This document shows positions 1-64,000 of a stretch of DNA of 64,000 nucleotides, in pieces. Both the position numbers and the translations under genes were made by a program. Origin of the DNA: Candidatus Zhuqueibacterota bacterium (lineage in GTDB: Bacteria > Zhuqueibacterota > Zhuqueibacteria > Residuimicrobiales > Krinioviventaceae). The number at the start of each line of letters is the position of its first letter. The first letter of the stretch is position 1. The stretch covers positions 1-64,000 of the forward strand of contig JAFGSB010000041.1 in assembly GCA_016934825.1 (NCBI GenBank). Reading direction: 5' to 3'. The notes below the pieces were generated by a model that worked only from the letters and a program-made list of their open reading frames with translations, searched no databases and was not told the origin of the DNA.

Positions 1-202
1 AACAATTTAATTTCTACATACAAGTTAAATAATGATCTCATATCTAAAACTTTAATAAAAGAATATATTAAAAGTATCGTGTCCGGGTTTAACCGGACAC
101 TGGTGTCATAAAATTCGTTTTATCGGATTTACGGTTCTTAATTATACAAATTTATTGATTTTAAATTGAAATGCAAGAATAATACAAATGCATTAAATGC
201 AA
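1..202. other. AT-rich intergenic stretch at left window edge
   Basis: No ORF or RNA gene is visible here. The only structured element is the perfect 8-bp-arm palindrome listed separately at 79-100. The stretch lies downstream of the terminator of the TPR lipoprotein gene, so it probably separates that gene from whatever lies left of the window. Confidence 0.6.
79..100. repeat. palindromic intergenic repeat, GTGTCCGG family (copy 1)
   Basis: Arms GTGTCCGG and CCGGACAC flank a GTTTAA centre. The same 22 bases occur again, identical, at 34466-34487, and shorter relatives lie at 34202-34218 and 34329-34347. There is no T-run on either side, so it is not a standard intrinsic terminator. It could be a protein-binding site or a REP-like element. 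Confidence 0.75.
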
Positions 203-239
203 AACAAAAAAAAAGCCCCGTATTATTAAATAGCGGGGC
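203..239 (-). terminator. rho-independent terminator of the TPR lipoprotein gene
   Basis: A perfect stem of GCCCCG (215-220) and CGGGGC (234-239) encloses a 13-nt AT-rich loop. It is followed on the minus strand by a T-run, seen as A's at about 203-214 on the plus strand. It lies 24 bp beyond the stop codon of the minus-strand gene at 263-1357. Confidence 0.85.
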
Positions 240-262
240 AATATCATAAATGTTATATCTAC

Positions 263-1357
263 TTATTTATTTTGTAATTCTTCGGCTTTTTTAAAACATT
301 CCTCACCCTTTTCCTTGTTACCGATTTGAATATAAGCAATACCGAGATTATTCCATATATTCACACTGTCGCCTTTGATAGCAATCGCTTTTTCCAGGTA
401 AGGAATTGATTGATTATAAAAAGAGACCAACTTGTCTTTTTCATCCGGGGTTACTTCTTGTCCATTATTTTCTTTTTCAACTAATACTTTGCGCAGATTA
501 TCAGCCATGCTCAGAAAAGCATTTCCGACATTAACGTTTGCGTCAAAATCATCCGGTTTTGAGCTGATAACTTTACCGAATAATTCTATGGCTTTTTCAT
601 ATTCTCCGTTTAAATAATGGAGTCTTGCAAGATTAAACAAAAGATCAGCATCATCAGGATTCATGGCAAGTGCCTTCTCGTAAGTTTCACGCGCCAGTTG
701 TTTTTCTCCCAAAAAATCATATGCAAGAGCCAGGTTAGCAATGGGATCCGTATTGGTCGGATCAAGTTCCAGCGCTTTGTTTTCCAGTTCGACAACTTTA
801 TTATATTCTTTAGAATCAAAATACAAAGCAGCAAGAGCCTGAATTACTTCAACATTTTCCGGCTCGATTTCCAGGGCTTTTTGGTACATACTCTTGGCTT
901 CATCGAACTGTTGCTTTTGTGTTAATGCAATTGCCAGGTTACGATAGGCTCCAATTTTCTGGGAATCTATCAAAATACAAGTTTGAAATTTTTCAATAGC
1001 ACCGTCTAAATCTTTACCATTGATTCTGTTTACTCCTGAATTAAAAGTGGTAACCCAATATTTTTCACGTGTACTTTTTATTTGTTGATCAAATTGTGGC
1101 GAAAGTTCCAGGGATTTTTTGAACATCTGATTCATCCCGTCCCAGTTGCCCTGATTGGCATATCCTTCTCCAAGTAAATAATGAGCTTCGACGTCATTAG
1201 GATATAATTTAATTGCGTTTTCCAATTGTTCAATAGCTTTTTCCCAGTTGTCTTGCTGAATATATACCTTCGCTGAAGTTACTTCTTTTGTTTGACATGC
1301 CATAATAGAAAGTATTCCAACAAGTAACATAATTACTGCCACATAACGGATTTTCAT
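263..1357 (-). CDS. TPR-repeat lipoprotein
   Basis: The 364-residue protein starts with a lipoprotein signal peptide ending in a lipobox (IMAC, Cys at about 21). After that it is built almost entirely of tetratricopeptide repeats of about 34 residues, roughly eight, with the usual A-Y/A-x-P spacing. It is probably anchored in the outer or inner membrane facing the periplasm and acts as a protein-interaction scaffold; the partner cannot be told from sequence. The start is supported by GAGGAG about 7 nt upstream. It is transcribed alone: it has its own promoter (1401-1429) reaching into the end of mtnA and its own terminator. The specific function is unknown. Confidence 0.85.
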   Translation of the reverse strand: MKIRYVAVIMLLVGILSIMACQTKEVTSAKVYIQQDNWEKAIEQLENAIKLYPNDVEAHYLLGEGYANQGNWDGMNQMFKKSLELSPQFDQQIKSTREKYWVTTFNSGVNRINGKDLDGAIEKFQTCILIDSQKIGAYRNLAIALTQKQQFDEAKSMYQKALEIEPENVEVIQALAALYFDSKEYNKVVELENKALELDPTNTDPIANLALAYDFLGEKQLARETYEKALAMNPDDADLLFNLARLHYLNGEYEKAIELFGKVISSKPDDFDANVNVGNAFLSMADNLRKVLVEKENNGQEVTPDEKDKLVSFYNQSIPYLEKAIAIKGDSVNIWNNLGIAYIQIGNKEKGEECFKKAEELQNK

Positions 1358-1400
1358 TACAATCTCCTCAAATTTTCTTCAAAAAAAACAAATTTCGAAT

Positions 1401-1429
1401 AATATACAATAATTATCATTTTTAATCAA
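1401..1429 (-). promoter_or_regulatory. sigma-70-type promoter for the TPR lipoprotein
   Basis: On the minus strand TTGATT and TATATT are separated by exactly 17 bp. The -35 box overlaps the mtnA stop codon, and the start codon at 1357 is about 44 bp downstream of the -10 box. The same -10 hexamer with 17-bp spacing precedes uvrB and the CsgG-like gene, which strengthens the call. Confidence 0.6.
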
Positions 1430-2475
1430 GTTTTATTTTTTGCCAGCCTGGCAATGTTTTCAAAAAAAGGTGGTTTAATAATTCCTTTCTCCGTAACAAT
1501 TGAATGTATTAAATAATGTGGTGTTATATCAAAGGCAGGGTTATATACTTTTACATCTTCTGGAGCGACAAGTTTTGAGCCGCATCGGATGACTTCTTCG
1601 GCAGCCCTTTCTTCAATGGGAATATCACGACCGCTTTCAAGTGTAAAATCAAATGTGGACAAAGGGGCGGCGACAATAATGGGGATATTATGATGCCGTG
1701 CCAGTACGGCCAATCCATAGGTACCGATTTTATTGGCGACATCTCCATTCCGAACGATACGATCGGCGCCAACAATAATCATATTAATCATTGATTGCTG
1801 CATCAGAAATGCTGCAGTATTATCACATACCAGGGTCACATCGATCCCGTCTTCCAATAATTCAAAGGTTGTTAACCTGGCGCCCTGCAACAGGGGCCGG
1901 GTTTCATCCGCATAAACTTTGATCTTTTTACCCGCTTCAACCCCTGCGCGAATAATCCCCAGGGCAGTTCCGTAATCACCGGTAGCCAGTGAACCCGCAT
2001 TACAATGGGTCAAAATATTTGCGCGATTGGGTAAAAGTTCCGCCCCGAGTTTTCCGATGGTTTTACATGTTTTAATATCATCACTTAATATCTTTTCCGC
2101 CTCTTTTAACAGGGCGGATTTAATTTCCCGGATTGACTTGTTTAAATTGCCGGACAGGCAATTTCTCATCCTCTCAAGCGCCCAGAACAAATTCTTGGCC
2201 GTCGGGCGCGTTGCTTTTAATTCATCAATGGCTTTGTTCGCCTTTCCGAGAAATCCGGGCCGGTCAGATTCACCGGCATTCCAAATGGATAAAACAACAC
2301 CAAACGCGGCGGCAATGCCGATTACCGGGGCGCCTCGTAAATTCATATTTTTAATCGCATTGACTATACCGTGATGATCGGAAATCTCCAGCAACACCAA
2401 TTCTTCCGGCAACTGGGACTGATCCAAAATTCTTACTTTACCGTTTACCCATTCAATGGTTTTAATATCTTCCAT
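1426..2475 (-). CDS. mtnA: S-methyl-5-thioribose-1-phosphate isomerase
   Basis: This enzyme of the methionine salvage pathway converts 5-methylthioribose-1-phosphate to 5-methylthioribulose-1-phosphate in the cytosol. The 349 residues match the usual length. The family motifs are in order: RGAPVIG (about 47-53), the catalytic cysteine in THCNAGS (Cys158) and the catalytic aspartate in GADRI (Asp238), followed by the NGDVANKIGTY segment. It is related to eIF2B-alpha, but the Cys/Asp pair and the RGAP motif favour MtnA. No other salvage gene is in the window. It lies 45 bp downstream of waaA on the same strand and may be cotranscribed with it. Confidence 0.95.
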   Translation of the reverse strand: MEDIKTIEWVNGKVRILDQSQLPEELVLLEISDHHGIVNAIKNMNLRGAPVIGIAAAFGVVLSIWNAGESDRPGFLGKANKAIDELKATRPTAKNLFWALERMRNCLSGNLNKSIREIKSALLKEAEKILSDDIKTCKTIGKLGAELLPNRANILTHCNAGSLATGDYGTALGIIRAGVEAGKKIKVYADETRPLLQGARLTTFELLEDGIDVTLVCDNTAAFLMQQSMINMIIVGADRIVRNGDVANKIGTYGLAVLARHHNIPIIVAAPLSTFDFTLESGRDIPIEERAAEEVIRCGSKLVAPEDVKVYNPAFDITPHYLIHSIVTEKGIIKPPFFENIARLAKNKT

Positions 2476-2520
2476 ATATTCCGGACATTCTCCTTGCTTT
2501 ATTTCCCGTAACTTCTTCTC

Positions 2521-3846
2521 TCAACAATTCTCTATAATATCAACTATTTTCCTGGACGCGCCTGTGTTTGACAGAATAAAATCCCGTGCCTTTTCTCCGA
2601 TCGCTTGAATTGATTGCGGATTTGTAAACATCATGTTTAGAAATTGATCCACATTCTTTTCAAATTCGATAACTTTGCCGCCGCCGTACTGTAATAATAA
2701 TTGTGGCTCGATGGAAATCGTGTTCCGCGGCCCAAAAAGTACTGCACATCCATGGGCGGCAGGTTCAAGTACATTATGCACTCCCGGCCCGAATCCGCCT
2801 CCCACATATGCCAATTCACCGAGTGAATATAAATTGGCTAACAGGCCGATACCATCAATTAATAAAATCCTGAAAGACCACTTGAAAATTTTGTCAAGTT
2901 CGGAATACCGTATACTTTTAATATTCCGTTTATCAAAAAATCCTTCAATTTGTATTAAATGTTCTTCAGTTGGTTCATGAGGTGCGATAATCACCGTGAA
3001 TTCCGGAAATCTATCTATTGCTTCGGTTATTGCGGGCAATAATATTTTTTCATCCGATGGCCATGTACTTCCGGCAACGAATGTGTTCCGGCGATTAAAA
3101 TAACCTCTTTTTATTAAAAATTCAATCTTTTGATTATTCTGACTTCTTTGAAGAACCCTGTCATATCTTGTGTCACCAAGCACCTGAATGCGTTCCGCCT
3201 CAGGATATACCATTTGATATCGTCTGGAACTTTCCTCCGATACGGTAAGTATTCTTGTAAAAGTTCCGATCACACTGCGAATGGGTACCCTGAATATTTG
3301 ATATAATGTTTTCCTTTTATCTGTAATACTGGCATCTATTAATAAAGATGTGATATTTTTCTTTTTCAGATACCAATGAAAATTAGGCCAGATATCATGA
3401 CGTACGGTAATCGCAATATCGGGTTGGATAATATCAATGAATTTCTTTACATGCCAATAGGTATCAACGGGTATATACGTAACGAAAATATTTTTATCCT
3501 GAATATGAATATTTTCATAGGCAGAAGGTGAAAATATTGATAGAATAATTTGTACAACCGGCATTCTCGATCTTATTTCATCAATTACAGGTTTGGCCTG
3601 TTCAAATTCACCCAATGAAGAGATGTGGATCCAAATCTTTCGATTGTTATTTGAACCATTAGCAATATGTTTTTCTAATTTTTCAAATAATCCTTTTCGA
3701 CCCGTTATACCACGTCTGATTTTATGATGAAACAATCCTGCAAAATGTACAAGAACAAAAAAAAGCGGGATAAAAAGAACATTATATACGAAAAAAAATA
3801 TTTTTGACATTATGTGTGTGCGGTTTCGTTCTGACTTTTGGATCAT
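2521..3846 (-). CDS. waaA: 3-deoxy-D-manno-octulosonic acid (Kdo) transferase
   Basis: This is a GT30-family transferase that adds Kdo to the lipid A precursor at the cytoplasmic face of the inner membrane. After an N-terminal membrane anchor (FFFVYNVLFIPLFFVLVHFAG) come the acceptor-domain motifs, including WIHISSLGEFEQAKP, where the Glu corresponds to the catalytic base, and the donor-side motif YVGGGFGPGVHNVLEPAAHG with the conserved HNxLEP. The length of about 441 residues is normal. The ATG shares one base with the stop of the upstream LytR_C gene (TGATG), suggesting translational coupling. The ORF track starts one codon earlier at TTG; a start at MSKIF (3810) is also possible. It shows that the organism makes LPS. 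Confidence 0.92.
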   Translation of the reverse strand: MIQKSERNRTHIMSKIFFFVYNVLFIPLFFVLVHFAGLFHHKIRRGITGRKGLFEKLEKHIANGSNNNRKIWIHISSLGEFEQAKPVIDEIRSRMPVVQIILSIFSPSAYENIHIQDKNIFVTYIPVDTYWHVKKFIDIIQPDIAITVRHDIWPNFHWYLKKKNITSLLIDASITDKRKTLYQIFRVPIRSVIGTFTRILTVSEESSRRYQMVYPEAERIQVLGDTRYDRVLQRSQNNQKIEFLIKRGYFNRRNTFVAGSTWPSDEKILLPAITEAIDRFPEFTVIIAPHEPTEEHLIQIEGFFDKRNIKSIRYSELDKIFKWSFRILLIDGIGLLANLYSLGELAYVGGGFGPGVHNVLEPAAHGCAVLFGPRNTISIEPQLLLQYGGGKVIEFEKNVDQFLNMMFTNPQSIQAIGEKARDFILSNTGASRKIVDIIENC

Positions 3847-4379
3847 CAACGGAGAGATTTGTATATTTTTAATGATTCATAATCAGAGCCTATGATCAGG
3901 GTGATATCAGAATCGTTCTCATCATTTTTTATAGGATAAACAAGCTCATCGGAGATACCGATTATTTCTCTGAATTTATCGATATCTTTTTTATCCCGGC
4001 GCTCTCTGTTTATAATAACAGTATTTTCGTAATCCCAGGTCGGGGCGTTTCCGACTTCAACAACATCATATCTTTGCCGTTGCAGGTATTCTGAAAATTC
4101 ATTGGCTATCCCGCTAACGCCGCAGCCGTTCAATACTTGGACCCTGACAGGATTGATAATCGGCGTAGTCGAAATAATATCAGGAACTTGTTGAGGTGTA
4201 ACAATTTTATGAATAAACGAAGAAATCAGCACCGCATTAATAACCACCAACCCCCAGATGACCAATAGATTGACTTTTTGTTTTATCGTTGCAAAAGCAG
4301 ACTTATTTTTAGTGGTTGATCTTTTGTAGACAGGGCTTTTTACTTTGATTTTTTTCTTTTTCGTGACTCTCCTGTTCAA
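3846..4379 (-). CDS. LytR C-terminal-domain membrane protein
   Basis: The 177 residues contain a basic N-terminus (RRVTKKKKIKVKSP), one transmembrane helix at about 32-55, and a periplasmic LytR_C-type domain at about 77-177. The domain begins with VRVQVLNGCGVSGIA and has the typical NGxGxxGlA start and a D-x-T-x-I-I-G-x-D-Y end. In other bacteria this domain follows LytR-CpsA-Psr phosphotransferase domains, but here it stands alone on a membrane anchor, as in many FCB genomes. The role is inferred to be in the envelope; the ligand is unknown. It is translationally coupled to waaA. Confidence 0.75.
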   Translation of the reverse strand: MNRRVTKKKKIKVKSPVYKRSTTKNKSAFATIKQKVNLLVIWGLVVINAVLISSFIHKIVTPQQVPDIISTTPIINPVRVQVLNGCGVSGIANEFSEYLQRQRYDVVEVGNAPTWDYENTVIINRERRDKKDIDKFREIIGISDELVYPIKNDENDSDITLIIGSDYESLKIYKSLR

Positions 4380-4440
4380 TCTACTTTCCTTTATTGATAT
4401 TGGGTAATGGGAAACCGGTTATTATATTGTATTCTGTATC

Positions 4441-4911
4441 TTAGTATCGGCGAAAGCGGTCATTATAATACCAGGAATTATATCCATAAGGATTTTGACT
4501 ATATTCGACTTCCAATACCGTATTTTCGGTCGGTTTGTATCTGAACTGAGCGCCTGAAATAAAAGGTCCGCTTTTTAGGAACGGGGCGTCATTAGAACCC
4601 GCAAAGGGCTGGTGCGCCATACCCCATTGAAAGCTCAATGTCATCGGCAGTTTAAAATGATATGTCATGGTATTTAAATAAACACCCTGCGATATTCCCT
4701 GGCCTCCCATCGACATATAGCTCATTGTGTAGGATTGAGAAATATCCAGGCGGGAAGGATCCAGACCCAATATACCCAGGGCGCTTTTTCCCGCATTTAC
4801 CGGTGTCCTTAATGCTGTGGAAATATCCACCGGGCCGGTATCTGATTTATATTGTCCAAACACCAAACAGGGCATTAATATCAGCAATAATATTTGTATT
4901 CTCGTCTTCAT
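4441..4911 (-). CDS. exported protein of unknown function, probably barrel-like
   Basis: From the ATG at 4911 the 156-residue protein begins with a signal peptide (MKTRIQILLLILMPCLVFGQ). This start is preferred to the track's upstream one, which adds a non-signal extension. The mature part alternates hydrophobic and polar residues and is rich in Tyr, Ser and Gly, ending in an aromatic strand-like segment (SWYYNDRFRRY) as outer-membrane proteins often do. I do not recognise the family. It sits 61 bp upstream of the LytR_C gene on the same strand. Confidence 0.6.
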   Translation of the reverse strand: MKTRIQILLLILMPCLVFGQYKSDTGPVDISTALRTPVNAGKSALGILGLDPSRLDISQSYTMSYMSMGGQGISQGVYLNTMTYHFKLPMTLSFQWGMAHQPFAGSNDAPFLKSGPFISGAQFRYKPTENTVLEVEYSQNPYGYNSWYYNDRFRRY

Positions 4912-5025
4912 ATCATCTACCCTTATTAATATAGTTAAATTATATAACACAAATTAAAAAAAATTGTAATAATGTCAATAAATATTTTATTGTTTTATAT
5001 AGACCAGAGTTAAAAATTTTTTTTA

Positions 5026-5868
5026 TTATATATTTATTAATTTGTTGTCTATCAACCTGGTCTTGCCGATATAAACAGCAACCGCGATCAGAATATTTCT
5101 CTCTACATTATGCACTACTTTCAGATTTATAGCGTCGACAATGTCCACATAATCTATACGGGCTCTTTTTGCTTTATTGATTATACCGGTCATTTCATCG
5201 ATCAATACCTGTCTGTTTCGTTCACCCTGATTAATCATGTCCTCCGCCGACTGTAAAGCCCGGTATAGGGCCGTCGCGTCCTGTCTTTCTTCGGCCGATA
5301 GATATTTATTCCTTGAACTCATTGCCAGCCCGTCATGTTCCCGGATTATCGGCCCGATGATGATATCGATATCAAAATTCAGATCATCAACCATTTTTTT
5401 GATGACTATTGCCTGCTGGGCGTCTTTTTGTCCGAATACCGCGATATGCGGTTTGACGATGTTGAATAACTTGCCGACAATGGTCGTAACGCCCTGAAAA
5501 TGCCAGGGACGTGAAGCGCCGCACAAACCGGCTGTCAGTTCTTTTACGTTAACAACAGTTTGCGGGTTGCTCATGTACATTTCAATATCATCGGGAACGA
5601 ACAGAATATTCGTTCCGCTTTGGTACGCCAGTTTTTTGTCCCGCTCAAGGTCGCGCGGGTACTCATCCAGGTCCTCATTCGGACCGAACTGGGTTGGATT
5701 GACATAAATACTGGTAACAACGACATCGGCTTTTTGCCTGGCGATTTTAATCAGACTCGTATGTCCATCATGTAAATAACCCATTGTGGGTACAAGTCCG
5801 ATCCGCTTTCCTTCCGTGCGCATTTTATCCGCAAGCGCCTGCATTTCACTGATTCGGGTGACGATCAT
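5026..5868 (-). CDS. panC: pantothenate synthetase
   Basis: This enzyme joins pantoate and beta-alanine using ATP, the last step of pantothenate synthesis. The 280 residues carry the nucleotidyltransferase motifs PTMGYLHDGHTSLI (HxGH-type, about 28-41), the VNPTQFGPNEDLDEYPR loop, VFGQKDAQQ, and AMSSRNKYLS corresponding to the KMSKS region. The gene lies 9 bp downstream of panB, and its ribosome binding site (AAGAGAG) overlaps the panB stop. Pantothenate feeds coenzyme A, whose final kinase (coaE) is also in the window. Confidence 0.96.
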   Translation of the reverse strand: MIVTRISEMQALADKMRTEGKRIGLVPTMGYLHDGHTSLIKIARQKADVVVTSIYVNPTQFGPNEDLDEYPRDLERDKKLAYQSGTNILFVPDDIEMYMSNPQTVVNVKELTAGLCGASRPWHFQGVTTIVGKLFNIVKPHIAVFGQKDAQQAIVIKKMVDDLNFDIDIIIGPIIREHDGLAMSSRNKYLSAEERQDATALYRALQSAEDMINQGERNRQVLIDEMTGIINKAKRARIDYVDIVDAINLKVVHNVERNILIAVAVYIGKTRLIDNKLINI

Positions 5869-5877
5869 TTTACTCTC

Positions 5878-6696
5878 TTAAAAACTTTCTTCCTGGGACG
5901 GAAATTGACCGTTTTTAACATCCAGTGAGTATTTTTGACAGGCCTCCCTTACTTTTCCGGCAAGTTCCGCATAACGGCGAACAAATTTCGGTTTAAACTG
6001 TTCGAACAGGCCCAGCATATCATAAATAACCAGTATTTGCCCGTCACAGTCCGGCCCGGCGCCGATGCCGATTGTCGGTATGCTTAATTCCTCACTGACT
6101 TTTTTCGCCAGACCGCCGGGTATTTTTTCCAGTACAATCGAAAAAGCCCCTGCATCCTGAAGCGCTTTGGCGTCATTCAACAATTGCTGAGCACCCTGTT
6201 CGGTTTTCGCCTGTACTTTATAACCGCCAAATCTTTTAACGGACTGCGGCGTGAGTCCCAAATGTCCCATAACCGGCATCCCGGATTTCACAAGCCGGCG
6301 GACGGTCTCGGCGACCTCCTCGCCGCCTTCCAGTTTGACCGCGTCGACTGCGGTTTCTTTAAAAAATCGTCCGGCGTTTTTGATTGTTTCTTCGACGCTG
6401 ACCTGAAACGACAAAAAGGGCATATCGCCGACAAGCAGTGCTCTTTCCACACCGCGGCTAACGGCATTGCAGTGATATATCGCTTCGTCCATAGTATAGG
6501 GTAACGTTGTGGGATGACCCGCAAAAACCATCGAGCCCGAGTCGCCGACCAGTATCAGATCGAGTCCCGCCTGGTCCAGCAATGCGGCAAATATAAAATC
6601 ATACGCCGTCAGCGCGGCAATTTTTTCATGCTTTTGTTTTTTTCCGACAATATCGGGTACCGATAATTTCTTTTGTGCAACAGAATTTTTTTTCAT
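5878..6696 (-). CDS. panB: 3-methyl-2-oxobutanoate hydroxymethyltransferase
   Basis: It makes ketopantoate from 2-oxoisovalerate and 5,10-methylene-tetrahydrofolate, the first committed step toward pantothenate. The 272-residue TIM-barrel protein shows KIAALTAYDF (about 26-35), the metal-binding region LVGDSGSMVFAGH, the motif GHLGLTPQS and the catalytic-side segment TIGIGAGPDCDGQILV. Length and motif order are normal. It forms an operon with panC directly downstream. Confidence 0.96.
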   Translation of the reverse strand: MKKNSVAQKKLSVPDIVGKKQKHEKIAALTAYDFIFAALLDQAGLDLILVGDSGSMVFAGHPTTLPYTMDEAIYHCNAVSRGVERALLVGDMPFLSFQVSVEETIKNAGRFFKETAVDAVKLEGGEEVAETVRRLVKSGMPVMGHLGLTPQSVKRFGGYKVQAKTEQGAQQLLNDAKALQDAGAFSIVLEKIPGGLAKKVSEELSIPTIGIGAGPDCDGQILVIYDMLGLFEQFKPKFVRRYAELAGKVREACQKYSLDVKNGQFPSQEESF

Positions 6697-6791
6697 TTTA
6701 TATCGAATTATTATTAAATGATTGTTTTATCTGAAAGGAAACTCGAACGGTTTTCTTCAAATAACGGGCAGGCCGGATAATCAGTTTTTTG

Positions 6792-7715
6792 TTAAAAATG
6801 ACTTGATATTGTAAATCTGTTCAAACTTCCAAGCACGCCGTATGATGTATAGGAATAGTCTATCTTGATTTGTTTCCATAAAAAACCCAGTCCGATTGCC
6901 GCGCCGGCAAAGGTATCGTCGGATGCGTCCACATGCATTTTCCGGCCGATAAAATCGTACCCGAGCCGCAGCAGGACATAATCCGAAAGTGTAAATTCAC
7001 CGCCAATAGCGGCCTGCCAAGCTTCATCACTATATTTGTAGGCGTTCGCACTTAATAACAGAGGCAAATGGGCCAGCTTTTTGGAAAAACCCGCCCGCAA
7101 ACACAAAGGCAGATCATCCTTTGTCTCAACAAAGGCTGATGTTGCGGTACCCAGGTTATAAATCCCGGCGGCAAAGGTCAACTCGTGTTTCGGCATAACA
7201 TACATAACACCCGCGTCAAGCGCCACGGCATCCGCGGAATAGTTTTCAATCGATGCGCGTATATATTTCCCGGTTGCGCCGATGTACAGGTTTTCCGCCG
7301 CGGTGATTGCGTATGACGCGTTCAGGGAAATACTGTTTGCGCCGAATGTACCCATTTCCTGGCCGTACTGGTCCATCTTGTCGAATTGACCGTAATCCTT
7401 GTACAGCACGCTGAATCCGAAATTACCCAAACCCATTCGCGGGTGAACATAACCGATAAAACCGGAGTTAAAATCGAGCAGATCGTTCAAATAGGTAAAA
7501 CTGGCCGTTCTTTTACCGATAACGGCAATACTGGCGGGATTATAATATAAAGAATTGACATCGCCGGGAACGGCGACAAAAGCCCCGGCCATCCCTGCCG
7601 GCCTGGCGCCGACCTGCGTCCTTAAAAATTGAAATCCCGTTGTCGATGGCGAGTACGCATGCGTTGTGATTGAAAAAACCAGGAGTATAACAGCAACTAT
7701 TCTGTATATTTTCAT
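6792..7715 (-). CDS. PorV/PorQ-family outer-membrane barrel protein
   Basis: The 307 residues begin with a signal peptide (MKIYRIVAVILLVFSITTHAYS). The N-terminal family signature follows: FLRTQVGARPAGMAGAFVAVPGDVNSLYYNPASIA. Repeated amphipathic strands (LRLGYDF, AAIGLGFLW, IDYSYTSYGVLGSLNRFTISSHF) make a FadL-like barrel with an aromatic C-terminus. Family members act with T9SS cargo and sortase at the outer membrane, but many FCB genomes carry several paralogues of unclear role. A second, longer copy beside PorU (51477-52517) is the better PorV candidate. The gene starts 38 bp downstream of the tRNA-Thr and may be read from the same transcript. Confidence 0.85.
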   Translation of the reverse strand: MKIYRIVAVILLVFSITTHAYSPSTTGFQFLRTQVGARPAGMAGAFVAVPGDVNSLYYNPASIAVIGKRTASFTYLNDLLDFNSGFIGYVHPRMGLGNFGFSVLYKDYGQFDKMDQYGQEMGTFGANSISLNASYAITAAENLYIGATGKYIRASIENYSADAVALDAGVMYVMPKHELTFAAGIYNLGTATSAFVETKDDLPLCLRAGFSKKLAHLPLLLSANAYKYSDEAWQAAIGGEFTLSDYVLLRLGYDFIGRKMHVDASDDTFAGAAIGLGFLWKQIKIDYSYTSYGVLGSLNRFTISSHF

Positions 7716-7752
7716 ATTTTAAAACCCGTTTGAATATCCGTTCATAAAAAAG

Positions 7753-7825
7753 AGCCACCTGTCGGAATCGAACCGACGACCTGCTCATTACGAGTGAGCC
7801 GCTCTACCATCTGAGCTAAGGTGGC
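7753..7825 (-). tRNA. tRNA-Thr (anticodon CGT)
   Basis: The minus strand folds as a full cloverleaf of 73 nt. The acceptor arms GCCACCT and AGGTGGC pair perfectly, the D-arm begins AGCTCAGATGG, and the anticodon stem GCTCA/TGAGC encloses CTCGTAA, giving anticodon CGT (codon ACG, Thr). The T-arm contains GGTTCGATTCC. The discriminator is T and CCA is not encoded, so it must be added after transcription. It stands between a small membrane-protein gene and the PorV-like gene on the same strand. Confidence 0.97.
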
Positions 7826-7850
7826 TTGAACAAAAATTTAGCTATTTATA

Positions 7851-7877
7851 GTGTGATAATCAAGAAAAATATCACAC
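7851..7877. repeat. 8-bp inverted repeat between a membrane-protein gene and tRNA-Thr
   Basis: GTGTGATA and TATCACAC flank an 11-nt spacer. It lies 24 bp beyond the stop of the 7902 gene and 25 bp before the tRNA 5' end. On the minus strand TATAAAT follows immediately, a possible -10 element for the tRNA, so it may be an operator or a weak terminator. Confidence 0.5.
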
Positions 7878-7901
7878 CCGGTTCATATAAAATGCTCTGT
7901 T

Positions 7902-8249
7902 CTATTCAGCAGGGTCCGCGGTAACGTTTTTCATCATTTCATAAGCGTACAAACCGATAAACAAAGCAATCGCGCCAACCAGAATAGCTATAAAAGTCAC
8001 TGCGCCGACCGTGACAAGCAGCTCCACGTATTTGTTTTTATTCTCTCTATGACGATATGTGTCATAAAAAATATCGTAAAACAATTTGCCGATATATAAA
8101 ATAAACAGCAAAATACCCGCCATCATCCGCGGAAAACTCATCCGGCTCTGCATGCTGTAGGTAATGGGCCAGATCAACCAGACTACCAGGCCCCATTTTG
8201 CCACTTCTTTTATATAATAAAAAACTTTGGAATCTTTTTTTTGTTCCAC
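7902..8249 (-). CDS. small integral membrane protein, unknown function
   Basis: The 115-residue protein begins with a GTG codon. It has about three hydrophobic segments (about 18-33, 43-60 and 77-105), the second followed by a charged loop (YDTYRHRENKNKYVE), and a short polar tail. I see no catalytic motif. It starts 11 bp after yraN and belongs to the rnhB-yraN run on the minus strand, so it is probably cotranscribed with them. The ribosome binding site is weak, which lowers confidence in the exact start. Confidence 0.65.
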   Translation of the reverse strand: MEQKKDSKVFYYIKEVAKWGLVVWLIWPITYSMQSRMSFPRMMAGILLFILYIGKLFYDIFYDTYRHRENKNKYVELLVTVGAVTFIAILVGAIALFIGLYAYEMMKNVTADPAE

Positions 8250-8260
8250 CTTTTTACCCT

Positions 8261-8632
8261 TTATTCTAACCAGAATGCGTTTTCGATGTGTTTTATCTGC
8301 TGTGTCGTATTAAAAAAAATTATGGCGACCACATCAAACCGGCAGTCCACGTTTTCAATATTGTTTAATTGTAAATACGACTCTGCGGCCATACCGATCT
8401 TTTGCTGTTTTTTCACATCCACCCATGTTTCCGGCTCCCCGAAATCCTTCTGCCTGCCCGCCTTGACTTCCACAAAAACCAGGATTTCGCCCGTTTTCGC
8501 GATTATATCAACCTCACCCTCACGGGTGTGGTAATTCCGCTCCAGTATCTCGTATCCTTTTGCGGACAAATACCCGGCGGCTTCGTCTTCGCCTTTTTTC
8601 CCTGTCCGGGCGCGGTTATTCGAGGCTGTCAT
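8261..8632 (-). CDS. yraN: YraN family (UPF0102) nuclease-fold protein
   Basis: From the ATG at 8632 the protein has 123 residues, the family's usual size. The motifs are RARTGKKGEDEAAGYLSAKGYEILERN, then GEVDIIAKTGEILVFVEVKAG, which carries the D...ExK pattern of the restriction-endonuclease-like fold, then the usual C-terminal FDVVAI. The track's start at 8743 lies inside rnhB and adds a non-homologous extension; the chosen start overlaps rnhB by 17 bp. The rnhB-yraN order is common in bacteria. The physiological function remains unsettled in the family. Confidence 0.9.
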   Translation of the reverse strand: MTASNNRARTGKKGEDEAAGYLSAKGYEILERNYHTREGEVDIIAKTGEILVFVEVKAGRQKDFGEPETWVDVKKQQKIGMAAESYLQLNNIENVDCRFDVVAIIFFNTTQQIKHIENAFWLE

Positions 8633-9233
8633 AATAGTCCAGCAATACTTTGGGTTTAAACGACCTCCGGTGAATGGGACAAACGCCGTGTTCCCGTATG
8701 GCCTGTATATGATTATACGTGGGATAGCCCTTATGTTTCGCAAAATCGTACAACGGATACAATTTGTCGTATTCTACCATCATTTCATCCCGGGTAACTT
8801 TGGCTATTATTGATGCGGCGGCAATGGACATGGACAGCGAATCGCCCTTCACCAGACAGCGGGTTTGTTTATTTATTTTCGGATCCCGGTTGCCGTCGAT
8901 CAGCAAATAATCCGGCGGCTTTTTTAAAGATTCAACCGCCAGCCGCATGGCCTTGAATGTCGCGCCCAGGATGTTCAGTTCGTCGATCTCCTCATGGAAC
9001 ACGATACCGATGCCGACATCGAGCGCCTTGTGCTCGATGACAGCTTTGACGGTTAAACGCTGCCGCGGGGACAGCTTTTTCGAGTCGTTTATGCCGTTTA
9101 TGTATTTTTGCCCGGCCGGAAAAACCACCGCGGCGGCCACCACAGGTCCTGCTAAAGGCCCGCGCCCGGCTTCATCAACACCGGCGACGTGTGTAAAATC
9201 CTGTTCCCAGAGTTCGGTTTCGATACTCAGCAC
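8616..9233 (-). CDS. rnhB: ribonuclease HII
   Basis: It cleaves the RNA strand of RNA-DNA hybrids and starts removal of misincorporated ribonucleotides. VAGVDEAGRGPLAGPVVAAAV carries the first catalytic Asp-Glu pair, DSKKLSPRQR the substrate loop and LLIDGN the next aspartate, and SIAAASIIAKVTRDEMM closes the active site. I place the start at the GTG at 9233 (205 residues) because AAAGGAA sits 6 nt upstream. The track's ATG at 9272 lies within the arm of a palindromic repeat element and has no good binding site. Confidence 0.93.
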   Translation of the reverse strand: MLSIETELWEQDFTHVAGVDEAGRGPLAGPVVAAAVVFPAGQKYINGINDSKKLSPRQRLTVKAVIEHKALDVGIGIVFHEEIDELNILGATFKAMRLAVESLKKPPDYLLIDGNRDPKINKQTRCLVKGDSLSMSIAAASIIAKVTRDEMMVEYDKLYPLYDFAKHKGYPTYNHIQAIREHGVCPIHRRSFKPKVLLDYYDSLE

Positions 9234-9266
9234 ATCCGTTTCCTTTGATTTGAAAGAAATATTATG

Positions 9267-9351
9267 TGTCATTCCCGCGAAGGAAGGAAACCATTGTTTT
9301 TCATATACTTATTCCACATTATAATGGATGCCCGTTTGCACGGGCATGACA
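9267..9351. repeat. MITE-like imperfect palindrome
   Basis: The left end TGTCATTCCCGCG...CCATT and the right end AATGG...CGGGCATGACA are inverted copies of one another over about 29 nt with several mismatches, separated by about 27 nt of AT-rich sequence. No ORF is inside. It resembles the widespread family of small repeats starting GTCATTCCCGCG. The left arm supplies the upstream ATG that the ORF track used for rnhB. Confidence 0.65.
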
Positions 9352-9543
9352 ATCTATATGAGTATTTTACAATTAAATCTGTGATGATGCTTTTTTATCT
9401 TCCTTTGCGTTCTTTGCGCCCTTGCGTTTTAACAATAGGACAAAACCGGCAAAAGGTGAAAATGGCATATATTCATTTACAAAGTAAAATAATTAAAGGA
9501 TTTACCAAAATCAATGTTAATTACATGACCTCCGGGAGATAAG

Positions 9544-9619
9544 AATTGGAGTGCTGTCCCTTTATGGACAGCCGCGAGTCGAGGGCCTCGCAGGAAATAT
9601 GAGGACATCCTGTCCAATT
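9544..9619. repeat. structured intergenic element with nested hairpins
   Basis: The outer arms AATTGGA (9544-9550) and TCCAATT (9613-9619) are perfect inverted repeats. Inside, GCTGTCC (9553-9559) pairs with GGACAGC (9566-9572) over a 6-nt loop, and GGACA/TGTCC forms a further small stem that competes with the outer pair. It could be a DNA repeat or a folded RNA. No promoter or terminator was recognised around it. Confidence 0.5.
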
Positions 9620-9697
9620 ATTAGCCACAGATTGATACCGATCAAACAGAAATTTTATCCGCGTTTATCCGCGTCCATCCGCGGTTTATACGCGCTC

Positions 9698-9741
9698 GCC
9701 CTGGATCGGAGATCCGCCTTTGGCGGAAATTTTTCCAGGGC
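9698..9741. repeat. nested palindrome (GCCCTGGA / TCCAGGGC)
   Basis: An outer 8-bp stem GCCCTGGA/TCCAGGGC (9698-9705, 9734-9741) encloses an inner 6-bp stem TCCGCC/GGCGGA (9713-9718, 9722-9727) with a TTT loop. No T-run follows on either strand, so it is not an intrinsic terminator. The octamer GATCGGAG occurs inside it and again just to the right. Confidence 0.6.
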
Positions 9742-9837
9742 AGACAATAGATCGGAGCATATGCCCCCCTCAATCCTGATACAAAAAATCTTTATTTATT
9801 TTGTTTTCTTTGCATCCTTTGCACCCTCGCGTTTCCC

Positions 9838-12231
9838 TCACCTCCACCTCTCCACCACTCTCCCGTCGGTGAAAAACACCACCGCGCCGTTGTCGTCGGT
9901 GCGGATGACATCTATCCCCTGACCCCGCATGTCCTTTAGCAGGGACGTGTCCGGCAGGCCGAAGCGGTTGAACCGGCCGACGGACACCACCGCATAATCC
10001 GGGTAAACCCGCTCCCGGAAAGCGGCGGAGTTTGCCGTGGAACTGCCGTGGTGTCCCAACTTCAGCACGTCCGCTTTTAACAGGCGGTTGTAACACATCA
10101 TTTCCTCTTCCGCGCCCTGTTCCGCGTCCCCCGGCAGCAAAAACGACCTGCGCCCGTAGATCAGCTTGAATACCACCGAGGTATTGTTGAGAAAATCCGA
10201 CTCGTTCCGTTTTTTGTTTATATATTCATCATCAGGATGCAGGATCAGTATGGCCGTGTTGGCAAAACCGGACAGGGTATCGCCGCTTTCCACAAATTGC
10301 TGTTTGATGTGATAGAGCATTGCCAGGCTGTCCACCGCGGTCTCAAGCGGCGAATGCGTGTTCACCTTTGAGCGGACGATGCGGCCGACTTTTACATGCC
10401 CGAGCAAATACGGCGCGCCGCCGATATGGTCGGAATGCGGATGCGAAATCAGCAGCACGTCGATCTTTTTGATGTTGTTCCGCTGCAGATAGGGCGCGAT
10501 GACCTGCCGGCCCCTGTCGGAATATTCGTTCCGCTCCCCGGCGTCCACTAACAGGATTTTCTTGTCCGGGAACTCGAACAGTATGGAATCGCCCTGTCCG
10601 ACGTCGAAAAAGGTCACTTTCAGTCCCGGTTTATGACCCAAAAACGAGGACCAGACGATCACATTCAATATCATCAGCAAAAATAACAGTGCGCTTTTCC
10701 TGGCTTTCCTCTCCCGCCAGACCAGAAATATAATAATAACCGTAAAATACAATACAATGAACATCACCGAAAGCCGCGGGACAACAAAATAGGAAAACGG
10801 AACCTTTTCCGCGAATTGGACCAGGTCAATCAACCCGGACAACAGCAAACTAACCGTATTCAGAAAAATGCCGCCAAGCGGCATATACAAAACCGCGAAA
10901 ATAACCGCGACAAATCCCAGTCCGACGATCAAACCCGCGGCCGGTACGACCAGCAGGTTGATAAAGACCGAGACAACGGAAATCCGGCCGAAATAATACG
11001 CCGTCAGGGGCAGAGTGGCAATTTGCGCGGACAGGGATACCAGAAACAGTTGTAGAATAAATATCCTGAAATCATGCCCCTTTTCATACCAGCTGCTGAA
11101 AATATTTCCGCATATTGCGTGCAGTTTTTGGTAGATCAGCACGATACCCAGCACGGCGGTAAAGCTCAACTGGAAACCAGGCTGGAACAGTTCCAGCGGA
11201 TTGACAAGCAGAATGACCAGCGCGGCGATGGACAGCGTATTGAAAACGCTGTTGCGCCGCTGAATGGCCACACCCAGCAGGTATATGCCCGCCATCACCG
11301 AAGCGCGCACCACCGGCGCGTTGCCGCCGGTCAATGCCGCATAAAACACAAGTCCGGCGATGGTGAACAACGCCTGTAAACCCCGCGGCAGGCCAAGACT
11401 TTTGCATATATACATCAGACCGAACAAAATAAACCCGACATGCAGTCCCGATATCGCCAGAATATGCACGATGCCGACGTTGGCGAATTTCTGCCGCAGT
11501 TCATCATCGATGTCCTCCCGGGCGCCGACCAGCAGTCCCTTAAGCAGCGCCGCCTGCTGTCCTTTCATTCGGGTGTCGATCAGCCTGGTGATAAAATCAC
11601 GGACGGGATACACGGTTGTCTGTAATAAACCCTGTCCCTCTCCGCTGTTCAAAATCACAATATTGTTTTGTGATTGAATATTCAGCATCGCGAAAATACC
11701 TTTGGAGGCCAGGTAGCGGCGGTAATTGAATTCGCCGGGATTCCTCTCCCCGGCCGGACTCCGCAAAAATCCCCGCGCCGCGATCCGGTCGCCGTAGCTG
11801 AACTGTCCCAGCGTATCGTAAACAGAACAAAGCACCCTGCCGGTGACCGCGAACGGTTCATAATCCACCCACACCGTATCGACATCAATAGTCATAGTCT
11901 GCCGGTTTTGCCGCCTGACCGGCGGACTCTTGATCACGCCTTCCACGGCAATACTTTCGGACAGGTCGTTATATATCGCAATATCGGTTTTTGCGGGACG
12001 ACTTTTGGATTGAATGAATAAAACACCCAGAACAAAAAACACCGAAACCAACAGGTACAATGGTAAATATTTACGAACGGGTTTATAAAATAAAAAAAAC
12101 ACCCCCGTCGGTAAAAAAATGATCAACAGATACAGCAGGTTTACCCCGGCTGGCAGGTACGAACCGGTCAATAATCCCAGAACATAAGGAAATAACAGCT
12201 TGAGCGCGGGTGCATATTTGAGTTTACGCAT
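9838..12231 (-). CDS. comEC: DNA internalization competence protein ComEC/Rec2
   Basis: This is the inner-membrane channel for single-stranded DNA uptake in natural transformation. The 797 residues show two or three N-terminal helices with a soluble OB-like region (about 80-180), the Competence domain with multiple helices and the signature ILAISGLHVGFI (about 250-260), and a C-terminal metallo-beta-lactamase-like domain. That domain begins VTFFDVGQGDSILFEFP and has the metal motif HPHSDHIGG and LGHHGSS. All domains are present at normal length. The ATG lacks a clear ribosome binding site. It ends at the repeat-rich intergenic region. Confidence 0.95.
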   Translation of the reverse strand: MRKLKYAPALKLLFPYVLGLLTGSYLPAGVNLLYLLIIFLPTGVFFLFYKPVRKYLPLYLLVSVFFVLGVLFIQSKSRPAKTDIAIYNDLSESIAVEGVIKSPPVRRQNRQTMTIDVDTVWVDYEPFAVTGRVLCSVYDTLGQFSYGDRIAARGFLRSPAGERNPGEFNYRRYLASKGIFAMLNIQSQNNIVILNSGEGQGLLQTTVYPVRDFITRLIDTRMKGQQAALLKGLLVGAREDIDDELRQKFANVGIVHILAISGLHVGFILFGLMYICKSLGLPRGLQALFTIAGLVFYAALTGGNAPVVRASVMAGIYLLGVAIQRRNSVFNTLSIAALVILLVNPLELFQPGFQLSFTAVLGIVLIYQKLHAICGNIFSSWYEKGHDFRIFILQLFLVSLSAQIATLPLTAYYFGRISVVSVFINLLVVPAAGLIVGLGFVAVIFAVLYMPLGGIFLNTVSLLLSGLIDLVQFAEKVPFSYFVVPRLSVMFIVLYFTVIIIFLVWRERKARKSALLFLLMILNVIVWSSFLGHKPGLKVTFFDVGQGDSILFEFPDKKILLVDAGERNEYSDRGRQVIAPYLQRNNIKKIDVLLISHPHSDHIGGAPYLLGHVKVGRIVRSKVNTHSPLETAVDSLAMLYHIKQQFVESGDTLSGFANTAILILHPDDEYINKKRNESDFLNNTSVVFKLIYGRRSFLLPGDAEQGAEEEMMCYNRLLKADVLKLGHHGSSTANSAAFRERVYPDYAVVSVGRFNRFGLPDTSLLKDMRGQGIDVIRTDDNGAVVFFTDGRVVERWR

Positions 12232-12254
12232 TCAATAATTTAATTCAGGTTTTT

Positions 12255-12863
12255 TTACCTTTTGGTAAACAATTGATGCAGCTGGTTCACTTTTTGTTTC
12301 AGAATTTCTATCGTTTCCGTATTTTCGATGATAAAATCAGCCTGTTGTAACTTTTCCTCCTGTGACAACTGGGATTCGGTCATCCGAACGGCCTGCTCCC
12401 GGTCTATCCCGTGACGCGTGCACAATCTGTTTATGCGCACCGAAAGCGGTGCGCCGACGGTAATAACATAATTCAGTTCACTGTCCAGTTTCAGTTCGAA
12501 AATCAACGCGGCGTCAAGAATAATATAGGGCAAAATATATTTATCATTCCGCGCCCGTAAAATTAACTGCCTGACACGGTTAATCATGAACGGGTGGACA
12601 ATGCGGTTGAGTTTTATCAGTTCCTTTTTATCGGCAAAAACAATCCCGCCCATTTTGCGTCGGTCCAGTTCCCCGGTCGCCAAAAAAACGCCGTCCCCGA
12701 ACTCCCGGCGTATATTCCTCCTGATGAGGGGCATATTGTCCACAACCCAGCGTCCGGCTTCATCCACATCGATCACCGGTGCGCCTAATTCTTCGAACAT
12801 GCCTGATACGGTGCTTTTGCCGCAACCCGGGCTGCCCGTTACACCCACAACTAATTTGGTCAT
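12255..12863 (-). CDS. coaE: dephospho-CoA kinase
   Basis: It phosphorylates dephospho-CoA, the last step of coenzyme A synthesis. The 202-residue P-loop kinase has VGVTGSPGCGKSTVSGMF at its start, the dephospho-CoA-binding segment APVIDVDEAGR, the DRRKMGGIVF motif, HPFM and LDAALIFE, and a lid-side VRINRLCTRHGI. The ribosome binding site GAGG stands 9 nt before the ATG. It follows the subtilase gene by 10 bp; functionally it belongs with panB/panC rather than with that neighbour. Confidence 0.96.
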   Translation of the reverse strand: MTKLVVGVTGSPGCGKSTVSGMFEELGAPVIDVDEAGRWVVDNMPLIRRNIRREFGDGVFLATGELDRRKMGGIVFADKKELIKLNRIVHPFMINRVRQLILRARNDKYILPYIILDAALIFELKLDSELNYVITVGAPLSVRINRLCTRHGIDREQAVRMTESQLSQEEKLQQADFIIENTETIEILKQKVNQLHQLFTKR

Positions 12864-12873
12864 GAATCAAACC

Positions 12874-15800
12874 TCATCTTATAATTGCAAGCTTGCCAAA
12901 AACCCGCTCTTCGCCGTTTGTGACCTGGTAAATATATATACCCGACGCGACCGGATTTCCATCTTTGTCCCGCAGGTCCCAATCGACCCCGCCGTCGCCG
13001 TTCATCTCGCTGATCGTGCGCACAGGAAGACCCATCTCCGTCATGATACGGATTTCCGCGGTTTTGGTGAGATTGGCAAATGTGATCTTTTCTTCCCCGA
13101 ATCCGGGATGATACGGGTTCGGGAATGTCATCACCTGCGACAGGTCGTTTTTAGAGAATATCAGTTGTAAATAATCGCCTCGTCCCGGTTGAATGGCTAC
13201 ACCCGATTGGCTTTCTACATTTTTCACCTTGACATAATAACTGTTACCCAGTGCGCCGAACACTTTATCTGTATCCAGTTCAAGGAGCACCCTTTCACGG
13301 CTGCCGGAGACAAAACCGGCCGAACGGACCGATATATTTTCACCCAGATCATAATTTCCGGTATTTTGTATACTTGTTTCCGACAAGGCTTCGCTGAAGA
13401 TCAGTTCCAGGCTGTTACGGCCTTTTAACAGCCCGTCCACCAGGTAAGGGACGCTCGGCGCAAATTCAACATAAAATTCGGCCTTGTTTTTGATCGTGTC
13501 CAGGGGAGTATTGTCAAGGTCGGCCAGATCAAAACAACTCACCTCGTAAAGGCCCTCTTCCGGGAAAACTGCGCCCAGAGTCAGCAGCGCCTGGCTGCCG
13601 GAAGCGTCCACCGCGGCGGAGGTCGGTCGGCCGATATCATGGTCCAGAAGATAATTCGATACGTTTTTCGCGCTCTGATTCAACGGTTCGCTGAAATAAA
13701 GCCGCACGGCCGCAGGGGATTCCATCACCGCTTTTTGCAGATACGGTCTCGCTCCCGGACGGGCAAATATAATTTCAGAACGCCCACCGGTCTGGGGTGT
13801 TTTCTCATGATCCACGGCTTCAACGGCATACCAGTATCCGGCCCCGGAGACAACATTCTTATCAAGATAAAAAGCGGAGGAACTTATCACATAAGGCGTC
13901 AGCAAAAGTTTATCCGTTCCCCGGAATATATGATACATATCTGCGCCTTCCACTTCTCGCCAACTCAAAAACACACGAGACTCATCAAGCGGGACCGCAG
14001 AGAGACCCACGGGTGTTGCCGGACCGGTTCCGCTCCCGGTTCCTTCGAATGACATTGTGAGATCGTTATTGCCGATCCAGAACTCGTTTTTGCCGTTGTT
14101 GTCCGCGTCGGTTATAACGGCCGCATTGCTCATCGCCGTTTTATAATAATATTTGATCTCATACTCATTCTGGTTTGTGTAATCCAACACATACAAATCC
14201 GGGAATACGGTTAAAACGATCTCGTCGCTGCCGTCTTTGTCGATATCCCCGGACGACACGCCGCTCGGGAAATCCTTGGTTGATTCATAACCGAAAAATA
14301 TCCATTCCGCCCGCGATTCAAAATGATTATCTCCATCTGCATCATAGATCCGGTACAGCCAGTGCCGGGCGTCGTAATAATGTTCCGTGTTCAAATTAGG
14401 ATCGGAGTGACATCCGGCAAAAAATTCAGGGTTCCCGTCCCCGTCAAAATCACCGGCATTGATAAAGTCGATGCTGTCCAGCAGGGGCAGAGAATCCTGC
14501 CACGTATTTTGAAACGTATTATTGCCGGTATTCTCATAAATATACAGGTCACCGTCGCTGTCTCCCAGCAGTATTTCCGTCCGGCCGTCACCGTCAAAAT
14601 CGGCTATTTCGCAGTGCGGGACGCCGTTTATATTTTCTCCCCCGGTTGGATTGGGGAACGCCGCTGTAAAAGCAAAATTGCCGGTTCCGTTATCCTCCCA
14701 CACCTCAAATCGGTCTGTATCCTCTGATGTGCCGGAATTCACTACCCTCATAATCACTTCGTACGATCCGTCCCTGTCCAGGTCGGCCAGCCGGCTGGCC
14801 CAGTACTGGTTGTTGCCGTCGCCTTCCCAGGTTTTTACCAAATCGGATGGAAACATCCCTGCGGACGGACTCTTGAGTAAATAACTTGAGAATCCGAATC
14901 CGCACAGCAATTCCGGGATACCGTCGCCGTCCGTATCCAAAAGGTCGCGGGGAATGATATTCCTATCGGTCGAGAACACCTGACTCATTGCGGAACCATC
15001 AAACTCGTAAAGACCGATATTGCCGATAGCGTTGTTTTGTTCTTCCGATAAAATCAGTTCCGGCAGGCCGTTATTGTTATAGTCAAAAGTTTTATTCAGT
15101 AAATATCCGGCGGGCATGGACATGGAAACGGGACTGAAATTGGTTACATTCAAAGGAGCGCCACTCAGATTTACCCTGTAAAAGTTGCCGTCGTTATCAT
15201 CCTCGGTTACAAGCCCGGAACCGTTTTTAGCCTGTAATTTTATATCCAGCAGGCCTTCCGCTTCCTGCTGCGTCAGTACGTATCGCAGTTCGTTAGTCCT
15301 GAACGCCAGCACGGCCTCCTGAAATTTTTTCTGCGAACCGGCCGGCCGATAAAATACGGAACCCTCACACAAATCATCCGTCTCGAACCGGATCAGTACG
15401 GCATGCCGGTCGCCGGTTATCATCGGCAGGAATTCAACGGAAGAAATTTCGGGCGGCGTGTTATCCAAAAACACGCGAACAAAATCGGCCGAGGATGTAC
15501 CGTCCCTGTTTTCAATCCGCAGCCGGATTGTATAGGCGCCCTCTTCCGCCGGTAAAGTGTCCCAGGTGCCGAGCAGGCCGTCGATTACCCGCAGATTGTC
15601 CTGACTGCCGATTTCAATCCATGTGTCGGGATTGTCTCCCGCGCCGTAAGTTAACGAATAACTCTCCAGCGCCGGACTCCAGGCGGAGCCGTAGATATCC
15701 AGGCTCGTTCCGCCGATACCCTGGTCGAGCAGGGGCAACGTGATCCTGACAATCGTATGCACCGGTGCGGACAATAATTTATATACATTCAGGCGTCCCG

Positions 15801-17088
15801 CGCCATAATAACTGTCGATACCTTTCTCGCCCAGGTCGTCGACGGCGCCCTTGATTAATCCTTTCACAACCCCGGCCGACAGGTCCGCTTCACGTGACAG
15901 TAATAACGCCGTCGCTGCAGAAACATACGGCGCGGAAAAAGAGGTGCCGCTCATCGGGCTGTATTTATTTTCCAGATCGGTGGTGAGGATGTTCACGCCC
16001 GGAGCAACCAGGTCGATCCCCGGTCCGTAATTTGAAAATCCTGCCAGATTATCGTTCTCGTCGGTGGCGCCGACTGAAATGGTCCCTTCAAATTCGGAAG
16101 GATAGTGTATTCGGTCCGTGGACGAATTCCCGGCAGAGGCGACCATCACAACATCCCGGGAGGCGGCGTAACGGATGACATCATCCAGCAAACGGGTGAC
16201 AAATACATCGCCCCAGCTCATATTGATCACCCGGGCGCCGTTATGAACGGCATATAATATCGCCGAGGCGACATCGTCCTCCTCGCCGTTACCGCCGGTC
16301 GTAAACGCCCTCAGGTTCATGATCCGGCAGCCGGAAGCCAGGCCCGCGATTCCGGTTTGATTATCGGTCACCGCCGCAATAATCCCGGCAACGCCGGTTC
16401 CGTGGCCCCGTTCATCCATGGGATCGTTGTCCCTGTCCAGGTAATCACCGCCGTCCGGGTAATTGGGCGCGTCGGTAAAATCCCAGCCACGGATATCATC
16501 CGTAAACCCGTTCGCGTCATCATCGATGCCGTTAAAATCTTCCGGATCGACCAGGCCGTTGCCGTTGATATCTTCGCCGGAATTCAGCCACATATTCCCG
16601 GCGAGGTCGGCATGTTCATAATCGACCCCCGTATCGATAACGGCAACCGGTATATCCGCCGAGCCCCGTTCCACATCCCAGGCGGCAAACGCATCTACCT
16701 TTGACAGGGCATATTGCTCGTTCACTCTCGGGTCATTGGGAATATAATGCAGTTTAAAAGTATGGTTCGGCTGCGCGGCAACAACCTCGGGCAGGTCCCG
16801 GAACTTTTCGATAATAGCTTGACCGTCGCTGTCGCCGGGGAATTCGCATTTGACCCATACGTTGAGTTCTTTAAACTCATGCACATCCGAAAAATTCTCA
16901 AACACGGGTTTTACTTTCCGCACATCGTATGTATTCAGGATCTGATCGACTCGGGAAAAACCGGTCCGGTTAACATTCTTTTTATACAGATTCCCGGGAG
17001 AGTTTTGCAGTTTAACCAGGATCACGTTATCTCCGGCAAATCCGGCGCCGGTCATAAATAACAGAAAAATATAAATCAGGTTTTTCAT
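12874..17088 (-). CDS. secreted subtilase with FG-GAP-like repeats and T9SS sorting tail
   Basis: From the ATG at 17088 (1404 residues) a signal peptide (MKNLIYIFLLFMTGAGFAG) leads into a propeptide-like region (about 20-115) and an S8 peptidase domain. The triad is Asp152 (AVIDTGVDYEHAD), His229 (RGHGTGVAGI) and Ser383 (SGTSFSAPY), all present. The DINGNGLVDPEDFNGIDDD segment inside the domain looks like a calcium-binding insert. A middle region has Asp-rich FG-GAP/VCBS-like repeats (DLDRDGSYEVI, DFDGDGRTEILLGDSDGD). Fibronectin-like domains follow, and the last 85 residues (FPNPYHPGFGEEKI...GIYIYQV) form a FlgD-like T9SS type A sorting domain. It is probably an extracellular or surface-bound protease. 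The track start adds 11 non-signal residues. Confidence 0.92.
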   Translation of the reverse strand: MKNLIYIFLLFMTGAGFAGDNVILVKLQNSPGNLYKKNVNRTGFSRVDQILNTYDVRKVKPVFENFSDVHEFKELNVWVKCEFPGDSDGQAIIEKFRDLPEVVAAQPNHTFKLHYIPNDPRVNEQYALSKVDAFAAWDVERGSADIPVAVIDTGVDYEHADLAGNMWLNSGEDINGNGLVDPEDFNGIDDDANGFTDDIRGWDFTDAPNYPDGGDYLDRDNDPMDERGHGTGVAGIIAAVTDNQTGIAGLASGCRIMNLRAFTTGGNGEEDDVASAILYAVHNGARVINMSWGDVFVTRLLDDVIRYAASRDVVMVASAGNSSTDRIHYPSEFEGTISVGATDENDNLAGFSNYGPGIDLVAPGVNILTTDLENKYSPMSGTSFSAPYVSAATALLLSREADLSAGVVKGLIKGAVDDLGEKGIDSYYGAGRLNVYKLLSAPVHTIVRITLPLLDQGIGGTSLDIYGSAWSPALESYSLTYGAGDNPDTWIEIGSQDNLRVIDGLLGTWDTLPAEEGAYTIRLRIENRDGTSSADFVRVFLDNTPPEISSVEFLPMITGDRHAVLIRFETDDLCEGSVFYRPAGSQKKFQEAVLAFRTNELRYVLTQQEAEGLLDIKLQAKNGSGLVTEDDNDGNFYRVNLSGAPLNVTNFSPVSMSMPAGYLLNKTFDYNNNGLPELILSEEQNNAIGNIGLYEFDGSAMSQVFSTDRNIIPRDLLDTDGDGIPELLCGFGFSSYLLKSPSAGMFPSDLVKTWEGDGNNQYWASRLADLDRDGSYEVIMRVVNSGTSEDTDRFEVWEDNGTGNFAFTAAFPNPTGGENINGVPHCEIADFDGDGRTEILLGDSDGDLYIYENTGNNTFQNTWQDSLPLLDSIDFINAGDFDGDGNPEFFAGCHSDPNLNTEHYYDARHWLYRIYDADGDNHFESRAEWIFFGYESTKDFPSGVSSGDIDKDGSDEIVLTVFPDLYVLDYTNQNEYEIKYYYKTAMSNAAVITDADNNGKNEFWIGNNDLTMSFEGTGSGTGPATPVGLSAVPLDESRVFLSWREVEGADMYHIFRGTDKLLLTPYVISSSAFYLDKNVVSGAGYWYAVEAVDHEKTPQTGGRSEIIFARPGARPYLQKAVMESPAAVRLYFSEPLNQSAKNVSNYLLDHDIGRPTSAAVDASGSQALLTLGAVFPEEGLYEVSCFDLADLDNTPLDTIKNKAEFYVEFAPSVPYLVDGLLKGRNSLELIFSEALSETSIQNTGNYDLGENISVRSAGFVSGSRERVLLELDTDKVFGALGNSYYVKVKNVESQSGVAIQPGRGDYLQLIFSKNDLSQVMTFPNPYHPGFGEEKITFANLTKTAEIRIMTEMGLPVRTISEMNGDGGVDWDLRDKDGNPVASGIYIYQVTNGEERVFGKLAIIR

Positions 17089-17121
17089 TCTATCACTAAA
17101 AAAAATGAACTGTATTACCAA

Positions 17122-18033
17122 TTAAGACTTTTGCGAAACAGCGGCAAATAATAATCTCGGCAATGTCGACAATAATAATAAAAAATAAATCAAAGCCGTA
17201 TAGACCCTGTCAAAAAAAGTTAAGTCATATTTATGAAAAAAATCCACAAATGAACGGTGCGAAGAAACGATCATATCGGACCGCTGTTGGTAGACGCTGG
17301 CACCCTTTAAGTGACAGGCAAAAGTGTCCGCGCAGAAATAGATGGAACAGTTGTTCCTGACTGCCCTGTAACACCAGTCGACATCGCTGAAAAACATCGG
17401 AAAGCGTGTATCAAACAAACCGACTTTTGAGAAAACTTCTTTTGTGGTCAGCAGAAACGCGCCCTGCGGCTGATCGACAAAACGCGATTCCCGATGGGTA
17501 AAATCCGCCATTTTCCAATTGTTGAATACGGCGCTTTGACTGAACAACTTTGTCAAACCGGTCATTTCGAATATAACATCCTTTTTTTGGGGGAACCGGC
17601 GGCATGACTTTTGTATTTGACCGTCGGGATACCGTAACTGAGGGGCCGCCGCTCCGATCTTTTTGTCGCGGAACAGGTTCAGTAATACCGACAGCGTATC
17701 GGACTGTAGAAAAACATCGGGATTAAGTAACAAAATATAATCGCCCTGAGATTGTCGTAATCCCTGGTTGACCGCGTATGTAAAACCGGCATTTTTGTTG
17801 TTTAATATCACGTTTAGCCCGGAAAATTCAAATTCCGCGGACAACTCTTTGCGGTTTAAATATTCTGCCGTTCCGTCGGTACTGTGATTATCGATAATCA
17901 AGACCTGGGCCGGGTTTCCGTGCAATGCCCGCGACAGGCTGCGGAGACAATCCACGATAAAACCAATATTATTAAAAGTAACGATAATGACTGTAATGCG
18001 ATAGGAATCAAACCCGTTATTTTTCGTACTCAT
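17122..18033 (-). CDS. family 2 glycosyltransferase (rhamnosyltransferase-like)
   Basis: The 303 residues show a GT-A fold: ITVIIVTFNN at the start, VLIIDNHSTDGTAEYL, the nucleotide-binding NAGFTYAVNQGL, and the metal motif at LLLNPDVFLQ, followed by GAAAPQLRYPDG and a catalytic-side PQGAFLLTTKEVF...GLFDTRFPMFFSDVDWCYRA. A hydrophobic C-terminal segment (FLLLLSTLPRLLFAAV) probably tethers it to the inner membrane. Sugar and acceptor are unknown; the pattern fits O-antigen or cell-surface polysaccharide assembly. It lies 33 bp upstream of the subtilase gene. Confidence 0.88.
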   Translation of the reverse strand: MSTKNNGFDSYRITVIIVTFNNIGFIVDCLRSLSRALHGNPAQVLIIDNHSTDGTAEYLNRKELSAEFEFSGLNVILNNKNAGFTYAVNQGLRQSQGDYILLLNPDVFLQSDTLSVLLNLFRDKKIGAAAPQLRYPDGQIQKSCRRFPQKKDVIFEMTGLTKLFSQSAVFNNWKMADFTHRESRFVDQPQGAFLLTTKEVFSKVGLFDTRFPMFFSDVDWCYRAVRNNCSIYFCADTFACHLKGASVYQQRSDMIVSSHRSFVDFFHKYDLTFFDRVYTALIYFLLLLSTLPRLLFAAVSQKS

Positions 18034-18050
18034 ATCTTTACTTGATAAAA

Positions 18051-18090
18051 AATAAGGCCGTTAAATTATTATTTATCAAACGACCTTATT
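18051..18090 (-). terminator. rho-independent terminator of the acidic TPR gene
   Basis: Arms AATAAGG and CCTTATT (18051-18057, 18084-18090), extended inward by CGTT/AACG with one mismatch, are followed on the minus strand by a T-run (A's before 18051 on the plus strand). It lies 26 bp beyond the stop at 18116 and before the glycosyltransferase gene. Confidence 0.75.
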
Positions 18091-18115
18091 TTAATTTCAA
18101 ACCTGTAAAAAAAGC

Positions 18116-20017
18116 CTAATTATTTGTTTCATCCAACTTTTTTTTCAAATATTCCAGCTTGGTTTTATAATATTCATTGTCAGGTTGTTTTTCCTGCAAC
18201 AATTCAAATACATTAATGGCTTTTGCATATTGACCCTGTGCCGCATAAATCTCGCCCAAGGTCGGTGTTACAAACTTGTCCTTGGGAGAGGTACTTGGTT
18301 CCGGTTCGGTTCTTACCGCTTGTGACTCCTTTTTTTCAACTTCCGGCTGTTCGGGTGTCAAATCCGGAAATTCCGTTTCCTCCGGTTCCGGCTGTTGAGA
18401 TTCTTTTTGTTCTGCCGTTGCAGCCGCAGTATCTTCTAAAATATCATCATATATAGCTTTATGTGCCTCCGGTTCTTCCTCCTCATCCGATTCACCCAAA
18501 CCGGCTAAAAACTGGCCCAATTTTTCCTCTTCCTCATCAAAATCTTTCTGATCATAATCCTGCATATGCACAACGCCGGTTTCCAGGTCCTCACCGGATT
18601 CATCTTCCTCAAATGCTAAAAAACCTTCGGGAATTTCCGGTTCTTCTGTAGATTGCTCGGTCAATTCGTCCTCCCGCTGTATGGATATTCTCTCCGCTTC
18701 ATCCGCTCCGTTTATAATCATGTCCTCAGGAGTAAGATCCGGAATATTTTCTTTTTCACTTTCATCTTCATACTGCGACATGATCTCATCGGAGACGTCA
18801 TCCATTTCTTCTTCAGGTATACTGAAAATATCATCGTTTGTCTCTTCATCTGCAATAGGAATTTCCGGTTTTTCCTCCTGTTGTTCCAACTGGCTGCGGG
18901 TCTCCATTTCTTTTCTTTCATCTTCGTCCATACCCGGACTGAAAATTCCATCCAATATATTCGAATATCTTTCTTTTTGTTCCTGATATTTTTCCGGTGA
19001 AAAATCCGGTTCTTTTGCTGCCTTTGTAAATGTATCGAGATCGATTTCATCTGCCGGTTCGTTATCTTCCTCTACAACTTCGTTTGTACCGGGGAACCCG
19101 GAAATTTCGGCGTCCTCGTCCGCTTCTATGGTATCAATTTCTGCCCCGGCAGATTCATCCTGTTCTATTGTCGTGCCGCTGTCACCGGCGAAACCAAAAA
19201 CCGATTCATCTTCCTCACCCAGGGAAAATGCATCCGATCCCATATCGCTTTTTTGTTCTTGTTTTGTATCTGCAATTGTATCATACTGTTCTTCCTGATC
19301 ATACTCATCGGACTCACCGGCCCGGCTTTGTTCATCGACAAAGGATTCAAATGAGGTATCGCCCTCAGGTTCAAACAAAGCGTCAACGGTTTCATCCGAT
19401 AATCCGCTTTCAATGGCTTTTTCCTGTTCATCCGGCTCGTATGAATCGGTTACGTCCTCTTCAAAATTACCAGCGAACAGAGATTCGATCTCCTCATCTG
19501 TTTCCTGAGTGTTAAGATCGGATTTGAATAAATTCTCAATAGAATTGTCATTTATCTCCAGTTCGGATTCAGTTTCTGACGCTGACATCCCGGGAGTATC
19601 ATGCTCTTGTTTCCCGGTTTGAGTATCCGGGCTTACTGACCGAACGTGCGTTTCAAGAGGATCAATTTGATGTATTTTTCTGATACTTGATTCCGCGGTT
19701 TTACTCCACCCCAATTGCGCCATTAATTCGGCAAACATCTTGTGGGCCAATAAATATTTCGGATCGATGGAAAGTACTTTTTTTAATTGTTTTTCCGCAT
19801 GTTCAAATTCTTCTTTTTGGAAAAAACATTTTGCTAGGATTAAGTAACCCGTGGAATAATTGGGGTGAAATTCCAGCCCCCTGTCACATATTTGAATGGC
19901 CTGATCGACATTATTATTTTTTAAATAATTTTCAGCCAATCGTGCAAAAAGTATGGAATTGGGATTATCACCCATACGTCTTTGCAGCCATTTTATTTCA
20001 TCTGTATTGTTCTTCAT
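18116..20017 (-). CDS. TPR protein with a long acidic, probably disordered middle
   Basis: The 633-residue protein has TPR repeats at its N-terminus (about 1-115, for example AIQICDRGLEFHPNYSTGYLILAKC) and one more at its C-terminus (about 585-630). Between them are roughly 450 residues very rich in Glu and Asp, with runs such as DEEEEKLGQFLAGLGESDEEEEPE and almost no hydrophobic core. No signal peptide or membrane segment is visible, so it is probably cytoplasmic. The ribosome binding site AGGGGAG supports the start. It follows the sigma-54 activator/lptE pair, an arrangement seen in FCB genomes. The function is unknown. Confidence 0.8.
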   Translation of the reverse strand: MKNNTDEIKWLQRRMGDNPNSILFARLAENYLKNNNVDQAIQICDRGLEFHPNYSTGYLILAKCFFQKEEFEHAEKQLKKVLSIDPKYLLAHKMFAELMAQLGWSKTAESSIRKIHQIDPLETHVRSVSPDTQTGKQEHDTPGMSASETESELEINDNSIENLFKSDLNTQETDEEIESLFAGNFEEDVTDSYEPDEQEKAIESGLSDETVDALFEPEGDTSFESFVDEQSRAGESDEYDQEEQYDTIADTKQEQKSDMGSDAFSLGEEDESVFGFAGDSGTTIEQDESAGAEIDTIEADEDAEISGFPGTNEVVEEDNEPADEIDLDTFTKAAKEPDFSPEKYQEQKERYSNILDGIFSPGMDEDERKEMETRSQLEQQEEKPEIPIADEETNDDIFSIPEEEMDDVSDEIMSQYEDESEKENIPDLTPEDMIINGADEAERISIQREDELTEQSTEEPEIPEGFLAFEEDESGEDLETGVVHMQDYDQKDFDEEEEKLGQFLAGLGESDEEEEPEAHKAIYDDILEDTAAATAEQKESQQPEPEETEFPDLTPEQPEVEKKESQAVRTEPEPSTSPKDKFVTPTLGEIYAAQGQYAKAINVFELLQEKQPDNEYYKTKLEYLKKKLDETNN

Positions 20018-20146
20018 TACATTAAGCTCCCCTTAATATACAGGGCTAATCATGTGTATCGCTTTATATTTGACAAATTTAATTTACAATTTACTGATTA
20101 ATTTTACAACATATTTAACAATATTATGATAAATTCCCGCAAATTT

Positions 20147-20662
20147 TTACCAACCGGAAACCGTTTTATTTAAAATCTCTTCACTAATTTTTTCTATCGC
20201 TTCGCTGACTGCATCGAGACGGCCGTCAGCGCCCGCTGACGGATCATATGTTCCAAATTGTGTCAATCTTTCATCCCACATGGTTTGTCGTTTCACCTGG
20301 TCGGTACACTTGACTTTTACAGTTAAATATATTTTTAAATCCTGCACCTCTTCCTGACGGGTAAATGCGCCGGCGCGGTCATCAATACGAATGATCGAAC
20401 CCTCCAGTACCACATCAGCCCCGCTTCTGTCCGCAATTTTTAATGATCCGTCTCTGTTAAATTCTTCTATAACCATATCCGTCAATTCTTCGGATATGCC
20501 GAATTCAGCGGTTCTATTGTCAAACAGGGGGACGGCGACTGTTTTCAAATGCGACGGCAGCGAACCCGAAAAAGAATAAAAACCGCATTCTAAGAACAAA
20601 AGACAAATTGCACATAATGTGCCAAAAACACATACATTTTTTTGATTTTTACAGGTCCTCAT
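20147..20662 (-). CDS. lptE: LptE-like LPS-assembly lipoprotein
   Basis: The 171 residues begin with a signal peptide whose cysteine (about 26) is followed by GFYSFSG, the hallmark start of FCB-type LptE proteins. The next segment, LKTVAVPLFDNRTAEFGISEELTDMVIEEFNRDGSLKI, and the later V.L.G.I matches complete the domain. LptE plugs and guides LptD when LPS is inserted in the outer membrane. The residue before the lipidated Cys is Glu, unusual for a lipobox. The start codon lies within the end of the sigma-54 activator gene (14-bp overlap), preceded by GAGG. Confidence 0.82.
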   Translation of the reverse strand: MRTCKNQKNVCVFGTLCAICLLFLECGFYSFSGSLPSHLKTVAVPLFDNRTAEFGISEELTDMVIEEFNRDGSLKIADRSGADVVLEGSIIRIDDRAGAFTRQEEVQDLKIYLTVKVKCTDQVKRQTMWDERLTQFGTYDPSAGADGRLDAVSEAIEKISEEILNKTVSGW

Positions 20663-21851
20663 TCCTCAGCCCGTATTGATTAATTTTCCGATATAATGTT
20701 CTTTCACTCAATCCCAATATCTTTGCGGCTTTTCTTTTATTGCCGCCGGTTTTGTTCAGGGTGGTTTTGATCATCTCTTTTTCCATATCGGCAACAGATT
20801 TTTCAGATTCCGAACCGTTACTATTCTCCTGCATATGGAAATATTCATTCGGCAGTTCTTCCCGCCACGCGCCGAGGCGGTAGCGGCTTGACGTACCGGA
20901 TAAAATTAACTCGCGCAATTGCGCGATCTCACTTTTGATCTCAAGCAGTACCCGGATTAAAAATTCCCGTTCAACATCATCCTTTGGCTTTTGTAGCGGA
21001 ACCGGTAAACGTTTATCCATTGGTTCATGAAATTTAATGTACTTTTCCAGGGTATGTTCGTTAATCCGTTTACCCCGCTCAAGCACGATCATCTTTTCCA
21101 CTAAATTTTTCAATTCACGAATATTTCCCGGCCAGTGATATTCCTGCATCAGGAACAACGCATCATCGGTAAAACCTTCAAATTCAATCAAATTTTCCCG
21201 GCTAAAATCCTTTGCAAACCTGGGGACCAAAACACGAATATCCTCACGGCGTTCTCGCAGACTCGGTACGGGGACATGAAGCGCGTTCAACCGGTAATAT
21301 AAATCCTCGCGGAAATTTCCATTTTTTACTTCTTTCTCAAGGTCCCTGTTCGTTGCCGCAATAAAACGTATATCCACTTTGTGAAGCTGCGAGCCTCCAA
21401 CCCTTAAAAATTCCCTTTCTTCCAGTACCCTTAATAGTTTAACTTGAATTGATGTCGGAAGTTCACCAATTTCATCCAAAAAAATACTGCCCGTATCGGC
21501 CAGTTCAAAATATCCCTTTCTCGGACCAATCGCGCCCGTGAAAGATCCTTTTTCATGGCCGAACAATTCCGATTCCAGGATACCTTCCGGTATTGCCCCG
21601 CAATTTACCGTGATCAGCGGGGCGTGACTTCTTTTACTCAGCATATGTACCGCTTTGGCCACAAGTTCCTTGCCGGTCCCGCTTTCACCCGTAATCAAAA
21701 CGGATATATCGGTGGTCGCGATCTGCTCAATCGTTTCGATCAACTGCCGAACCCGATCGGAATTACCAAGAATTCCCACCTTCTGCTGTATTTCACGCCA
21801 GGTTTCGTAACGGGAATAATCTTCTACTATAACGTTCCGGGATTCAGACAC
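20649..21851 (-). CDS. sigma-54-dependent transcriptional activator without receiver domain
   Basis: The 400-residue protein has a short N-terminus (about 25 residues), then an AAA+ domain with Walker A GESGTGKE, the sigma-54-contact loop as GSFTGA (usually GAFTGA), Walker B SIFLDEIGEL and sensor residues in FIAATNRDLE. A Fis-type helix-turn-helix ends it (NKRKAAKILGLSERTLYRKINQYG). It lacks a receiver or PAS input domain, so activity must be set by level, by a partner or by the 60-residue linker before the HTH. The start is GTG with GGAGAAAAAAC upstream. It overlaps lptE and is a candidate activator for the sigma-54 promoter at 26623. Confidence 0.95.
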   Translation of the reverse strand: MSESRNVIVEDYSRYETWREIQQKVGILGNSDRVRQLIETIEQIATTDISVLITGESGTGKELVAKAVHMLSKRSHAPLITVNCGAIPEGILESELFGHEKGSFTGAIGPRKGYFELADTGSIFLDEIGELPTSIQVKLLRVLEEREFLRVGGSQLHKVDIRFIAATNRDLEKEVKNGNFREDLYYRLNALHVPVPSLRERREDIRVLVPRFAKDFSRENLIEFEGFTDDALFLMQEYHWPGNIRELKNLVEKMIVLERGKRINEHTLEKYIKFHEPMDKRLPVPLQKPKDDVEREFLIRVLLEIKSEIAQLRELILSGTSSRYRLGAWREELPNEYFHMQENSNGSESEKSVADMEKEMIKTTLNKTGGNKRKAAKILGLSERTLYRKINQYGLRNEDL

Positions 21852-21874
21852 GTTTTTTCTCCAGGTTTTTATCG

Positions 21875-22801
21875 TTATTGTAGTTCATATTTTTTGAAAT
21901 AATCTATCGTTTCTTCAAGTCCTTTTTCCAGGGTGTATGAAGGTTTCCAACCCAGTTCTTTTTCTGCTTTTTTATACGAAATCACGCTTCGGAATTGTTC
22001 TCCATCCTTTGCCGGGCCATGTTTTGCTTCAATTTGACTATTTGCCGCCTTGCGCAAACTGTCATATAATGTATTGACGGTTGTTTCCCGGGAGGTCCCG
22101 ATATTGAATATATTAGATTCTTTTTGCTGCAAGGACAACAAACTACCCTTTACCACATCCTTTACATAGACAAAATCGCGTGTCTGCTCACCTGAACCGT
22201 TTATGACCGGCTGATGATTCTCCAGTATCATTTTGGTAAAAATGGCCACAACACCCGCTTCGCCAAACGGATTTTGCCTTGGGCCGTACACATTTGCGTA
22301 TCTTAATGCGGTATATTTTATTCCATAATTCAACGCGTAAAAAAACAAATATTTCTCACCCACAAGCTTTGTAATGCCGTAGGGACTGTAAGGCTGGAGT
22401 TTATGTTCTTCATCAGCGGGGAAATAATCCTGCTCTCCGTATATAGCACCACCGGAAGAAGAAAATATGACTTTTTTCACTCCATATTTAACAGCATTTT
22501 GCAGAATATTAATAAAACCGATTACATTGTTCCTGGCGTCAAAAATAGGGTCTTCCACGGATCTGCGCACATCCATTTGGGCCGCCTGGTGATTGACCAC
22601 ATCAAATGAATGACGCTGAAAAACCTCCTCAACTTCGGCATCCTGAATATTGGCGCATATAAATTCTGCGCCGCGGTTAACATTCTGTATTCTTCCCGTT
22701 GAAAGGTCATCAATGATTACAACATCATGCCCCGCGTCAATATAAGCGTCAACGATATGTGAGCCTATAAATCCCGCGCCTCCGGTTACGAGTATTTTCA
22801 T
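21875..22801 (-). CDS. NAD-dependent epimerase/dehydratase (UDP-glucose 4-epimerase-like)
   Basis: The 308-residue short-chain dehydrogenase has the nucleotide-binding start MKILVTGGAGFIGSHIVDAY, the DDLSTG segment after strand 2, catalytic Ser-Ser in VIFSSSGGAIYG and the YxxxK pair in YGITKLVGEKY. NVYGPRQNPFGEAGVVAIF resembles UDP-glucose or UDP-GlcNAc 4-epimerases. It acts in sugar-nucleotide supply for LPS or polysaccharide; the exact substrate is uncertain. The chosen ATG at 22801 overlaps the purD stop as ATGA and is preceded by GGAGGAG, both better than the track's upstream start. Confidence 0.9.
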   Translation of the reverse strand: MKILVTGGAGFIGSHIVDAYIDAGHDVVIIDDLSTGRIQNVNRGAEFICANIQDAEVEEVFQRHSFDVVNHQAAQMDVRRSVEDPIFDARNNVIGFINILQNAVKYGVKKVIFSSSGGAIYGEQDYFPADEEHKLQPYSPYGITKLVGEKYLFFYALNYGIKYTALRYANVYGPRQNPFGEAGVVAIFTKMILENHQPVINGSGEQTRDFVYVKDVVKGSLLSLQQKESNIFNIGTSRETTVNTLYDSLRKAANSQIEAKHGPAKDGEQFRSVISYKKAEKELGWKPSYTLEKGLEETIDYFKKYELQ

Positions 22802-24081
22802 TCTGATCTCCTCCAATTTGCAAGTGCCCGTGCAGCAATATCTTTACGGTAATATGCGCCGTCAAAGGCAATTTTCCCGACCGCCCTGTAAACGGTATCG
22901 ACGGCGCTTTTTATATCCGTCCCCATCGCGGTCACACCTAAAACCCGGCCGCCCGATGTAACAATCCTGTCGTCATCCCATTTTGTGCCGGCATGAAAAA
23001 CAATGACATCTTCTTCGATTCTGCCATCCAGTCCGAATATTTGTTTTCCTTTTTCATATTTTTCGGGATACCCGCCCGAAGCGATTACCACGCAAACAGC
23101 CGCACCGGATTCATTTTCCCAGACAAAATCCTTCAAAGTTCCGTCTCTGGACGCCATCATGGCTTCGAGCAGATCGCTTTTTGCCAGGGGTAAAACCGCC
23201 TGAGTTTCCGGATCGCCGAAACGGCAGTTATACTCCAATACTTTCGGCCCCTCGGATGTCATCATCAGCCCGGCATACAAAACACCCTTATAGGGACGTC
23301 CTTCCAGTGCCAGCCCCTTTATTGTGGGCTCCATTATTTCTTTTTTTATCCGCTCCATCATCGCCTGACTGATGTGCGGAGTGGGTGCGTATGCGCCCAT
23401 GCCGCCCGTATTTGGGCCTTCATCATTGTCAAAAATTCTTTTGTGGTCCTGTGACGGCACCAGGTAAACCAGGGTTTCACCGTCGGCTATGGCCAGAACA
23501 GAAACCTCGTAACCGGTCAGGCATTCTTCGATAATCACTTTACGTCCGGCCGCGCCGAATGCGTTTTTTTTCATGATGAGATCAAGCGCTTCATAGGCCT
23601 TTTCCCTATCATTACAAACGATCGCACCCTTGCCTGCCGCGAGCCCGTCCGCCTTGACGACAATAGGTATATCGGCATTTTTTAAAAATTTTTTAGCTTG
23701 TTCATAGTCTACAAACTCACGGTACCCGGCTGTCGGAATATCATATTTATTCATAATATATTTGGCAAACGCCTTGCTCCCCTCCAATTCGGCTGCTTTT
23801 TTGCTCGGGCCGAATATCGGCATGCCGTTTTTTTCAAATTCATCAACTACCCCGTTTACAAGCGGAACCTCGGGACCCACAACGGTATAATTTATGTTTT
23901 CCTTAACGGCGTACTTTAATAACCCGTCAAAATCCGTTACCGGGATATCTTCACATACCGCGTCCCGGGATATGCCCGCATTGCCCGGCGCGCAATAAAC
24001 TTTTGTCACCAGTTTACTTTGTTTTAATTTCCATACCAGCGCGTGTTCACGTCCTCCTCCGCCTATGACCAATACATTCAT
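22798..24081 (-). CDS. purD: phosphoribosylamine-glycine ligase
   Basis: This ATP-grasp enzyme makes glycinamide ribonucleotide, the second step of purine synthesis. From the ATG at 24081 it has 427 residues: MNVLVIGGGGREHALVWKL at the start, GPEVPLVNG, GPSKKAAELEGSKAFAK, IVVKADGLAAGKG, the GPNTGGMGAYAP loop and EYNCRFGDPETQ for metal binding. The ribosome binding site AAAGGGAAA is 5-6 nt upstream, so the track's 14-residue extension is probably not translated. No other purine genes are in the window; it is coupled to the epimerase gene. Confidence 0.97.
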   Translation of the reverse strand: MNVLVIGGGGREHALVWKLKQSKLVTKVYCAPGNAGISRDAVCEDIPVTDFDGLLKYAVKENINYTVVGPEVPLVNGVVDEFEKNGMPIFGPSKKAAELEGSKAFAKYIMNKYDIPTAGYREFVDYEQAKKFLKNADIPIVVKADGLAAGKGAIVCNDREKAYEALDLIMKKNAFGAAGRKVIIEECLTGYEVSVLAIADGETLVYLVPSQDHKRIFDNDEGPNTGGMGAYAPTPHISQAMMERIKKEIMEPTIKGLALEGRPYKGVLYAGLMMTSEGPKVLEYNCRFGDPETQAVLPLAKSDLLEAMMASRDGTLKDFVWENESGAAVCVVIASGGYPEKYEKGKQIFGLDGRIEEDVIVFHAGTKWDDDRIVTSGGRVLGVTAMGTDIKSAVDTVYRAVGKIAFDGAYYRKDIAARALANWRRSE

Positions 24082-24152
24082 TTTTTTCCCTTTATCATTT
24101 TTCTTCTTCCGGAATTCATTCACCGGTTTTATATTGTGCCGGCTGCCGGTGT

Positions 24153-26243
<2,091 letters not shown>

Positions 26244-26296
26244 AAATAGTCAATTTTGTTTATTTCGTATTAAAAAATGATTAAAACTATGCCGAC

Positions 26297-26325
26297 AATA
26301 TACTACAGATATGACAAATTGTCAA
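26297..26325 (-). promoter_or_regulatory. sigma-70 promoter of uvrB with overlapping palindromic operator
   Basis: On the minus strand TTGACA (26320-26325) and TATATT (26297-26302) are separated by 17 bp, close to consensus, with the uvrB ATG about 54 bp beyond the -10 box. The perfect palindrome TGACAAATTGTCA (26312-26324, arms TGACAA/TTGTCA around one base) covers the -35 box, a typical position for a repressor site. LexA would be a natural candidate because uvrB is often an SOS gene, but the sequence is not the E. coli CTGT-N8-ACAG or B. subtilis GAAC-N4-GTTC box. Confidence 0.75.
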
Positions 26326-26622
26326 GCATGAAAAAGGTGTGACATGGTTAAATGTCCGCATAAATACTTTACACAAACAAAGTCGATTAAATTTAATATA
26401 TAAAAAAATTCCCTAATTTCCCCGGGAAAAATCAAATACCCGGATTTTTTTATTCTACCGGCAGTTTATATATTTCATTCGAACCGGTTGGATGTATTTC
26501 GCACGTAAAAAGAATGAAAAAAATAAAAAAGTGTTGTATGCTAATCAGCAAAATATTATATTTTTTTATTTACACCCTCTAAAAAATATCTCTTTTCTTG
26601 TATATAAACAGCAATAATTTAT

Positions 26623-26638
26623 TGGCACATTCATTGCT
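26623..26638 (+). promoter_or_regulatory. sigma-54 promoter upstream of the GHL10 gene
   Basis: TGGCAC-N5-TTGCT matches the -24/-12 consensus (TGGCAC-N5-TTGCA/T), with the GG and GC dinucleotides exactly 12 bp apart. The start codon at 26751 is 113 bp beyond its end. It is in an intergenic region and in the right orientation, and a sigma-54 activator gene lies 5 kb away. Confidence 0.7.
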
Positions 26639-26750
26639 AATAGCTATATAATATCTTGAAATTTTTTAAATCGATGAGCTATAAACATTTCGTCATTTTT
26701 AAGCACTTCCTAAGTATAGAATTATAATATATATATAACCCAGTATAATT

Positions 26751-29111
26751 ATGCGCTTTGATCACAGATTTTTCTTCCTGATTCATTCATTTATCCTTTT
26801 TACTTTTTTCCCACTACAGAACCTTTTTCCCCGGGATGAAGGACAAACAAGGGCGCTCTGGATAACACGCTGGGATTATCAAACCCCCTCGGATCTGCAA
26901 AAAATAATCACAAACGCCAAAGAATTTCATTTTAATGTTTTACTTTTCCAGGTACGCGGTAATGCAACGGTATCCTATCCGTCAAAAATTGAACCCTGGT
27001 CGGCGGAATTTGAATTTCAGAATCCGGGGTGGGACCCGCTGCGGATTGCGATAGACCTTGCTCACGCCCAGGGTATTGAATGTCATGCCTGGATAAATGT
27101 TTTCCCGGGCTGGAGGGGACAGGAACTCCCGGCCCCGGCGCAGCAGCTTTACAATACACACCGCGACTGGTTTATGATGGATGAATACGGAAATTCCCAG
27201 CAATTAAACAGTCATTATGTCTGGCTGTCCCCGACACATCCGGAGGTACAGGAATATCTACTCAAAGTATGCGCCGAAATTTACCGGAATTACGACATTG
27301 ACGGTCTGCATCTGGATTATATTCGTTTCCCTGGCACCGGTTATTCTTACGACCCTCTTTCGCTGAGATTATTCAAAGTCCAAACCGGTTTCTCACCTGC
27401 TGAACAACCGTTTTCCTGGAGCAACTGGAGGCGCGAAGCGATCAACTCCTTTATCAGCACTTTATACAACGCGTTGAAAAATCATAATCCGGATATAATT
27501 TTGAGCGCTTCCGTAGTAGGCGATTATTACCGGGGCAGCCGGGTGCTGTTGCAGGACAGTCATGGCTGGTTGGCGCGGGGTATTATTGATGTCATTTATC
27601 CCATGATCTATACAACCGATAATGTTCTCTACAAACGTGAACTTTTGGAGCACCTTTATAACGCGCATAACCGGCATGTTTACCCGGGAATAAAATGTGA
27701 GAATTCCGACCAGCTTAAATCACAACTGGTGCTGGCCTCCGAATTGGAATGTCCCGGTGTTGCCGTTTTTTCTTACAGCCTGCTTTTCCCGAACCATTTT
27801 CCGGATTATTCCCTGACCAGCGCCATTTCATCCGTATGGGGCAATACAGAAAATACATCTGCGCTTCCCTGGAAAAAATATGTGGGCGATTCGCAGGGGC
27901 CAACAATCACCGAAGTAAAAACGGTGCCCGCAAATCTGAGAACGAATAATCAATTCAAAATCGCGGCCCATATTATCGACCCGTCCGGCGTTTATGATGA
28001 CAATACCGGCTCGGAGGGTAAGGGGATATATCTGATTTACGATAAAAACTGGCCCCCGGCAGACGGAATTGAAATTAAAATGAGCCCGGTTAAAAATTCC
28101 AAAGACTGGTACATAACCGACAAACCCATTCCCCCCCAAAATATCGGTTTGAACTATCGGTGCCGAATTTTCGCCTGGGATAACTTTTTTGTATCATCCG
28201 AGCATCCGAAAAGAAATTTGGGATATAGTGATATCTGGTCATTTTCAATTCTGCTGCCCGGAGAAAACTTTATCTCCGCGGGACAGTTTGGCCCCGTACT
28301 CTGGCAGCCTTCCGATATTCTTGTGGACGCCGATTCAAAAATTTGGGTCGGCTGCGCACTTAAATATCCGCTTGTTGTTGTTCTGCCAAATGGATACGAG
28401 TCCGACTTATCACCCATCACAAAAGGACGCGATGAAAAAGGTGAAGAACTGTTTCTGAACGCCGTTTCAAGCCTGGCGCTCTCACCGTTGGGCTTTATCT
28501 GCGCCGTTGATCCGCAGAATCCGTATCTCATTTACCGTTTCGACGAAAAAACCGGCAAATCCCTTAACGGAATAAAAATAAATTTTCCCGCCGGTGCAAT
28601 AGACTGCGACGGAAACGGAAACATATTTATAATGGAAAGAAGTTCGACCCGCTGGCATATACTCGATAAAAACGGCAAAGAGTATAAAGGCGGGCCCTTT
28701 GGAGGAGGTCATATCGGCAATGATATAGCCGTGCTTGATGACGGCGTCTCGGTATTTATCAGCAATAAAAGCACAAACAGTATTCAACTCTGGCACGGCG
28801 CCATAGCTGGTAACAGTGCGAGATTCTGGCGCGGTACGGATCCCCCGGCTGTTGACGTCGGTCTTGGGCAAATCCAGATCCACAAATCGGATTATGTTCA
28901 TATATCACACAGTCGACGCGGAATTATCACCATATTTGACCGCACCGGATATCCGGTCGAACATCTGGCCGGCGGCGATCCGCCGCTAAATGCGCCCAAA
29001 AATATCGGTATAAATCAGAATAATGATACCCTTTATGTTATGGAATCATCCGGCGTCGGACCGACGAGGCTGATAAAATGGGTGAAAAAAAACAATAAAG
29101 AAGAAAAGTAA
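26751..29111 (+). CDS. secreted GHL10-type glycoside hydrolase with NHL-like propeller
   Basis: The 786 residues start with a hydrophobic signal (FFFLIHSFILFTFFPLQNLF). A GHL10 (DUF187-type) TIM-barrel follows at about 33-370: RALWITRWDYQTPSDL, FQVRGNATVSYPSKIEPWS, GIECHAWINVFPGWRG, DGLHLDYIRFPG and IDVIYPMIYT. The last part (about 500-780) has repeats such as GNGNIFIMERSSTRWHILDKNG and IGINQNNDTLYVMESSG, like an NHL or SMP-30 propeller. The family is thought to hydrolyse glycans, but the substrate is unproven. It is monocistronic, is preceded by a sigma-54 promoter and converges with the stress-protein gene 16 bp away. Confidence 0.85.
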   Translation: MRFDHRFFFLIHSFILFTFFPLQNLFPRDEGQTRALWITRWDYQTPSDLQKIITNAKEFHFNVLLFQVRGNATVSYPSKIEPWSAEFEFQNPGWDPLRIAIDLAHAQGIECHAWINVFPGWRGQELPAPAQQLYNTHRDWFMMDEYGNSQQLNSHYVWLSPTHPEVQEYLLKVCAEIYRNYDIDGLHLDYIRFPGTGYSYDPLSLRLFKVQTGFSPAEQPFSWSNWRREAINSFISTLYNALKNHNPDIILSASVVGDYYRGSRVLLQDSHGWLARGIIDVIYPMIYTTDNVLYKRELLEHLYNAHNRHVYPGIKCENSDQLKSQLVLASELECPGVAVFSYSLLFPNHFPDYSLTSAISSVWGNTENTSALPWKKYVGDSQGPTITEVKTVPANLRTNNQFKIAAHIIDPSGVYDDNTGSEGKGIYLIYDKNWPPADGIEIKMSPVKNSKDWYITDKPIPPQNIGLNYRCRIFAWDNFFVSSEHPKRNLGYSDIWSFSILLPGENFISAGQFGPVLWQPSDILVDADSKIWVGCALKYPLVVVLPNGYESDLSPITKGRDEKGEELFLNAVSSLALSPLGFICAVDPQNPYLIYRFDEKTGKSLNGIKINFPAGAIDCDGNGNIFIMERSSTRWHILDKNGKEYKGGPFGGGHIGNDIAVLDDGVSVFISNKSTNSIQLWHGAIAGNSARFWRGTDPPAVDVGLGQIQIHKSDYVHISHSRRGIITIFDRTGYPVEHLAGGDPPLNAPKNIGINQNNDTLYVMESSGVGPTRLIKWVKKNNKEEK

Positions 29112-29127
29112 TAAGGGTAACTTTAAA

Positions 29128-29985
29128 TCAGCGGGTCATTAATATGGAACAGGGTAAATTTTGTAAGGCCAGTTCAAGGTTATGAGGGAACAGCCTGTCC
29201 CACAGATCGAGCTTGCTTCTGGGACCATGCAAAATAAACAAATCGGCTTTTATTTCGCGCGTAAAATCCAGGGTAACGGAACGTGATTTCTCATACAAAC
29301 ACCGGGTATTATAAGCAATACCGGAAAAATCAAATTGCGACAAAAACTTTTTGAGCTGATAATCCTCTTTTTTATAAATATCCTTTATTTTTTGCGTATT
29401 ATTGAACATCCCCTTTTTATCTTCCAGTTCCGGTTCACGGAATGTATGTGTAAAATACAGGTCCTTGGTGCCGACTTCCATACCGATATCGATCGCGACC
29501 TTAACCGCAAGCGAAGCTACCTGATCATATTCAACCGCGCAATGGATCTTTTGTATGGGCTGGGGTTTGACCTGCGGATCGGTCATTAATAAAACAGAGC
29601 ACGGCGCGTTCCGCGCAATGGTCCTCGCAACCGATCCGATATAGTATTTTAAAAATCCCTCTTTTTTCAAAGCCCCGGCTACAATCAGATCAGCATTATA
29701 TTCATTGGCAACATCGATCAATACGTCTGCCGGATGCCCGTTCCTCACAAAACAGATGGGCGGATGATCCCGAAAATCCGACCGATCTATCGCCTCCTCG
29801 AGTTTACTGCGTTCGGACGGGGTTTCTTCGCCGACATGAATGATGATCGGCCATGTGCCCAGCAGTTTCAATAAACGATACGATTCATTTAACACAGCCG
29901 TTAGACGGGGTGAAAAAGCCGCGGCAACAACCGCTTTTTTAAAAACAGGCTCGCTGTATTCGCTTTGTATTTTATTGCTCTTCAT
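29128..29985 (-). CDS. tandem universal stress protein (UspA family)
   Basis: The 285 residues hold two Usp domains (about 10-145 and 150-285). The first ends with the ATP-binding-type loop VAGALKKEGFLKYYIGSVARTIARNAPCSVLLM, matching G-2x-G-9x-G-[ST] only loosely. The second ends LFILHGPRSKLDLWDRLFPHNLELALQNLPCSILM and keeps a similar shape but lacks the full glycine pattern. Such proteins are cytosolic and bind nucleotides in stress. It is transcribed alone; a weak promoter candidate is at 30060-30088. Confidence 0.85.
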   Translation of the reverse strand: MKSNKIQSEYSEPVFKKAVVAAAFSPRLTAVLNESYRLLKLLGTWPIIIHVGEETPSERSKLEEAIDRSDFRDHPPICFVRNGHPADVLIDVANEYNADLIVAGALKKEGFLKYYIGSVARTIARNAPCSVLLMTDPQVKPQPIQKIHCAVEYDQVASLAVKVAIDIGMEVGTKDLYFTHTFREPELEDKKGMFNNTQKIKDIYKKEDYQLKKFLSQFDFSGIAYNTRCLYEKSRSVTLDFTREIKADLFILHGPRSKLDLWDRLFPHNLELALQNLPCSILMTR

Positions 29986-30576
29986 TCACTTTTCTTATGA
30001 GATGTACAAATACCGGGTTGCCGATTATTCATTTAATTCAGAACAAATTTCAATTTAATAACATAAATAAAGATGATGGAAAAATCAAGTTATAAAAAAT
30101 AAATTTTTGAGGTTATATACATACTCTTTCAATATACAAATAAAACATATTATGAAATATTTTCAAAAAAATTTTAATACCGGTTCATTTAATTCAAATT
30201 TGAAAGGGGTATTAACTTCATAATTTATAAAAATATAAATCAGTATACCTGCCCGTTACTGAAAATGTTTGGCGTTGCTACCGGAGATAGCCGGACACAA
30301 ATGTCAAAGGAATTAGAGTTATAAATATTTTTATATAATATGGTCTGATAGTTGCCGTCTTTATAATGAATATTTGAAAAAATTTTTTCGGCCCTAAATA
30401 TATTTGCTTTAATTTATTACCAAACAATAACTTGCAGCAATTTCAAAGTTGAAATTATTTGTCGTAAACTGTGGCAAATATGGGTCAGTATCGAAGACAT
30501 TGTTGCATATATTTAAAAGTATAAAATTCAGGAAATAAAATTATAGTAAAATCAGGTTTTATATTATTTAAAATAA
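29986..30576. other. AT-rich divergent intergenic region before the hybrid kinase
   Basis: No convincing gene is present in about 590 bp. A possible minus-strand promoter for the stress protein lies at 30060-30088. Near 30280-30297, CCGG-AGATAG-CCGG followed by ACAC resembles a decayed copy of the GTGTCCGG/CCGGACAC repeat. No clear ribosome binding site precedes the kinase start at 30577. Confidence 0.55.
30060..30088 (-). promoter_or_regulatory. possible sigma-70 promoter of the universal stress protein
   Basis: On the minus strand TTGATT and TATGTT are separated by 17 bp, 75 bp upstream of the start at 29985. The match is only moderate in this AT-rich stretch. Confidence 0.35.
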
Positions 30577-33500
30577 ATGGAATCATATTTTATGGCCGCC
30601 AACAGTAACATTATCACAAAAAATTCTAAAATAGCATGGATGAACAATTTCAACGACTTGTACCGCACGCTATTTGAAAACGCAAACGACGCCATTTTCA
30701 TCGAATCGGAAAAAGAAGAAATTATTAAAGTAAATAAAAAGGCATGTGAGCTGACCGGCTATAGCATTGAAGAACTGATCGGGAAAAAAACCTGGGATTT
30801 AAAATCAAAAGAACGAAAAAATGATCCGTGCCAGCAAATATATTCCACTCCTGATAAATTCAATAACTATAAATTTGAAAGCGAAATTGAACGGTCCGAC
30901 GGTACTATTATACCGGTGGAAATTACAATCGCATCGATAAAGCATGAAGAGAAAGTACTATTTGTCTCAATTGTCCGGAATATTACGGAAAGAAAACAAT
31001 ATGAAAAAATACTGCTGCAAAATGAAGAAAAATACAGAACCATATTCAATACAACCGGTTCAGCAACCCTGATAATCGATGCCGATAACACGATACTATT
31101 GGTTAATGCGGAATTCGAAAAGCTTTCCGGATATAAAAAAAGACAAATTGAAAACATAAAAAAATGGCAGGAATTCATTACACCTGTCGATTTAAAAAGA
31201 TACAAAAAATATTACATTAACAGATTTAAACAGACACCCCGCTCTCACCGGAATTTTGAATTCAAGTTTGTTGATAAAAAAGAAAATTTTAAAGACGTTT
31301 GCCTCACTGCGGAAATCATTCCGGGAACCACACGGACCGTCATTTCCCTGTTGAATATTACCAGTGGTAAACAAACGGAAAAAGCACTCAAAGAAAAAGA
31401 AGAACACTTTAAAGCGGTCGTTGATTCCGATCATACCGGTATATTGTTGTATAATTCCGAAAATATAATCACTTTTGTGAATAATGCGGTTACCAACTCG
31501 TTGAACTTGAAAAATGAAGACCTGGTCGGGAAAAAACTAACAGACCTTATCTTTCTCAATGCAAAAGACGAACCGGGTACGTTTGACCTTTTAAACAGCG
31601 ATGAACTGGTATTGAAAAATAAATATGGATCACTCAAATATTTTATCTTTTCCACATCTCAATTACGTAAACGCAAGGGCAAACTCAAAGAGACCATGCT
31701 CATCCTGACTGAGATTACGGAACGCAAACAGGTGGAAAAAACTCTTGCAATCGAGCAAACGCTAATAAATTCCCTGATAGATAACGTGCCCGATACAATA
31801 TACTTTAAAGATAAAAAAGGGCATTTTATAAAAATTAATAAAGCGCAAACCAAAGTACTGGGCTTAAATAGACCGGAAGATGCAATCGGAAAAACAGACT
31901 TTGATTTTTTCACCCGTGAACACGCGTCGGATGCTTTTAACGATGAACAAAAAATAATCGAAAACGGCAAACCACTAATTGGGAAAATTGAAAAAATCAG
32001 GCATGCCAACGGCGAATTCCGATGGGTTTCGGCTACCAAAATCCCCCTGGTCATTAATGGAGAAACCGTCGGTATCGTCGGTATTTCCAGGGACATAACC
32101 GAACTCACCGAAATGAGTAATGAACTGAAACAAAAAAACAAACAACTTGATATAGCCCTGGCAAAAGCGGAAAGCGCGACCCTCGCAAAATCCAATTTCC
32201 TTGCCAACATGAGTCATGAAATTCGCACGCCGATGAACGGTGTGATCGGCATGACGAACTTGCTCCTGGAAACGGAACTCAGTAAAGAGCAACAGGAATA
32301 CCTTGAGACTATTCGAAACGGCGGCAACGCGCTGCTGGTACTGATTAATGATATTCTTGACTTTTCAAAAATCGAATCGGGAAAATTGGAACTTGAAAAT
32401 CAGGAATTCGACTTAAGAGACAGGATTGAAGAATCCCTGGATTTGCAGGCCGCAAACGCCACTCCAAAAGGTATTGAACTGGCATATCTGATAGATGACA
32501 ACACGCCAACCACGATGATTGGCGATGTAACGAGGTTAGGGCAGATATTGAACAATTTATTAAGCAACGCCGTAAAATTCACCAAAGAAGGAGAAGTCAT
32601 CATTTACATCTCTGCCAGGGAAATTTCATCAAGATATTATGAATATAAATTTGCCATTAAAGATACAGGAATAGGTATTCCAAAAGACCGAATGGACCGT
32701 CTGTTCAAGTCTTTCAGTCAGGTTGACATGTCGACAACACGAAAATATGGCGGTACAGGTTTGGGCCTGGCGATCAGCAAACGTCTGTGTGAATTGATGA
32801 AAGGTAATATGTGGGTTGAAAGTCAGGAAAATGTTGGTTCAACCTTTTATTTTACTATTCAGACGAACACTGCGCCTCCAAGACCAAAGATCATTATCCG
32901 CAGTACCAACTCTATATTAAAAGACAAACGGGTTCTGATTGTTGATGATAATGGAACCAACAGGCGAATATTAACCCTTTTAACTCAAAGTTGGAAAATG
33001 CTTTCCATGGAAGCGGCATCCGCTGTTGAAGCCTTAAATCTGATAAACAAAGGAACCCCTTTTGACGTTGCCATACTGGATATGCAAATGCCCGAAATGG
33101 ACGGATTAGAGTTGGCAAAAGAAATTCGTAAAATTCCGGCTACAAAACTTCTGCCACTGATTATGTTGTCTTCCATTGGCTGGCAGGAAAAATATTTTCA
33201 AAAATCCGGCCTTAACTTTGCGGGGATTATGACAAAACCTGTAAAACATAATATGCTTTACAATACATTGATTTCTATATTTAAAGGCAAAACCGATAAC
33301 ATTGATTACAATGTTAATCGTAAGAACAGCATTGATCCGCAAATGGCAAAATGGCTGCCGCTGAAAATATTGGTTGCAGAAGACAATGTCATTAATCAGA
33401 AATTGATATTACGATTGTTAAAAAAGATGGGTTACGATGCCGATATCGTCAGTAACGGTATCGAAGTCCTCATTGCGTTGGAAAGGAAAATATATAATGT

Positions 33501-33732
33501 GATTTTGATGGATGTACAAATGCCGGAAATGGACGGGCTGGAAACTACCCGGATAATTTGCAAAAAGATCGACCGCGATAAGCGGCCGCAGATCATCGCG
33601 ATGACGGCAAATGCCATGCAGGGGGATAAAGAAAAATGTATTGAGGCAGGCATGAACGATTATATTAGTAAACCGATAAATGTTAACGAACTTTTAAAAG
33701 TCTTATTTAAATGTAAAATTTCAGTTAATTGA
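30577..33732 (+). CDS. hybrid sensor histidine kinase with four PAS and two receiver domains
   Basis: The 1051 residues read: four PAS domains (about 25-140, 145-270, 275-390, 395-515, each closed by a variant of ITERKQxEK), a short coiled coil, HisKA with His547 in NMSHEIRTPMNG, and HATPase_c with NNLLSNAVKFT, DTGIGIP and GGTGLGL. Two receiver domains follow, with Asp835 (ILDMQMPEMDG) and Asp979 (LMDVQMPEMDG). All phosphorylation residues are intact. No transmembrane helix is visible, so it is probably a cytoplasmic sensor. It lacks its own Hpt domain, but the next gene encodes one. No output regulator is adjacent. Confidence 0.95.
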   Translation: MESYFMAANSNIITKNSKIAWMNNFNDLYRTLFENANDAIFIESEKEEIIKVNKKACELTGYSIEELIGKKTWDLKSKERKNDPCQQIYSTPDKFNNYKFESEIERSDGTIIPVEITIASIKHEEKVLFVSIVRNITERKQYEKILLQNEEKYRTIFNTTGSATLIIDADNTILLVNAEFEKLSGYKKRQIENIKKWQEFITPVDLKRYKKYYINRFKQTPRSHRNFEFKFVDKKENFKDVCLTAEIIPGTTRTVISLLNITSGKQTEKALKEKEEHFKAVVDSDHTGILLYNSENIITFVNNAVTNSLNLKNEDLVGKKLTDLIFLNAKDEPGTFDLLNSDELVLKNKYGSLKYFIFSTSQLRKRKGKLKETMLILTEITERKQVEKTLAIEQTLINSLIDNVPDTIYFKDKKGHFIKINKAQTKVLGLNRPEDAIGKTDFDFFTREHASDAFNDEQKIIENGKPLIGKIEKIRHANGEFRWVSATKIPLVINGETVGIVGISRDITELTEMSNELKQKNKQLDIALAKAESATLAKSNFLANMSHEIRTPMNGVIGMTNLLLETELSKEQQEYLETIRNGGNALLVLINDILDFSKIESGKLELENQEFDLRDRIEESLDLQAANATPKGIELAYLIDDNTPTTMIGDVTRLGQILNNLLSNAVKFTKEGEVIIYISAREISSRYYEYKFAIKDTGIGIPKDRMDRLFKSFSQVDMSTTRKYGGTGLGLAISKRLCELMKGNMWVESQENVGSTFYFTIQTNTAPPRPKIIIRSTNSILKDKRVLIVDDNGTNRRILTLLTQSWKMLSMEAASAVEALNLINKGTPFDVAILDMQMPEMDGLELAKEIRKIPATKLLPLIMLSSIGWQEKYFQKSGLNFAGIMTKPVKHNMLYNTLISIFKGKTDNIDYNVNRKNSIDPQMAKWLPLKILVAEDNVINQKLILRLLKKMGYDADIVSNGIEVLIALERKIYNVILMDVQMPEMDGLETTRIICKKIDRDKRPQIIAMTANAMQGDKEKCIEAGMNDYISKPINVNELLKVLFKCKISVN

Positions 33733-33764
33733 TCTAATAAAGATGTATTTTTTAGGAGTGAAAA

Positions 33765-34121
33765 ATGCAAACAGTGGACATTATCAACAACGAAGAGCTA
33801 TTTGCACGGGTGGCCGGTGATGAGGAACTGCTTCATGAAATAGTAGAACTATTTATGGAGGATCATCAAAATCATCTTTTTAATATTAAAAATGCTCTTA
33901 ACAAAAAAGATGCCGCGCAACTCGTCAGGGCAGCACATACATTAAAAGGAGCCGTAGCTACGTTTGCCGCCAAAAGCGCAACCCAGGCGGCTTTAAAACT
34001 TGAACTTATGGGCAGAAGCAGGAACTTTAACGGCAGTAGTGAAGCATACATGTCTCTTGAAAAAGAGATAGAATTATTAAAACAGGCATTGACAAGTTTC
34101 TGTTCAACACCGAACCATTAA
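33765..34121 (+). CDS. histidine phosphotransfer (Hpt) protein
   Basis: The 118-residue all-helical protein carries the Hpt motif LVRAAHTLKGAVATFAA with the phosphorylatable His58 and the conserved HxLKG. The start is supported by AGGAGTG 5 nt upstream. It lies 32 bp after the hybrid kinase on the same strand, and presumably passes phosphate between the kinase's receiver domains and an output regulator encoded elsewhere. Confidence 0.93.
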   Translation: MQTVDIINNEELFARVAGDEELLHEIVELFMEDHQNHLFNIKNALNKKDAAQLVRAAHTLKGAVATFAAKSATQAALKLELMGRSRNFNGSSEAYMSLEKEIELLKQALTSFCSTPNH

Positions 34122-34201
34122 AATAACTTTTGGTGAACAGTTGGTTTGTGTATCACCCGGTAATGAATTATTGAATTACAATTGAATATTTTCAGCATAG
34201 A

Positions 34202-34218
34202 TGTCCGTTTTCCGGACA
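34202..34218. repeat. palindromic repeat, GTGTCCGG family (copy 2)
   Basis: TGTCCG and CGGACA flank TTTTC. The spacer is different from the full-length copies, but the arms are the same. It is followed by CC as in copy 3. Confidence 0.6.
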
Positions 34219-34328
34219 CCATATAATGAACAGTTTTCATAAATCCGGGGGAAAACCATACAATTTATTTGACCTGCCTCATCACGGATTCGGATTGTTT
34301 TAATTAAAATGTATTATTACATACACAG

Positions 34329-34347
34329 GTGCCCGGTCAACGGACAC
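34329..34347. repeat. palindromic repeat, GTGTCCGG family (copy 3)
   Basis: GTGCCCG and CGGACAC flank GTCAA, with one mismatch in the arms relative to the consensus. Confidence 0.55.
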
Positions 34348-34465
34348 CGCCCGCTAATCAGATTTTCAAGTTCAATAAAATCAATTAATATAATTATCAA
34401 AATTCAATTTTTACATAAAATCAAATAATGAAAATATGAAAACTTAAATATAATAGTAGAATACC

Positions 34466-34487
34466 GTGTCCGGGTTTAACCGGACAC
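34466..34487. repeat. palindromic repeat, GTGTCCGG family (copy 4)
   Basis: It is identical over all 22 bases to the copy at 79-100, including the GTTTAA centre. It lies 29 bp beyond the stop codon of the last small gene of the symporter operon. Confidence 0.75.
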
Positions 34488-34516
34488 GGCTGTATTACAT
34501 ATTCAATTCAATAATA

Positions 34517-34678
34517 TTAATTTTCTGCTTCATCCTGCTCTTCGGATACCTGCCGGGTAAAATGTTTGTAAAGTATATATGCAACAAAAAATGAAATTGC
34601 AAAAATAAAAGCCGGAATTATGTAACCCAAAACAGGAGATCCGATTCGGGTGGTCGTTTGTGCAAAAAAAGCGGTCAT
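34517..34678 (-). CDS. small single-span membrane protein (53 aa), symporter operon
   Basis: This gene is absent from the ORF track. The 53 residues start MTAFFAQTTTRIG, have one strongly hydrophobic helix (VLGYIIPAFIFAISFFVAYIL, about 16-36) and end in an acidic tail (SEEQDEAEN). A ribosome binding site AGGAG lies 9 nt upstream of the ATG, within the end of the preceding small gene, whose stop is 3 bp before. I do not recognise the family. Position and coupling point to an accessory subunit of the symporter. Confidence 0.75.
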   Translation of the reverse strand: MTAFFAQTTTRIGSPVLGYIIPAFIFAISFFVAYILYKHFTRQVSEEQDEAEN

Positions 34679-34681
34679 ATC

Positions 34682-34819
34682 TTATATCTCCTGTTTTTTA
34701 ATTCCTGTTTCATTCTTTTTTTTATTCTTTTTATAATAAATCCAGGCAAAAATCAGTCCGGCCAGCGAAAATAAATAGGAAATCGACATACCGATTACAA
34801 CAGACAGTCCGTTCTCCAT
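34682..34819 (-). CDS. small single-span membrane protein (45 aa), symporter operon
   Basis: This gene is absent from the ORF track. The 45 residues (MENGLSVVIGMSISYLFSL...) contain one transmembrane helix at about 6-29 and a very basic C-terminal tail (KKNKKKNETGIKK). GGGAGGAG precedes the ATG by 5 nt, a near-ideal ribosome binding site. It starts 2 bp after the stop of the 96-residue membrane protein. The function is unknown; it is likely part of the same complex. Confidence 0.75.
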   Translation of the reverse strand: MENGLSVVIGMSISYLFSLAGLIFAWIYYKKNKKKNETGIKKQEI

Positions 34820-34821
34820 AA

Positions 34822-35112
34822 TTACTCCTCCCACCTTTGTATTTTTTCAAGGTTCTTTAAATATTCCCTTTGTTTCTTTTCATATCCTTCGGATACGGAT
34901 TTCAATTTGGGATCAATAATGTAAAACATAATAAAAGTCAACACAATGCCGATGCCCAGCAAAATAAATCCCAGTGGTAATAAGAACAGCGACATTGCAA
35001 GTCCAAGGGTTATCAACACATAACTGAATGGCGAGATAATAATGGCATACCAGTCTTCTTTGGTCCATTCATCCGCCTCATCAGATGTCCAGTTTCTTTT
35101 TATTAATGGCAT
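34822..35112 (-). CDS. small two-span membrane protein (96 aa), symporter operon
   Basis: After a polar, acidic start (IKRNWTSDEADEWTKEDW), two hydrophobic helices cover about 23-45 and 47-67 (YVLITLGLAMSLFLLPLGFIL, LGIGIVLTFIMFYII). A charged cytosolic tail (YEKKQREYLKNLEKIQRWEE) ends it. AGGAGG lies 6 nt before the ATG. The gene follows the symporter by 9 bp. Small partner proteins are known for some SSS-family transporters (for example YhdT beside PanF, DUF4212 proteins beside ActP-like permeases), but I cannot assign this one to either family. Confidence 0.75.
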   Translation of the reverse strand: MPLIKRNWTSDEADEWTKEDWYAIIISPFSYVLITLGLAMSLFLLPLGFILLGIGIVLTFIMFYIIDPKLKSVSEGYEKKQREYLKNLEKIQRWEE

Positions 35113-35121
35113 TTTAACCTC

Positions 35122-36735
35122 CTATTGATCTTGTTCTGCCGCTTTACGGTCGAACTCGTGCAAAGCTTTTAACAAGCCGCGCCGTTCGGCTTCCCTTTTT
35201 ACCGGTCCCCAAAAACCGATGGGGCGTGTCTGTACGTACAACTTGACCAGTCGGTCCATATCATCCGGTTTTGTTAACAGTGTTACAGGAACATAAATAA
35301 CAGCGACCAAAATGATCAACAACCAGAATTGCTGGTAATCCGGCAGTTCAGGTATAATGCCAAAGGCGGGGAGAATCCAGACAACCAGCCAGCAAATACC
35401 CAGGTTAGCGATCCAGGCGGACAGGTATCCCCATGCATTGAACCGCCACCAGATAACCTGCAGGATATTCGGCAGCCAGGTACCCGCTACCATCAGCCAT
35501 AAAGCAAAAAATAACCAGTCAATCACATTTTTGCCGATCATCAATCCAAAAAAGAATGAACCCAGCAGCACAACCACTGTCATAAGTCGTCCAAACCAGA
35601 CTACTTCTTTTTCAGTGGCTTTTGGTTTTAAATAGTGATGATAAAGGTCCCGGGTGGCATACATTGAACCCAAATTTAAAACACCGGCAACAGTGGATAT
35701 GTGAATCGCAAGGATCGCGGCAAAAAAGAATCCGACCATACCGACCGGAAAATATTTAAAACCGATGATGAACCAGGCTAACTGGGATTCCTCTGCGGTA
35801 AAATTACCCTTTGATATAACAAAAAGGGCGAGTACGGCAAGCGCCCAGATAGAGTTCCTTACCAGTACAACCGCGGTCCCCCACCAGATACTATAGGAAG
35901 CATCCCTGACGTTTCTTGCGGATTGAATACGCTGCGCCTCAACAAACCAATCAAAATGTGTAGCCATGCCGAATCCGCCCAAAAATGGAACGGCGATCAT
36001 GGTGATCATCCAGAGTAACGGGTAATCGCCCGAAATAAAACCCGAACTGCGGAAGGGATTGAGCATTTCTTCCTGACCCATCTGCTTCAACGAGGCGACA
36101 ATTTCTGCGGGGCCGCCTGCTGCGATTGCAGCCCAAATTGACACCAGAACAATAACGATCAACATGGTAATACCCTGCTGCACATCCGCAATAATCACTC
36201 CCCAGTAACCGGACGCAATAACGTATAAACAGCATAATGTTGAAAAAATGACCAGGCCATACCACAGAGGCCAATGAAACACATAATTACACACATTACC
36301 CATCGCTATACCGACCCAGCCCGCAATGAACATGGTCATCGCGACCTGCCAACCGGCAATCCAGCCGCGAAGCATTTCACTTCCCAGACCGCTGAATCTT
36401 AAGGTTTGCCATTCGGCCTGCGTCCCGGCAAGCGAACGCCGGAATATCCGGGTGGATACCCATGCGCTGATCGCGCACCAGCCCGCAAACAATGAATACC
36501 ACATACCATATAAACCCTTTTGATAAACCAGCCCGGAAAACCACATGGGCGTATCGGTCGCGGTATGGGTCGCAAAATTTGATGTCGCCGGTAACCACCA
36601 GGGGAGTCCCCGTCCGGCCAGGAAAAAATCGGAACCCGACCGTTTTCCCAGTTTGTAAAATATGGCGCCACAACCAATCATTAAAATCAGGTAGGCAATT
36701 GTCCAAAAGTAATCCAACCAGGCAAAATGAACCAT
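35122..36735 (-). CDS. sodium:solute symporter (SSS family)
   Basis: The 537-residue protein has about 13 transmembrane helices. The family start YKLGKRSGSDFFLAGRGLPWWLPATSNFATHTATDTPMWFSG covers the unwound helix and sodium site region, and PVGMVGFFFAAILAIHISTVAGVLNLGSMYATRDLYHHY is the typical SSS signature. It takes up a solute with sodium. The neighbours (ROK kinase, NagB-LmbE fusion) point to a sugar or amino sugar, as inference. The ribosome binding site AAAGGAG is present. It is followed by three small membrane-protein genes. Confidence 0.92.
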   Translation of the reverse strand: MVHFAWLDYFWTIAYLILMIGCGAIFYKLGKRSGSDFFLAGRGLPWWLPATSNFATHTATDTPMWFSGLVYQKGLYGMWYSLFAGWCAISAWVSTRIFRRSLAGTQAEWQTLRFSGLGSEMLRGWIAGWQVAMTMFIAGWVGIAMGNVCNYVFHWPLWYGLVIFSTLCCLYVIASGYWGVIIADVQQGITMLIVIVLVSIWAAIAAGGPAEIVASLKQMGQEEMLNPFRSSGFISGDYPLLWMITMIAVPFLGGFGMATHFDWFVEAQRIQSARNVRDASYSIWWGTAVVLVRNSIWALAVLALFVISKGNFTAEESQLAWFIIGFKYFPVGMVGFFFAAILAIHISTVAGVLNLGSMYATRDLYHHYLKPKATEKEVVWFGRLMTVVVLLGSFFFGLMIGKNVIDWLFFALWLMVAGTWLPNILQVIWWRFNAWGYLSAWIANLGICWLVVWILPAFGIIPELPDYQQFWLLIILVAVIYVPVTLLTKPDDMDRLVKLYVQTRPIGFWGPVKREAERRGLLKALHEFDRKAAEQDQ

Positions 36736-36802
36736 TCTTCAGTCTCCTTTCAGTTACGAACTCTAAATTGGATACCTAAAATAAAACCGTTATTTATTTT
36801 AT

Positions 36803-37918
36803 TTAATTTTTATCCAGCATATGTAACGCGAATGCGTATGCGCCTAAACTTACAGATCTGCTTGTGCCAAGTCTGCTTATACCGACGCCCACTCTTTTAA
36901 GCGGGTCATAAAGTATTTTTTCACCCGTAACCGGGACTTTAATTTCTTTCACATCTCCCCTTATAAATGCCGCTTTGTCATTTATATCTTCCAGATTGAA
37001 GGCTTTTGATTCCATTCGATTTATATGTTCGCCGTCATATGTTTCCATAAAACCGTTCATTTCGCTGATAACGGCGGGTAAAAATAATTCGCATGCACCC
37101 GCCAAACCGCCGCCGATCACAACAAGTCCGTCAATCAAAGCAGTCGCGCTTGCCAGTGCATCTCCCACTATTTCGCCAAACTCCCGGAATGCATCTATGG
37201 CGGAATTTTTATTTCCGGGTAATTTACCAAGTCCAATCGTGTAAATATCTATTGGCTCCGGGACTTTTTTAATATCCATGCCGGATTTTTTTGCATATGA
37301 TCGCTTAATACCTCGTATACTGGCCCCTTCTTCGGCAAATGAATGCGTGTTTATTTTGTTACGTAGGGTCCATATTTCGGCTCCGGCGGCGTTGTCGCCG
37401 ATAAATAACTCACCGTTACGGACTATTCCCGCGCCAAACCCTGTTCCAAGGGTCACGCCGAATAGATTATGATAACGTTTCGGACTGCCGGCAATTTCCA
37501 GTTCCTCGTTTATATATGGCAGCAAACCGTCGATAGCCTCCCCATATACAAACAGATCCCCGTCATTATTTATATATACCGGGATATTAAAAACACTTTT
37601 TAACATGGGGCCTAACGCGATCCCGCCGCGAAAACAGGGCAGGTTTCCAAGGTCCCCTATAATACCATTCGGATAATCAGCGGGACCGGGAAAGGCGAAA
37701 CTGATCGCCACAGGTTCCCCCCTTATATCTTTTTTCACTTTATTAAAACCGTCAATAATTGTTGAGATGCAGGCATTCAGATCATTCGCATTGGATGGCA
37801 GAATAATCTGACCTGAAATTTCCTCATTCCCCTGTATGGCCGAAAACACAAAATTGGTACCGCCCGCATCCAGTGTCATCACAATTCTTTTATCAGCATC
37901 ATACTCCATGGATATCAC
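36803..37918 (-). CDS. ROK-family sugar kinase lacking the zinc motif
   Basis: The 371 residues show the ATPase-fold start VMTLDAGGTNFVFSAI, the ISFAFPGPADYPNGIIGDLGNLP segment, the sugar-binding NNDGDLFVYGEA with the catalytic Asp, FGVTLGTGFGAGIV and a second nucleotide motif LVVIGGGLAGA. The zinc motif (CxCGxxGC) of classic ROK kinases is missing; the region reads AGAEIWTLRNKINTHSF instead. It probably phosphorylates an imported sugar such as glucosamine, N-acetylglucosamine or mannose. The start could be the GTG at 37918 or the ATG at 37909. It lies 67 bp upstream of the symporter. Confidence 0.82.
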   Translation of the reverse strand: MISMEYDADKRIVMTLDAGGTNFVFSAIQGNEEISGQIILPSNANDLNACISTIIDGFNKVKKDIRGEPVAISFAFPGPADYPNGIIGDLGNLPCFRGGIALGPMLKSVFNIPVYINNDGDLFVYGEAIDGLLPYINEELEIAGSPKRYHNLFGVTLGTGFGAGIVRNGELFIGDNAAGAEIWTLRNKINTHSFAEEGASIRGIKRSYAKKSGMDIKKVPEPIDIYTIGLGKLPGNKNSAIDAFREFGEIVGDALASATALIDGLVVIGGGLAGACELFLPAVISEMNGFMETYDGEHINRMESKAFNLEDINDKAAFIRGDVKEIKVPVTGEKILYDPLKRVGVGISRLGTSRSVSLGAYAFALHMLDKN

Positions 37919-38150
37919 TTTCTTCAGTTATGGCCGCATCTGCTTTGTACAAGGCCATAGAGAAACAAATCACCCCGGAATTTTTGTCCGATTTTTTTAC
38001 AGACTCTATTAATGAAAAGATCGGAGGTTTAAACCGTCACACCAAATATTGGGAAAACTGGAATTATCTTGAATTTCATTGTTGTAAAAACACCAAACAT
38101 TTTAAAATAAATTAAAAATCTGATTATTACAAGGATATTTTCTAAAAAAA

Positions 38151-38495
38151 TTATTTTAAAAAATCCTGTCGTACCGGCGTAAAAGTATCAAAAATCAGGG
38201 CATCCGTATCGCCAATCACCACGACACCATGCGGTACATTGGGCGGCACCAGGTAGCCTTCACCGGCCTTTAAAATTTTTTCGTAATTTTCGACGGTAAC
38301 TTTTAATGCGCCCTGAAGGATGTAACCGGATTGTTCATGGGGATGCCGATGGATCGGCGCTGCCGCACCGGCTTTTATTTCTACCAGCACATGCATAATA
38401 TTCCCCATCCATATTTGTTTACGCCGAATGTTTTCATCCACAACAATCCACTCCAGTTTTTCCCAGTTAAAAAATGGATTCCTTAAGTTTTTCAT
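38151..38495 (-). CDS. cupin-domain protein
   Basis: The 114-residue protein is a single small beta-barrel domain. Cupin motif 1 reads IHRHPHEQSGYILQG with metal-ligand histidines and a glutamate or glutamine position, and motif 2 reads PPNVPHGVVV. It may be a sugar-phosphate isomerase, a binding protein or a regulator subunit; sequence alone does not decide. It lies 23 bp downstream of the NagB-LmbE gene and is probably in its operon. Confidence 0.85.
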   Translation of the reverse strand: MKNLRNPFFNWEKLEWIVVDENIRRKQIWMGNIMHVLVEIKAGAAAPIHRHPHEQSGYILQGALKVTVENYEKILKAGEGYLVPPNVPHGVVVIGDTDALIFDTFTPVRQDFLK

Positions 38496-38518
38496 CGTAC
38501 TGCCCGTTTTTGATTATT

Positions 38519-40873
38519 TTATTTTGCTTCAGTTGCTTTACGTAATTCCATCGTCCGATTGTAAAATTCGTCCGGCTGCATTTCTTTTATATAAACAAGG
38601 CCATGACATGCCCGTAATCTGGGATGAGTGCTTTGATAAAAAAACTCGCGTCCCAGGCAGGTTTTAATATCAAGGTACTGGTCCACCATTATTTTTCTCG
38701 CCAGCCTCGAAAATGGCCCGTCCAGCTCATAACTGGGAAAAGACGCGTTGCGCTGCGAACCGAAACATTTGTCAAATGCGTTTTCCAGAACAGCCAGGGA
38801 ATTCAGGGAAACAGGTACCATGATATCCGCTTCGGAAGCGTTAAAACGGTACCAGACATTTCTATATCCCCATATTTTTATATCTTTGCGGCCGGTTTTT
38901 TCCTGGTATATCTTTAACGCCTCGCTAATGATCTGCAATACCTTGTAATGGGTATCCGGGCCGCTCGCTTCCGGGTCCAATGCGACCGTAATGGTGGTCG
39001 GTTTTACTTTTTCCAGCAATTCCAGAACCGGCGGGACGTCCCGCTCAACGCTGGGTTCTTCCGTGAATATATCGCCTTTATAGAATCCCAGGCGTAAATG
39101 AAATACATTTTTATTACTGAATCCCAGGTAACCCCACAACAGGTCCGCTTCCCATTCCCTGATCATACCCTTAAACTGCTGAATATAGGGAAGATCTTTT
39201 TTACCGGGATATTGTGTTTCAAAATACATAATGAGTTCGCGGACCCTGTTTTTGAGCTGTTTGGGACTGGTTTCCTCGAATAAAAACATTAAATTCCGTA
39301 AGAGTCTTCTGGCTTCCCCGTCTTCCTGCATGGTCCTCCTGTGCGCGGCCACACCGTCCAGGTATCGATACACATCCCGGTTTCTGGCGATCTCATCCGA
39401 AGGATCAAAATACCCGGTATCCATGAATTGTTGATAAGCGGGCGTATCCAGATGCTTTAATAGAATATTCAATAACTCATGGACGTAGGCGTTCGTTACG
39501 GCGTTAAAGCCGCTCGTCATATACGCAAAATGATGAATATTTAACGGCGTTCGGGTAAGATGCATAATATAAGCCCAATATCCCAGCATGATATCATCGT
39601 GATGCGGGGCCGTATGTAAAAATCGTTCGTTTTCAATCTGCGCCAGTCCCCGTTCTATTTTAGCTTTCAGCGAATCCCGGCTGGTTTGGATCATTTCAGG
39701 TATTGTATAAGTTCCCGCTTTCGCAATAGACCGCGCGGAACGGGTGCTATCAAAATCAGCCGCTTTTAAATCCTGAATACTTTTATTCTGCCTGACGGCC
39801 AAATCGATAATGATCTTTTCAATTGTCTGCCGGGGAAGGGAATCGTTTTTTTTCAGGTCCTCACATTGCCGTTCAGTTAATAACAGGGCCGCCCCTTTGG
39901 TCAAATAAAAACGACTGTTTTTCAGTTTCTGTAAAACTGTTGCCGGGTAAAGATTGGATATTTCACTTTCCACCGCTTCCTGAATCACTTTTGCCTTGGA
40001 TTCGCCGGCTGCGATGATTATTGCAACCGTATCGGGATTTTGGGTAATTGTTGACAGCCCGATGGTAATCACCAGCCTGTTTCGGGCAATTTCAATGCCG
40101 CCCAGGTCGACTGCTGCTGCGGCCTGGGTTTCATAATTTGTCGCCGTTAACCGTGTCGTTGAATAATGGTCCGAGCCGTGCACATTAAAACCGATATGGC
40201 CGTCCGGGCCGATACCGCCGATAAAAAAACCGATCCCCCCCATATCCCGGATGCGTGTTTCGTATTCCGTACAATACTGGTCGACGCGTTCAATAACGGA
40301 TTTTTGCAGACGCTCAAGGCTGTTGCGCTCAAAACGTGTACGCAAACTCAAATCCACAATGTTATCCGGGAAAATTTCTTTTATCAATGAATTCTCCGGG
40401 ACGCCGGTGGTCCAGGCGTTTATTAACAGCGCTTTTTTTATATCAAGTCCCAGTGAATCAATATAGAATTTTTTTATATAATAAGAAAAACTGTTGCTAT
40501 GGGTCGGATTGATCGGGTAAAACTCGTCAATCTGAACAAATCGCAGTAAATCCATCCTGGGGGTGATCTTTGTATCCAGACCGAATTCTTCAAGTTCGGC
40601 CGCGACTGCTTCTTTACCCCAGTTTTGAATATAGTGTTTGACCCATTTAATAAAATGTTCCGGGGTTCTCCCGGTAGGCAGTGAAATAACTCCCTCAGGG
40701 TTGTATTGCACCCATTCTAAAAAACGCATGGCGGTCAGTTTCCCAAGCGCGGGGAAATTGTCCACCTCTATGACGGCAATTTTTTCGGTTGGCTGATACA
40801 TAAACTGACGACCGCTCTTTTTTAACGCGGTTTGTTCAACTTTGGATTCCGGTAAAGTCATAAAATTTTCCAT
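38519..40873 (-). CDS. glucosamine-6-phosphate deaminase / LmbE-like deacetylase fusion
   Basis: The 784 residues combine two enzymes. Residues about 35-350 are NagB-like: VISLPTGRTPEHFI, FVQIDEFYPI, the catalytic-loop motif IGGIGPDGHIGFNVHGSDHYSTTR, and a sugar isomerase core. Residues about 415-770 are PIG-L/LmbE-like, with the metal motif TAPHHDDIMLGYW (His-His-Asp-Asp at 424-427). The same fusion is known from Bacteroidetes nagB-like proteins. It would link N-deacetylation of an amino sugar with deamination of GlcN-6-P to fructose-6-P, as inference. No clear ribosome binding site precedes the ATG. Confidence 0.88.
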   Translation of the reverse strand: MENFMTLPESKVEQTALKKSGRQFMYQPTEKIAVIEVDNFPALGKLTAMRFLEWVQYNPEGVISLPTGRTPEHFIKWVKHYIQNWGKEAVAAELEEFGLDTKITPRMDLLRFVQIDEFYPINPTHSNSFSYYIKKFYIDSLGLDIKKALLINAWTTGVPENSLIKEIFPDNIVDLSLRTRFERNSLERLQKSVIERVDQYCTEYETRIRDMGGIGFFIGGIGPDGHIGFNVHGSDHYSTTRLTATNYETQAAAAVDLGGIEIARNRLVITIGLSTITQNPDTVAIIIAAGESKAKVIQEAVESEISNLYPATVLQKLKNSRFYLTKGAALLLTERQCEDLKKNDSLPRQTIEKIIIDLAVRQNKSIQDLKAADFDSTRSARSIAKAGTYTIPEMIQTSRDSLKAKIERGLAQIENERFLHTAPHHDDIMLGYWAYIMHLTRTPLNIHHFAYMTSGFNAVTNAYVHELLNILLKHLDTPAYQQFMDTGYFDPSDEIARNRDVYRYLDGVAAHRRTMQEDGEARRLLRNLMFLFEETSPKQLKNRVRELIMYFETQYPGKKDLPYIQQFKGMIREWEADLLWGYLGFSNKNVFHLRLGFYKGDIFTEEPSVERDVPPVLELLEKVKPTTITVALDPEASGPDTHYKVLQIISEALKIYQEKTGRKDIKIWGYRNVWYRFNASEADIMVPVSLNSLAVLENAFDKCFGSQRNASFPSYELDGPFSRLARKIMVDQYLDIKTCLGREFFYQSTHPRLRACHGLVYIKEMQPDEFYNRTMELRKATEAK

Positions 40874-40982
40874 TATAGATTATCGGGTTAACAGATCAAC
40901 CGAAAGTCATCCGATTGATTTGAACATTAATTGTTTATTAAAACCAGGACTTACCTGACGCTTGCAAAAAAATAAATATTCC

Positions 40983-43265
40983 CTACCCTGTTTCCGGTTT
41001 ATGAACGGCGGGGGCCGTATAACTGAATTTTCTGCCAAAACCGCACAAATATATTAAAAATACCAATCCGAAAACAGCCGCAAACAATAACGTTTTTGTA
41101 AAACCGTACAGGGGGATAAAAAAACCGCTGATCACTATGGACCCGCATGCGCCGCCGATCAGGTCCGCTGCATAAACGGTACCGGCCCTGTGTCTGCCTT
41201 TAATCCGACAATATGAAACACAGACAAGCGGGAAAATACCGCCCGTTAAAGCGCCGGCGCAAAACAATAAAATAAAAAATAATAAAAATGAACGCGAAAC
41301 AAGCACAAATTGTAATAACGGTGTTAAAAACAGCAGCAATAAAATCAATAGCGTTAAAAACAAAACAAGTACAAACCTGTTGGATATTTTTTCAAGTTTA
41401 TGATTTATGATCAAACTCATCAAAGCCATACCCGTCATAAACACACTTAGGGCCAGTCCGATCCATTCATAAATATAACCAAAAATTATCTGGAAAAAAA
41501 GCAGCAATAATACATTCATGGTAATACTGGCAAAGCCAAAATAGGCCGTTAAACCGGGTATAAAGAATAAAAAAACCGTTTTTTTATCATGAAGAATAAA
41601 AGAAAAAATAACAAAGCATATTAATATTATTATCGGAAAAATCAATGTAAATTTGTAATCCAGCCGGGATATTTGCACAAACAGCCCGCTATGGCCGCGA
41701 ACAAGTTTGTTCCACAGAACAAAATCATAATAATAGGAAACCGGCGCAAAATCACGATTGACCCGGTTCACATCGGCACTCTCCAGCGTCTCCTGGATAA
41801 AATTCAACCTTTCCGGGAAATAGTATTGCCAGAACATGTGCGAATAAAAATAATCGCATTGTACCCCGCTGCTGATGAATCTTTCAGCCAGCAATTGTGT
41901 ATTAGTAGTGAGACCATTATTTTCTATCGACGCGAAATAAATGGCCGCGTCTCCCGGAATAACGACCACATCATTAAACTGTTGTCTTAATTGCGAATAA
42001 AGTCCGGCGTTGAGCTGTAAAAGTTCAGGGCCAAAATAATTTTCAGCCGAGGGGAAACCGCAAACCGTAAAAATGCCGCCCCGTTTTAATTTGCTTTTGG
42101 CCAGTCTGAAAAATTCCCCGGTAAAATACCTGTTGTTGGACGCTGTTGCCGGTCTGCCGACATTGACGATGATGATATCAAATTTTTTTTGACTTGCGGA
42201 TAAAAAATAACGGCCGTCCGTAAATACCATTTTCAAATTGGATTTACGGAATAAATTCAGATAGACGCTATCCTGATGTGATAAACACAATTCACAGGCT
42301 TCCCTGTCAAGTTCGACATAAACAATATCGCTGTTTTCATACTTTGCCAGTTCCCCGGCCAGTCCCCCCAGTCCGCCGCCCAAAAGTAAAATATCCCGCG
42401 GCCCGGGATGCTGGGTCATGACCAGCGAAGCAAGTTCCTGCGAACCGACCGGGTCCGGAACTATAGTTTGCTTTACGCCGTTGACATATAAACTTTTCTC
42501 GCCCCCCCAGTCGACAAGGGCCAGTTCCCCAAATTTCGACTGCCGCCAGTCGATCAATTGCATTTGTTTATCGAACGATTGCCAGTATTGCCGCAGCAGA
42601 ACAGTTTGGATTTTTTTTGACAGCGGGGAAAACAGCACCAGTAATAAAACGACAGCGATGAATATTTTCCACAATGCTTTTTCAACAAGAAAAAGGAAAA
42701 ACAATAACATGGCGACCAGCAATAGCAGGACTTCCATGTTGCTTAAAAAAGAAAAAGCCGCGAGGCTGACTACAAATCCGGCAAAAGCGCTGCCGAATGC
42801 TTCAAATATATAAATCCTTGAAGCGGGATCGCCCCGCAAGTGATGACCGGCGCCGGCTCTCCCGGCAAGAAAGGAAAACTGGAATCCGATCAGCAAACAC
42901 GGACCAAGCAAAACCAAAAAGGCGAATAAGGTCAATTCGATAAACGAAACATACTCTCCGTAAGGTATATCAAAAAGGACCCTTACATATTTGATCGCGA
43001 TAACGGCCAAAATACTGGTCAGAAAAAGTAAAAACTGTAAAAAGGAAAATATTGTGATCTTTTGAAAACAGGATTTTCGGATCAGAACTGTGCCCAGCCA
43101 GCTTCCCGATGCCACCCAGAATAACCAGACGGACAATAAAATTCCTATACATAATTCATTTCCGTAAAATACGGCCATGAATTCCCGCATCAGGATAATT
43201 TGTATCGTAATGGAGGCGATACCCAGACATAACGCGTAAATATGAAGAGAAAATCTGGAAAACAT
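40983..43265 (-). CDS. polytopic membrane protein with spermidine-synthase-like domain
   Basis: From the ATG at 43265 it has 760 residues. About eight helices (1-230) precede a soluble domain with the SAM or decarboxylated-SAM binding motif DILLLGGGLGGLAGELAKY, then VYVELDREACELC and VFTDGRYFLSASQKKFDIIIVNVGRP. About seven further helices end the protein. Fused transporter-like/spermidine-synthase proteins occur widely in bacteria, and their product is not established. The track start (TTG at 43328) is 21 residues longer; either could be used. It seems to be transcribed alone, behind a terminator. Confidence 0.8.
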   Translation of the reverse strand: MFSRFSLHIYALCLGIASITIQIILMREFMAVFYGNELCIGILLSVWLFWVASGSWLGTVLIRKSCFQKITIFSFLQFLLFLTSILAVIAIKYVRVLFDIPYGEYVSFIELTLFAFLVLLGPCLLIGFQFSFLAGRAGAGHHLRGDPASRIYIFEAFGSAFAGFVVSLAAFSFLSNMEVLLLLVAMLLFFLFLVEKALWKIFIAVVLLLVLFSPLSKKIQTVLLRQYWQSFDKQMQLIDWRQSKFGELALVDWGGEKSLYVNGVKQTIVPDPVGSQELASLVMTQHPGPRDILLLGGGLGGLAGELAKYENSDIVYVELDREACELCLSHQDSVYLNLFRKSNLKMVFTDGRYFLSASQKKFDIIIVNVGRPATASNNRYFTGEFFRLAKSKLKRGGIFTVCGFPSAENYFGPELLQLNAGLYSQLRQQFNDVVVIPGDAAIYFASIENNGLTTNTQLLAERFISSGVQCDYFYSHMFWQYYFPERLNFIQETLESADVNRVNRDFAPVSYYYDFVLWNKLVRGHSGLFVQISRLDYKFTLIFPIIILICFVIFSFILHDKKTVFLFFIPGLTAYFGFASITMNVLLLLFFQIIFGYIYEWIGLALSVFMTGMALMSLIINHKLEKISNRFVLVLFLTLLILLLLFLTPLLQFVLVSRSFLLFFILLFCAGALTGGIFPLVCVSYCRIKGRHRAGTVYAADLIGGACGSIVISGFFIPLYGFTKTLLFAAVFGLVFLIYLCGFGRKFSYTAPAVHKPETG

Positions 43266-43390
43266 ACCCGCCCGTAATTTAAATTTGACCGGTTTCTTGA
43301 AAATAAAAATGATTTTTATCATTATCAAACCATTTTTGCACCGGACCCCATAAAATGTTCCCGTGGCCTCCCCTGTTCGGCAAAAATCTA

Positions 43391-43422
43391 AAAAAAAAGC
43401 CCGTCGAAAAAAAAACGGGCTT
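43391..43422 (-). terminator. rho-independent terminator of the thioredoxin gene
   Basis: A perfect 8-bp stem AAGCCCGT/ACGGGCTT (43397-43404, 43415-43422) is followed on the minus strand by a T-run (A's at 43391-43396). It lies 23 bp after the stop of the thioredoxin-like gene and before the next minus-strand gene. Confidence 0.85.
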
Positions 43423-43445
43423 AATTAATACAAGGTATATGAAAG

Positions 43446-43973
43446 TTATAATTCCTTTTTGCCGCAATCCTTGTTTTTCAAAAAATCTTCAAAAGATACT
43501 TCCTTTTCCCAGCATCGGGCATCAATATAATTCAATATATTTATGAAATTTTCCGGGGGTACATATCCCGGAACAAGCGTAATAACATCGCCGTTGGAAT
43601 CCAGAAAAGCAAGCGAGGGAAATCCGGTTACGCCAAACGCCCGGGTTAATTGCGGGTTACTATAAGTTTCATTTCTATAATTGACTTTGGACCCTGCATC
43701 TTCAGCGTCCAGTTTTATGGTTACAAATCTTTCCTGCAGTTTTTGGGCTACCTGCTTATCCTGAAAAGTCTTTTGATCCATCACCTTGCACCAGTGACAC
43801 CAGTCTGCGTAGAAATCGATCAGAATCATTTTATTTTCTTTATCCGCCTTTTCCAGGCCTTCATTAAAAGAGTGCCATTTATTATCGGCGGCAAAGTTGA
43901 CGGAAGCGAAAACCAAAAGTGTAACAAGTATCAATCCCTGAAAAATGTAATTTTTATTTATTTGTTGTCTCAT
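43446..43973 (-). CDS. secreted thioredoxin-like protein (CxxC: CHWC)
   Basis: From the ATG at 43973 (ribosome binding site GGAG 7 nt upstream) it has 175 residues. A signal peptide (FQGLILVTLLVFASVNFAAD) precedes a thioredoxin fold with the active site DFYADWCHWCKVMDQKTFQD and the cis-proline segment FGVTGFPSLAFLDSNGD. It resembles the C-terminal domain of DsbD and DUF255-type thioredoxins and probably acts as a periplasmic disulfide reductase. The electron donor is not seen nearby. Confidence 0.9.
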   Translation of the reverse strand: MRQQINKNYIFQGLILVTLLVFASVNFAADNKWHSFNEGLEKADKENKMILIDFYADWCHWCKVMDQKTFQDKQVAQKLQERFVTIKLDAEDAGSKVNYRNETYSNPQLTRAFGVTGFPSLAFLDSNGDVITLVPGYVPPENFINILNYIDARCWEKEVSFEDFLKNKDCGKKEL

Positions 43974-44113
43974 AATAATCTCCACAAAATTAATAATTTT
44001 TGTAAATAATCATAATTGTTAATTAGATGCATGAAATCGTAAAAAGTTCAAAAAAAATTTAAGAAAAATACAATATAAGCCTTTAAAAAATTTAGATATA
44101 CAACAAATTTTAC

Positions 44114-44142
44114 TTGCTAAAAATTCCGTTTCATATTATATT
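44114..44142 (+). promoter_or_regulatory. sigma-70 promoter of the CsgG-like / BNR / barrel operon
   Basis: TTGCTA and TATATT are separated by 17 bp, leaving a leader of about 80 nt to the ATG at 44229. The -10 box is the same hexamer as at uvrB and the TPR lipoprotein. Confidence 0.55.
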
Positions 44143-44228
44143 AAATTGTTGTTCTCATGTGTTAAAAATATATATAAAAACCATAAATATCAAATCAATA
44201 CATATAAATTCATCAAATCAGGCATATT

Positions 44229-45602
44229 ATGCGTAAAAAAAATTATTTTTTGTCTCTTTTCTTGTTGACCGCTGTACTATTTTCCTGCGCGCCGGTTCCT
44301 CAAACAAGAGACATATCCGATTATCGACAGGAATTAATTGAATTATCGGCTAAAATCAAAGCAGATCCCAGGGATTCGGAAGCCTTCCGGGATTTGGGGA
44401 TTATTTGTATCAACACGGAAAAATATCGTCAGGCGGAAGTCTTTCTGTCAAAATCATATAACTTTGATCCCGGGGATAATAAAACAATGTTTTATTACGG
44501 GTTAAGCCTTGAATTCAATCAAAAGGACGATGAGGCGTTTAAGGTATTTCGCCGCTTTCAGGAGATCTCCAGGTTATCTCCATATCGAAAATTAATGGAA
44601 AGTCATTACAATATTCTGAACCGTAAAGTTGCCAGAACGGAAGTCAGGCAGTTGATGCAGGCCGAAAAAGACATTGCGCCGGAAAAACTCTCACCCAATC
44701 TTGTTGCCATATTTCCGTTAAAGTACCGGGGACAGAACCTCGAATATGAAAACCTTGGAATCGGTTTGGGAGAAATGATGATCACCGACCTCAGCCAGGT
44801 ACCGGGTCTCAACATTGTTGAACGGATCCGGTTAAATACATTAATGCAAGAGGTCGCACTGGGACAATCGGGACTGGTTAAAGAAGGGACTTCACCGCAA
44901 TACGGTAAACTGCTGGGCGCCGGAAGAGTCATCACAGGTTATTATGATATTTTTGAAAATAAAAATTTAAGAATGAACATGGAATATTGGGATTACATAA
45001 ACCAAAAACCGCCGCTCAATGCCAACAGTTCAAACACTCTTGAAAATCTGTTCTTGATGGAAAAAAGAATGGTGCTCGGAATTGTCTCCACAATGGGTAT
45101 TGAGCTCACACCGGAACAAAAAAAGGAAATCTTATATATTCCGACCAAAAACATACATGCGTTTATTGCCTATTGTAACGGCATGGAAAGGCAGGATGCC
45201 GGACAGATCGAGCAGGCTACCCAATTCTTTCAACAGGCCCTGCAGCTTGATCCCAAATTCGAACAGAGTAAAGAAAAATTAATGGAAAATGAAACCACCG
45301 TTTTGATGGAAAGTTCAAACCGGAAAAAAATTCTGGCTTCGGTTGACAATATTGGAGGCGGTTCCGGTACGACACCCGGATCAACCGAAAATTCGGGCGC
45401 GCAGGACAAGATCAATAACAGGCTGCAGTCCCTGTCGAATAATATCGGTTCCCAGTTTATACCGGGGCAGGAAACACGGAAAACCACCGAAGAAACGGTG
45501 TCGTCCGGGGCGAATGTGGGTTTGGAAGTAAATCCCAATCTGCCTCTGCCGCCGACAACTCTGGATGTGCTGCCGGATCCGCCAAAACCGCCGGTGCGAT
45601 AG
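44229..45602 (+). CDS. CsgG-like TPR lipoprotein
   Basis: The 457 residues begin with a lipoprotein signal (LFSC lipobox, Cys about 20). TPR-like helices follow (about 35-140), then a CsgG/FlgO-like domain at about 155-270 (LVAIFPLKYRGQNLEYENLGIGLGEMMITDLSQVPGLNIVERIRL, then GAGRVITGYYD), another TPR-like helix pair (about 300-340) and a low-complexity Pro-rich end (LPLPPTTLDVLPDPPKPP). CsgG-domain lipoproteins face the periplasm or form secretion pores; which applies here is unknown. It is the first gene of a three-gene plus-strand operon. Confidence 0.85.
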   Translation: MRKKNYFLSLFLLTAVLFSCAPVPQTRDISDYRQELIELSAKIKADPRDSEAFRDLGIICINTEKYRQAEVFLSKSYNFDPGDNKTMFYYGLSLEFNQKDDEAFKVFRRFQEISRLSPYRKLMESHYNILNRKVARTEVRQLMQAEKDIAPEKLSPNLVAIFPLKYRGQNLEYENLGIGLGEMMITDLSQVPGLNIVERIRLNTLMQEVALGQSGLVKEGTSPQYGKLLGAGRVITGYYDIFENKNLRMNMEYWDYINQKPPLNANSSNTLENLFLMEKRMVLGIVSTMGIELTPEQKKEILYIPTKNIHAFIAYCNGMERQDAGQIEQATQFFQQALQLDPKFEQSKEKLMENETTVLMESSNRKKILASVDNIGGGSGTTPGSTENSGAQDKINNRLQSLSNNIGSQFIPGQETRKTTEETVSSGANVGLEVNPNLPLPPTTLDVLPDPPKPPVR

Positions 45603-45645
45603 AATAATACGTTTATTATCGGGATATTGTGATAAAGGAAATAAT

Positions 45646-48600
45646 ATGAGAAAAATATCAGGTCATTTTATATTATTAAAAGTCTTAAAATTGCTTCTTT
45701 TTATACTTTTTATCGGCATACTAAATGTCGGCGCCGGTTTTGCGCAGGTCCTGTGGCAGCAGACAAACGGTCCAGCCGGGGGAAACGTACCCAGCCTGGC
45801 CATTAATAATACCTCCGGCGCGCTATTCGCAGGCTGTGAAGCAGGGGTTTTTCGTTCCGAAAATAACGGGGATACCTGGACGTCCGTCAGCGCCGGTTTA
45901 CCCGCGACCACGGTTCTCAATATTGCCGTCAATTCAAGCGGACATATCTTTGCCGGTAGTTATATGAGCTCGCTTTACAGGTCAATGGATAACGGGGCAA
46001 CATGGGAACTCAAAAACACCGGACTGCCGCCGGATTTTGATATAAATGCTTTGGTCATAAACCCGGCCGGGATCATTGTCGTCGCCTCCTTTAACGGTAT
46101 TTACCGTTCCACGGATAACGGGGAAAACTGGACTATGGCTATAACACCTACGGGGGGACCGGCCGAAGGTATGGATGTTCTATACGTCACCCCAAACGGA
46201 AACGTTATGGGCGGAAATTATAACGGCGTCTTTGAAGCCGCCAATAACGGCGATAGCTGGAGCTTAATCCATCAAATCGGTTCCGTATATGCCATGGGGG
46301 TCAATTCTGCCGGGGACATATTTACCGGTTCATATAACGGCGTACAGCGATTATTATTCGGCCAGCAAACCTGGGAATATGTAAATACGGGCCTTCCGAC
46401 AACCGTCGATATTAAACGGATCTCGATTAACAGCTCCGGCGTATTGTTCGCCGGAACTTATGACGGTCTTTACCGGTCCACCGATAACGGTAATAACTGG
46501 ACATCGGTAAATACCGGACTGACATCGACCAATGTGAACGCAATTATATTCAACTCAACCGGCGCAACTTTTACGGCAACATCAGGCGGCGTCTTTAGTT
46601 CGGCCGATAACGGCAATAACTGGACGCGTAAAATAAACGGGCTGGTCAATTCGACGGTCAGAGTACTCAATGTCGGCCAAAACGGTAATTTTTATGCCGG
46701 CACCTCCTCCGGATTATTCAGATCAACGGATACCGGATCAACCTGGAACGAAATCCCGACGCTTGCGGGTAAAAGCGTTAAATATATTATATTCAATACG
46801 GCAGGCAATGCTTTTGCCGGAACGGAATTTTCAGGCGTTTATCGTTCCCTGGATAACGGGGTGACCTGGGCACTGGCGAATACCGGACTGACCAGCCTGG
46901 AGATCAGGGCTATGACCATAAATGCGACCGGTCAGCTTTTTGTCGCAACCTATACCGGTTTGTTCAGGTCCACCGATAACGGCGCCAACTGGACCAATAT
47001 TAATAATACACTGTCCGAACCGTCTTCCCTGGTTGTCGACAGTGACGGTGATATGTTTGCCGCGACATACAACGGCATCTATCGCTCGGTCGATAACGGC
47101 GTCACATGGAACATTGCCAACGCCAATATGAGCAGTGTAAATTTTCTTAAAATCAGACCGGACGGCTATATATTTGCCTGTACATCTATGGGAATATCTG
47201 TTTCCGACAACAAAGGGGTGACCTGGATTGACAAAAATAACGGGCTCACCGATACGCAAATCCAGACTTTATACATCAGCAGAAAGGGCCATCTGTTCGC
47301 CGGTACCCGTATCGGCGGTCTGTTCCGGTCTACCGATTTAGGCGACAACTGGATTGCCGCAAATAACGGGCTGTCGAATCCCAGTGTGCATGCTTTGGTT
47401 ATGAATAACGCCGGTGATTTTCTTGCCGGAACTATGGGCAGCGGCGTTTTCAGCAGTCAGTATGATAACAGTATTCATTCGGTTTCCCCGACTGCCATCG
47501 ATTACGGCAATGTTCGGACGAATACGACCCGGACCGATTCCGTTGTTGTGACCAATACGGGTTATCAAATTTTAAATGTCAGCCTGTTTAACATGAGCGG
47601 CCCCAACGCGGCAAATTTTGTCGTGATGACAGCGCCGTTCCAATTATCACCCGGAGAGTCACGGGCGGTACAAATAGATTTCACGCCGGGAAGCAGATCG
47701 ACACATACCGCGTCGCTGGACATTGTGACGAGCGGCGGAACTTCCACCGTATCCCTTACCGGAACCGGCATTGCCCCGGTAATGTCCCTTTTAATGACAA
47801 CTTTTGATATCGGACTTGTGAGAAGCAATACAACACAACAAATCGACTCGTTATATCTCATCGCCAATGACGGCGACGATTCGCTTTTGGTTACATCGGC
47901 TGGTTTCACAGGTACCGACGCGGTCAACTTTGCCGTAACGGACCATATAAACAAGACCGCGCCGGGAGAAGACGGCTGGTTCTCTTTCTCATTTACTCCG
48001 GACCGGACAGGGCCTTTTACCGCCCAACTTTCAATTCAAAGCGACGGCGGTTCCGGTGATGTCACAATAACAGGTACAGGAACCGCCCCGGTATTGGAGG
48101 TGACGCCCCTATCGATTGACTTCGCCGATGTAGCGATTGGAGCGTCAGCCCTAGATACAATTCTGGTCAAAAATACCGGTACCGACATCCTGAACGTGAG
48201 TTTAATTTCCGTTGGCGGTACAGATGCCGCATACTTTACACTAAATACGACGCCGTTCACTCTGGGCCCCGGTGACAGCACGGAATTGCAGGTTTCGTTC
48301 ACACCGGAAAGCCAGGGAACCTTTTATGCGGAGGTTTTAATTGAAAGCGACGACGTCAACGCGATCGTCGAACTGTTTGGGACCGGCGCTCAACCCGTAT
48401 TGTCATCGGATCAGGGAACGATCGATTTCGGTGAGTCGCAGGTCGGAGCTTTCCGCGACAGAATACTGGGCGTGACAAATACCGGCGACGGTTCACTGAT
48501 CATCAGCGACGTCTCCATAACCGGACCGTATGCCGAAGAATTTTATGTTCTCGAAAATACAACCAATCTGCAGCCGCTGGCTTCGCTAGCAAGACTTGAT

Positions 48601-50325
48601 CTGACCGTTAATTTTTTACCGACAAGTATTGGTGAAAAGTACGCTTACCTTATATTTACCAGTAATTCCACAACCAGCCCGGATACGATTTTTCTGACCG
48701 GGACCGGCGCTCAAACGTATACCGTTGATGTCCAGCACGACTCTGCCGTCGGGGGAAGTCCGTTGACCATCGCATTTACGTTTTCGGATATACCGACCAC
48801 AAGCAGACAAATCATGTATTACAGAAACGCCGGTCAAATTGATTATCAATCGACGAACTTGCAGGGCTCGGGCCCAACTTTTACCGGCGTAATACCCGGC
48901 ACATACGTCAATCTCCGTGGAATCGAGTATTATATCCTCATGACGGTTGACGGTGTCGATTACACCTATCCGCCCTCAGATCCGCAATACAATCCGCTGA
49001 CGGCGCGGGTCTTTTATAAACAATACAAACCGCCGATCACTTTAACGCCCATGAAGTACAAAATGATATCGGTTCCCGGTGAAGCGCCGGATGAAGACGC
49101 GGAAACCGTCCTTGCCGATGATTACGGACCATACGATAAACGATATTGGCGGTTAAGTTATTATTATCCGACGGCAACTTCAGATTATATCGAATACCCC
49201 TTTATGTCGGATTTTGAATACCAGTATGGCATGGCGTTCTGGTTGATCACGCGTTCCGGCACGCTGTTCGATGTTGATAATTTGTATTCAATGCCCTCCG
49301 ATGACTCGTTATATGTCACGTTCCGCCCCGGCTGGAACCAGGTCGGATGTCCCTTTGCGTTTCCGGTATCGATATACGATATGGTCTCTAACGGCGAACT
49401 CGATTATCCGGTATATTATGATAATTCCATTAATGATTACAGGTACCAGATAGAAATTCTGCAGCCGTGGGAAGGTTATTTCGTCTATAACCGGGAAACG
49501 GTTCCGGTGACGATTGCCATACCGCCGGTGGAAGCCCACGGGACTCTGCCGAAAAGCAAAACCCCTTTTACCATTCAGAATTCATCGGAATATGTTTTGC
49601 AGCTCTCGGCACGAATCCCCGATACAGACTATCAGGATTCGCAAAATTATCTCGGTATGCTGTCCGAGTCCAGTGAGGACCTGGATGGGCACGATTTCTA
49701 CGAAGCCCCGCCGATTGGCGATTATATTCAGCTTTCCGTTTTTGACGACGAAAACAGGTTCGCCGGAAACTTTAAACCGGCTTCCGCCGACGGTCAGAAA
49801 TGGGACCTGTTGCTGAACTCATCTTTTAACGTGAAGAAAAATATACGGGTCTCCCTGACTGAAAAGGGTACTCTCGGCGATAGTCTGAACCTGTATATCC
49901 TTGATAAAGATTACAACGCCGTTATCCCGGTCAAAGACGGGGGATTTGAAATAGACCTAAATGCAGGGTCGGCACGACACCTCGCTGTGATTATCGGTAC
50001 CGGCAGTTATGCGCAAAACAACAGCAACGGGATACCCCTTGTTCCCTATGCTTTCAACCTCGAACAGAACTATCCCAATCCTTTCAACCCGGAAACGACC
50101 ATTCAGTACCAGTTAGCAAGACAAAATCACGTCAAACTGGAAATTTTCAATACGCTCGGACACAAGATCAGGACGCTGGTCGACGGTGTGCAAAACACGG
50201 GTGAGCATAGAGTGGTCTGGGACGGCTTGAACGACGCCGCTTACCGTGTGGCGGGAGGCCTTTACTTTTACCGCCTTTCCTCGAACGATTTGAATTCAAC
50301 TAAAAAAATGATACTAATACGATAA
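45646..50325 (+). CDS. giant BNR/YCF48-repeat and ASH-domain protein with T9SS sorting tail
   Basis: The ATG at 45646 has AAAGGAA upstream and begins a signal peptide; the track's start lies inside the preceding gene. Of 1559 residues, about 40-620 carry 13 beta-propeller blades of the type GLFRSTDNGNNWT. Four choice-of-anchor-D/ASH domains follow (for example IDFADVAIGASALDTILVKNTG), then a region without known domains. The last 90 residues are a T9SS type A sorting domain (NYPNPFNPETTIQYQL...GLYFYRLS). It is probably exported through T9SS and attached to the surface. It is placed between the CsgG-like lipoprotein and a barrel protein. Confidence 0.92.
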   Translation: MRKISGHFILLKVLKLLLFILFIGILNVGAGFAQVLWQQTNGPAGGNVPSLAINNTSGALFAGCEAGVFRSENNGDTWTSVSAGLPATTVLNIAVNSSGHIFAGSYMSSLYRSMDNGATWELKNTGLPPDFDINALVINPAGIIVVASFNGIYRSTDNGENWTMAITPTGGPAEGMDVLYVTPNGNVMGGNYNGVFEAANNGDSWSLIHQIGSVYAMGVNSAGDIFTGSYNGVQRLLFGQQTWEYVNTGLPTTVDIKRISINSSGVLFAGTYDGLYRSTDNGNNWTSVNTGLTSTNVNAIIFNSTGATFTATSGGVFSSADNGNNWTRKINGLVNSTVRVLNVGQNGNFYAGTSSGLFRSTDTGSTWNEIPTLAGKSVKYIIFNTAGNAFAGTEFSGVYRSLDNGVTWALANTGLTSLEIRAMTINATGQLFVATYTGLFRSTDNGANWTNINNTLSEPSSLVVDSDGDMFAATYNGIYRSVDNGVTWNIANANMSSVNFLKIRPDGYIFACTSMGISVSDNKGVTWIDKNNGLTDTQIQTLYISRKGHLFAGTRIGGLFRSTDLGDNWIAANNGLSNPSVHALVMNNAGDFLAGTMGSGVFSSQYDNSIHSVSPTAIDYGNVRTNTTRTDSVVVTNTGYQILNVSLFNMSGPNAANFVVMTAPFQLSPGESRAVQIDFTPGSRSTHTASLDIVTSGGTSTVSLTGTGIAPVMSLLMTTFDIGLVRSNTTQQIDSLYLIANDGDDSLLVTSAGFTGTDAVNFAVTDHINKTAPGEDGWFSFSFTPDRTGPFTAQLSIQSDGGSGDVTITGTGTAPVLEVTPLSIDFADVAIGASALDTILVKNTGTDILNVSLISVGGTDAAYFTLNTTPFTLGPGDSTELQVSFTPESQGTFYAEVLIESDDVNAIVELFGTGAQPVLSSDQGTIDFGESQVGAFRDRILGVTNTGDGSLIISDVSITGPYAEEFYVLENTTNLQPLASLARLDLTVNFLPTSIGEKYAYLIFTSNSTTSPDTIFLTGTGAQTYTVDVQHDSAVGGSPLTIAFTFSDIPTTSRQIMYYRNAGQIDYQSTNLQGSGPTFTGVIPGTYVNLRGIEYYILMTVDGVDYTYPPSDPQYNPLTARVFYKQYKPPITLTPMKYKMISVPGEAPDEDAETVLADDYGPYDKRYWRLSYYYPTATSDYIEYPFMSDFEYQYGMAFWLITRSGTLFDVDNLYSMPSDDSLYVTFRPGWNQVGCPFAFPVSIYDMVSNGELDYPVYYDNSINDYRYQIEILQPWEGYFVYNRETVPVTIAIPPVEAHGTLPKSKTPFTIQNSSEYVLQLSARIPDTDYQDSQNYLGMLSESSEDLDGHDFYEAPPIGDYIQLSVFDDENRFAGNFKPASADGQKWDLLLNSSFNVKKNIRVSLTEKGTLGDSLNLYILDKDYNAVIPVKDGGFEIDLNAGSARHLAVIIGTGSYAQNNSNGIPLVPYAFNLEQNYPNPFNPETTIQYQLARQNHVKLEIFNTLGHKIRTLVDGVQNTGEHRVVWDGLNDAAYRVAGGLYFYRLSSNDLNSTKKMILIR

Positions 50326-50347
50326 ACCGAAAAAAAATGGACAGAAT

Positions 50348-51439
50348 ATGAGTACGATAAAAAAAATATGTGTATTATTATTGCTTTTTAATATAGCCAG
50401 GGCGGATGACATATTTATCATTTCGCAAAACCGTTTTATCAGTTTCTTCCCGGTGGCGCAGTACTGGTCAAACGATAACGGCGCGTCCTTTTCGGAGGTA
50501 TCGCTTCCGGTGTCAGCATATGTGCCGGTCAATCAGTCTTTGGGTATTAATTTCAGAACGAATCAGGCGACGGTAAGCGGGGACGGCGTGACCACACTGG
50601 CCGGATTCACCGATTCCCAGATCGGGTTTTCCTATTATATGAGGTCTCTCGGGGCCGTATTCAACCTGGGATTAAATATTCCAAGCGGTAAAAAAGAACT
50701 GACACTCGATGAATATTCAACATCATATCTCATCAGTTTTAACCATTTTAATTTATATTCGCCTAATTTCGGGCAGGGATTGAATGTTTCACCGGGATTA
50801 AACTGGGCGCATCAATTAAGCGAAAAGTTTGTGATCGGTCTTGCGGCGTCGTACCAGTATAAAGGCGAATTCAAACCGGTCGATTTTATCACGGAAGCCT
50901 ATAAACCCGGCGATGAGATCATTTTAAACGCCGGTCTTGATTTTACCATCAACGAAACCAGCACACTGTCGGCGGATTTTATCTATACGAATTATTTTAG
51001 TGATAAAATAGAAGGCGAGGATGTTTTCGCGTCAGGGGATAAATTTGTAGGTTATCTGCACTATCAAAATAACATGGGATTCAACCACTTGTCCATTATT
51101 GCGCGGTTCAGGAGTAAAGCGAAAAACAGCATACCGGTGCTGGGGGAACTGGTTGAGGAAGTCGAAAAGTCTTCCCCGGATCAGTATGAATTGTACGGCA
51201 GATATCGATTGAGAACGAATAATCAAACTTATCTGACCTTTACCGGAGAGATACGTATTTACGATGAAACCATGGTTTACAGCGGCGTGTACCTGTTAGG
51301 CGCGGGACTTTTACCGCAATACAAACTGTCACAGGTAATGACTTTGAACGGACAAATAAAATATCTGCGCGGCTCATACTCCACCGGTCAAAACCTGACC
51401 GGTTACGAAGTTGGCGTGGGACTGCAATATAATTTTTAA
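50348..51439 (+). CDS. outer-membrane beta-barrel protein
   Basis: The 363-residue protein has a short signal peptide (KKICVLLLLFNIARA). The rest alternates amphipathic strands with periplasmic turns, for example VIGLAASYQYKGEF, STLSADFIYTNYF and TYLTFTGEIRIYDE, and ends in a strand with terminal Phe (GVGLQYNF), the classic C-terminal barrel signal. No family was recognised. It follows the giant BNR protein by 22 bp, so it may be a partner in its export or anchoring. It converges with porV. Confidence 0.8.
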   Translation: MSTIKKICVLLLLFNIARADDIFIISQNRFISFFPVAQYWSNDNGASFSEVSLPVSAYVPVNQSLGINFRTNQATVSGDGVTTLAGFTDSQIGFSYYMRSLGAVFNLGLNIPSGKKELTLDEYSTSYLISFNHFNLYSPNFGQGLNVSPGLNWAHQLSEKFVIGLAASYQYKGEFKPVDFITEAYKPGDEIILNAGLDFTINETSTLSADFIYTNYFSDKIEGEDVFASGDKFVGYLHYQNNMGFNHLSIIARFRSKAKNSIPVLGELVEEVEKSSPDQYELYGRYRLRTNNQTYLTFTGEIRIYDETMVYSGVYLLGAGLLPQYKLSQVMTLNGQIKYLRGSYSTGQNLTGYEVGVGLQYNF

Positions 51440-51476
51440 GCTACCCCGTTACTCCTGAATTCTATATATTTACGGA

Positions 51477-52517
51477 TCAAAAACGGAATGATCCCGATAT
51501 CCGGTGCGTGTTGGCAAGATCATGGGAAATAAACGCGTAATCGACGGCATAACCCCGGAATGAAAAACCGGCCCCGGCGGAAAAATTTTCCATATAATAC
51601 CCGCCACGCACCGATAACAGATCAAAAAACGTTATTTCGCCGCCCGCCCGGATATCATCGTAGAACCCGAATTCTTTGTCAAATGTTAATGTTACCCTTG
51701 TCCTGATAAAAGGCATATAATGCGAGGCGGCCGCACCTGTTTGCCAGATTGTCTGTACAAGGTCATGATGCTGCGATTCGGTATTCCACGTTATACTGGT
51801 GCGGGAAAGATCATGGGCGGTTACGCCGATACCGAACCATGAATTGGCCTGCCCCTTTGTATATTTATCACTGACGAGCCGCAGCATAAAACCGGCATCC
51901 AGACCCTGTCCGGTGCCGGAATATGAATCCAGGTTATGCAGGATGTATTTCCCGGATATGCCGATATAAAATTCCAGTGGTATCCGGTATTGATTGATGC
52001 CAAAGTTGAACAACAGGTCAAAATAATCGGCGCGGCTGATTGTAAACATAAAAGCGTTTTCGTTATTACCGAAAAAACCTTCCGGTTCGCCGGTTGAACG
52101 GAACTTTGGATTGGTCAACCGTTCGAGCCGTGTACCCTGCAGTTCGCCATAGCGGGGGATGTCGTCCTCGCCATGCCTGATCCAGCTTAATCCGATCGAC
52201 ATATTGCGGTTCAGGCCCATGGAAAAATTCGCCGTATTGAACTGGGCCAGACCGTCGAACATGGGCACATGATCGACATGAATGACCATTTTTTTCACAC
52301 TGGCAAGCCCCGCCGGGTTCCAGTAAAATGAGGTCGCGTCATCCGCCAGGGCCGTAAAAGCGCCTCCCATGGCCAAAGCGCGCGCGCCCACACCGATACG
52401 CAAAAAATCCGCGGCGTATTCGCCCGCCTTAACACCCGGCGCGACGATCAATATATATAACAGCGCACAGACCAGGTATTTTACCGGAAAACTTTTTATA
52501 TTTACAATACTCATCAT
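51477..52517 (-). CDS. porV: PorV-like T9SS outer-membrane protein
   Basis: The 346 residues have a signal peptide and the family start DFLRIGVGARALAMGGAFTALADDATSFYWNPAGLA. A barrel of amphipathic strands follows, ending AVDYAFISHDLANTHRISGSFRF. In T9SS, PorV shuttles cargo from the translocon to the PorU sortase. The gene follows PorU by only 6 bp, the same porU-porV pairing known from Bacteroidetes, so this copy rather than 6792-7715 is the likely functional PorV. Confidence 0.88.
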   Translation of the reverse strand: MMSIVNIKSFPVKYLVCALLYILIVAPGVKAGEYAADFLRIGVGARALAMGGAFTALADDATSFYWNPAGLASVKKMVIHVDHVPMFDGLAQFNTANFSMGLNRNMSIGLSWIRHGEDDIPRYGELQGTRLERLTNPKFRSTGEPEGFFGNNENAFMFTISRADYFDLLFNFGINQYRIPLEFYIGISGKYILHNLDSYSGTGQGLDAGFMLRLVSDKYTKGQANSWFGIGVTAHDLSRTSITWNTESQHHDLVQTIWQTGAAASHYMPFIRTRVTLTFDKEFGFYDDIRAGGEITFFDLLSVRGGYYMENFSAGAGFSFRGYAVDYAFISHDLANTHRISGSFRF

Positions 52518-52523
52518 ACTTTA

Positions 52524-55500
52524 TTATTTTAACCTGGCCATCTTTTCTATCCGTTCGATCTTTTTATCACCCTTTTTCGCGGTGAATTTCAAATAGTACA
52601 CGCCGTTGGCGACTTGATTACCGTAACTGTCCAGCCCGTCCCAGTCCTGTTCCATATAACCCGCAATATCAAAATATTCAAAACTCCGGATCAACCTGCC
52701 CGAAACGGTATAAATATTCAGCGATACGTCATCCGCCGCATCGGTCAATGTAAACGCGATGATCGTTTCATCCGCAAACGGATTCGGATGGTTGGCAATG
52801 GTGGTTAACGCAAATTCGCCGGTGACCGAAAAAGAAACCTCCCCTACTCCGATGTTGCCGTTAATATCCTGCGCTTCAACTTTGATCCGGTGTTCCCCGG
52901 CCGGCAGTTCAGGAGAATAGGTGGCGGTGACCTGTCCTTTTGTGTTGTCGGCTTGAAAAAGCCGGATCAGCTCTTTGTCCACGTCAAGATCGTTCAGGCT
53001 GATCCTGATCGGGGACATGCCGGTATCAAAACCACTCGAATCCTCCGCGACAATCGTAAATGCCGGATTCGGGCTGATAATGTCACCTTCGGCAAAATGC
53101 TGACCCTCAATACCGATTTTAATAACCGGCGGGACCACATCATCGCTGGCCATCAGGCCGAATATTCTGCTTTCGACGGGCAGTTCCGCCGAAACAAACC
53201 GTTCCTGCCTGTTGATTGTGCTTTCAATGCCCTGCCACGTATTTGTTGCCGTATCCCAGACAAATATCTTCAGAGCGTTTTGATCCAGATAAAATGTTGT
53301 CAGCGAATCATTTTTATCAAAAAAGGCATAAACCGTTACCGGTTTATTGATGATAATTGACGAATCGGCGAAACTGAACTGAAAAGCGCTCCACGACGTA
53401 TCACCGGCCGGATGTATAAAGATCAGATCGGCCAAAACAGCGGTATTTTTATAAATTTCATCGTATTCCCGGGTCAGTTCAACGGAGGTATTTTTATTGA
53501 TACCTCCGGCCGGGATCTTGATGGAAAAAGGATCGTTTTCATAGTATATCTCTCCGGCCGTTCCCTGTGTGATCGTTGCAACCTGTAATTTTTTTGTGGT
53601 CCGGTTGTTAAGCTCGTTCTGTTCGTCAACCTGGTCTTTATCATCCGTACGAAATATAATATCATGCTCGCCGGGCCGGCTGTTGGGCCATATAAACGCG
53701 ACGTCCGTTTCGGACGACGCCCCCAAACCGGAGACATATAAAGAAGGAGAAATTTTCATGACATCGCTGGTATCCGGGGCCTCATAAACGCTGACCTCGA
53801 ACGGGCCGCTGTCGGTAAATCCCTTGTTTTTAATGACGGCCGAGATAAAAGTCTGATTTTCTCCGTACACTTTAATGGATTCCTGTTCAATAGTAAGGTC
53901 CGGCCTGTAGCCGATCTGTAAATTTTTAACCTCGCTGACATTGACCAGTTGATTATTCACCAGCGCGGCTACCTGATATGTAATATCAATTCCCTCCGGT
54001 TTTTGTAATGTGATCCCTGTCTTCCAGAAACCGGCCGTCTGTTCGCGCAGGCCAAGGTAGTTCCATGTGGCCCCGTCTTCAGACCAGCGGATCATTAACG
54101 AATCCACCTGTCCTATGGTTGCCGTCAGGTCTCCCCGGTTCACACTCACAACAAAATAAAAAGGGACCATATGCGTGGGATATTCCGGCTGTGTGTATAA
54201 ACCGGAAATATATGGCTTATCAACGCTGAACAATACAGCGCTTGCGCCTTCGGTATTGCCGTTTTTGAAATAAGCCCTGACGACGCCTTTTCCGCCCTTA
54301 TCCCCCCAGGAACGCCGTGTCTGCTGATTCAGGCTAAACAGGTTCACGCTGAATGCGCCGTTCTGCATACTCACATCCTTACTGACGATCAGGGAATCAA
54401 AATCATTATGGGCGGATATGATCAACGAACCGTCATTAAATCCCGCCACACTCCCCGTCACGAAAAGCTGATTGTTCTCGATCAGCGTATTGGAGGACAA
54501 CTGCAGCCGGATATTGTCTTCCGGCAAAACGATCCGCAGTGCCGGATCGCCCAGTAAATTATAACTTTTAACGTGGTCCCAGAAACCTCTTGTTTTTCTG
54601 ATCATTTCCAGCTTGCCCATGGTCGAAATTTCCCCCATGGAACGCCGGTTTTGTGCAAAGATCACATCGAATATCGCGTTGTTCAGGTATGTATCGCCCT
54701 GCAGGAACGCCCTGCCCGATGAACCGAAACTGCCCACGATTCCCTTGTCCGGCGCGGACAGCAGTTCCTCCGCCAGCGAGGGACTCTCGGGATTATCAAA
54801 ATGGCCGATAAAACATGTCAGGCTGAACATCATCGGGTATTTCTGCTTGTTGGTCAACCTTTGAATATCTTCGATCTGGAACAATTCAGCGTCGGAAAAA
54901 ACGCCCCCGCCGCCATGACCGACAAAATTGACGATTGTCTGTCCCGCATTAAAAAATCCGGCCACATCCTCGGTACTGCCGAAATAACGCGACGTATCCA
55001 GCGTGGATACCCTGTTGGCCAGAATTCGTTCGGGTACATGGTCCTGTACCAGCGCCCTGGTGCTTTCTTCAAAATATTCGTCCACTCCGGTCAACATGAG
55101 TATATTGCGCCGCCATTCTCCGGCCGTGGTTTCGGATTCATGTTCAATGGTCTTGTTGACCATGATTTCAGCCTGCTCCGGCGTATTGACCGGCAACCGC
55201 CCGATAAATATATCCGGCAGATCGTCATCACCGTTAACACAGGCAAAATAGTTATCACTGGAACTCATTCCCCATGTATTGGTATACTCCATCATGGTCG
55301 GAACAAATGAGGCAAGTTTTTCCTGTCGGGCAACCTGCTTGTCCAGTTTATGTGTGATGTCTCCGAATAACAGAATATACAAAGGCGCGGGCTTTTGCCA
55401 CTTGCTATAGGCGTATTGAAGGAACCGTTTGATGGCCCGCGGATCATAAATTCCATAACTGAAATCGTCGAACACCTGCTGGATATCCACCAGCTTACTG

Positions 55501-57362
55501 CGCAGGCCGCGTGAGGTTCTGAAATCGACCAGTCTTTGCGCCTCTTCCATAAAATCCGGGTGGGTGATCAGGATGTAATCGGCGCCGTTATTCAGATTTT
55601 TAAGGTTGGATGTCTCCGCCGGTATAATATTTTTTACTCTTTTCAATTTATCTTTCCCGGCGATGGTAAATGCTGCCGGTAAAAAAGAATGATTCATAAA
55701 AATAAAATCATAACCGGCCGGTGTCCTAATTTGCTTGACATCGATAATCCTGTTGCCCGTATTGGTGAAAACATAAACCTCCGGAGAGGTAAAACCGGAC
55801 ATCCGGATAAACTCCTTTCCGGGATTTTGATCGATAAATGTTAATGTATCGTTACGGGCCTGAAGCCTTTTCCGGAATTCTATTTCCAGCCAGTTCAAAT
55901 AGATTCTGTCAACTTCCGCACCCGGGAGATCGCCCGGAATATTCAGGGACAAAATATTCTCCGGCGCGTTCGCCGTAAAATCGATATAGCCCGTATCAAA
56001 AATATAGGGCGTCTGGTTGTCCCACGTCGCTTCGCCTATTATTTCTTCATTAAATTTGATCAAAACATGATGGTCCGGCGTGACCACCGGATGGGTTAGC
56101 CCCTGCATTCCGGCTTTTACCCTGAAACTGCCCTCCTGGATCAACCCCTGATCCGGTATGGAGAACCGGCATTCCTGTCCCTCTCCCATCAACTGCCATA
56201 ACCAGTGGTCGGCGCTCTCATCCGGCATGGAAACCAACCGGTCGTATAACAGGTCCTTTTCCATGTGGATTACCGCCGGTTTATAGGACAATGTATCGAC
56301 TGCTCCGGCATCCGGGGCGCCGCTTATCTCGGCGTAACGCGCTCCCGTACCGCTACCCCATGTCAACCAGTAGACATTCGTTTCGGAAAACAATGAAAAA
56401 TATGTGCTGTCGCCGGTATTATGTTTTCCCGTAAAAATGATACGGTCTTTAGCATCGAACGAACCGTCGGCTTCGCCCTCCACCACGATGGGAACAGTTC
56501 TGCCCTTATTATATAGCGTCAGGGTGGGTATGGTAATGGTATTCAGTTCGGCTCCCGCTTTGGCCAATTCCTCGCCGCTGACGGTATAAATACCATCCTG
56601 CTCGACAAGTATCTTGTAACGATAAGGGGCGGTTTCCGCTATTTTGTTCAATGGTGCCGGCGCGTTTTCCGATATGACGGAACGCCACATTTTACTTTCT
56701 TTATAATTGGCGACAAGTGACCGGTAATACGGTTCAAATTCAGTCTCGGCATTGACCGTTTTGACTGTGCTTAACGCTTTGGCCGCGGACGATTTCCCCC
56801 CTCCGGAAAAATCAACCGATAAACGCAGGGAACGGACGATTTGCGTCATCCCGGAATCAAAAAAGTACCGGACCGGGTGCAGCTCGATCTGGAGTATTCT
56901 CTGGTCCCGAAAAAATCCGGTCACGCCCTTTTCCACAATATTGCCGGGGAACACCTGTAGGGATAACGGCCTTTCGGTATACGGTTCGGCCGGAGATGCG
57001 TCGTTTGCGACTGATTTTACGGCTGTAATCTCTCCCAGGTCCCGGGTCACGGAATTTTCGCTTAACACGGTCAGGCGCGGTTCGCCGTAAGGCGGGATCC
57101 CTAGAACAATACTTGTCACGGGTACCCGGGGCAGATTCTCCCTGTCCGTATAGGAGCACCCCGGAAAGGAAATTTCACTGCTCCAGGACGGACCTGTTTT
57201 TTTTTGGATTACAATTACGGAATCAAATCTTATATCACAAACAAGCCTGTTGTTATTGCTTTCAAGGATATGAAGAGAATACCCCGATTCTTCCGCTTTG
57301 GAATTTATAAACAGAATAAATATTATAACTATTGAAAAAACATACTTAAAAATTCTAACCAT
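52524..57362 (-). CDS. porU: C25-family T9SS sortase, PorU-like
   Basis: From the ATG at 57362 (1612 residues) it has a signal peptide, an N-terminal beta domain, then a C25 (gingipain-like) peptidase domain at about 560-930. This includes YILITHPDFMEEAQRLVDFRTSRGL, YILLFGDITHK, catalytic His816 in FVGHGGGGVFSD and Cys850 in FSLTCFIGHFDNP. A CARDB-like domain, Ig-like regions and a C-terminal sorting domain (NHPNPFADETIIAF...GVYYLKF) follow. PorU removes the sorting tail and attaches cargo to surface glycolipid. It is longer than the roughly 1150-residue P. gingivalis protein. A gingipain-like cargo protease is the alternative, but the adjacent PorV favours PorU. Confidence 0.85.
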   Translation of the reverse strand: MVRIFKYVFSIVIIFILFINSKAEESGYSLHILESNNNRLVCDIRFDSVIVIQKKTGPSWSSEISFPGCSYTDRENLPRVPVTSIVLGIPPYGEPRLTVLSENSVTRDLGEITAVKSVANDASPAEPYTERPLSLQVFPGNIVEKGVTGFFRDQRILQIELHPVRYFFDSGMTQIVRSLRLSVDFSGGGKSSAAKALSTVKTVNAETEFEPYYRSLVANYKESKMWRSVISENAPAPLNKIAETAPYRYKILVEQDGIYTVSGEELAKAGAELNTITIPTLTLYNKGRTVPIVVEGEADGSFDAKDRIIFTGKHNTGDSTYFSLFSETNVYWLTWGSGTGARYAEISGAPDAGAVDTLSYKPAVIHMEKDLLYDRLVSMPDESADHWLWQLMGEGQECRFSIPDQGLIQEGSFRVKAGMQGLTHPVVTPDHHVLIKFNEEIIGEATWDNQTPYIFDTGYIDFTANAPENILSLNIPGDLPGAEVDRIYLNWLEIEFRKRLQARNDTLTFIDQNPGKEFIRMSGFTSPEVYVFTNTGNRIIDVKQIRTPAGYDFIFMNHSFLPAAFTIAGKDKLKRVKNIIPAETSNLKNLNNGADYILITHPDFMEEAQRLVDFRTSRGLRSKLVDIQQVFDDFSYGIYDPRAIKRFLQYAYSKWQKPAPLYILLFGDITHKLDKQVARQEKLASFVPTMMEYTNTWGMSSSDNYFACVNGDDDLPDIFIGRLPVNTPEQAEIMVNKTIEHESETTAGEWRRNILMLTGVDEYFEESTRALVQDHVPERILANRVSTLDTSRYFGSTEDVAGFFNAGQTIVNFVGHGGGGVFSDAELFQIEDIQRLTNKQKYPMMFSLTCFIGHFDNPESPSLAEELLSAPDKGIVGSFGSSGRAFLQGDTYLNNAIFDVIFAQNRRSMGEISTMGKLEMIRKTRGFWDHVKSYNLLGDPALRIVLPEDNIRLQLSSNTLIENNQLFVTGSVAGFNDGSLIISAHNDFDSLIVSKDVSMQNGAFSVNLFSLNQQTRRSWGDKGGKGVVRAYFKNGNTEGASAVLFSVDKPYISGLYTQPEYPTHMVPFYFVVSVNRGDLTATIGQVDSLMIRWSEDGATWNYLGLREQTAGFWKTGITLQKPEGIDITYQVAALVNNQLVNVSEVKNLQIGYRPDLTIEQESIKVYGENQTFISAVIKNKGFTDSGPFEVSVYEAPDTSDVMKISPSLYVSGLGASSETDVAFIWPNSRPGEHDIIFRTDDKDQVDEQNELNNRTTKKLQVATITQGTAGEIYYENDPFSIKIPAGGINKNTSVELTREYDEIYKNTAVLADLIFIHPAGDTSWSAFQFSFADSSIIINKPVTVYAFFDKNDSLTTFYLDQNALKIFVWDTATNTWQGIESTINRQERFVSAELPVESRIFGLMASDDVVPPVIKIGIEGQHFAEGDIISPNPAFTIVAEDSSGFDTGMSPIRISLNDLDVDKELIRLFQADNTKGQVTATYSPELPAGEHRIKVEAQDINGNIGVGEVSFSVTGEFALTTIANHPNPFADETIIAFTLTDAADDVSLNIYTVSGRLIRSFEYFDIAGYMEQDWDGLDSYGNQVANGVYYLKFTAKKGDKKIERIEKMARLK

Positions 57363-57398
57363 CCAAAAATCTCTGTAAGACAACCTGTTTAATTTTGG

Positions 57399-57683
57399 TT
57401 ACTTGTTCCAGTCACTTTTATCACCGGATTTTTGTTCCTGATTATAATTAGATAGCAATTCTAATACCAAATCGGACAATTTATGAGAATAATATTTCAC
57501 CCTGGATAATAATTCTTTTTCCTCGTCATCCAGTTTATCATCTATCTCCTCTACTAAGATGGAAAGATATCCAAGCAGACCATGAGATATCGATCGGATT
57601 TCATGGCTCAGCTTGCGTTTTTGCTCATCATCCGGTTTCAATGTGCCGCCGGGTACTCTTTTGTCGTATCCAAAATCTTCCAC
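57399..57683 (-). CDS. stand-alone DHp (HisKA-like) domain protein
   Basis: The 94-residue protein starts with GTG, with GGAG 7 nt upstream overlapping the end of the glycosyltransferase gene. Its core is KLSHEIRSISHGLLGYLSIL with His27 where histidine kinases are phosphorylated, followed by a second helix (EEKELLSRVKYYSHKLSDLVLELLSNY). That makes a helical hairpin like a kinase dimerisation domain. There is no ATP-binding domain in it or in its neighbours. It may receive phosphate like Spo0B or bind to a kinase. It lies between a GT39-type transferase and porU. Confidence 0.75.
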   Translation of the reverse strand: MEDFGYDKRVPGGTLKPDDEQKRKLSHEIRSISHGLLGYLSILVEEIDDKLDDEEKELLSRVKYYSHKLSDLVLELLSNYNQEQKSGDKSDWNK

Positions 57684-57686
57684 TGC

Positions 57687-59003
57687 CTACTCCTTGGCTT
57701 TCCGTGATGAGTTCGATATTTTTTCCATTCTGTTGAAAACATAACCGGTATTTGATTTGAAAATGAAAAATAATTCGTTTTTGCATTTATAAAAAACTTC
57801 TTTTAACCTGAATAACGTACTGGCTGCCATCATAATCAAGAAGACATCCAGGGGCAGCCGGAATCTGACCTTGGAAATAAAAAACGCGTGTAACAGGGTA
57901 AAAAACAGTATATAATAAATCCATAACATAATCTGTTTTCGTCTTTCCGGGGTTGTAAAAACAAATCCCGTCAGGGCCAGTAAAAATACCGGCCCGAAAC
58001 TCAAAATACTTGACCAGTATAAAAACAGGTGTTGTTGTCCGTAACCGCCCGTTGTGGGGGACGGCGTCCACCGCCAGAATCCAAGTCCTTTCTGAATTGT
58101 AAGTAAAATGAATTTACCGGGATGATTGACAATAAAATTTTTGGCCTCATCAATATATATTTTTTCCGCGTTTGTTTCCGATCCGGCAAGATCGATTTTC
58201 CGCTCAAGAAAATTACTCATTTTTATGCTGCTCCCGGTATTCGCCGTCGACAATGGGTTGTTCCCAAGCCATAAATTTCTGCCCATGTTCGTTGTCAGGA
58301 CCGGAGTATCCAATTTAACATAATTTCTGATCATCCACGGGGTAATAGTCAATAAAACGGTTACCGCAAACAGGACGGCATAAATTAACCTTTTCCGGGA
58401 ATCCTTCATAAATACATAAACCAGCCAGGCGACAACCGCAACAACAAATGTTATGGCGGAAGGTTTTGTCAATACGGCCAGACCCATAATAAAACCGCCC
58501 GCGCATACCATACCCAACCTGTATTCCATAACCGCTTTATGCAGGACCCATGTCGCCAGCAGGATCAAACCGGTCAATAAAGTCGCCGCCAGTATCGTTC
58601 CGGGCATATAAATATAATACGGGTAAATCGCTGTAACAAAAGCTGCTGTTTTTCCTGTTTTCCGGTCGAATATCTCCCTGCCAAGCATATAAACCAGCCA
58701 GATGATCAGTGTGCCGAGATAAACCTGTACCAAACGAATACCAAACGGGTCGCGAAAACCGGCGAATCTCAACACGGACAAAAATACCGGGTAACCGGCA
58801 GCCCTGAAGGCGGTCGGTGTTCCGTCCGTGTTCACAAATCCTTCGCCCGCGGTAATTTTTTCGGACAATGCCATATAATCGGCCTCGTCCTCCCAGGAGA
58901 TATTGTCGTCCAATGTCATCACCCAGAAAAAACGCAGGGCAAAACCCAGACAGAGAATAAAAACGAGCGACAAATTCGCTCTATGTAATATTTTATTATT
59001 CAC
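57687..59003 (-). CDS. GT39-type membrane glycosyltransferase (PMT/ArnT-like)
   Basis: It has about eleven transmembrane helices in 438 residues. The GT-C motif near the N-terminus is DDNISWEDEADYMALSEKI, with the acidic pair in the first periplasmic loop. FVNTDGTPTAFRAAGYPVFLSVL and RNLWLGNNPLSTA follow. Such enzymes use polyprenyl-phosphate sugars at the periplasmic face to glycosylate proteins or lipid A. I place the start at the GTG at 59003, which overlaps the upstream stop by 8 bp; the track's start lies 63 bp further inside the upstream gene. It is in the operon with porU. Confidence 0.85.
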   Translation of the reverse strand: MNNKILHRANLSLVFILCLGFALRFFWVMTLDDNISWEDEADYMALSEKITAGEGFVNTDGTPTAFRAAGYPVFLSVLRFAGFRDPFGIRLVQVYLGTLIIWLVYMLGREIFDRKTGKTAAFVTAIYPYYIYMPGTILAATLLTGLILLATWVLHKAVMEYRLGMVCAGGFIMGLAVLTKPSAITFVVAVVAWLVYVFMKDSRKRLIYAVLFAVTVLLTITPWMIRNYVKLDTPVLTTNMGRNLWLGNNPLSTANTGSSIKMSNFLERKIDLAGSETNAEKIYIDEAKNFIVNHPGKFILLTIQKGLGFWRWTPSPTTGGYGQQHLFLYWSSILSFGPVFLLALTGFVFTTPERRKQIMLWIYYILFFTLLHAFFISKVRFRLPLDVFLIMMAASTLFRLKEVFYKCKNELFFIFKSNTGYVFNRMEKISNSSRKAKE

Positions 59004-60015
59004 CGTACCTGAAAATCCCTTCACTAACCGTTCCCGCATAGATAACCGGATTATCACTTCCGGCAATCCCTAATGTTTTCATTTGTTTTGTGGTCAATCC
59101 GTCATTAAATTCGGCCCATTTTTCTCCGCCGTCAACACTGAGCATTACGCCCAGGTTCAATGTTGCGGCCCATACCTTTTGGGGATTAGACGGGTCCACC
59201 GCGCTGTGTACCACTTTAAAATCGCTCAAATCTTCGGGGTACTGCGTCCATTTCTCACCGTTGTTGATCGTTTTATATATATCAACCGAACCGGTGCTCA
59301 AAAATATTGTGGATGGCTGTACCGGATCAAAGGCGAAATTATTTGCGGCCAGAATACCGGAGGAACTGTTCTTATCGCCATATATTCCGTTGTTGATGTC
59401 CTGCCAGTTGTTACCGTTGTCGATGCTTTTAAAATTCCCCCTGTATTCCACACCGATAAAAATTTCCCTGGGATTTTCGGGATTGGCGGCAACGGACAGC
59501 ACATTGCCATCGGGATATGACTTTTCCCAATTTTCACCCTGATCGGCACTTTTGTACAGACCATTTCTCGTCCCTGCCCACAAAAATCCGTTGCCGCCGT
59601 ACGTGATATCATATATTCTCGGGTCCTGCCCGCTCTTCCATATATATTCCCAGGTTTGTCCGCCGTTTGCGGTTTTGAACACGCCGCTCCCCCAGGTGCC
59701 GCAAAACACCAGATTGCCGTTTGCCGGGTTCACCGCAAGACATTTGGTGTCATATGAAGTCAGACCGGTATTCGCCTGCGTCCAGTTCCCGCCGCTGTTA
59801 ACCGTTTTGAAAACGCCGTGCAATGTACCAGCATATAAAGTCCCCGCCGAACCTTTGACCGGCGCTATGCACTGTATCGTCAGACTTGTTAACCCATTAT
59901 TTACCGGGACCCATTTTTTGGTTTTTTCCGCTTCCGTAGGATTCTTCCCGGCGCACATGACAAATAAAGTAACGGATAATAAAATAAAATTAATTTTCAA
60001 AGCTTTGTATTTCAT
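58996..60015 (-). CDS. BNR/YCF48-repeat lipoprotein
   Basis: From the ATG at 60015 it has 339 residues; GAGAG lies just upstream. A lipoprotein-type signal ends at Cys (TLFVMCAGKN, with an unusual Met before the Cys). Six propeller blades follow, each with a motif like GVFKTVNSGGNWTQ or GLYKSADQGENWEK, spaced about 45-50 residues, enough for one propeller. It resembles the repeats of the giant protein at 45646 but lacks a sorting tail. The function is unknown. Confidence 0.85.
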   Translation of the reverse strand: MKYKALKINFILLSVTLFVMCAGKNPTEAEKTKKWVPVNNGLTSLTIQCIAPVKGSAGTLYAGTLHGVFKTVNSGGNWTQANTGLTSYDTKCLAVNPANGNLVFCGTWGSGVFKTANGGQTWEYIWKSGQDPRIYDITYGGNGFLWAGTRNGLYKSADQGENWEKSYPDGNVLSVAANPENPREIFIGVEYRGNFKSIDNGNNWQDINNGIYGDKNSSSGILAANNFAFDPVQPSTIFLSTGSVDIYKTINNGEKWTQYPEDLSDFKVVHSAVDPSNPQKVWAATLNLGVMLSVDGGEKWAEFNDGLTTKQMKTLGIAGSDNPVIYAGTVSEGIFRYGE

Positions 60016-60057
60016 TTTTCTCTCTATTATTGACAAGATATAGACAATTACATCATA

Positions 60058-61389
60058 TCATTTCCTGCAGGTAACAACCGGGTTTACAATCCGTTGAGTG
60101 GCCTGCTTTTCATCGCTTGTTATTCTTCTCTTTGCGGAAAAAATCCTTTCCAAAACTTTAACTGCGGATAATTCATGCGCAGTTTTTTTTTGCTTTTTTA
60201 AAAACAGATATTGATACGCGTCTTTCAGTGATTTATTCGTGTGGTTCCAGCACAACTTGTTCCGAACCCGTTGTTGCCCGTAAACTCCCATTTTTGCCCG
60301 GCGTCCGGGATTGTCAAGCAATTCGACAATTCCCTCGCCAAACCGGGCCGTATCGTTCGGTTCGATATACAGCGCCGCGTTCTGTGCGGAATATTTTGTT
60401 TCGACAAGATTATAGCAGACGATGGGTTTGGCAAAAACCATGTATTCCAGTACCTTGTTCATTGTGGAATAATTGGACCATTCCGTTAGCGGATCGGGAT
60501 CAACGCAGACGTCGGCGGTTGAAAGATACGCGCACAGTTTTTCATCCGGCAGTCTGCCGGTAAAATGAACAAAGTCGGACAAGCCCATCTCTTCGCTTTT
60601 CCTTTTGAATGCCGGCTGCGCCGGACCGCCGCCGATCAGGGTAAACTGCACGTCATCCCGGCCCAGTTTGTTGTGGATATATTTTACCGACTCTAACAAA
60701 TAATCCACACCGTCCTGCGGGCACATCTCGCCAAGATAACATACCAGGTATCTGCGGTTACTTTTAAGACTCTCGTCAACAGGGACCGGTTTCAGACGTT
60801 TCAAGTCCGGGCCGGTCCGGAGCACAAATACATCATCCGAATTTTTATGGGCTCTTTTTACGCTAATTTTTTTGTAAGACTCGTTTGTCGTCAACACAAT
60901 ATCAGCGGTGCGTAAACTCAACCTTTCCAGAAATAACAGTCCCCTGTATAATAATCCTCCCATTTTGTTATATTTCACCAGGTACATTTCCGGAGCAAGA
61001 TCGTGATGATCGAATATAAATTTTTTACCGATTAATTTATATAAAAGTCCCAACAGAAAAAAAGTGTCCGGCGGATTACAGGACTGCACAATATCAAATC
61101 CCTCCCTCAGCAGAACTTTAACAGATAATAGAGCGGTAACAAGCCAGGCATAGGTAAATTCGAAAAAATAACTCAATACCCCATCGGCTTCAACCGGCAT
61201 TTTATAACGATAAACAGCAATATCGTCGATTCTTTCAAAACTTTCCGGGTACTCTTTGGATTTGGGGCATATTATGGAAACGTGATGGCCGCAATCCCGC
61301 AGTGTTTGCGCCTCGAGCCAGACCCGCCGGTCAAATGGCACCGGTAAATTTTGCACGATAATAAGTACTTTACCAGCAGATGCCTTCAT
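60058..61389 (-). CDS. family 4 glycosyltransferase
   Basis: The 443-residue GT-B enzyme begins VLIIVQNLPVPFDRRVWLEAQTLRDCGHHVSIICP. The central domain has FDHHDLAPEMYLVKYN, the donor domain has RRYLVCYLGEMCPQDGVDYLLES, LIGGGPAQ, HFTGRLPDEKL and the ADVCVDPDPLTEWSNYSTMNKVLEYMVFAKPIVCYNL motif with its conserved E. It probably transfers a hexose or uronic acid in surface polysaccharide assembly. The start chosen (61389) has GAGG upstream and overlaps the dehydrogenase gene by 20 bp. Confidence 0.9.
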   Translation of the reverse strand: MKASAGKVLIIVQNLPVPFDRRVWLEAQTLRDCGHHVSIICPKSKEYPESFERIDDIAVYRYKMPVEADGVLSYFFEFTYAWLVTALLSVKVLLREGFDIVQSCNPPDTFFLLGLLYKLIGKKFIFDHHDLAPEMYLVKYNKMGGLLYRGLLFLERLSLRTADIVLTTNESYKKISVKRAHKNSDDVFVLRTGPDLKRLKPVPVDESLKSNRRYLVCYLGEMCPQDGVDYLLESVKYIHNKLGRDDVQFTLIGGGPAQPAFKRKSEEMGLSDFVHFTGRLPDEKLCAYLSTADVCVDPDPLTEWSNYSTMNKVLEYMVFAKPIVCYNLVETKYSAQNAALYIEPNDTARFGEGIVELLDNPGRRAKMGVYGQQRVRNKLCWNHTNKSLKDAYQYLFLKKQKKTAHELSAVKVLERIFSAKRRITSDEKQATQRIVNPVVTCRK

Positions 61390-62692
61390 AATCGACCTCG
61401 TCTTTATTAAAATCACCCGACTTGTTCAATATGGATAAATCCAGGATCTTTTTCCCTTCGGGCATTTTTTTCAACGCTATTTCATAATCCTGCACCCGGT
61501 TGCCGATCACAATCATATCACTTTCCGCAATGACCTGCTCCACGGAATCACACAACAGGTTCCCGATTTGAGGTATGGTCTTTTCAATGAATTCCCTGTT
61601 GGAACCGACCAATTTTGACAATTCCACGTTTCTGTCATATATTTTTATATTAAAATTGTCCGCCAGCAGATAATTTGCCAGGCTGACATAGGGACTCTCG
61701 CGCAGGTCGTCCGTATCGCTTTTAAAACTCAAACCAAGGAACCCGATATTCTTTTTACCGCTTTTCCAAATCAACCGATACGCGTATAATATATGTTCCT
61801 CGTTGCTTTTTAATACGGACTTTAACAGGGGCAATTCCACATTCTTCTCCCCGGCTTTGCAGGTCATTGCCCGTAAATCCTTGGGTAAACATGAACCGCC
61901 GAACGCAAAACCGGGCTGCAAGTACAGCGGCGATATATTCAGCTTTTTGTCGCGAAGGAAAATATCAAAAACCGCCCGGGTATCCACATTCAGTTCCCTG
62001 CACAGTCGTCCGATCTCATTGCCAAATGTAACCTTTACGGCATGGAACGCGTTATCCACATATTTAATTAATGAAGCCTCTTCAAAACCCGTGAATATAA
62101 TATTTTCGTCTATTGCTTTATAAAGTTGTTCCATCACATTTTTCGATTTTGTGTCCCCGGCGGCAACAACCGTTTTCGGCGGATGATAAAAATCATACAC
62201 CCCGGAGCCTTCACGGAGAAATTCGGGATTCAACACAAAGCCGAAATCCATGCCGGCCCTTTTCCCCGAATTCAACTCCAGCGCCGGAAAAATAATGTTC
62301 TTTGCGAAACCAGGTAATATCGTACTGCGGATCACGATTGTCACAAATTCCTGTTTATCTCTGAGGGCGTCGCCAATATCTCCGCACACACGTTCAATCT
62401 GTTTATAATCTATGTCGCCAAAACCGTTATCCGGGGTTCCCACACAGACCAGGATCACTTCGGAAAAACCGACGGCCTGTCCGGTATTCTGTGTTGTTTT
62501 GAGCCTGCCGTTATTCACCTGCTCTTTTATTATGTCGTCCAGTTCTTTTTCCACGATGGGTGAAATTCCATTCTCGATTAATTTCACCTTTTTATAACTG
62601 ATATCGACGCCCAATACCTGGTGTCCCAGTTGCGCAAGGCATGCTGCGGAAACACAGCCTGTATATCCAAGTCCGAATACTCCGATTTTCAT
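61370..62692 (-). CDS. UDP-glucose / GDP-mannose 6-dehydrogenase family
   Basis: This NAD-dependent enzyme makes a nucleotide-activated uronic acid by a double oxidation. The 440 residues hold the Rossmann start MKIGVFGLGYTGCVSAACLA, VGTPDNGFGDIDY, the TILPGF turn, NPEFLREGSGVYDFYHP and the catalytic cysteine in FGGSCLPKDLRAM. The closing domain has GLSFKSDTDDLRESP. The first-half pattern is closer to AlgD-like GDP-mannose dehydrogenases than to plain Ugd; the substrate is not settled. Its ATG overlaps the CapK stop as ATGA with AAAGG upstream. Confidence 0.92.
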   Translation of the reverse strand: MKIGVFGLGYTGCVSAACLAQLGHQVLGVDISYKKVKLIENGISPIVEKELDDIIKEQVNNGRLKTTQNTGQAVGFSEVILVCVGTPDNGFGDIDYKQIERVCGDIGDALRDKQEFVTIVIRSTILPGFAKNIIFPALELNSGKRAGMDFGFVLNPEFLREGSGVYDFYHPPKTVVAAGDTKSKNVMEQLYKAIDENIIFTGFEEASLIKYVDNAFHAVKVTFGNEIGRLCRELNVDTRAVFDIFLRDKKLNISPLYLQPGFAFGGSCLPKDLRAMTCKAGEKNVELPLLKSVLKSNEEHILYAYRLIWKSGKKNIGFLGLSFKSDTDDLRESPYVSLANYLLADNFNIKIYDRNVELSKLVGSNREFIEKTIPQIGNLLCDSVEQVIAESDMIVIGNRVQDYEIALKKMPEGKKILDLSILNKSGDFNKDEVDYEGICW

Positions 62693-64000
62693 ACCGCCTG
62701 CCTTTCAAAAGTACCACTCGAAATATTCACTTTTGATACCACGGATTTGAATTTTCCTCTTCCGCCCCTGGGAATATCGGACATTCGTTCTATTTCAAAC
62801 AGCATTTTTTCACCCAGTCTTTTCTGCAGGTTGTTCAGGATCTTTTTACCGTCCTGTTCCCGGTAAGATTTATCCGGCACGATGCGAAGGACGATATGTT
62901 CACGGTCGGGTTGATAGAGCTGGGCCTGTATGACATTTGATATCCCCTTGAAAATATGGTCCAGCCGGCCGATCAGTTTGCCGCTTGGAGTAACGATATA
63001 ATCGTCCATCCGGCCGATGATCTTTTCCACAACCGGATAATTACGGCAGCAGGGACAAAAAACGGGATTTTCCGGTGTCTTGATGATATCGCCTGTTCGG
63101 TAACGAATGAGCGGCATAGCGAAATTTGTTAGGGATGTGCCGATGATCTCATAATAATCACCGTTATCATTGTCACAGTTTAACAGTTCGACATAACCGT
63201 ATTCGGGAATGATATGATACTGTCCGTATTCGCAGGTGTGAATGGCGGCGACGCGTTCGGCCATCCCGTAATAATCTATCGCACGACAGGCAAAAACATA
63301 TTCTATGACCTGTTTCTGGGAGGTCAACAGCGTTTCCGATGAGGTGAACACGGCCTTTAACGGGATTCTGATATTCTTTTCCAGCATCAATTTTGCCAGT
63401 GCATAAAGTGACGACGGGTACCCGTCAATCGCGACCGGGTTAAAACGTTTTAACGCTTTAACATACATTTCTACAGTATTTTCGGAAATATGATACGAAG
63501 ACATAACAAGCCTGTTTTCAGCGGAGCTGTAAGTCCAGTACTGCTCCTTGTCAATTTTACTGTCCGCGATCAACTCCCCCTTAAGGGTAGCAATCCGCTC
63601 CCAGGGTTGGATCCCCCCCCAGGCGTATTGACGCATGATCAGCGCATGTTCAAATCCGACATTGTGCAGGTTCCGGTAAAGAGTTATCGGTTTTCCGGTT
63701 GTTCCGCTGCTGTTGCATCGGTATAAAACGGGGATGAACTTTGTTTTGGCGACCATATCTTTATGGTTTAGGCGTATATCCTCTTTTTCCAGGATCGGAA
63801 TCCGGTTAATGTCCTTTAAAGAACGGATATCCTCCGGTTTTACGCCGTTTTGATCAAACAATCTGCGATAATAGGGAACATGATAATAAGCGTAATGAAT
63901 CATATTGCGTAATTTTTTAAACTGATATTGCCGCAATTTGTTTTCCGGCCACCATTGCGATTTCATCAGAAACCTGCGGTATCTGCCATAGGGACTTAAA
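62689..64000 (-). CDS. CapK/PaaK-like adenylate-forming enzyme (5' end open at window edge)
   Basis: The family is phenylacetate-CoA ligase-like. NSSGTTGKPITLYRN is the phosphate-binding loop, YYGMAERVA the substrate or adenine motif, RYRTGDII the hinge motif and IGRMDDYIVTPSGKLIG the A8-type loop. Such CapK proteins occur in capsule and polysaccharide clusters with unknown acyl or amino acid substrates. The track begins at the Met at 63966, but the frame stays open upstream (LSPYGRYRRFLMKSQWW) to the last base, and that extension looks like normal family sequence, so the gene probably begins beyond the window. Confidence 0.88.
   Translation of the reverse strand, partial: LSPYGRYRRFLMKSQWWPENKLRQYQFKKLRNMIHYAYYHVPYYRRLFDQNGVKPEDIRSLKDINRIPILEKEDIRLNHKDMVAKTKFIPVLYRCNSSGTTGKPITLYRNLHNVGFEHALIMRQYAWGGIQPWERIATLKGELIADSKIDKEQYWTYSSAENRLVMSSYHISENTVEMYVKALKRFNPVAIDGYPSSLYALAKLMLEKNIRIPLKAVFTSSETLLTSQKQVIEYVFACRAIDYYGMAERVAAIHTCEYGQYHIIPEYGYVELLNCDNDNGDYYEIIGTSLTNFAMPLIRYRTGDIIKTPENPVFCPCCRNYPVVEKIIGRMDDYIVTPSGKLIGRLDHIFKGISNVIQAQLYQPDREHIVLRIVPDKSYREQDGKKILNNLQKRLGEKMLFEIERMSDIPRGGRGKFKSVVSKVNISSGTFERQAV

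Follow-up and report, generated by a model that had tools for sequence, protein, structure and literature searches.

The window, a stretch of 64,000 nucleotides from a Candidatus Zhuqueibacterota bacterium, carries on its reverse strand a compact cluster of four genes, here named S, A, B and C in 5' to 3' order. S (35122..36735) encodes a 537-amino acid (aa) sodium:solute symporter of the SSS/SLC5 family, recognized by Pfam SSF and TIGR00813. It is followed by A (34822..35112), encoding a 96-aa two-transmembrane (TM) hairpin protein, and by B (34682..34819) and C (34517..34678), encoding single-TM proteins of 45 and 53 aa; none of the three small proteins matched a known family. The first-pass annotation had described a symporter of 537 residues followed by proteins of 96, 45 and 53 residues with two, one and one TM helices, strong ribosome binding sites and 2–9 bp between genes, and this description was borne out. 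Coordinates, lengths and spacing agree, the measured gaps being 9 nt (S–A), 2 nt (A–B) and 3 nt (B–C), and hydropathy gives 2, 1 and 1 helices for A, B and C, as it does in nearly all relatives. Each small gene has a Shine–Dalgarno (SD) sequence that overlaps the end of the preceding gene: that of A (AGGAGG, 35118..35123) overlaps the stop codon of S, that of B (GGGAGGAG, 34825..34832) lies within the C-terminal W-E-E codons of A, and that of C (AGGAG, 34688..34692) falls within the last codons of B, all on the reverse strand.

Directly after C lies a strong GC-rich hairpin on the same strand (34464..34490), with an 11-bp stem, no long T run and a minimum free energy of -26.9 kcal/mol (z=-5.95). 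It had no match in a consensus terminator scan and is the probable end of the transcription unit. A consensus promoter scan performed no better than on shuffled sequences. Convergent with this operon, the forward strand encodes a 1051-aa hybrid histidine kinase with several PAS and two receiver domains (30577-34121), followed by a separate 118-aa Hpt protein.

Identity and fold of the symporter

S matches Pfam SSF (PF00474) with E=3e-25 (89 bits against a cut-off of 22.8) and TIGR00813 with E=4e-32. Thirteen TM helices and an inward-facing C-terminus are predicted for it, an arrangement of 13 helices that SiaT and PutP share, and its closest relative of solved structure by sequence is vSGLT. 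We generated an AF2 model in which S is tethered to A through the S stop codon, a modelling device that is not evidence of read-through or contact; pLDDT lay mostly between 80 and 94 for the core of S, with moderate confidence (about 66-81) for the helices of A. The top PDB matches of this model in Foldseek were SGLT2–MAP17, which ranked first, SGLT1–MAP17, vSGLT and SiaT, and the LeuT-type 5+5 fold was matched in SGLT2, vSGLT, SiaT, NIS and CHT1, with E down to 4e-15. Two motifs are conserved across orthologues, a Na+-site Ser/Thr pair in TM8 (AIH-x-S-T/S) and ATHTATDTP in TM1, their equivalence to the Na+ sites of PutP and vSGLT being judged by eye. S is a genuine SSS/SLC5 (TC 2.A.21) carrier, and it is predicted to carry out Na+-coupled transport.

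The small genes accompany S in all orthologous loci with sufficient flank

S orthologues were collected as 35 loci from a species-level genome collection together with relatives of the window's genome, and each locus was scanned in all six frames with profiles of A, B and C. The sample contains a few loci in which the same genome was reached twice, and some labels of metagenome-assembled genomes may be wrong. Where the flank was long enough, in 55 of 55 loci including that of the window, intact A, B and C adjoin S on the same strand, always in the internal order A-B-C; two further loci without the triad both end at a contig edge. A and B overlap or lie ≤4 nt apart in 48 of 49 loci. Relatives of S share 59% to 84% identity with the window's protein, and their hosts are labelled KSB1, Calditrichota, Neomarinimicrobiota, Acidobacteriota (Bryobacteraceae and others), Ignavibacteriota, Aminicenantes, Rhodothermales/Bacteroidota and, in one case, a deltaproteobacterium. 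No relatives were found in the plasmid and virus collections searched. The first-pass annotation had held that its reading would fail if relatives kept the symporter and had lost or frameshifted the short genes; among the 55 loci there is no such case, with no frameshift in A, B or C and the short genes retained in every one.

A group of loci (L037 and L058–L065) at first appeared to lack the triad, which in fact sits upstream of S. The order A-B-C-S occurs in two lineages of the S tree, one comprising L043, L054 and L055 and the other L037 with L058–L065, and in both the linkage of S to the triad survives the inversion of order. Such conserved linkage shows functional association, not contact.

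Whole-genome co-occurrence was assessed in 82 genomes of the window's phylum, B and C being searched in 81 of them. S is present in 27 of the 82 and A in 26, each in one copy, and the 26 genomes with A are also those with B and C; the only exception is a genome in which S is present but cut by a contig end (G003). The remaining 55 genomes, including one of the same genus, lack all four genes, so that the module is gained or lost as a whole. The co-occurrence is significant by Fisher's test with relatedness ignored (p ~2e-20). The four proteins also show correlated evolutionary distances (r 0.38-0.67, against permutation maxima ≤0.24), a correlation that is partly due to shared species history. 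In the window's own genome, scanning the retrieved flanks of 13 other SSS genes revealed no triad beside any of them, only some weak chance matches of open reading frames.

The small genes are under coding constraint

The first-pass annotation had suggested dN/dS as a check on the short genes. Pairwise values range from 0 to 0.18 in A, from 0 to 0.39 in B and from 0.05 to 0.37 in C, which places all three genes under purifying selection. The SD sequence of B is embedded in the conserved C-terminal Trp-Glu codons of A (TGG GAG GA), and Glu follows the last Trp of A in 49 loci, all 49 of which encode it by GAG, whereas this codon serves for 169 of the 425 Glu residues elsewhere in A. Based on per-locus codon usage in 45 non-duplicate loci, the product of probabilities is ~1e-19, uncorrected for shared ancestry. 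This constraint at the SD sequence of B within A provides a second, independent sign of translation. The motif is missing from five loci, L023, L024, L029, L031 and L034, whose labels are Rhodothermales or Bacteroidetes/Bacteroidota, a group of bacteria that in general does not depend on SD sequences.

Natural fusions agree with the predicted membrane topology

Both termini of A are predicted to be cytoplasmic, and the protein contains the invariant residues W8, W16, E19, D20, P68, K69 and W94. By the positive-inside rule, B (motif VIGMSIAYxxSxxGLxxAWxxYRK) and C (motif RIGxPxLGxxIPAxIFxxSFxVTWxLYKHFSK) are both oriented N-out/C-in. A direct fusion of B to C would thus need exactly one extra membrane crossing, while a fusion of S to A would need none, since the C-terminus of S and the N-terminus of A are both inside. 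These are the arrangements found in Deltaproteobacterium RBG_13_61_14 (L033:4001-6224), where A continues the C-terminus of S in a 609-aa protein and B is joined to C in one of 134 aa, with an extra TM helix between B and C. The fusions lend support to the predicted topology as well as to the association of the proteins. Long C-terminal extensions of S in several other loci (for example L026) result from tblastn alignments running past the stop codon, leaving L033 as the sole true fusion.

The first-pass annotation had also read the charges of the tails, acidic in C and very basic in B, as a sign of a complex, an argument that we do not retain. The acidic tail of C is confined to the window and a few relatives, the mean net charge of the C tails being about +2, and the basic tail of B is conserved but represents an ordinary positive-inside signal.

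Relationship to known symporters with small partners

None of the small proteins matched a curated family above cut-off, whether A (19 members against Pfam; NCBIfam), B (24 members against NCBIfam) or C (the window's protein), and A had no match among PDB sequences. In these scans, which for C covered the window's protein alone, none matched DUF485, DUF997 or DUF3311.

The VC_2705/DUF4212 system (TIGR03648/TIGR03647) is similar in that a bacterial SSS carrier has an adjacent small two-TM protein of about the size of A; it differs in having one small gene where there are three here. Identity with this system was ruled out: A aligned to the DUF4212 small subunit with an hhalign probability of 0.4% and did not match TIGR03647/DUF4212, and S scored 33 bits against TIGR03648, for which the cut-off is 320.75. 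TIGR03647 was not found in the window's own genome, and the small subunit occurs in other genomes of the phylum.

ActP with YjcH (DUF485) and PanF with YhdT (DUF997) likewise pair an SSS carrier with one small membrane protein. The symporter MctP is co-regulated with, or adjoins, one DUF3311 small membrane protein (PMC9100948). All three of these systems differ from the present one in having a single partner, drawn from other families.

In humans, MAP17, the partner of SGLT2 and SGLT1, is a different protein, encoded separately, and the reason why SGLT2 needs it is still debated. SGLT2–MAP17 and SGLT1–MAP17 resemble the present system in combining a carrier of the SSS/SLC5 fold with a small single-TM partner, although there is one partner as opposed to three. 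In SGLT2, MAP17 is an essential auxiliary subunit with one TM helix, which contacts TM13 as part of the fixed scaffold (PMC10803289); TM13 is absent from bacterial S, for which 13 TM helices are predicted compared with 14 in SGLT2. SiaT, which gave the highest target-normalised TM-score (0.80), as well as vSGLT and PutP, share the carrier fold of S but have been studied as lone polypeptides.

Bacterial SSS/SLC5 carriers have been treated as single-protein machines. The words subunit, accessory and auxiliary are absent from a 2021 review of prokaryotic SSS transporters (PMC7918813). In the accessible part of a review of transporter modulation, small-protein regulators are named for other transporters, and for the SSS family, under which that review files SbtA, only PII–SbtA is given (PMC10710835). 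Three obligate partners on one SSS carrier, all of new families, were not found in the freely accessible published literature searched.

Neighbouring genes point to sugars

Upstream of S, on the same strand, lie genes for a ROK-family sugar kinase (36803..37918; 67 nt from S; Pfam ROK E=5e-18), a cupin-domain protein (38151..38495; Pfam Cupin_2 E=3e-18) and a 784-aa glucosamine-6-phosphate deaminase-like protein of the PRK02122 type (38519..40873; NCBIfam NF002557 E=3e-68). The last falls well below the curated cut-off of NF002557 and barely scores against Pfam Glucosamine_iso; it is a divergent enzyme. Beyond it, also on the reverse strand, is a gene for a 781-aa membrane protein (40983-43328) in which a spermidine-synthase domain is flanked by membrane regions.

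Among orthologous loci, genes near S encode ROK kinases (the window, L012 and L017), GlcNAc 2-epimerase-like proteins (L023 and L029), GH38 mannosidases (L015 and L041), N-sulfoglucosamine-type sulfatases (L011 and L025), a sialate-acetylesterase-like protein (L039) and a 3-keto-disaccharide hydrolase (L029). No single neighbouring gene is conserved, and the host lineages are rich in sugar genes. Because the flanking genes vary by locus they do not fix the substrate, but the recurrence of sugar-linked neighbours points to sugars, and the substrate of S is most likely a sugar or amino sugar.

A proposed four-component symporter

Taking these observations together, we consider it likely that one Na+-coupled symporter is built from four dedicated parts, S, A, B and C, with a sugar or amino sugar as its most probable substrate. 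The first-pass annotation had proposed an undescribed multi-subunit SSS transporter. The association that this implies stands on the all-or-none co-occurrence, the fusions, the linkage through inversion and the embedded SD sequence; the complex itself, including the binding of A, B and C to S, its stoichiometry and its effect on transport, we infer.

In the proposed mechanism, the four proteins would be co-produced through their overlapping genes and SD sequences, and S would move Na+ and substrate through the usual SSS alternating-access cycle. A, B and C would be accessory subunits placed on the lipid-facing surface of S, where they would help it to fold, stabilise it or tune it, adding four helices around the carrier that may be needed for folding, stability or activity in a MAP17-like manner. 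A would be positioned beside the C-terminus of S on the cytoplasmic side, as in the natural fusion of L033. More speculatively, since S lacks an equivalent of the last SGLT helix, at least one small subunit may take the same place.

These considerations have to be set against readings in which the small genes have other roles. Leader-like or chance frames downstream of the symporter could account for B and C being very short and lacking a family match, in which case neither would be translated. Their conserved protein motifs and purifying selection, their SD sites (that of B constrained within A), the 55 loci free of frameshifts and the natural B::C fusion already contradict this idea, which we regard as barely credible. 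A, B and C might instead be transient regulators of S, acting through inhibition or control of turnover as opposed to being constant subunits. Small one-TM bacterial proteins often behave in this way, the accessible part of the transporter-modulation review naming SgrT, MgtS, MntS, MgtR, MgtU and AcrZ (PMC10710835). However, the three genes share a tightly packed unit with S and are never missing from it, and in L033 A is fused to S, and B and C to each other. Small-protein regulators are usually under separate control, which also argues against this role, and we think it unlikely.

Finally, the three proteins could form a small membrane complex of their own, such as a sensor or chaperone, that serves the same pathway and does not bind S. 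Consistent with this, A-B-C is the tightest block of the cluster and remains together even when S switches between upstream and downstream positions. Yet the block never occurs without S in the 82 genomes of the phylum, A is fused to S in L033, and A, B and C have no recognisable functional domain, making such a separate complex quite improbable.

A broader version of this proposal, in which S-A-B-C represents a widespread class of obligately heterotetrameric Na+/sugar symporters whose four needed extra TM helices come from three new small families, could equally well prove right or wrong. If right, it would provide the first case, in the literature searched, of a prokaryotic SSS transporter that has more than one dedicated subunit. 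The work adds three protein families kept over several phyla, two of which, at only about 28-56 aa, can easily be overlooked in annotation. Being testable in E. coli, a bacterial carrier with three invariant small partners would reveal the role of helices of this kind.

Locus-specific features

In L037 and L058–L065, which form one clade, S carries an insert of ~125 aa in the loop before TM6 (for example L062:1153-1536), expected on the periplasmic side. AF2 confidently predicts a beta-rich domain (pLDDT 88) that had no significant match in the PDB, and which, judging by the order of its sequence, may be a circularly permuted Ig/Kre9-like domain. L027, the only locus with a gap of >600 nt inside the module, contains between S and A a 142-aa open reading frame (L027:5740-6165), possibly of the S23/four-helix-bundle type, together with repeats of the 'MLDARC..' type. 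Elsewhere in the window's genome (C85, L078), 27 nt downstream of another SSS paralogue, lies an SD-equipped gene for an unrelated small membrane protein of 73 aa, possibly another single-partner SSS system. For structural work on the proposed complex, the S::A and B::C fusions of L033 are a construct that nature already provides.
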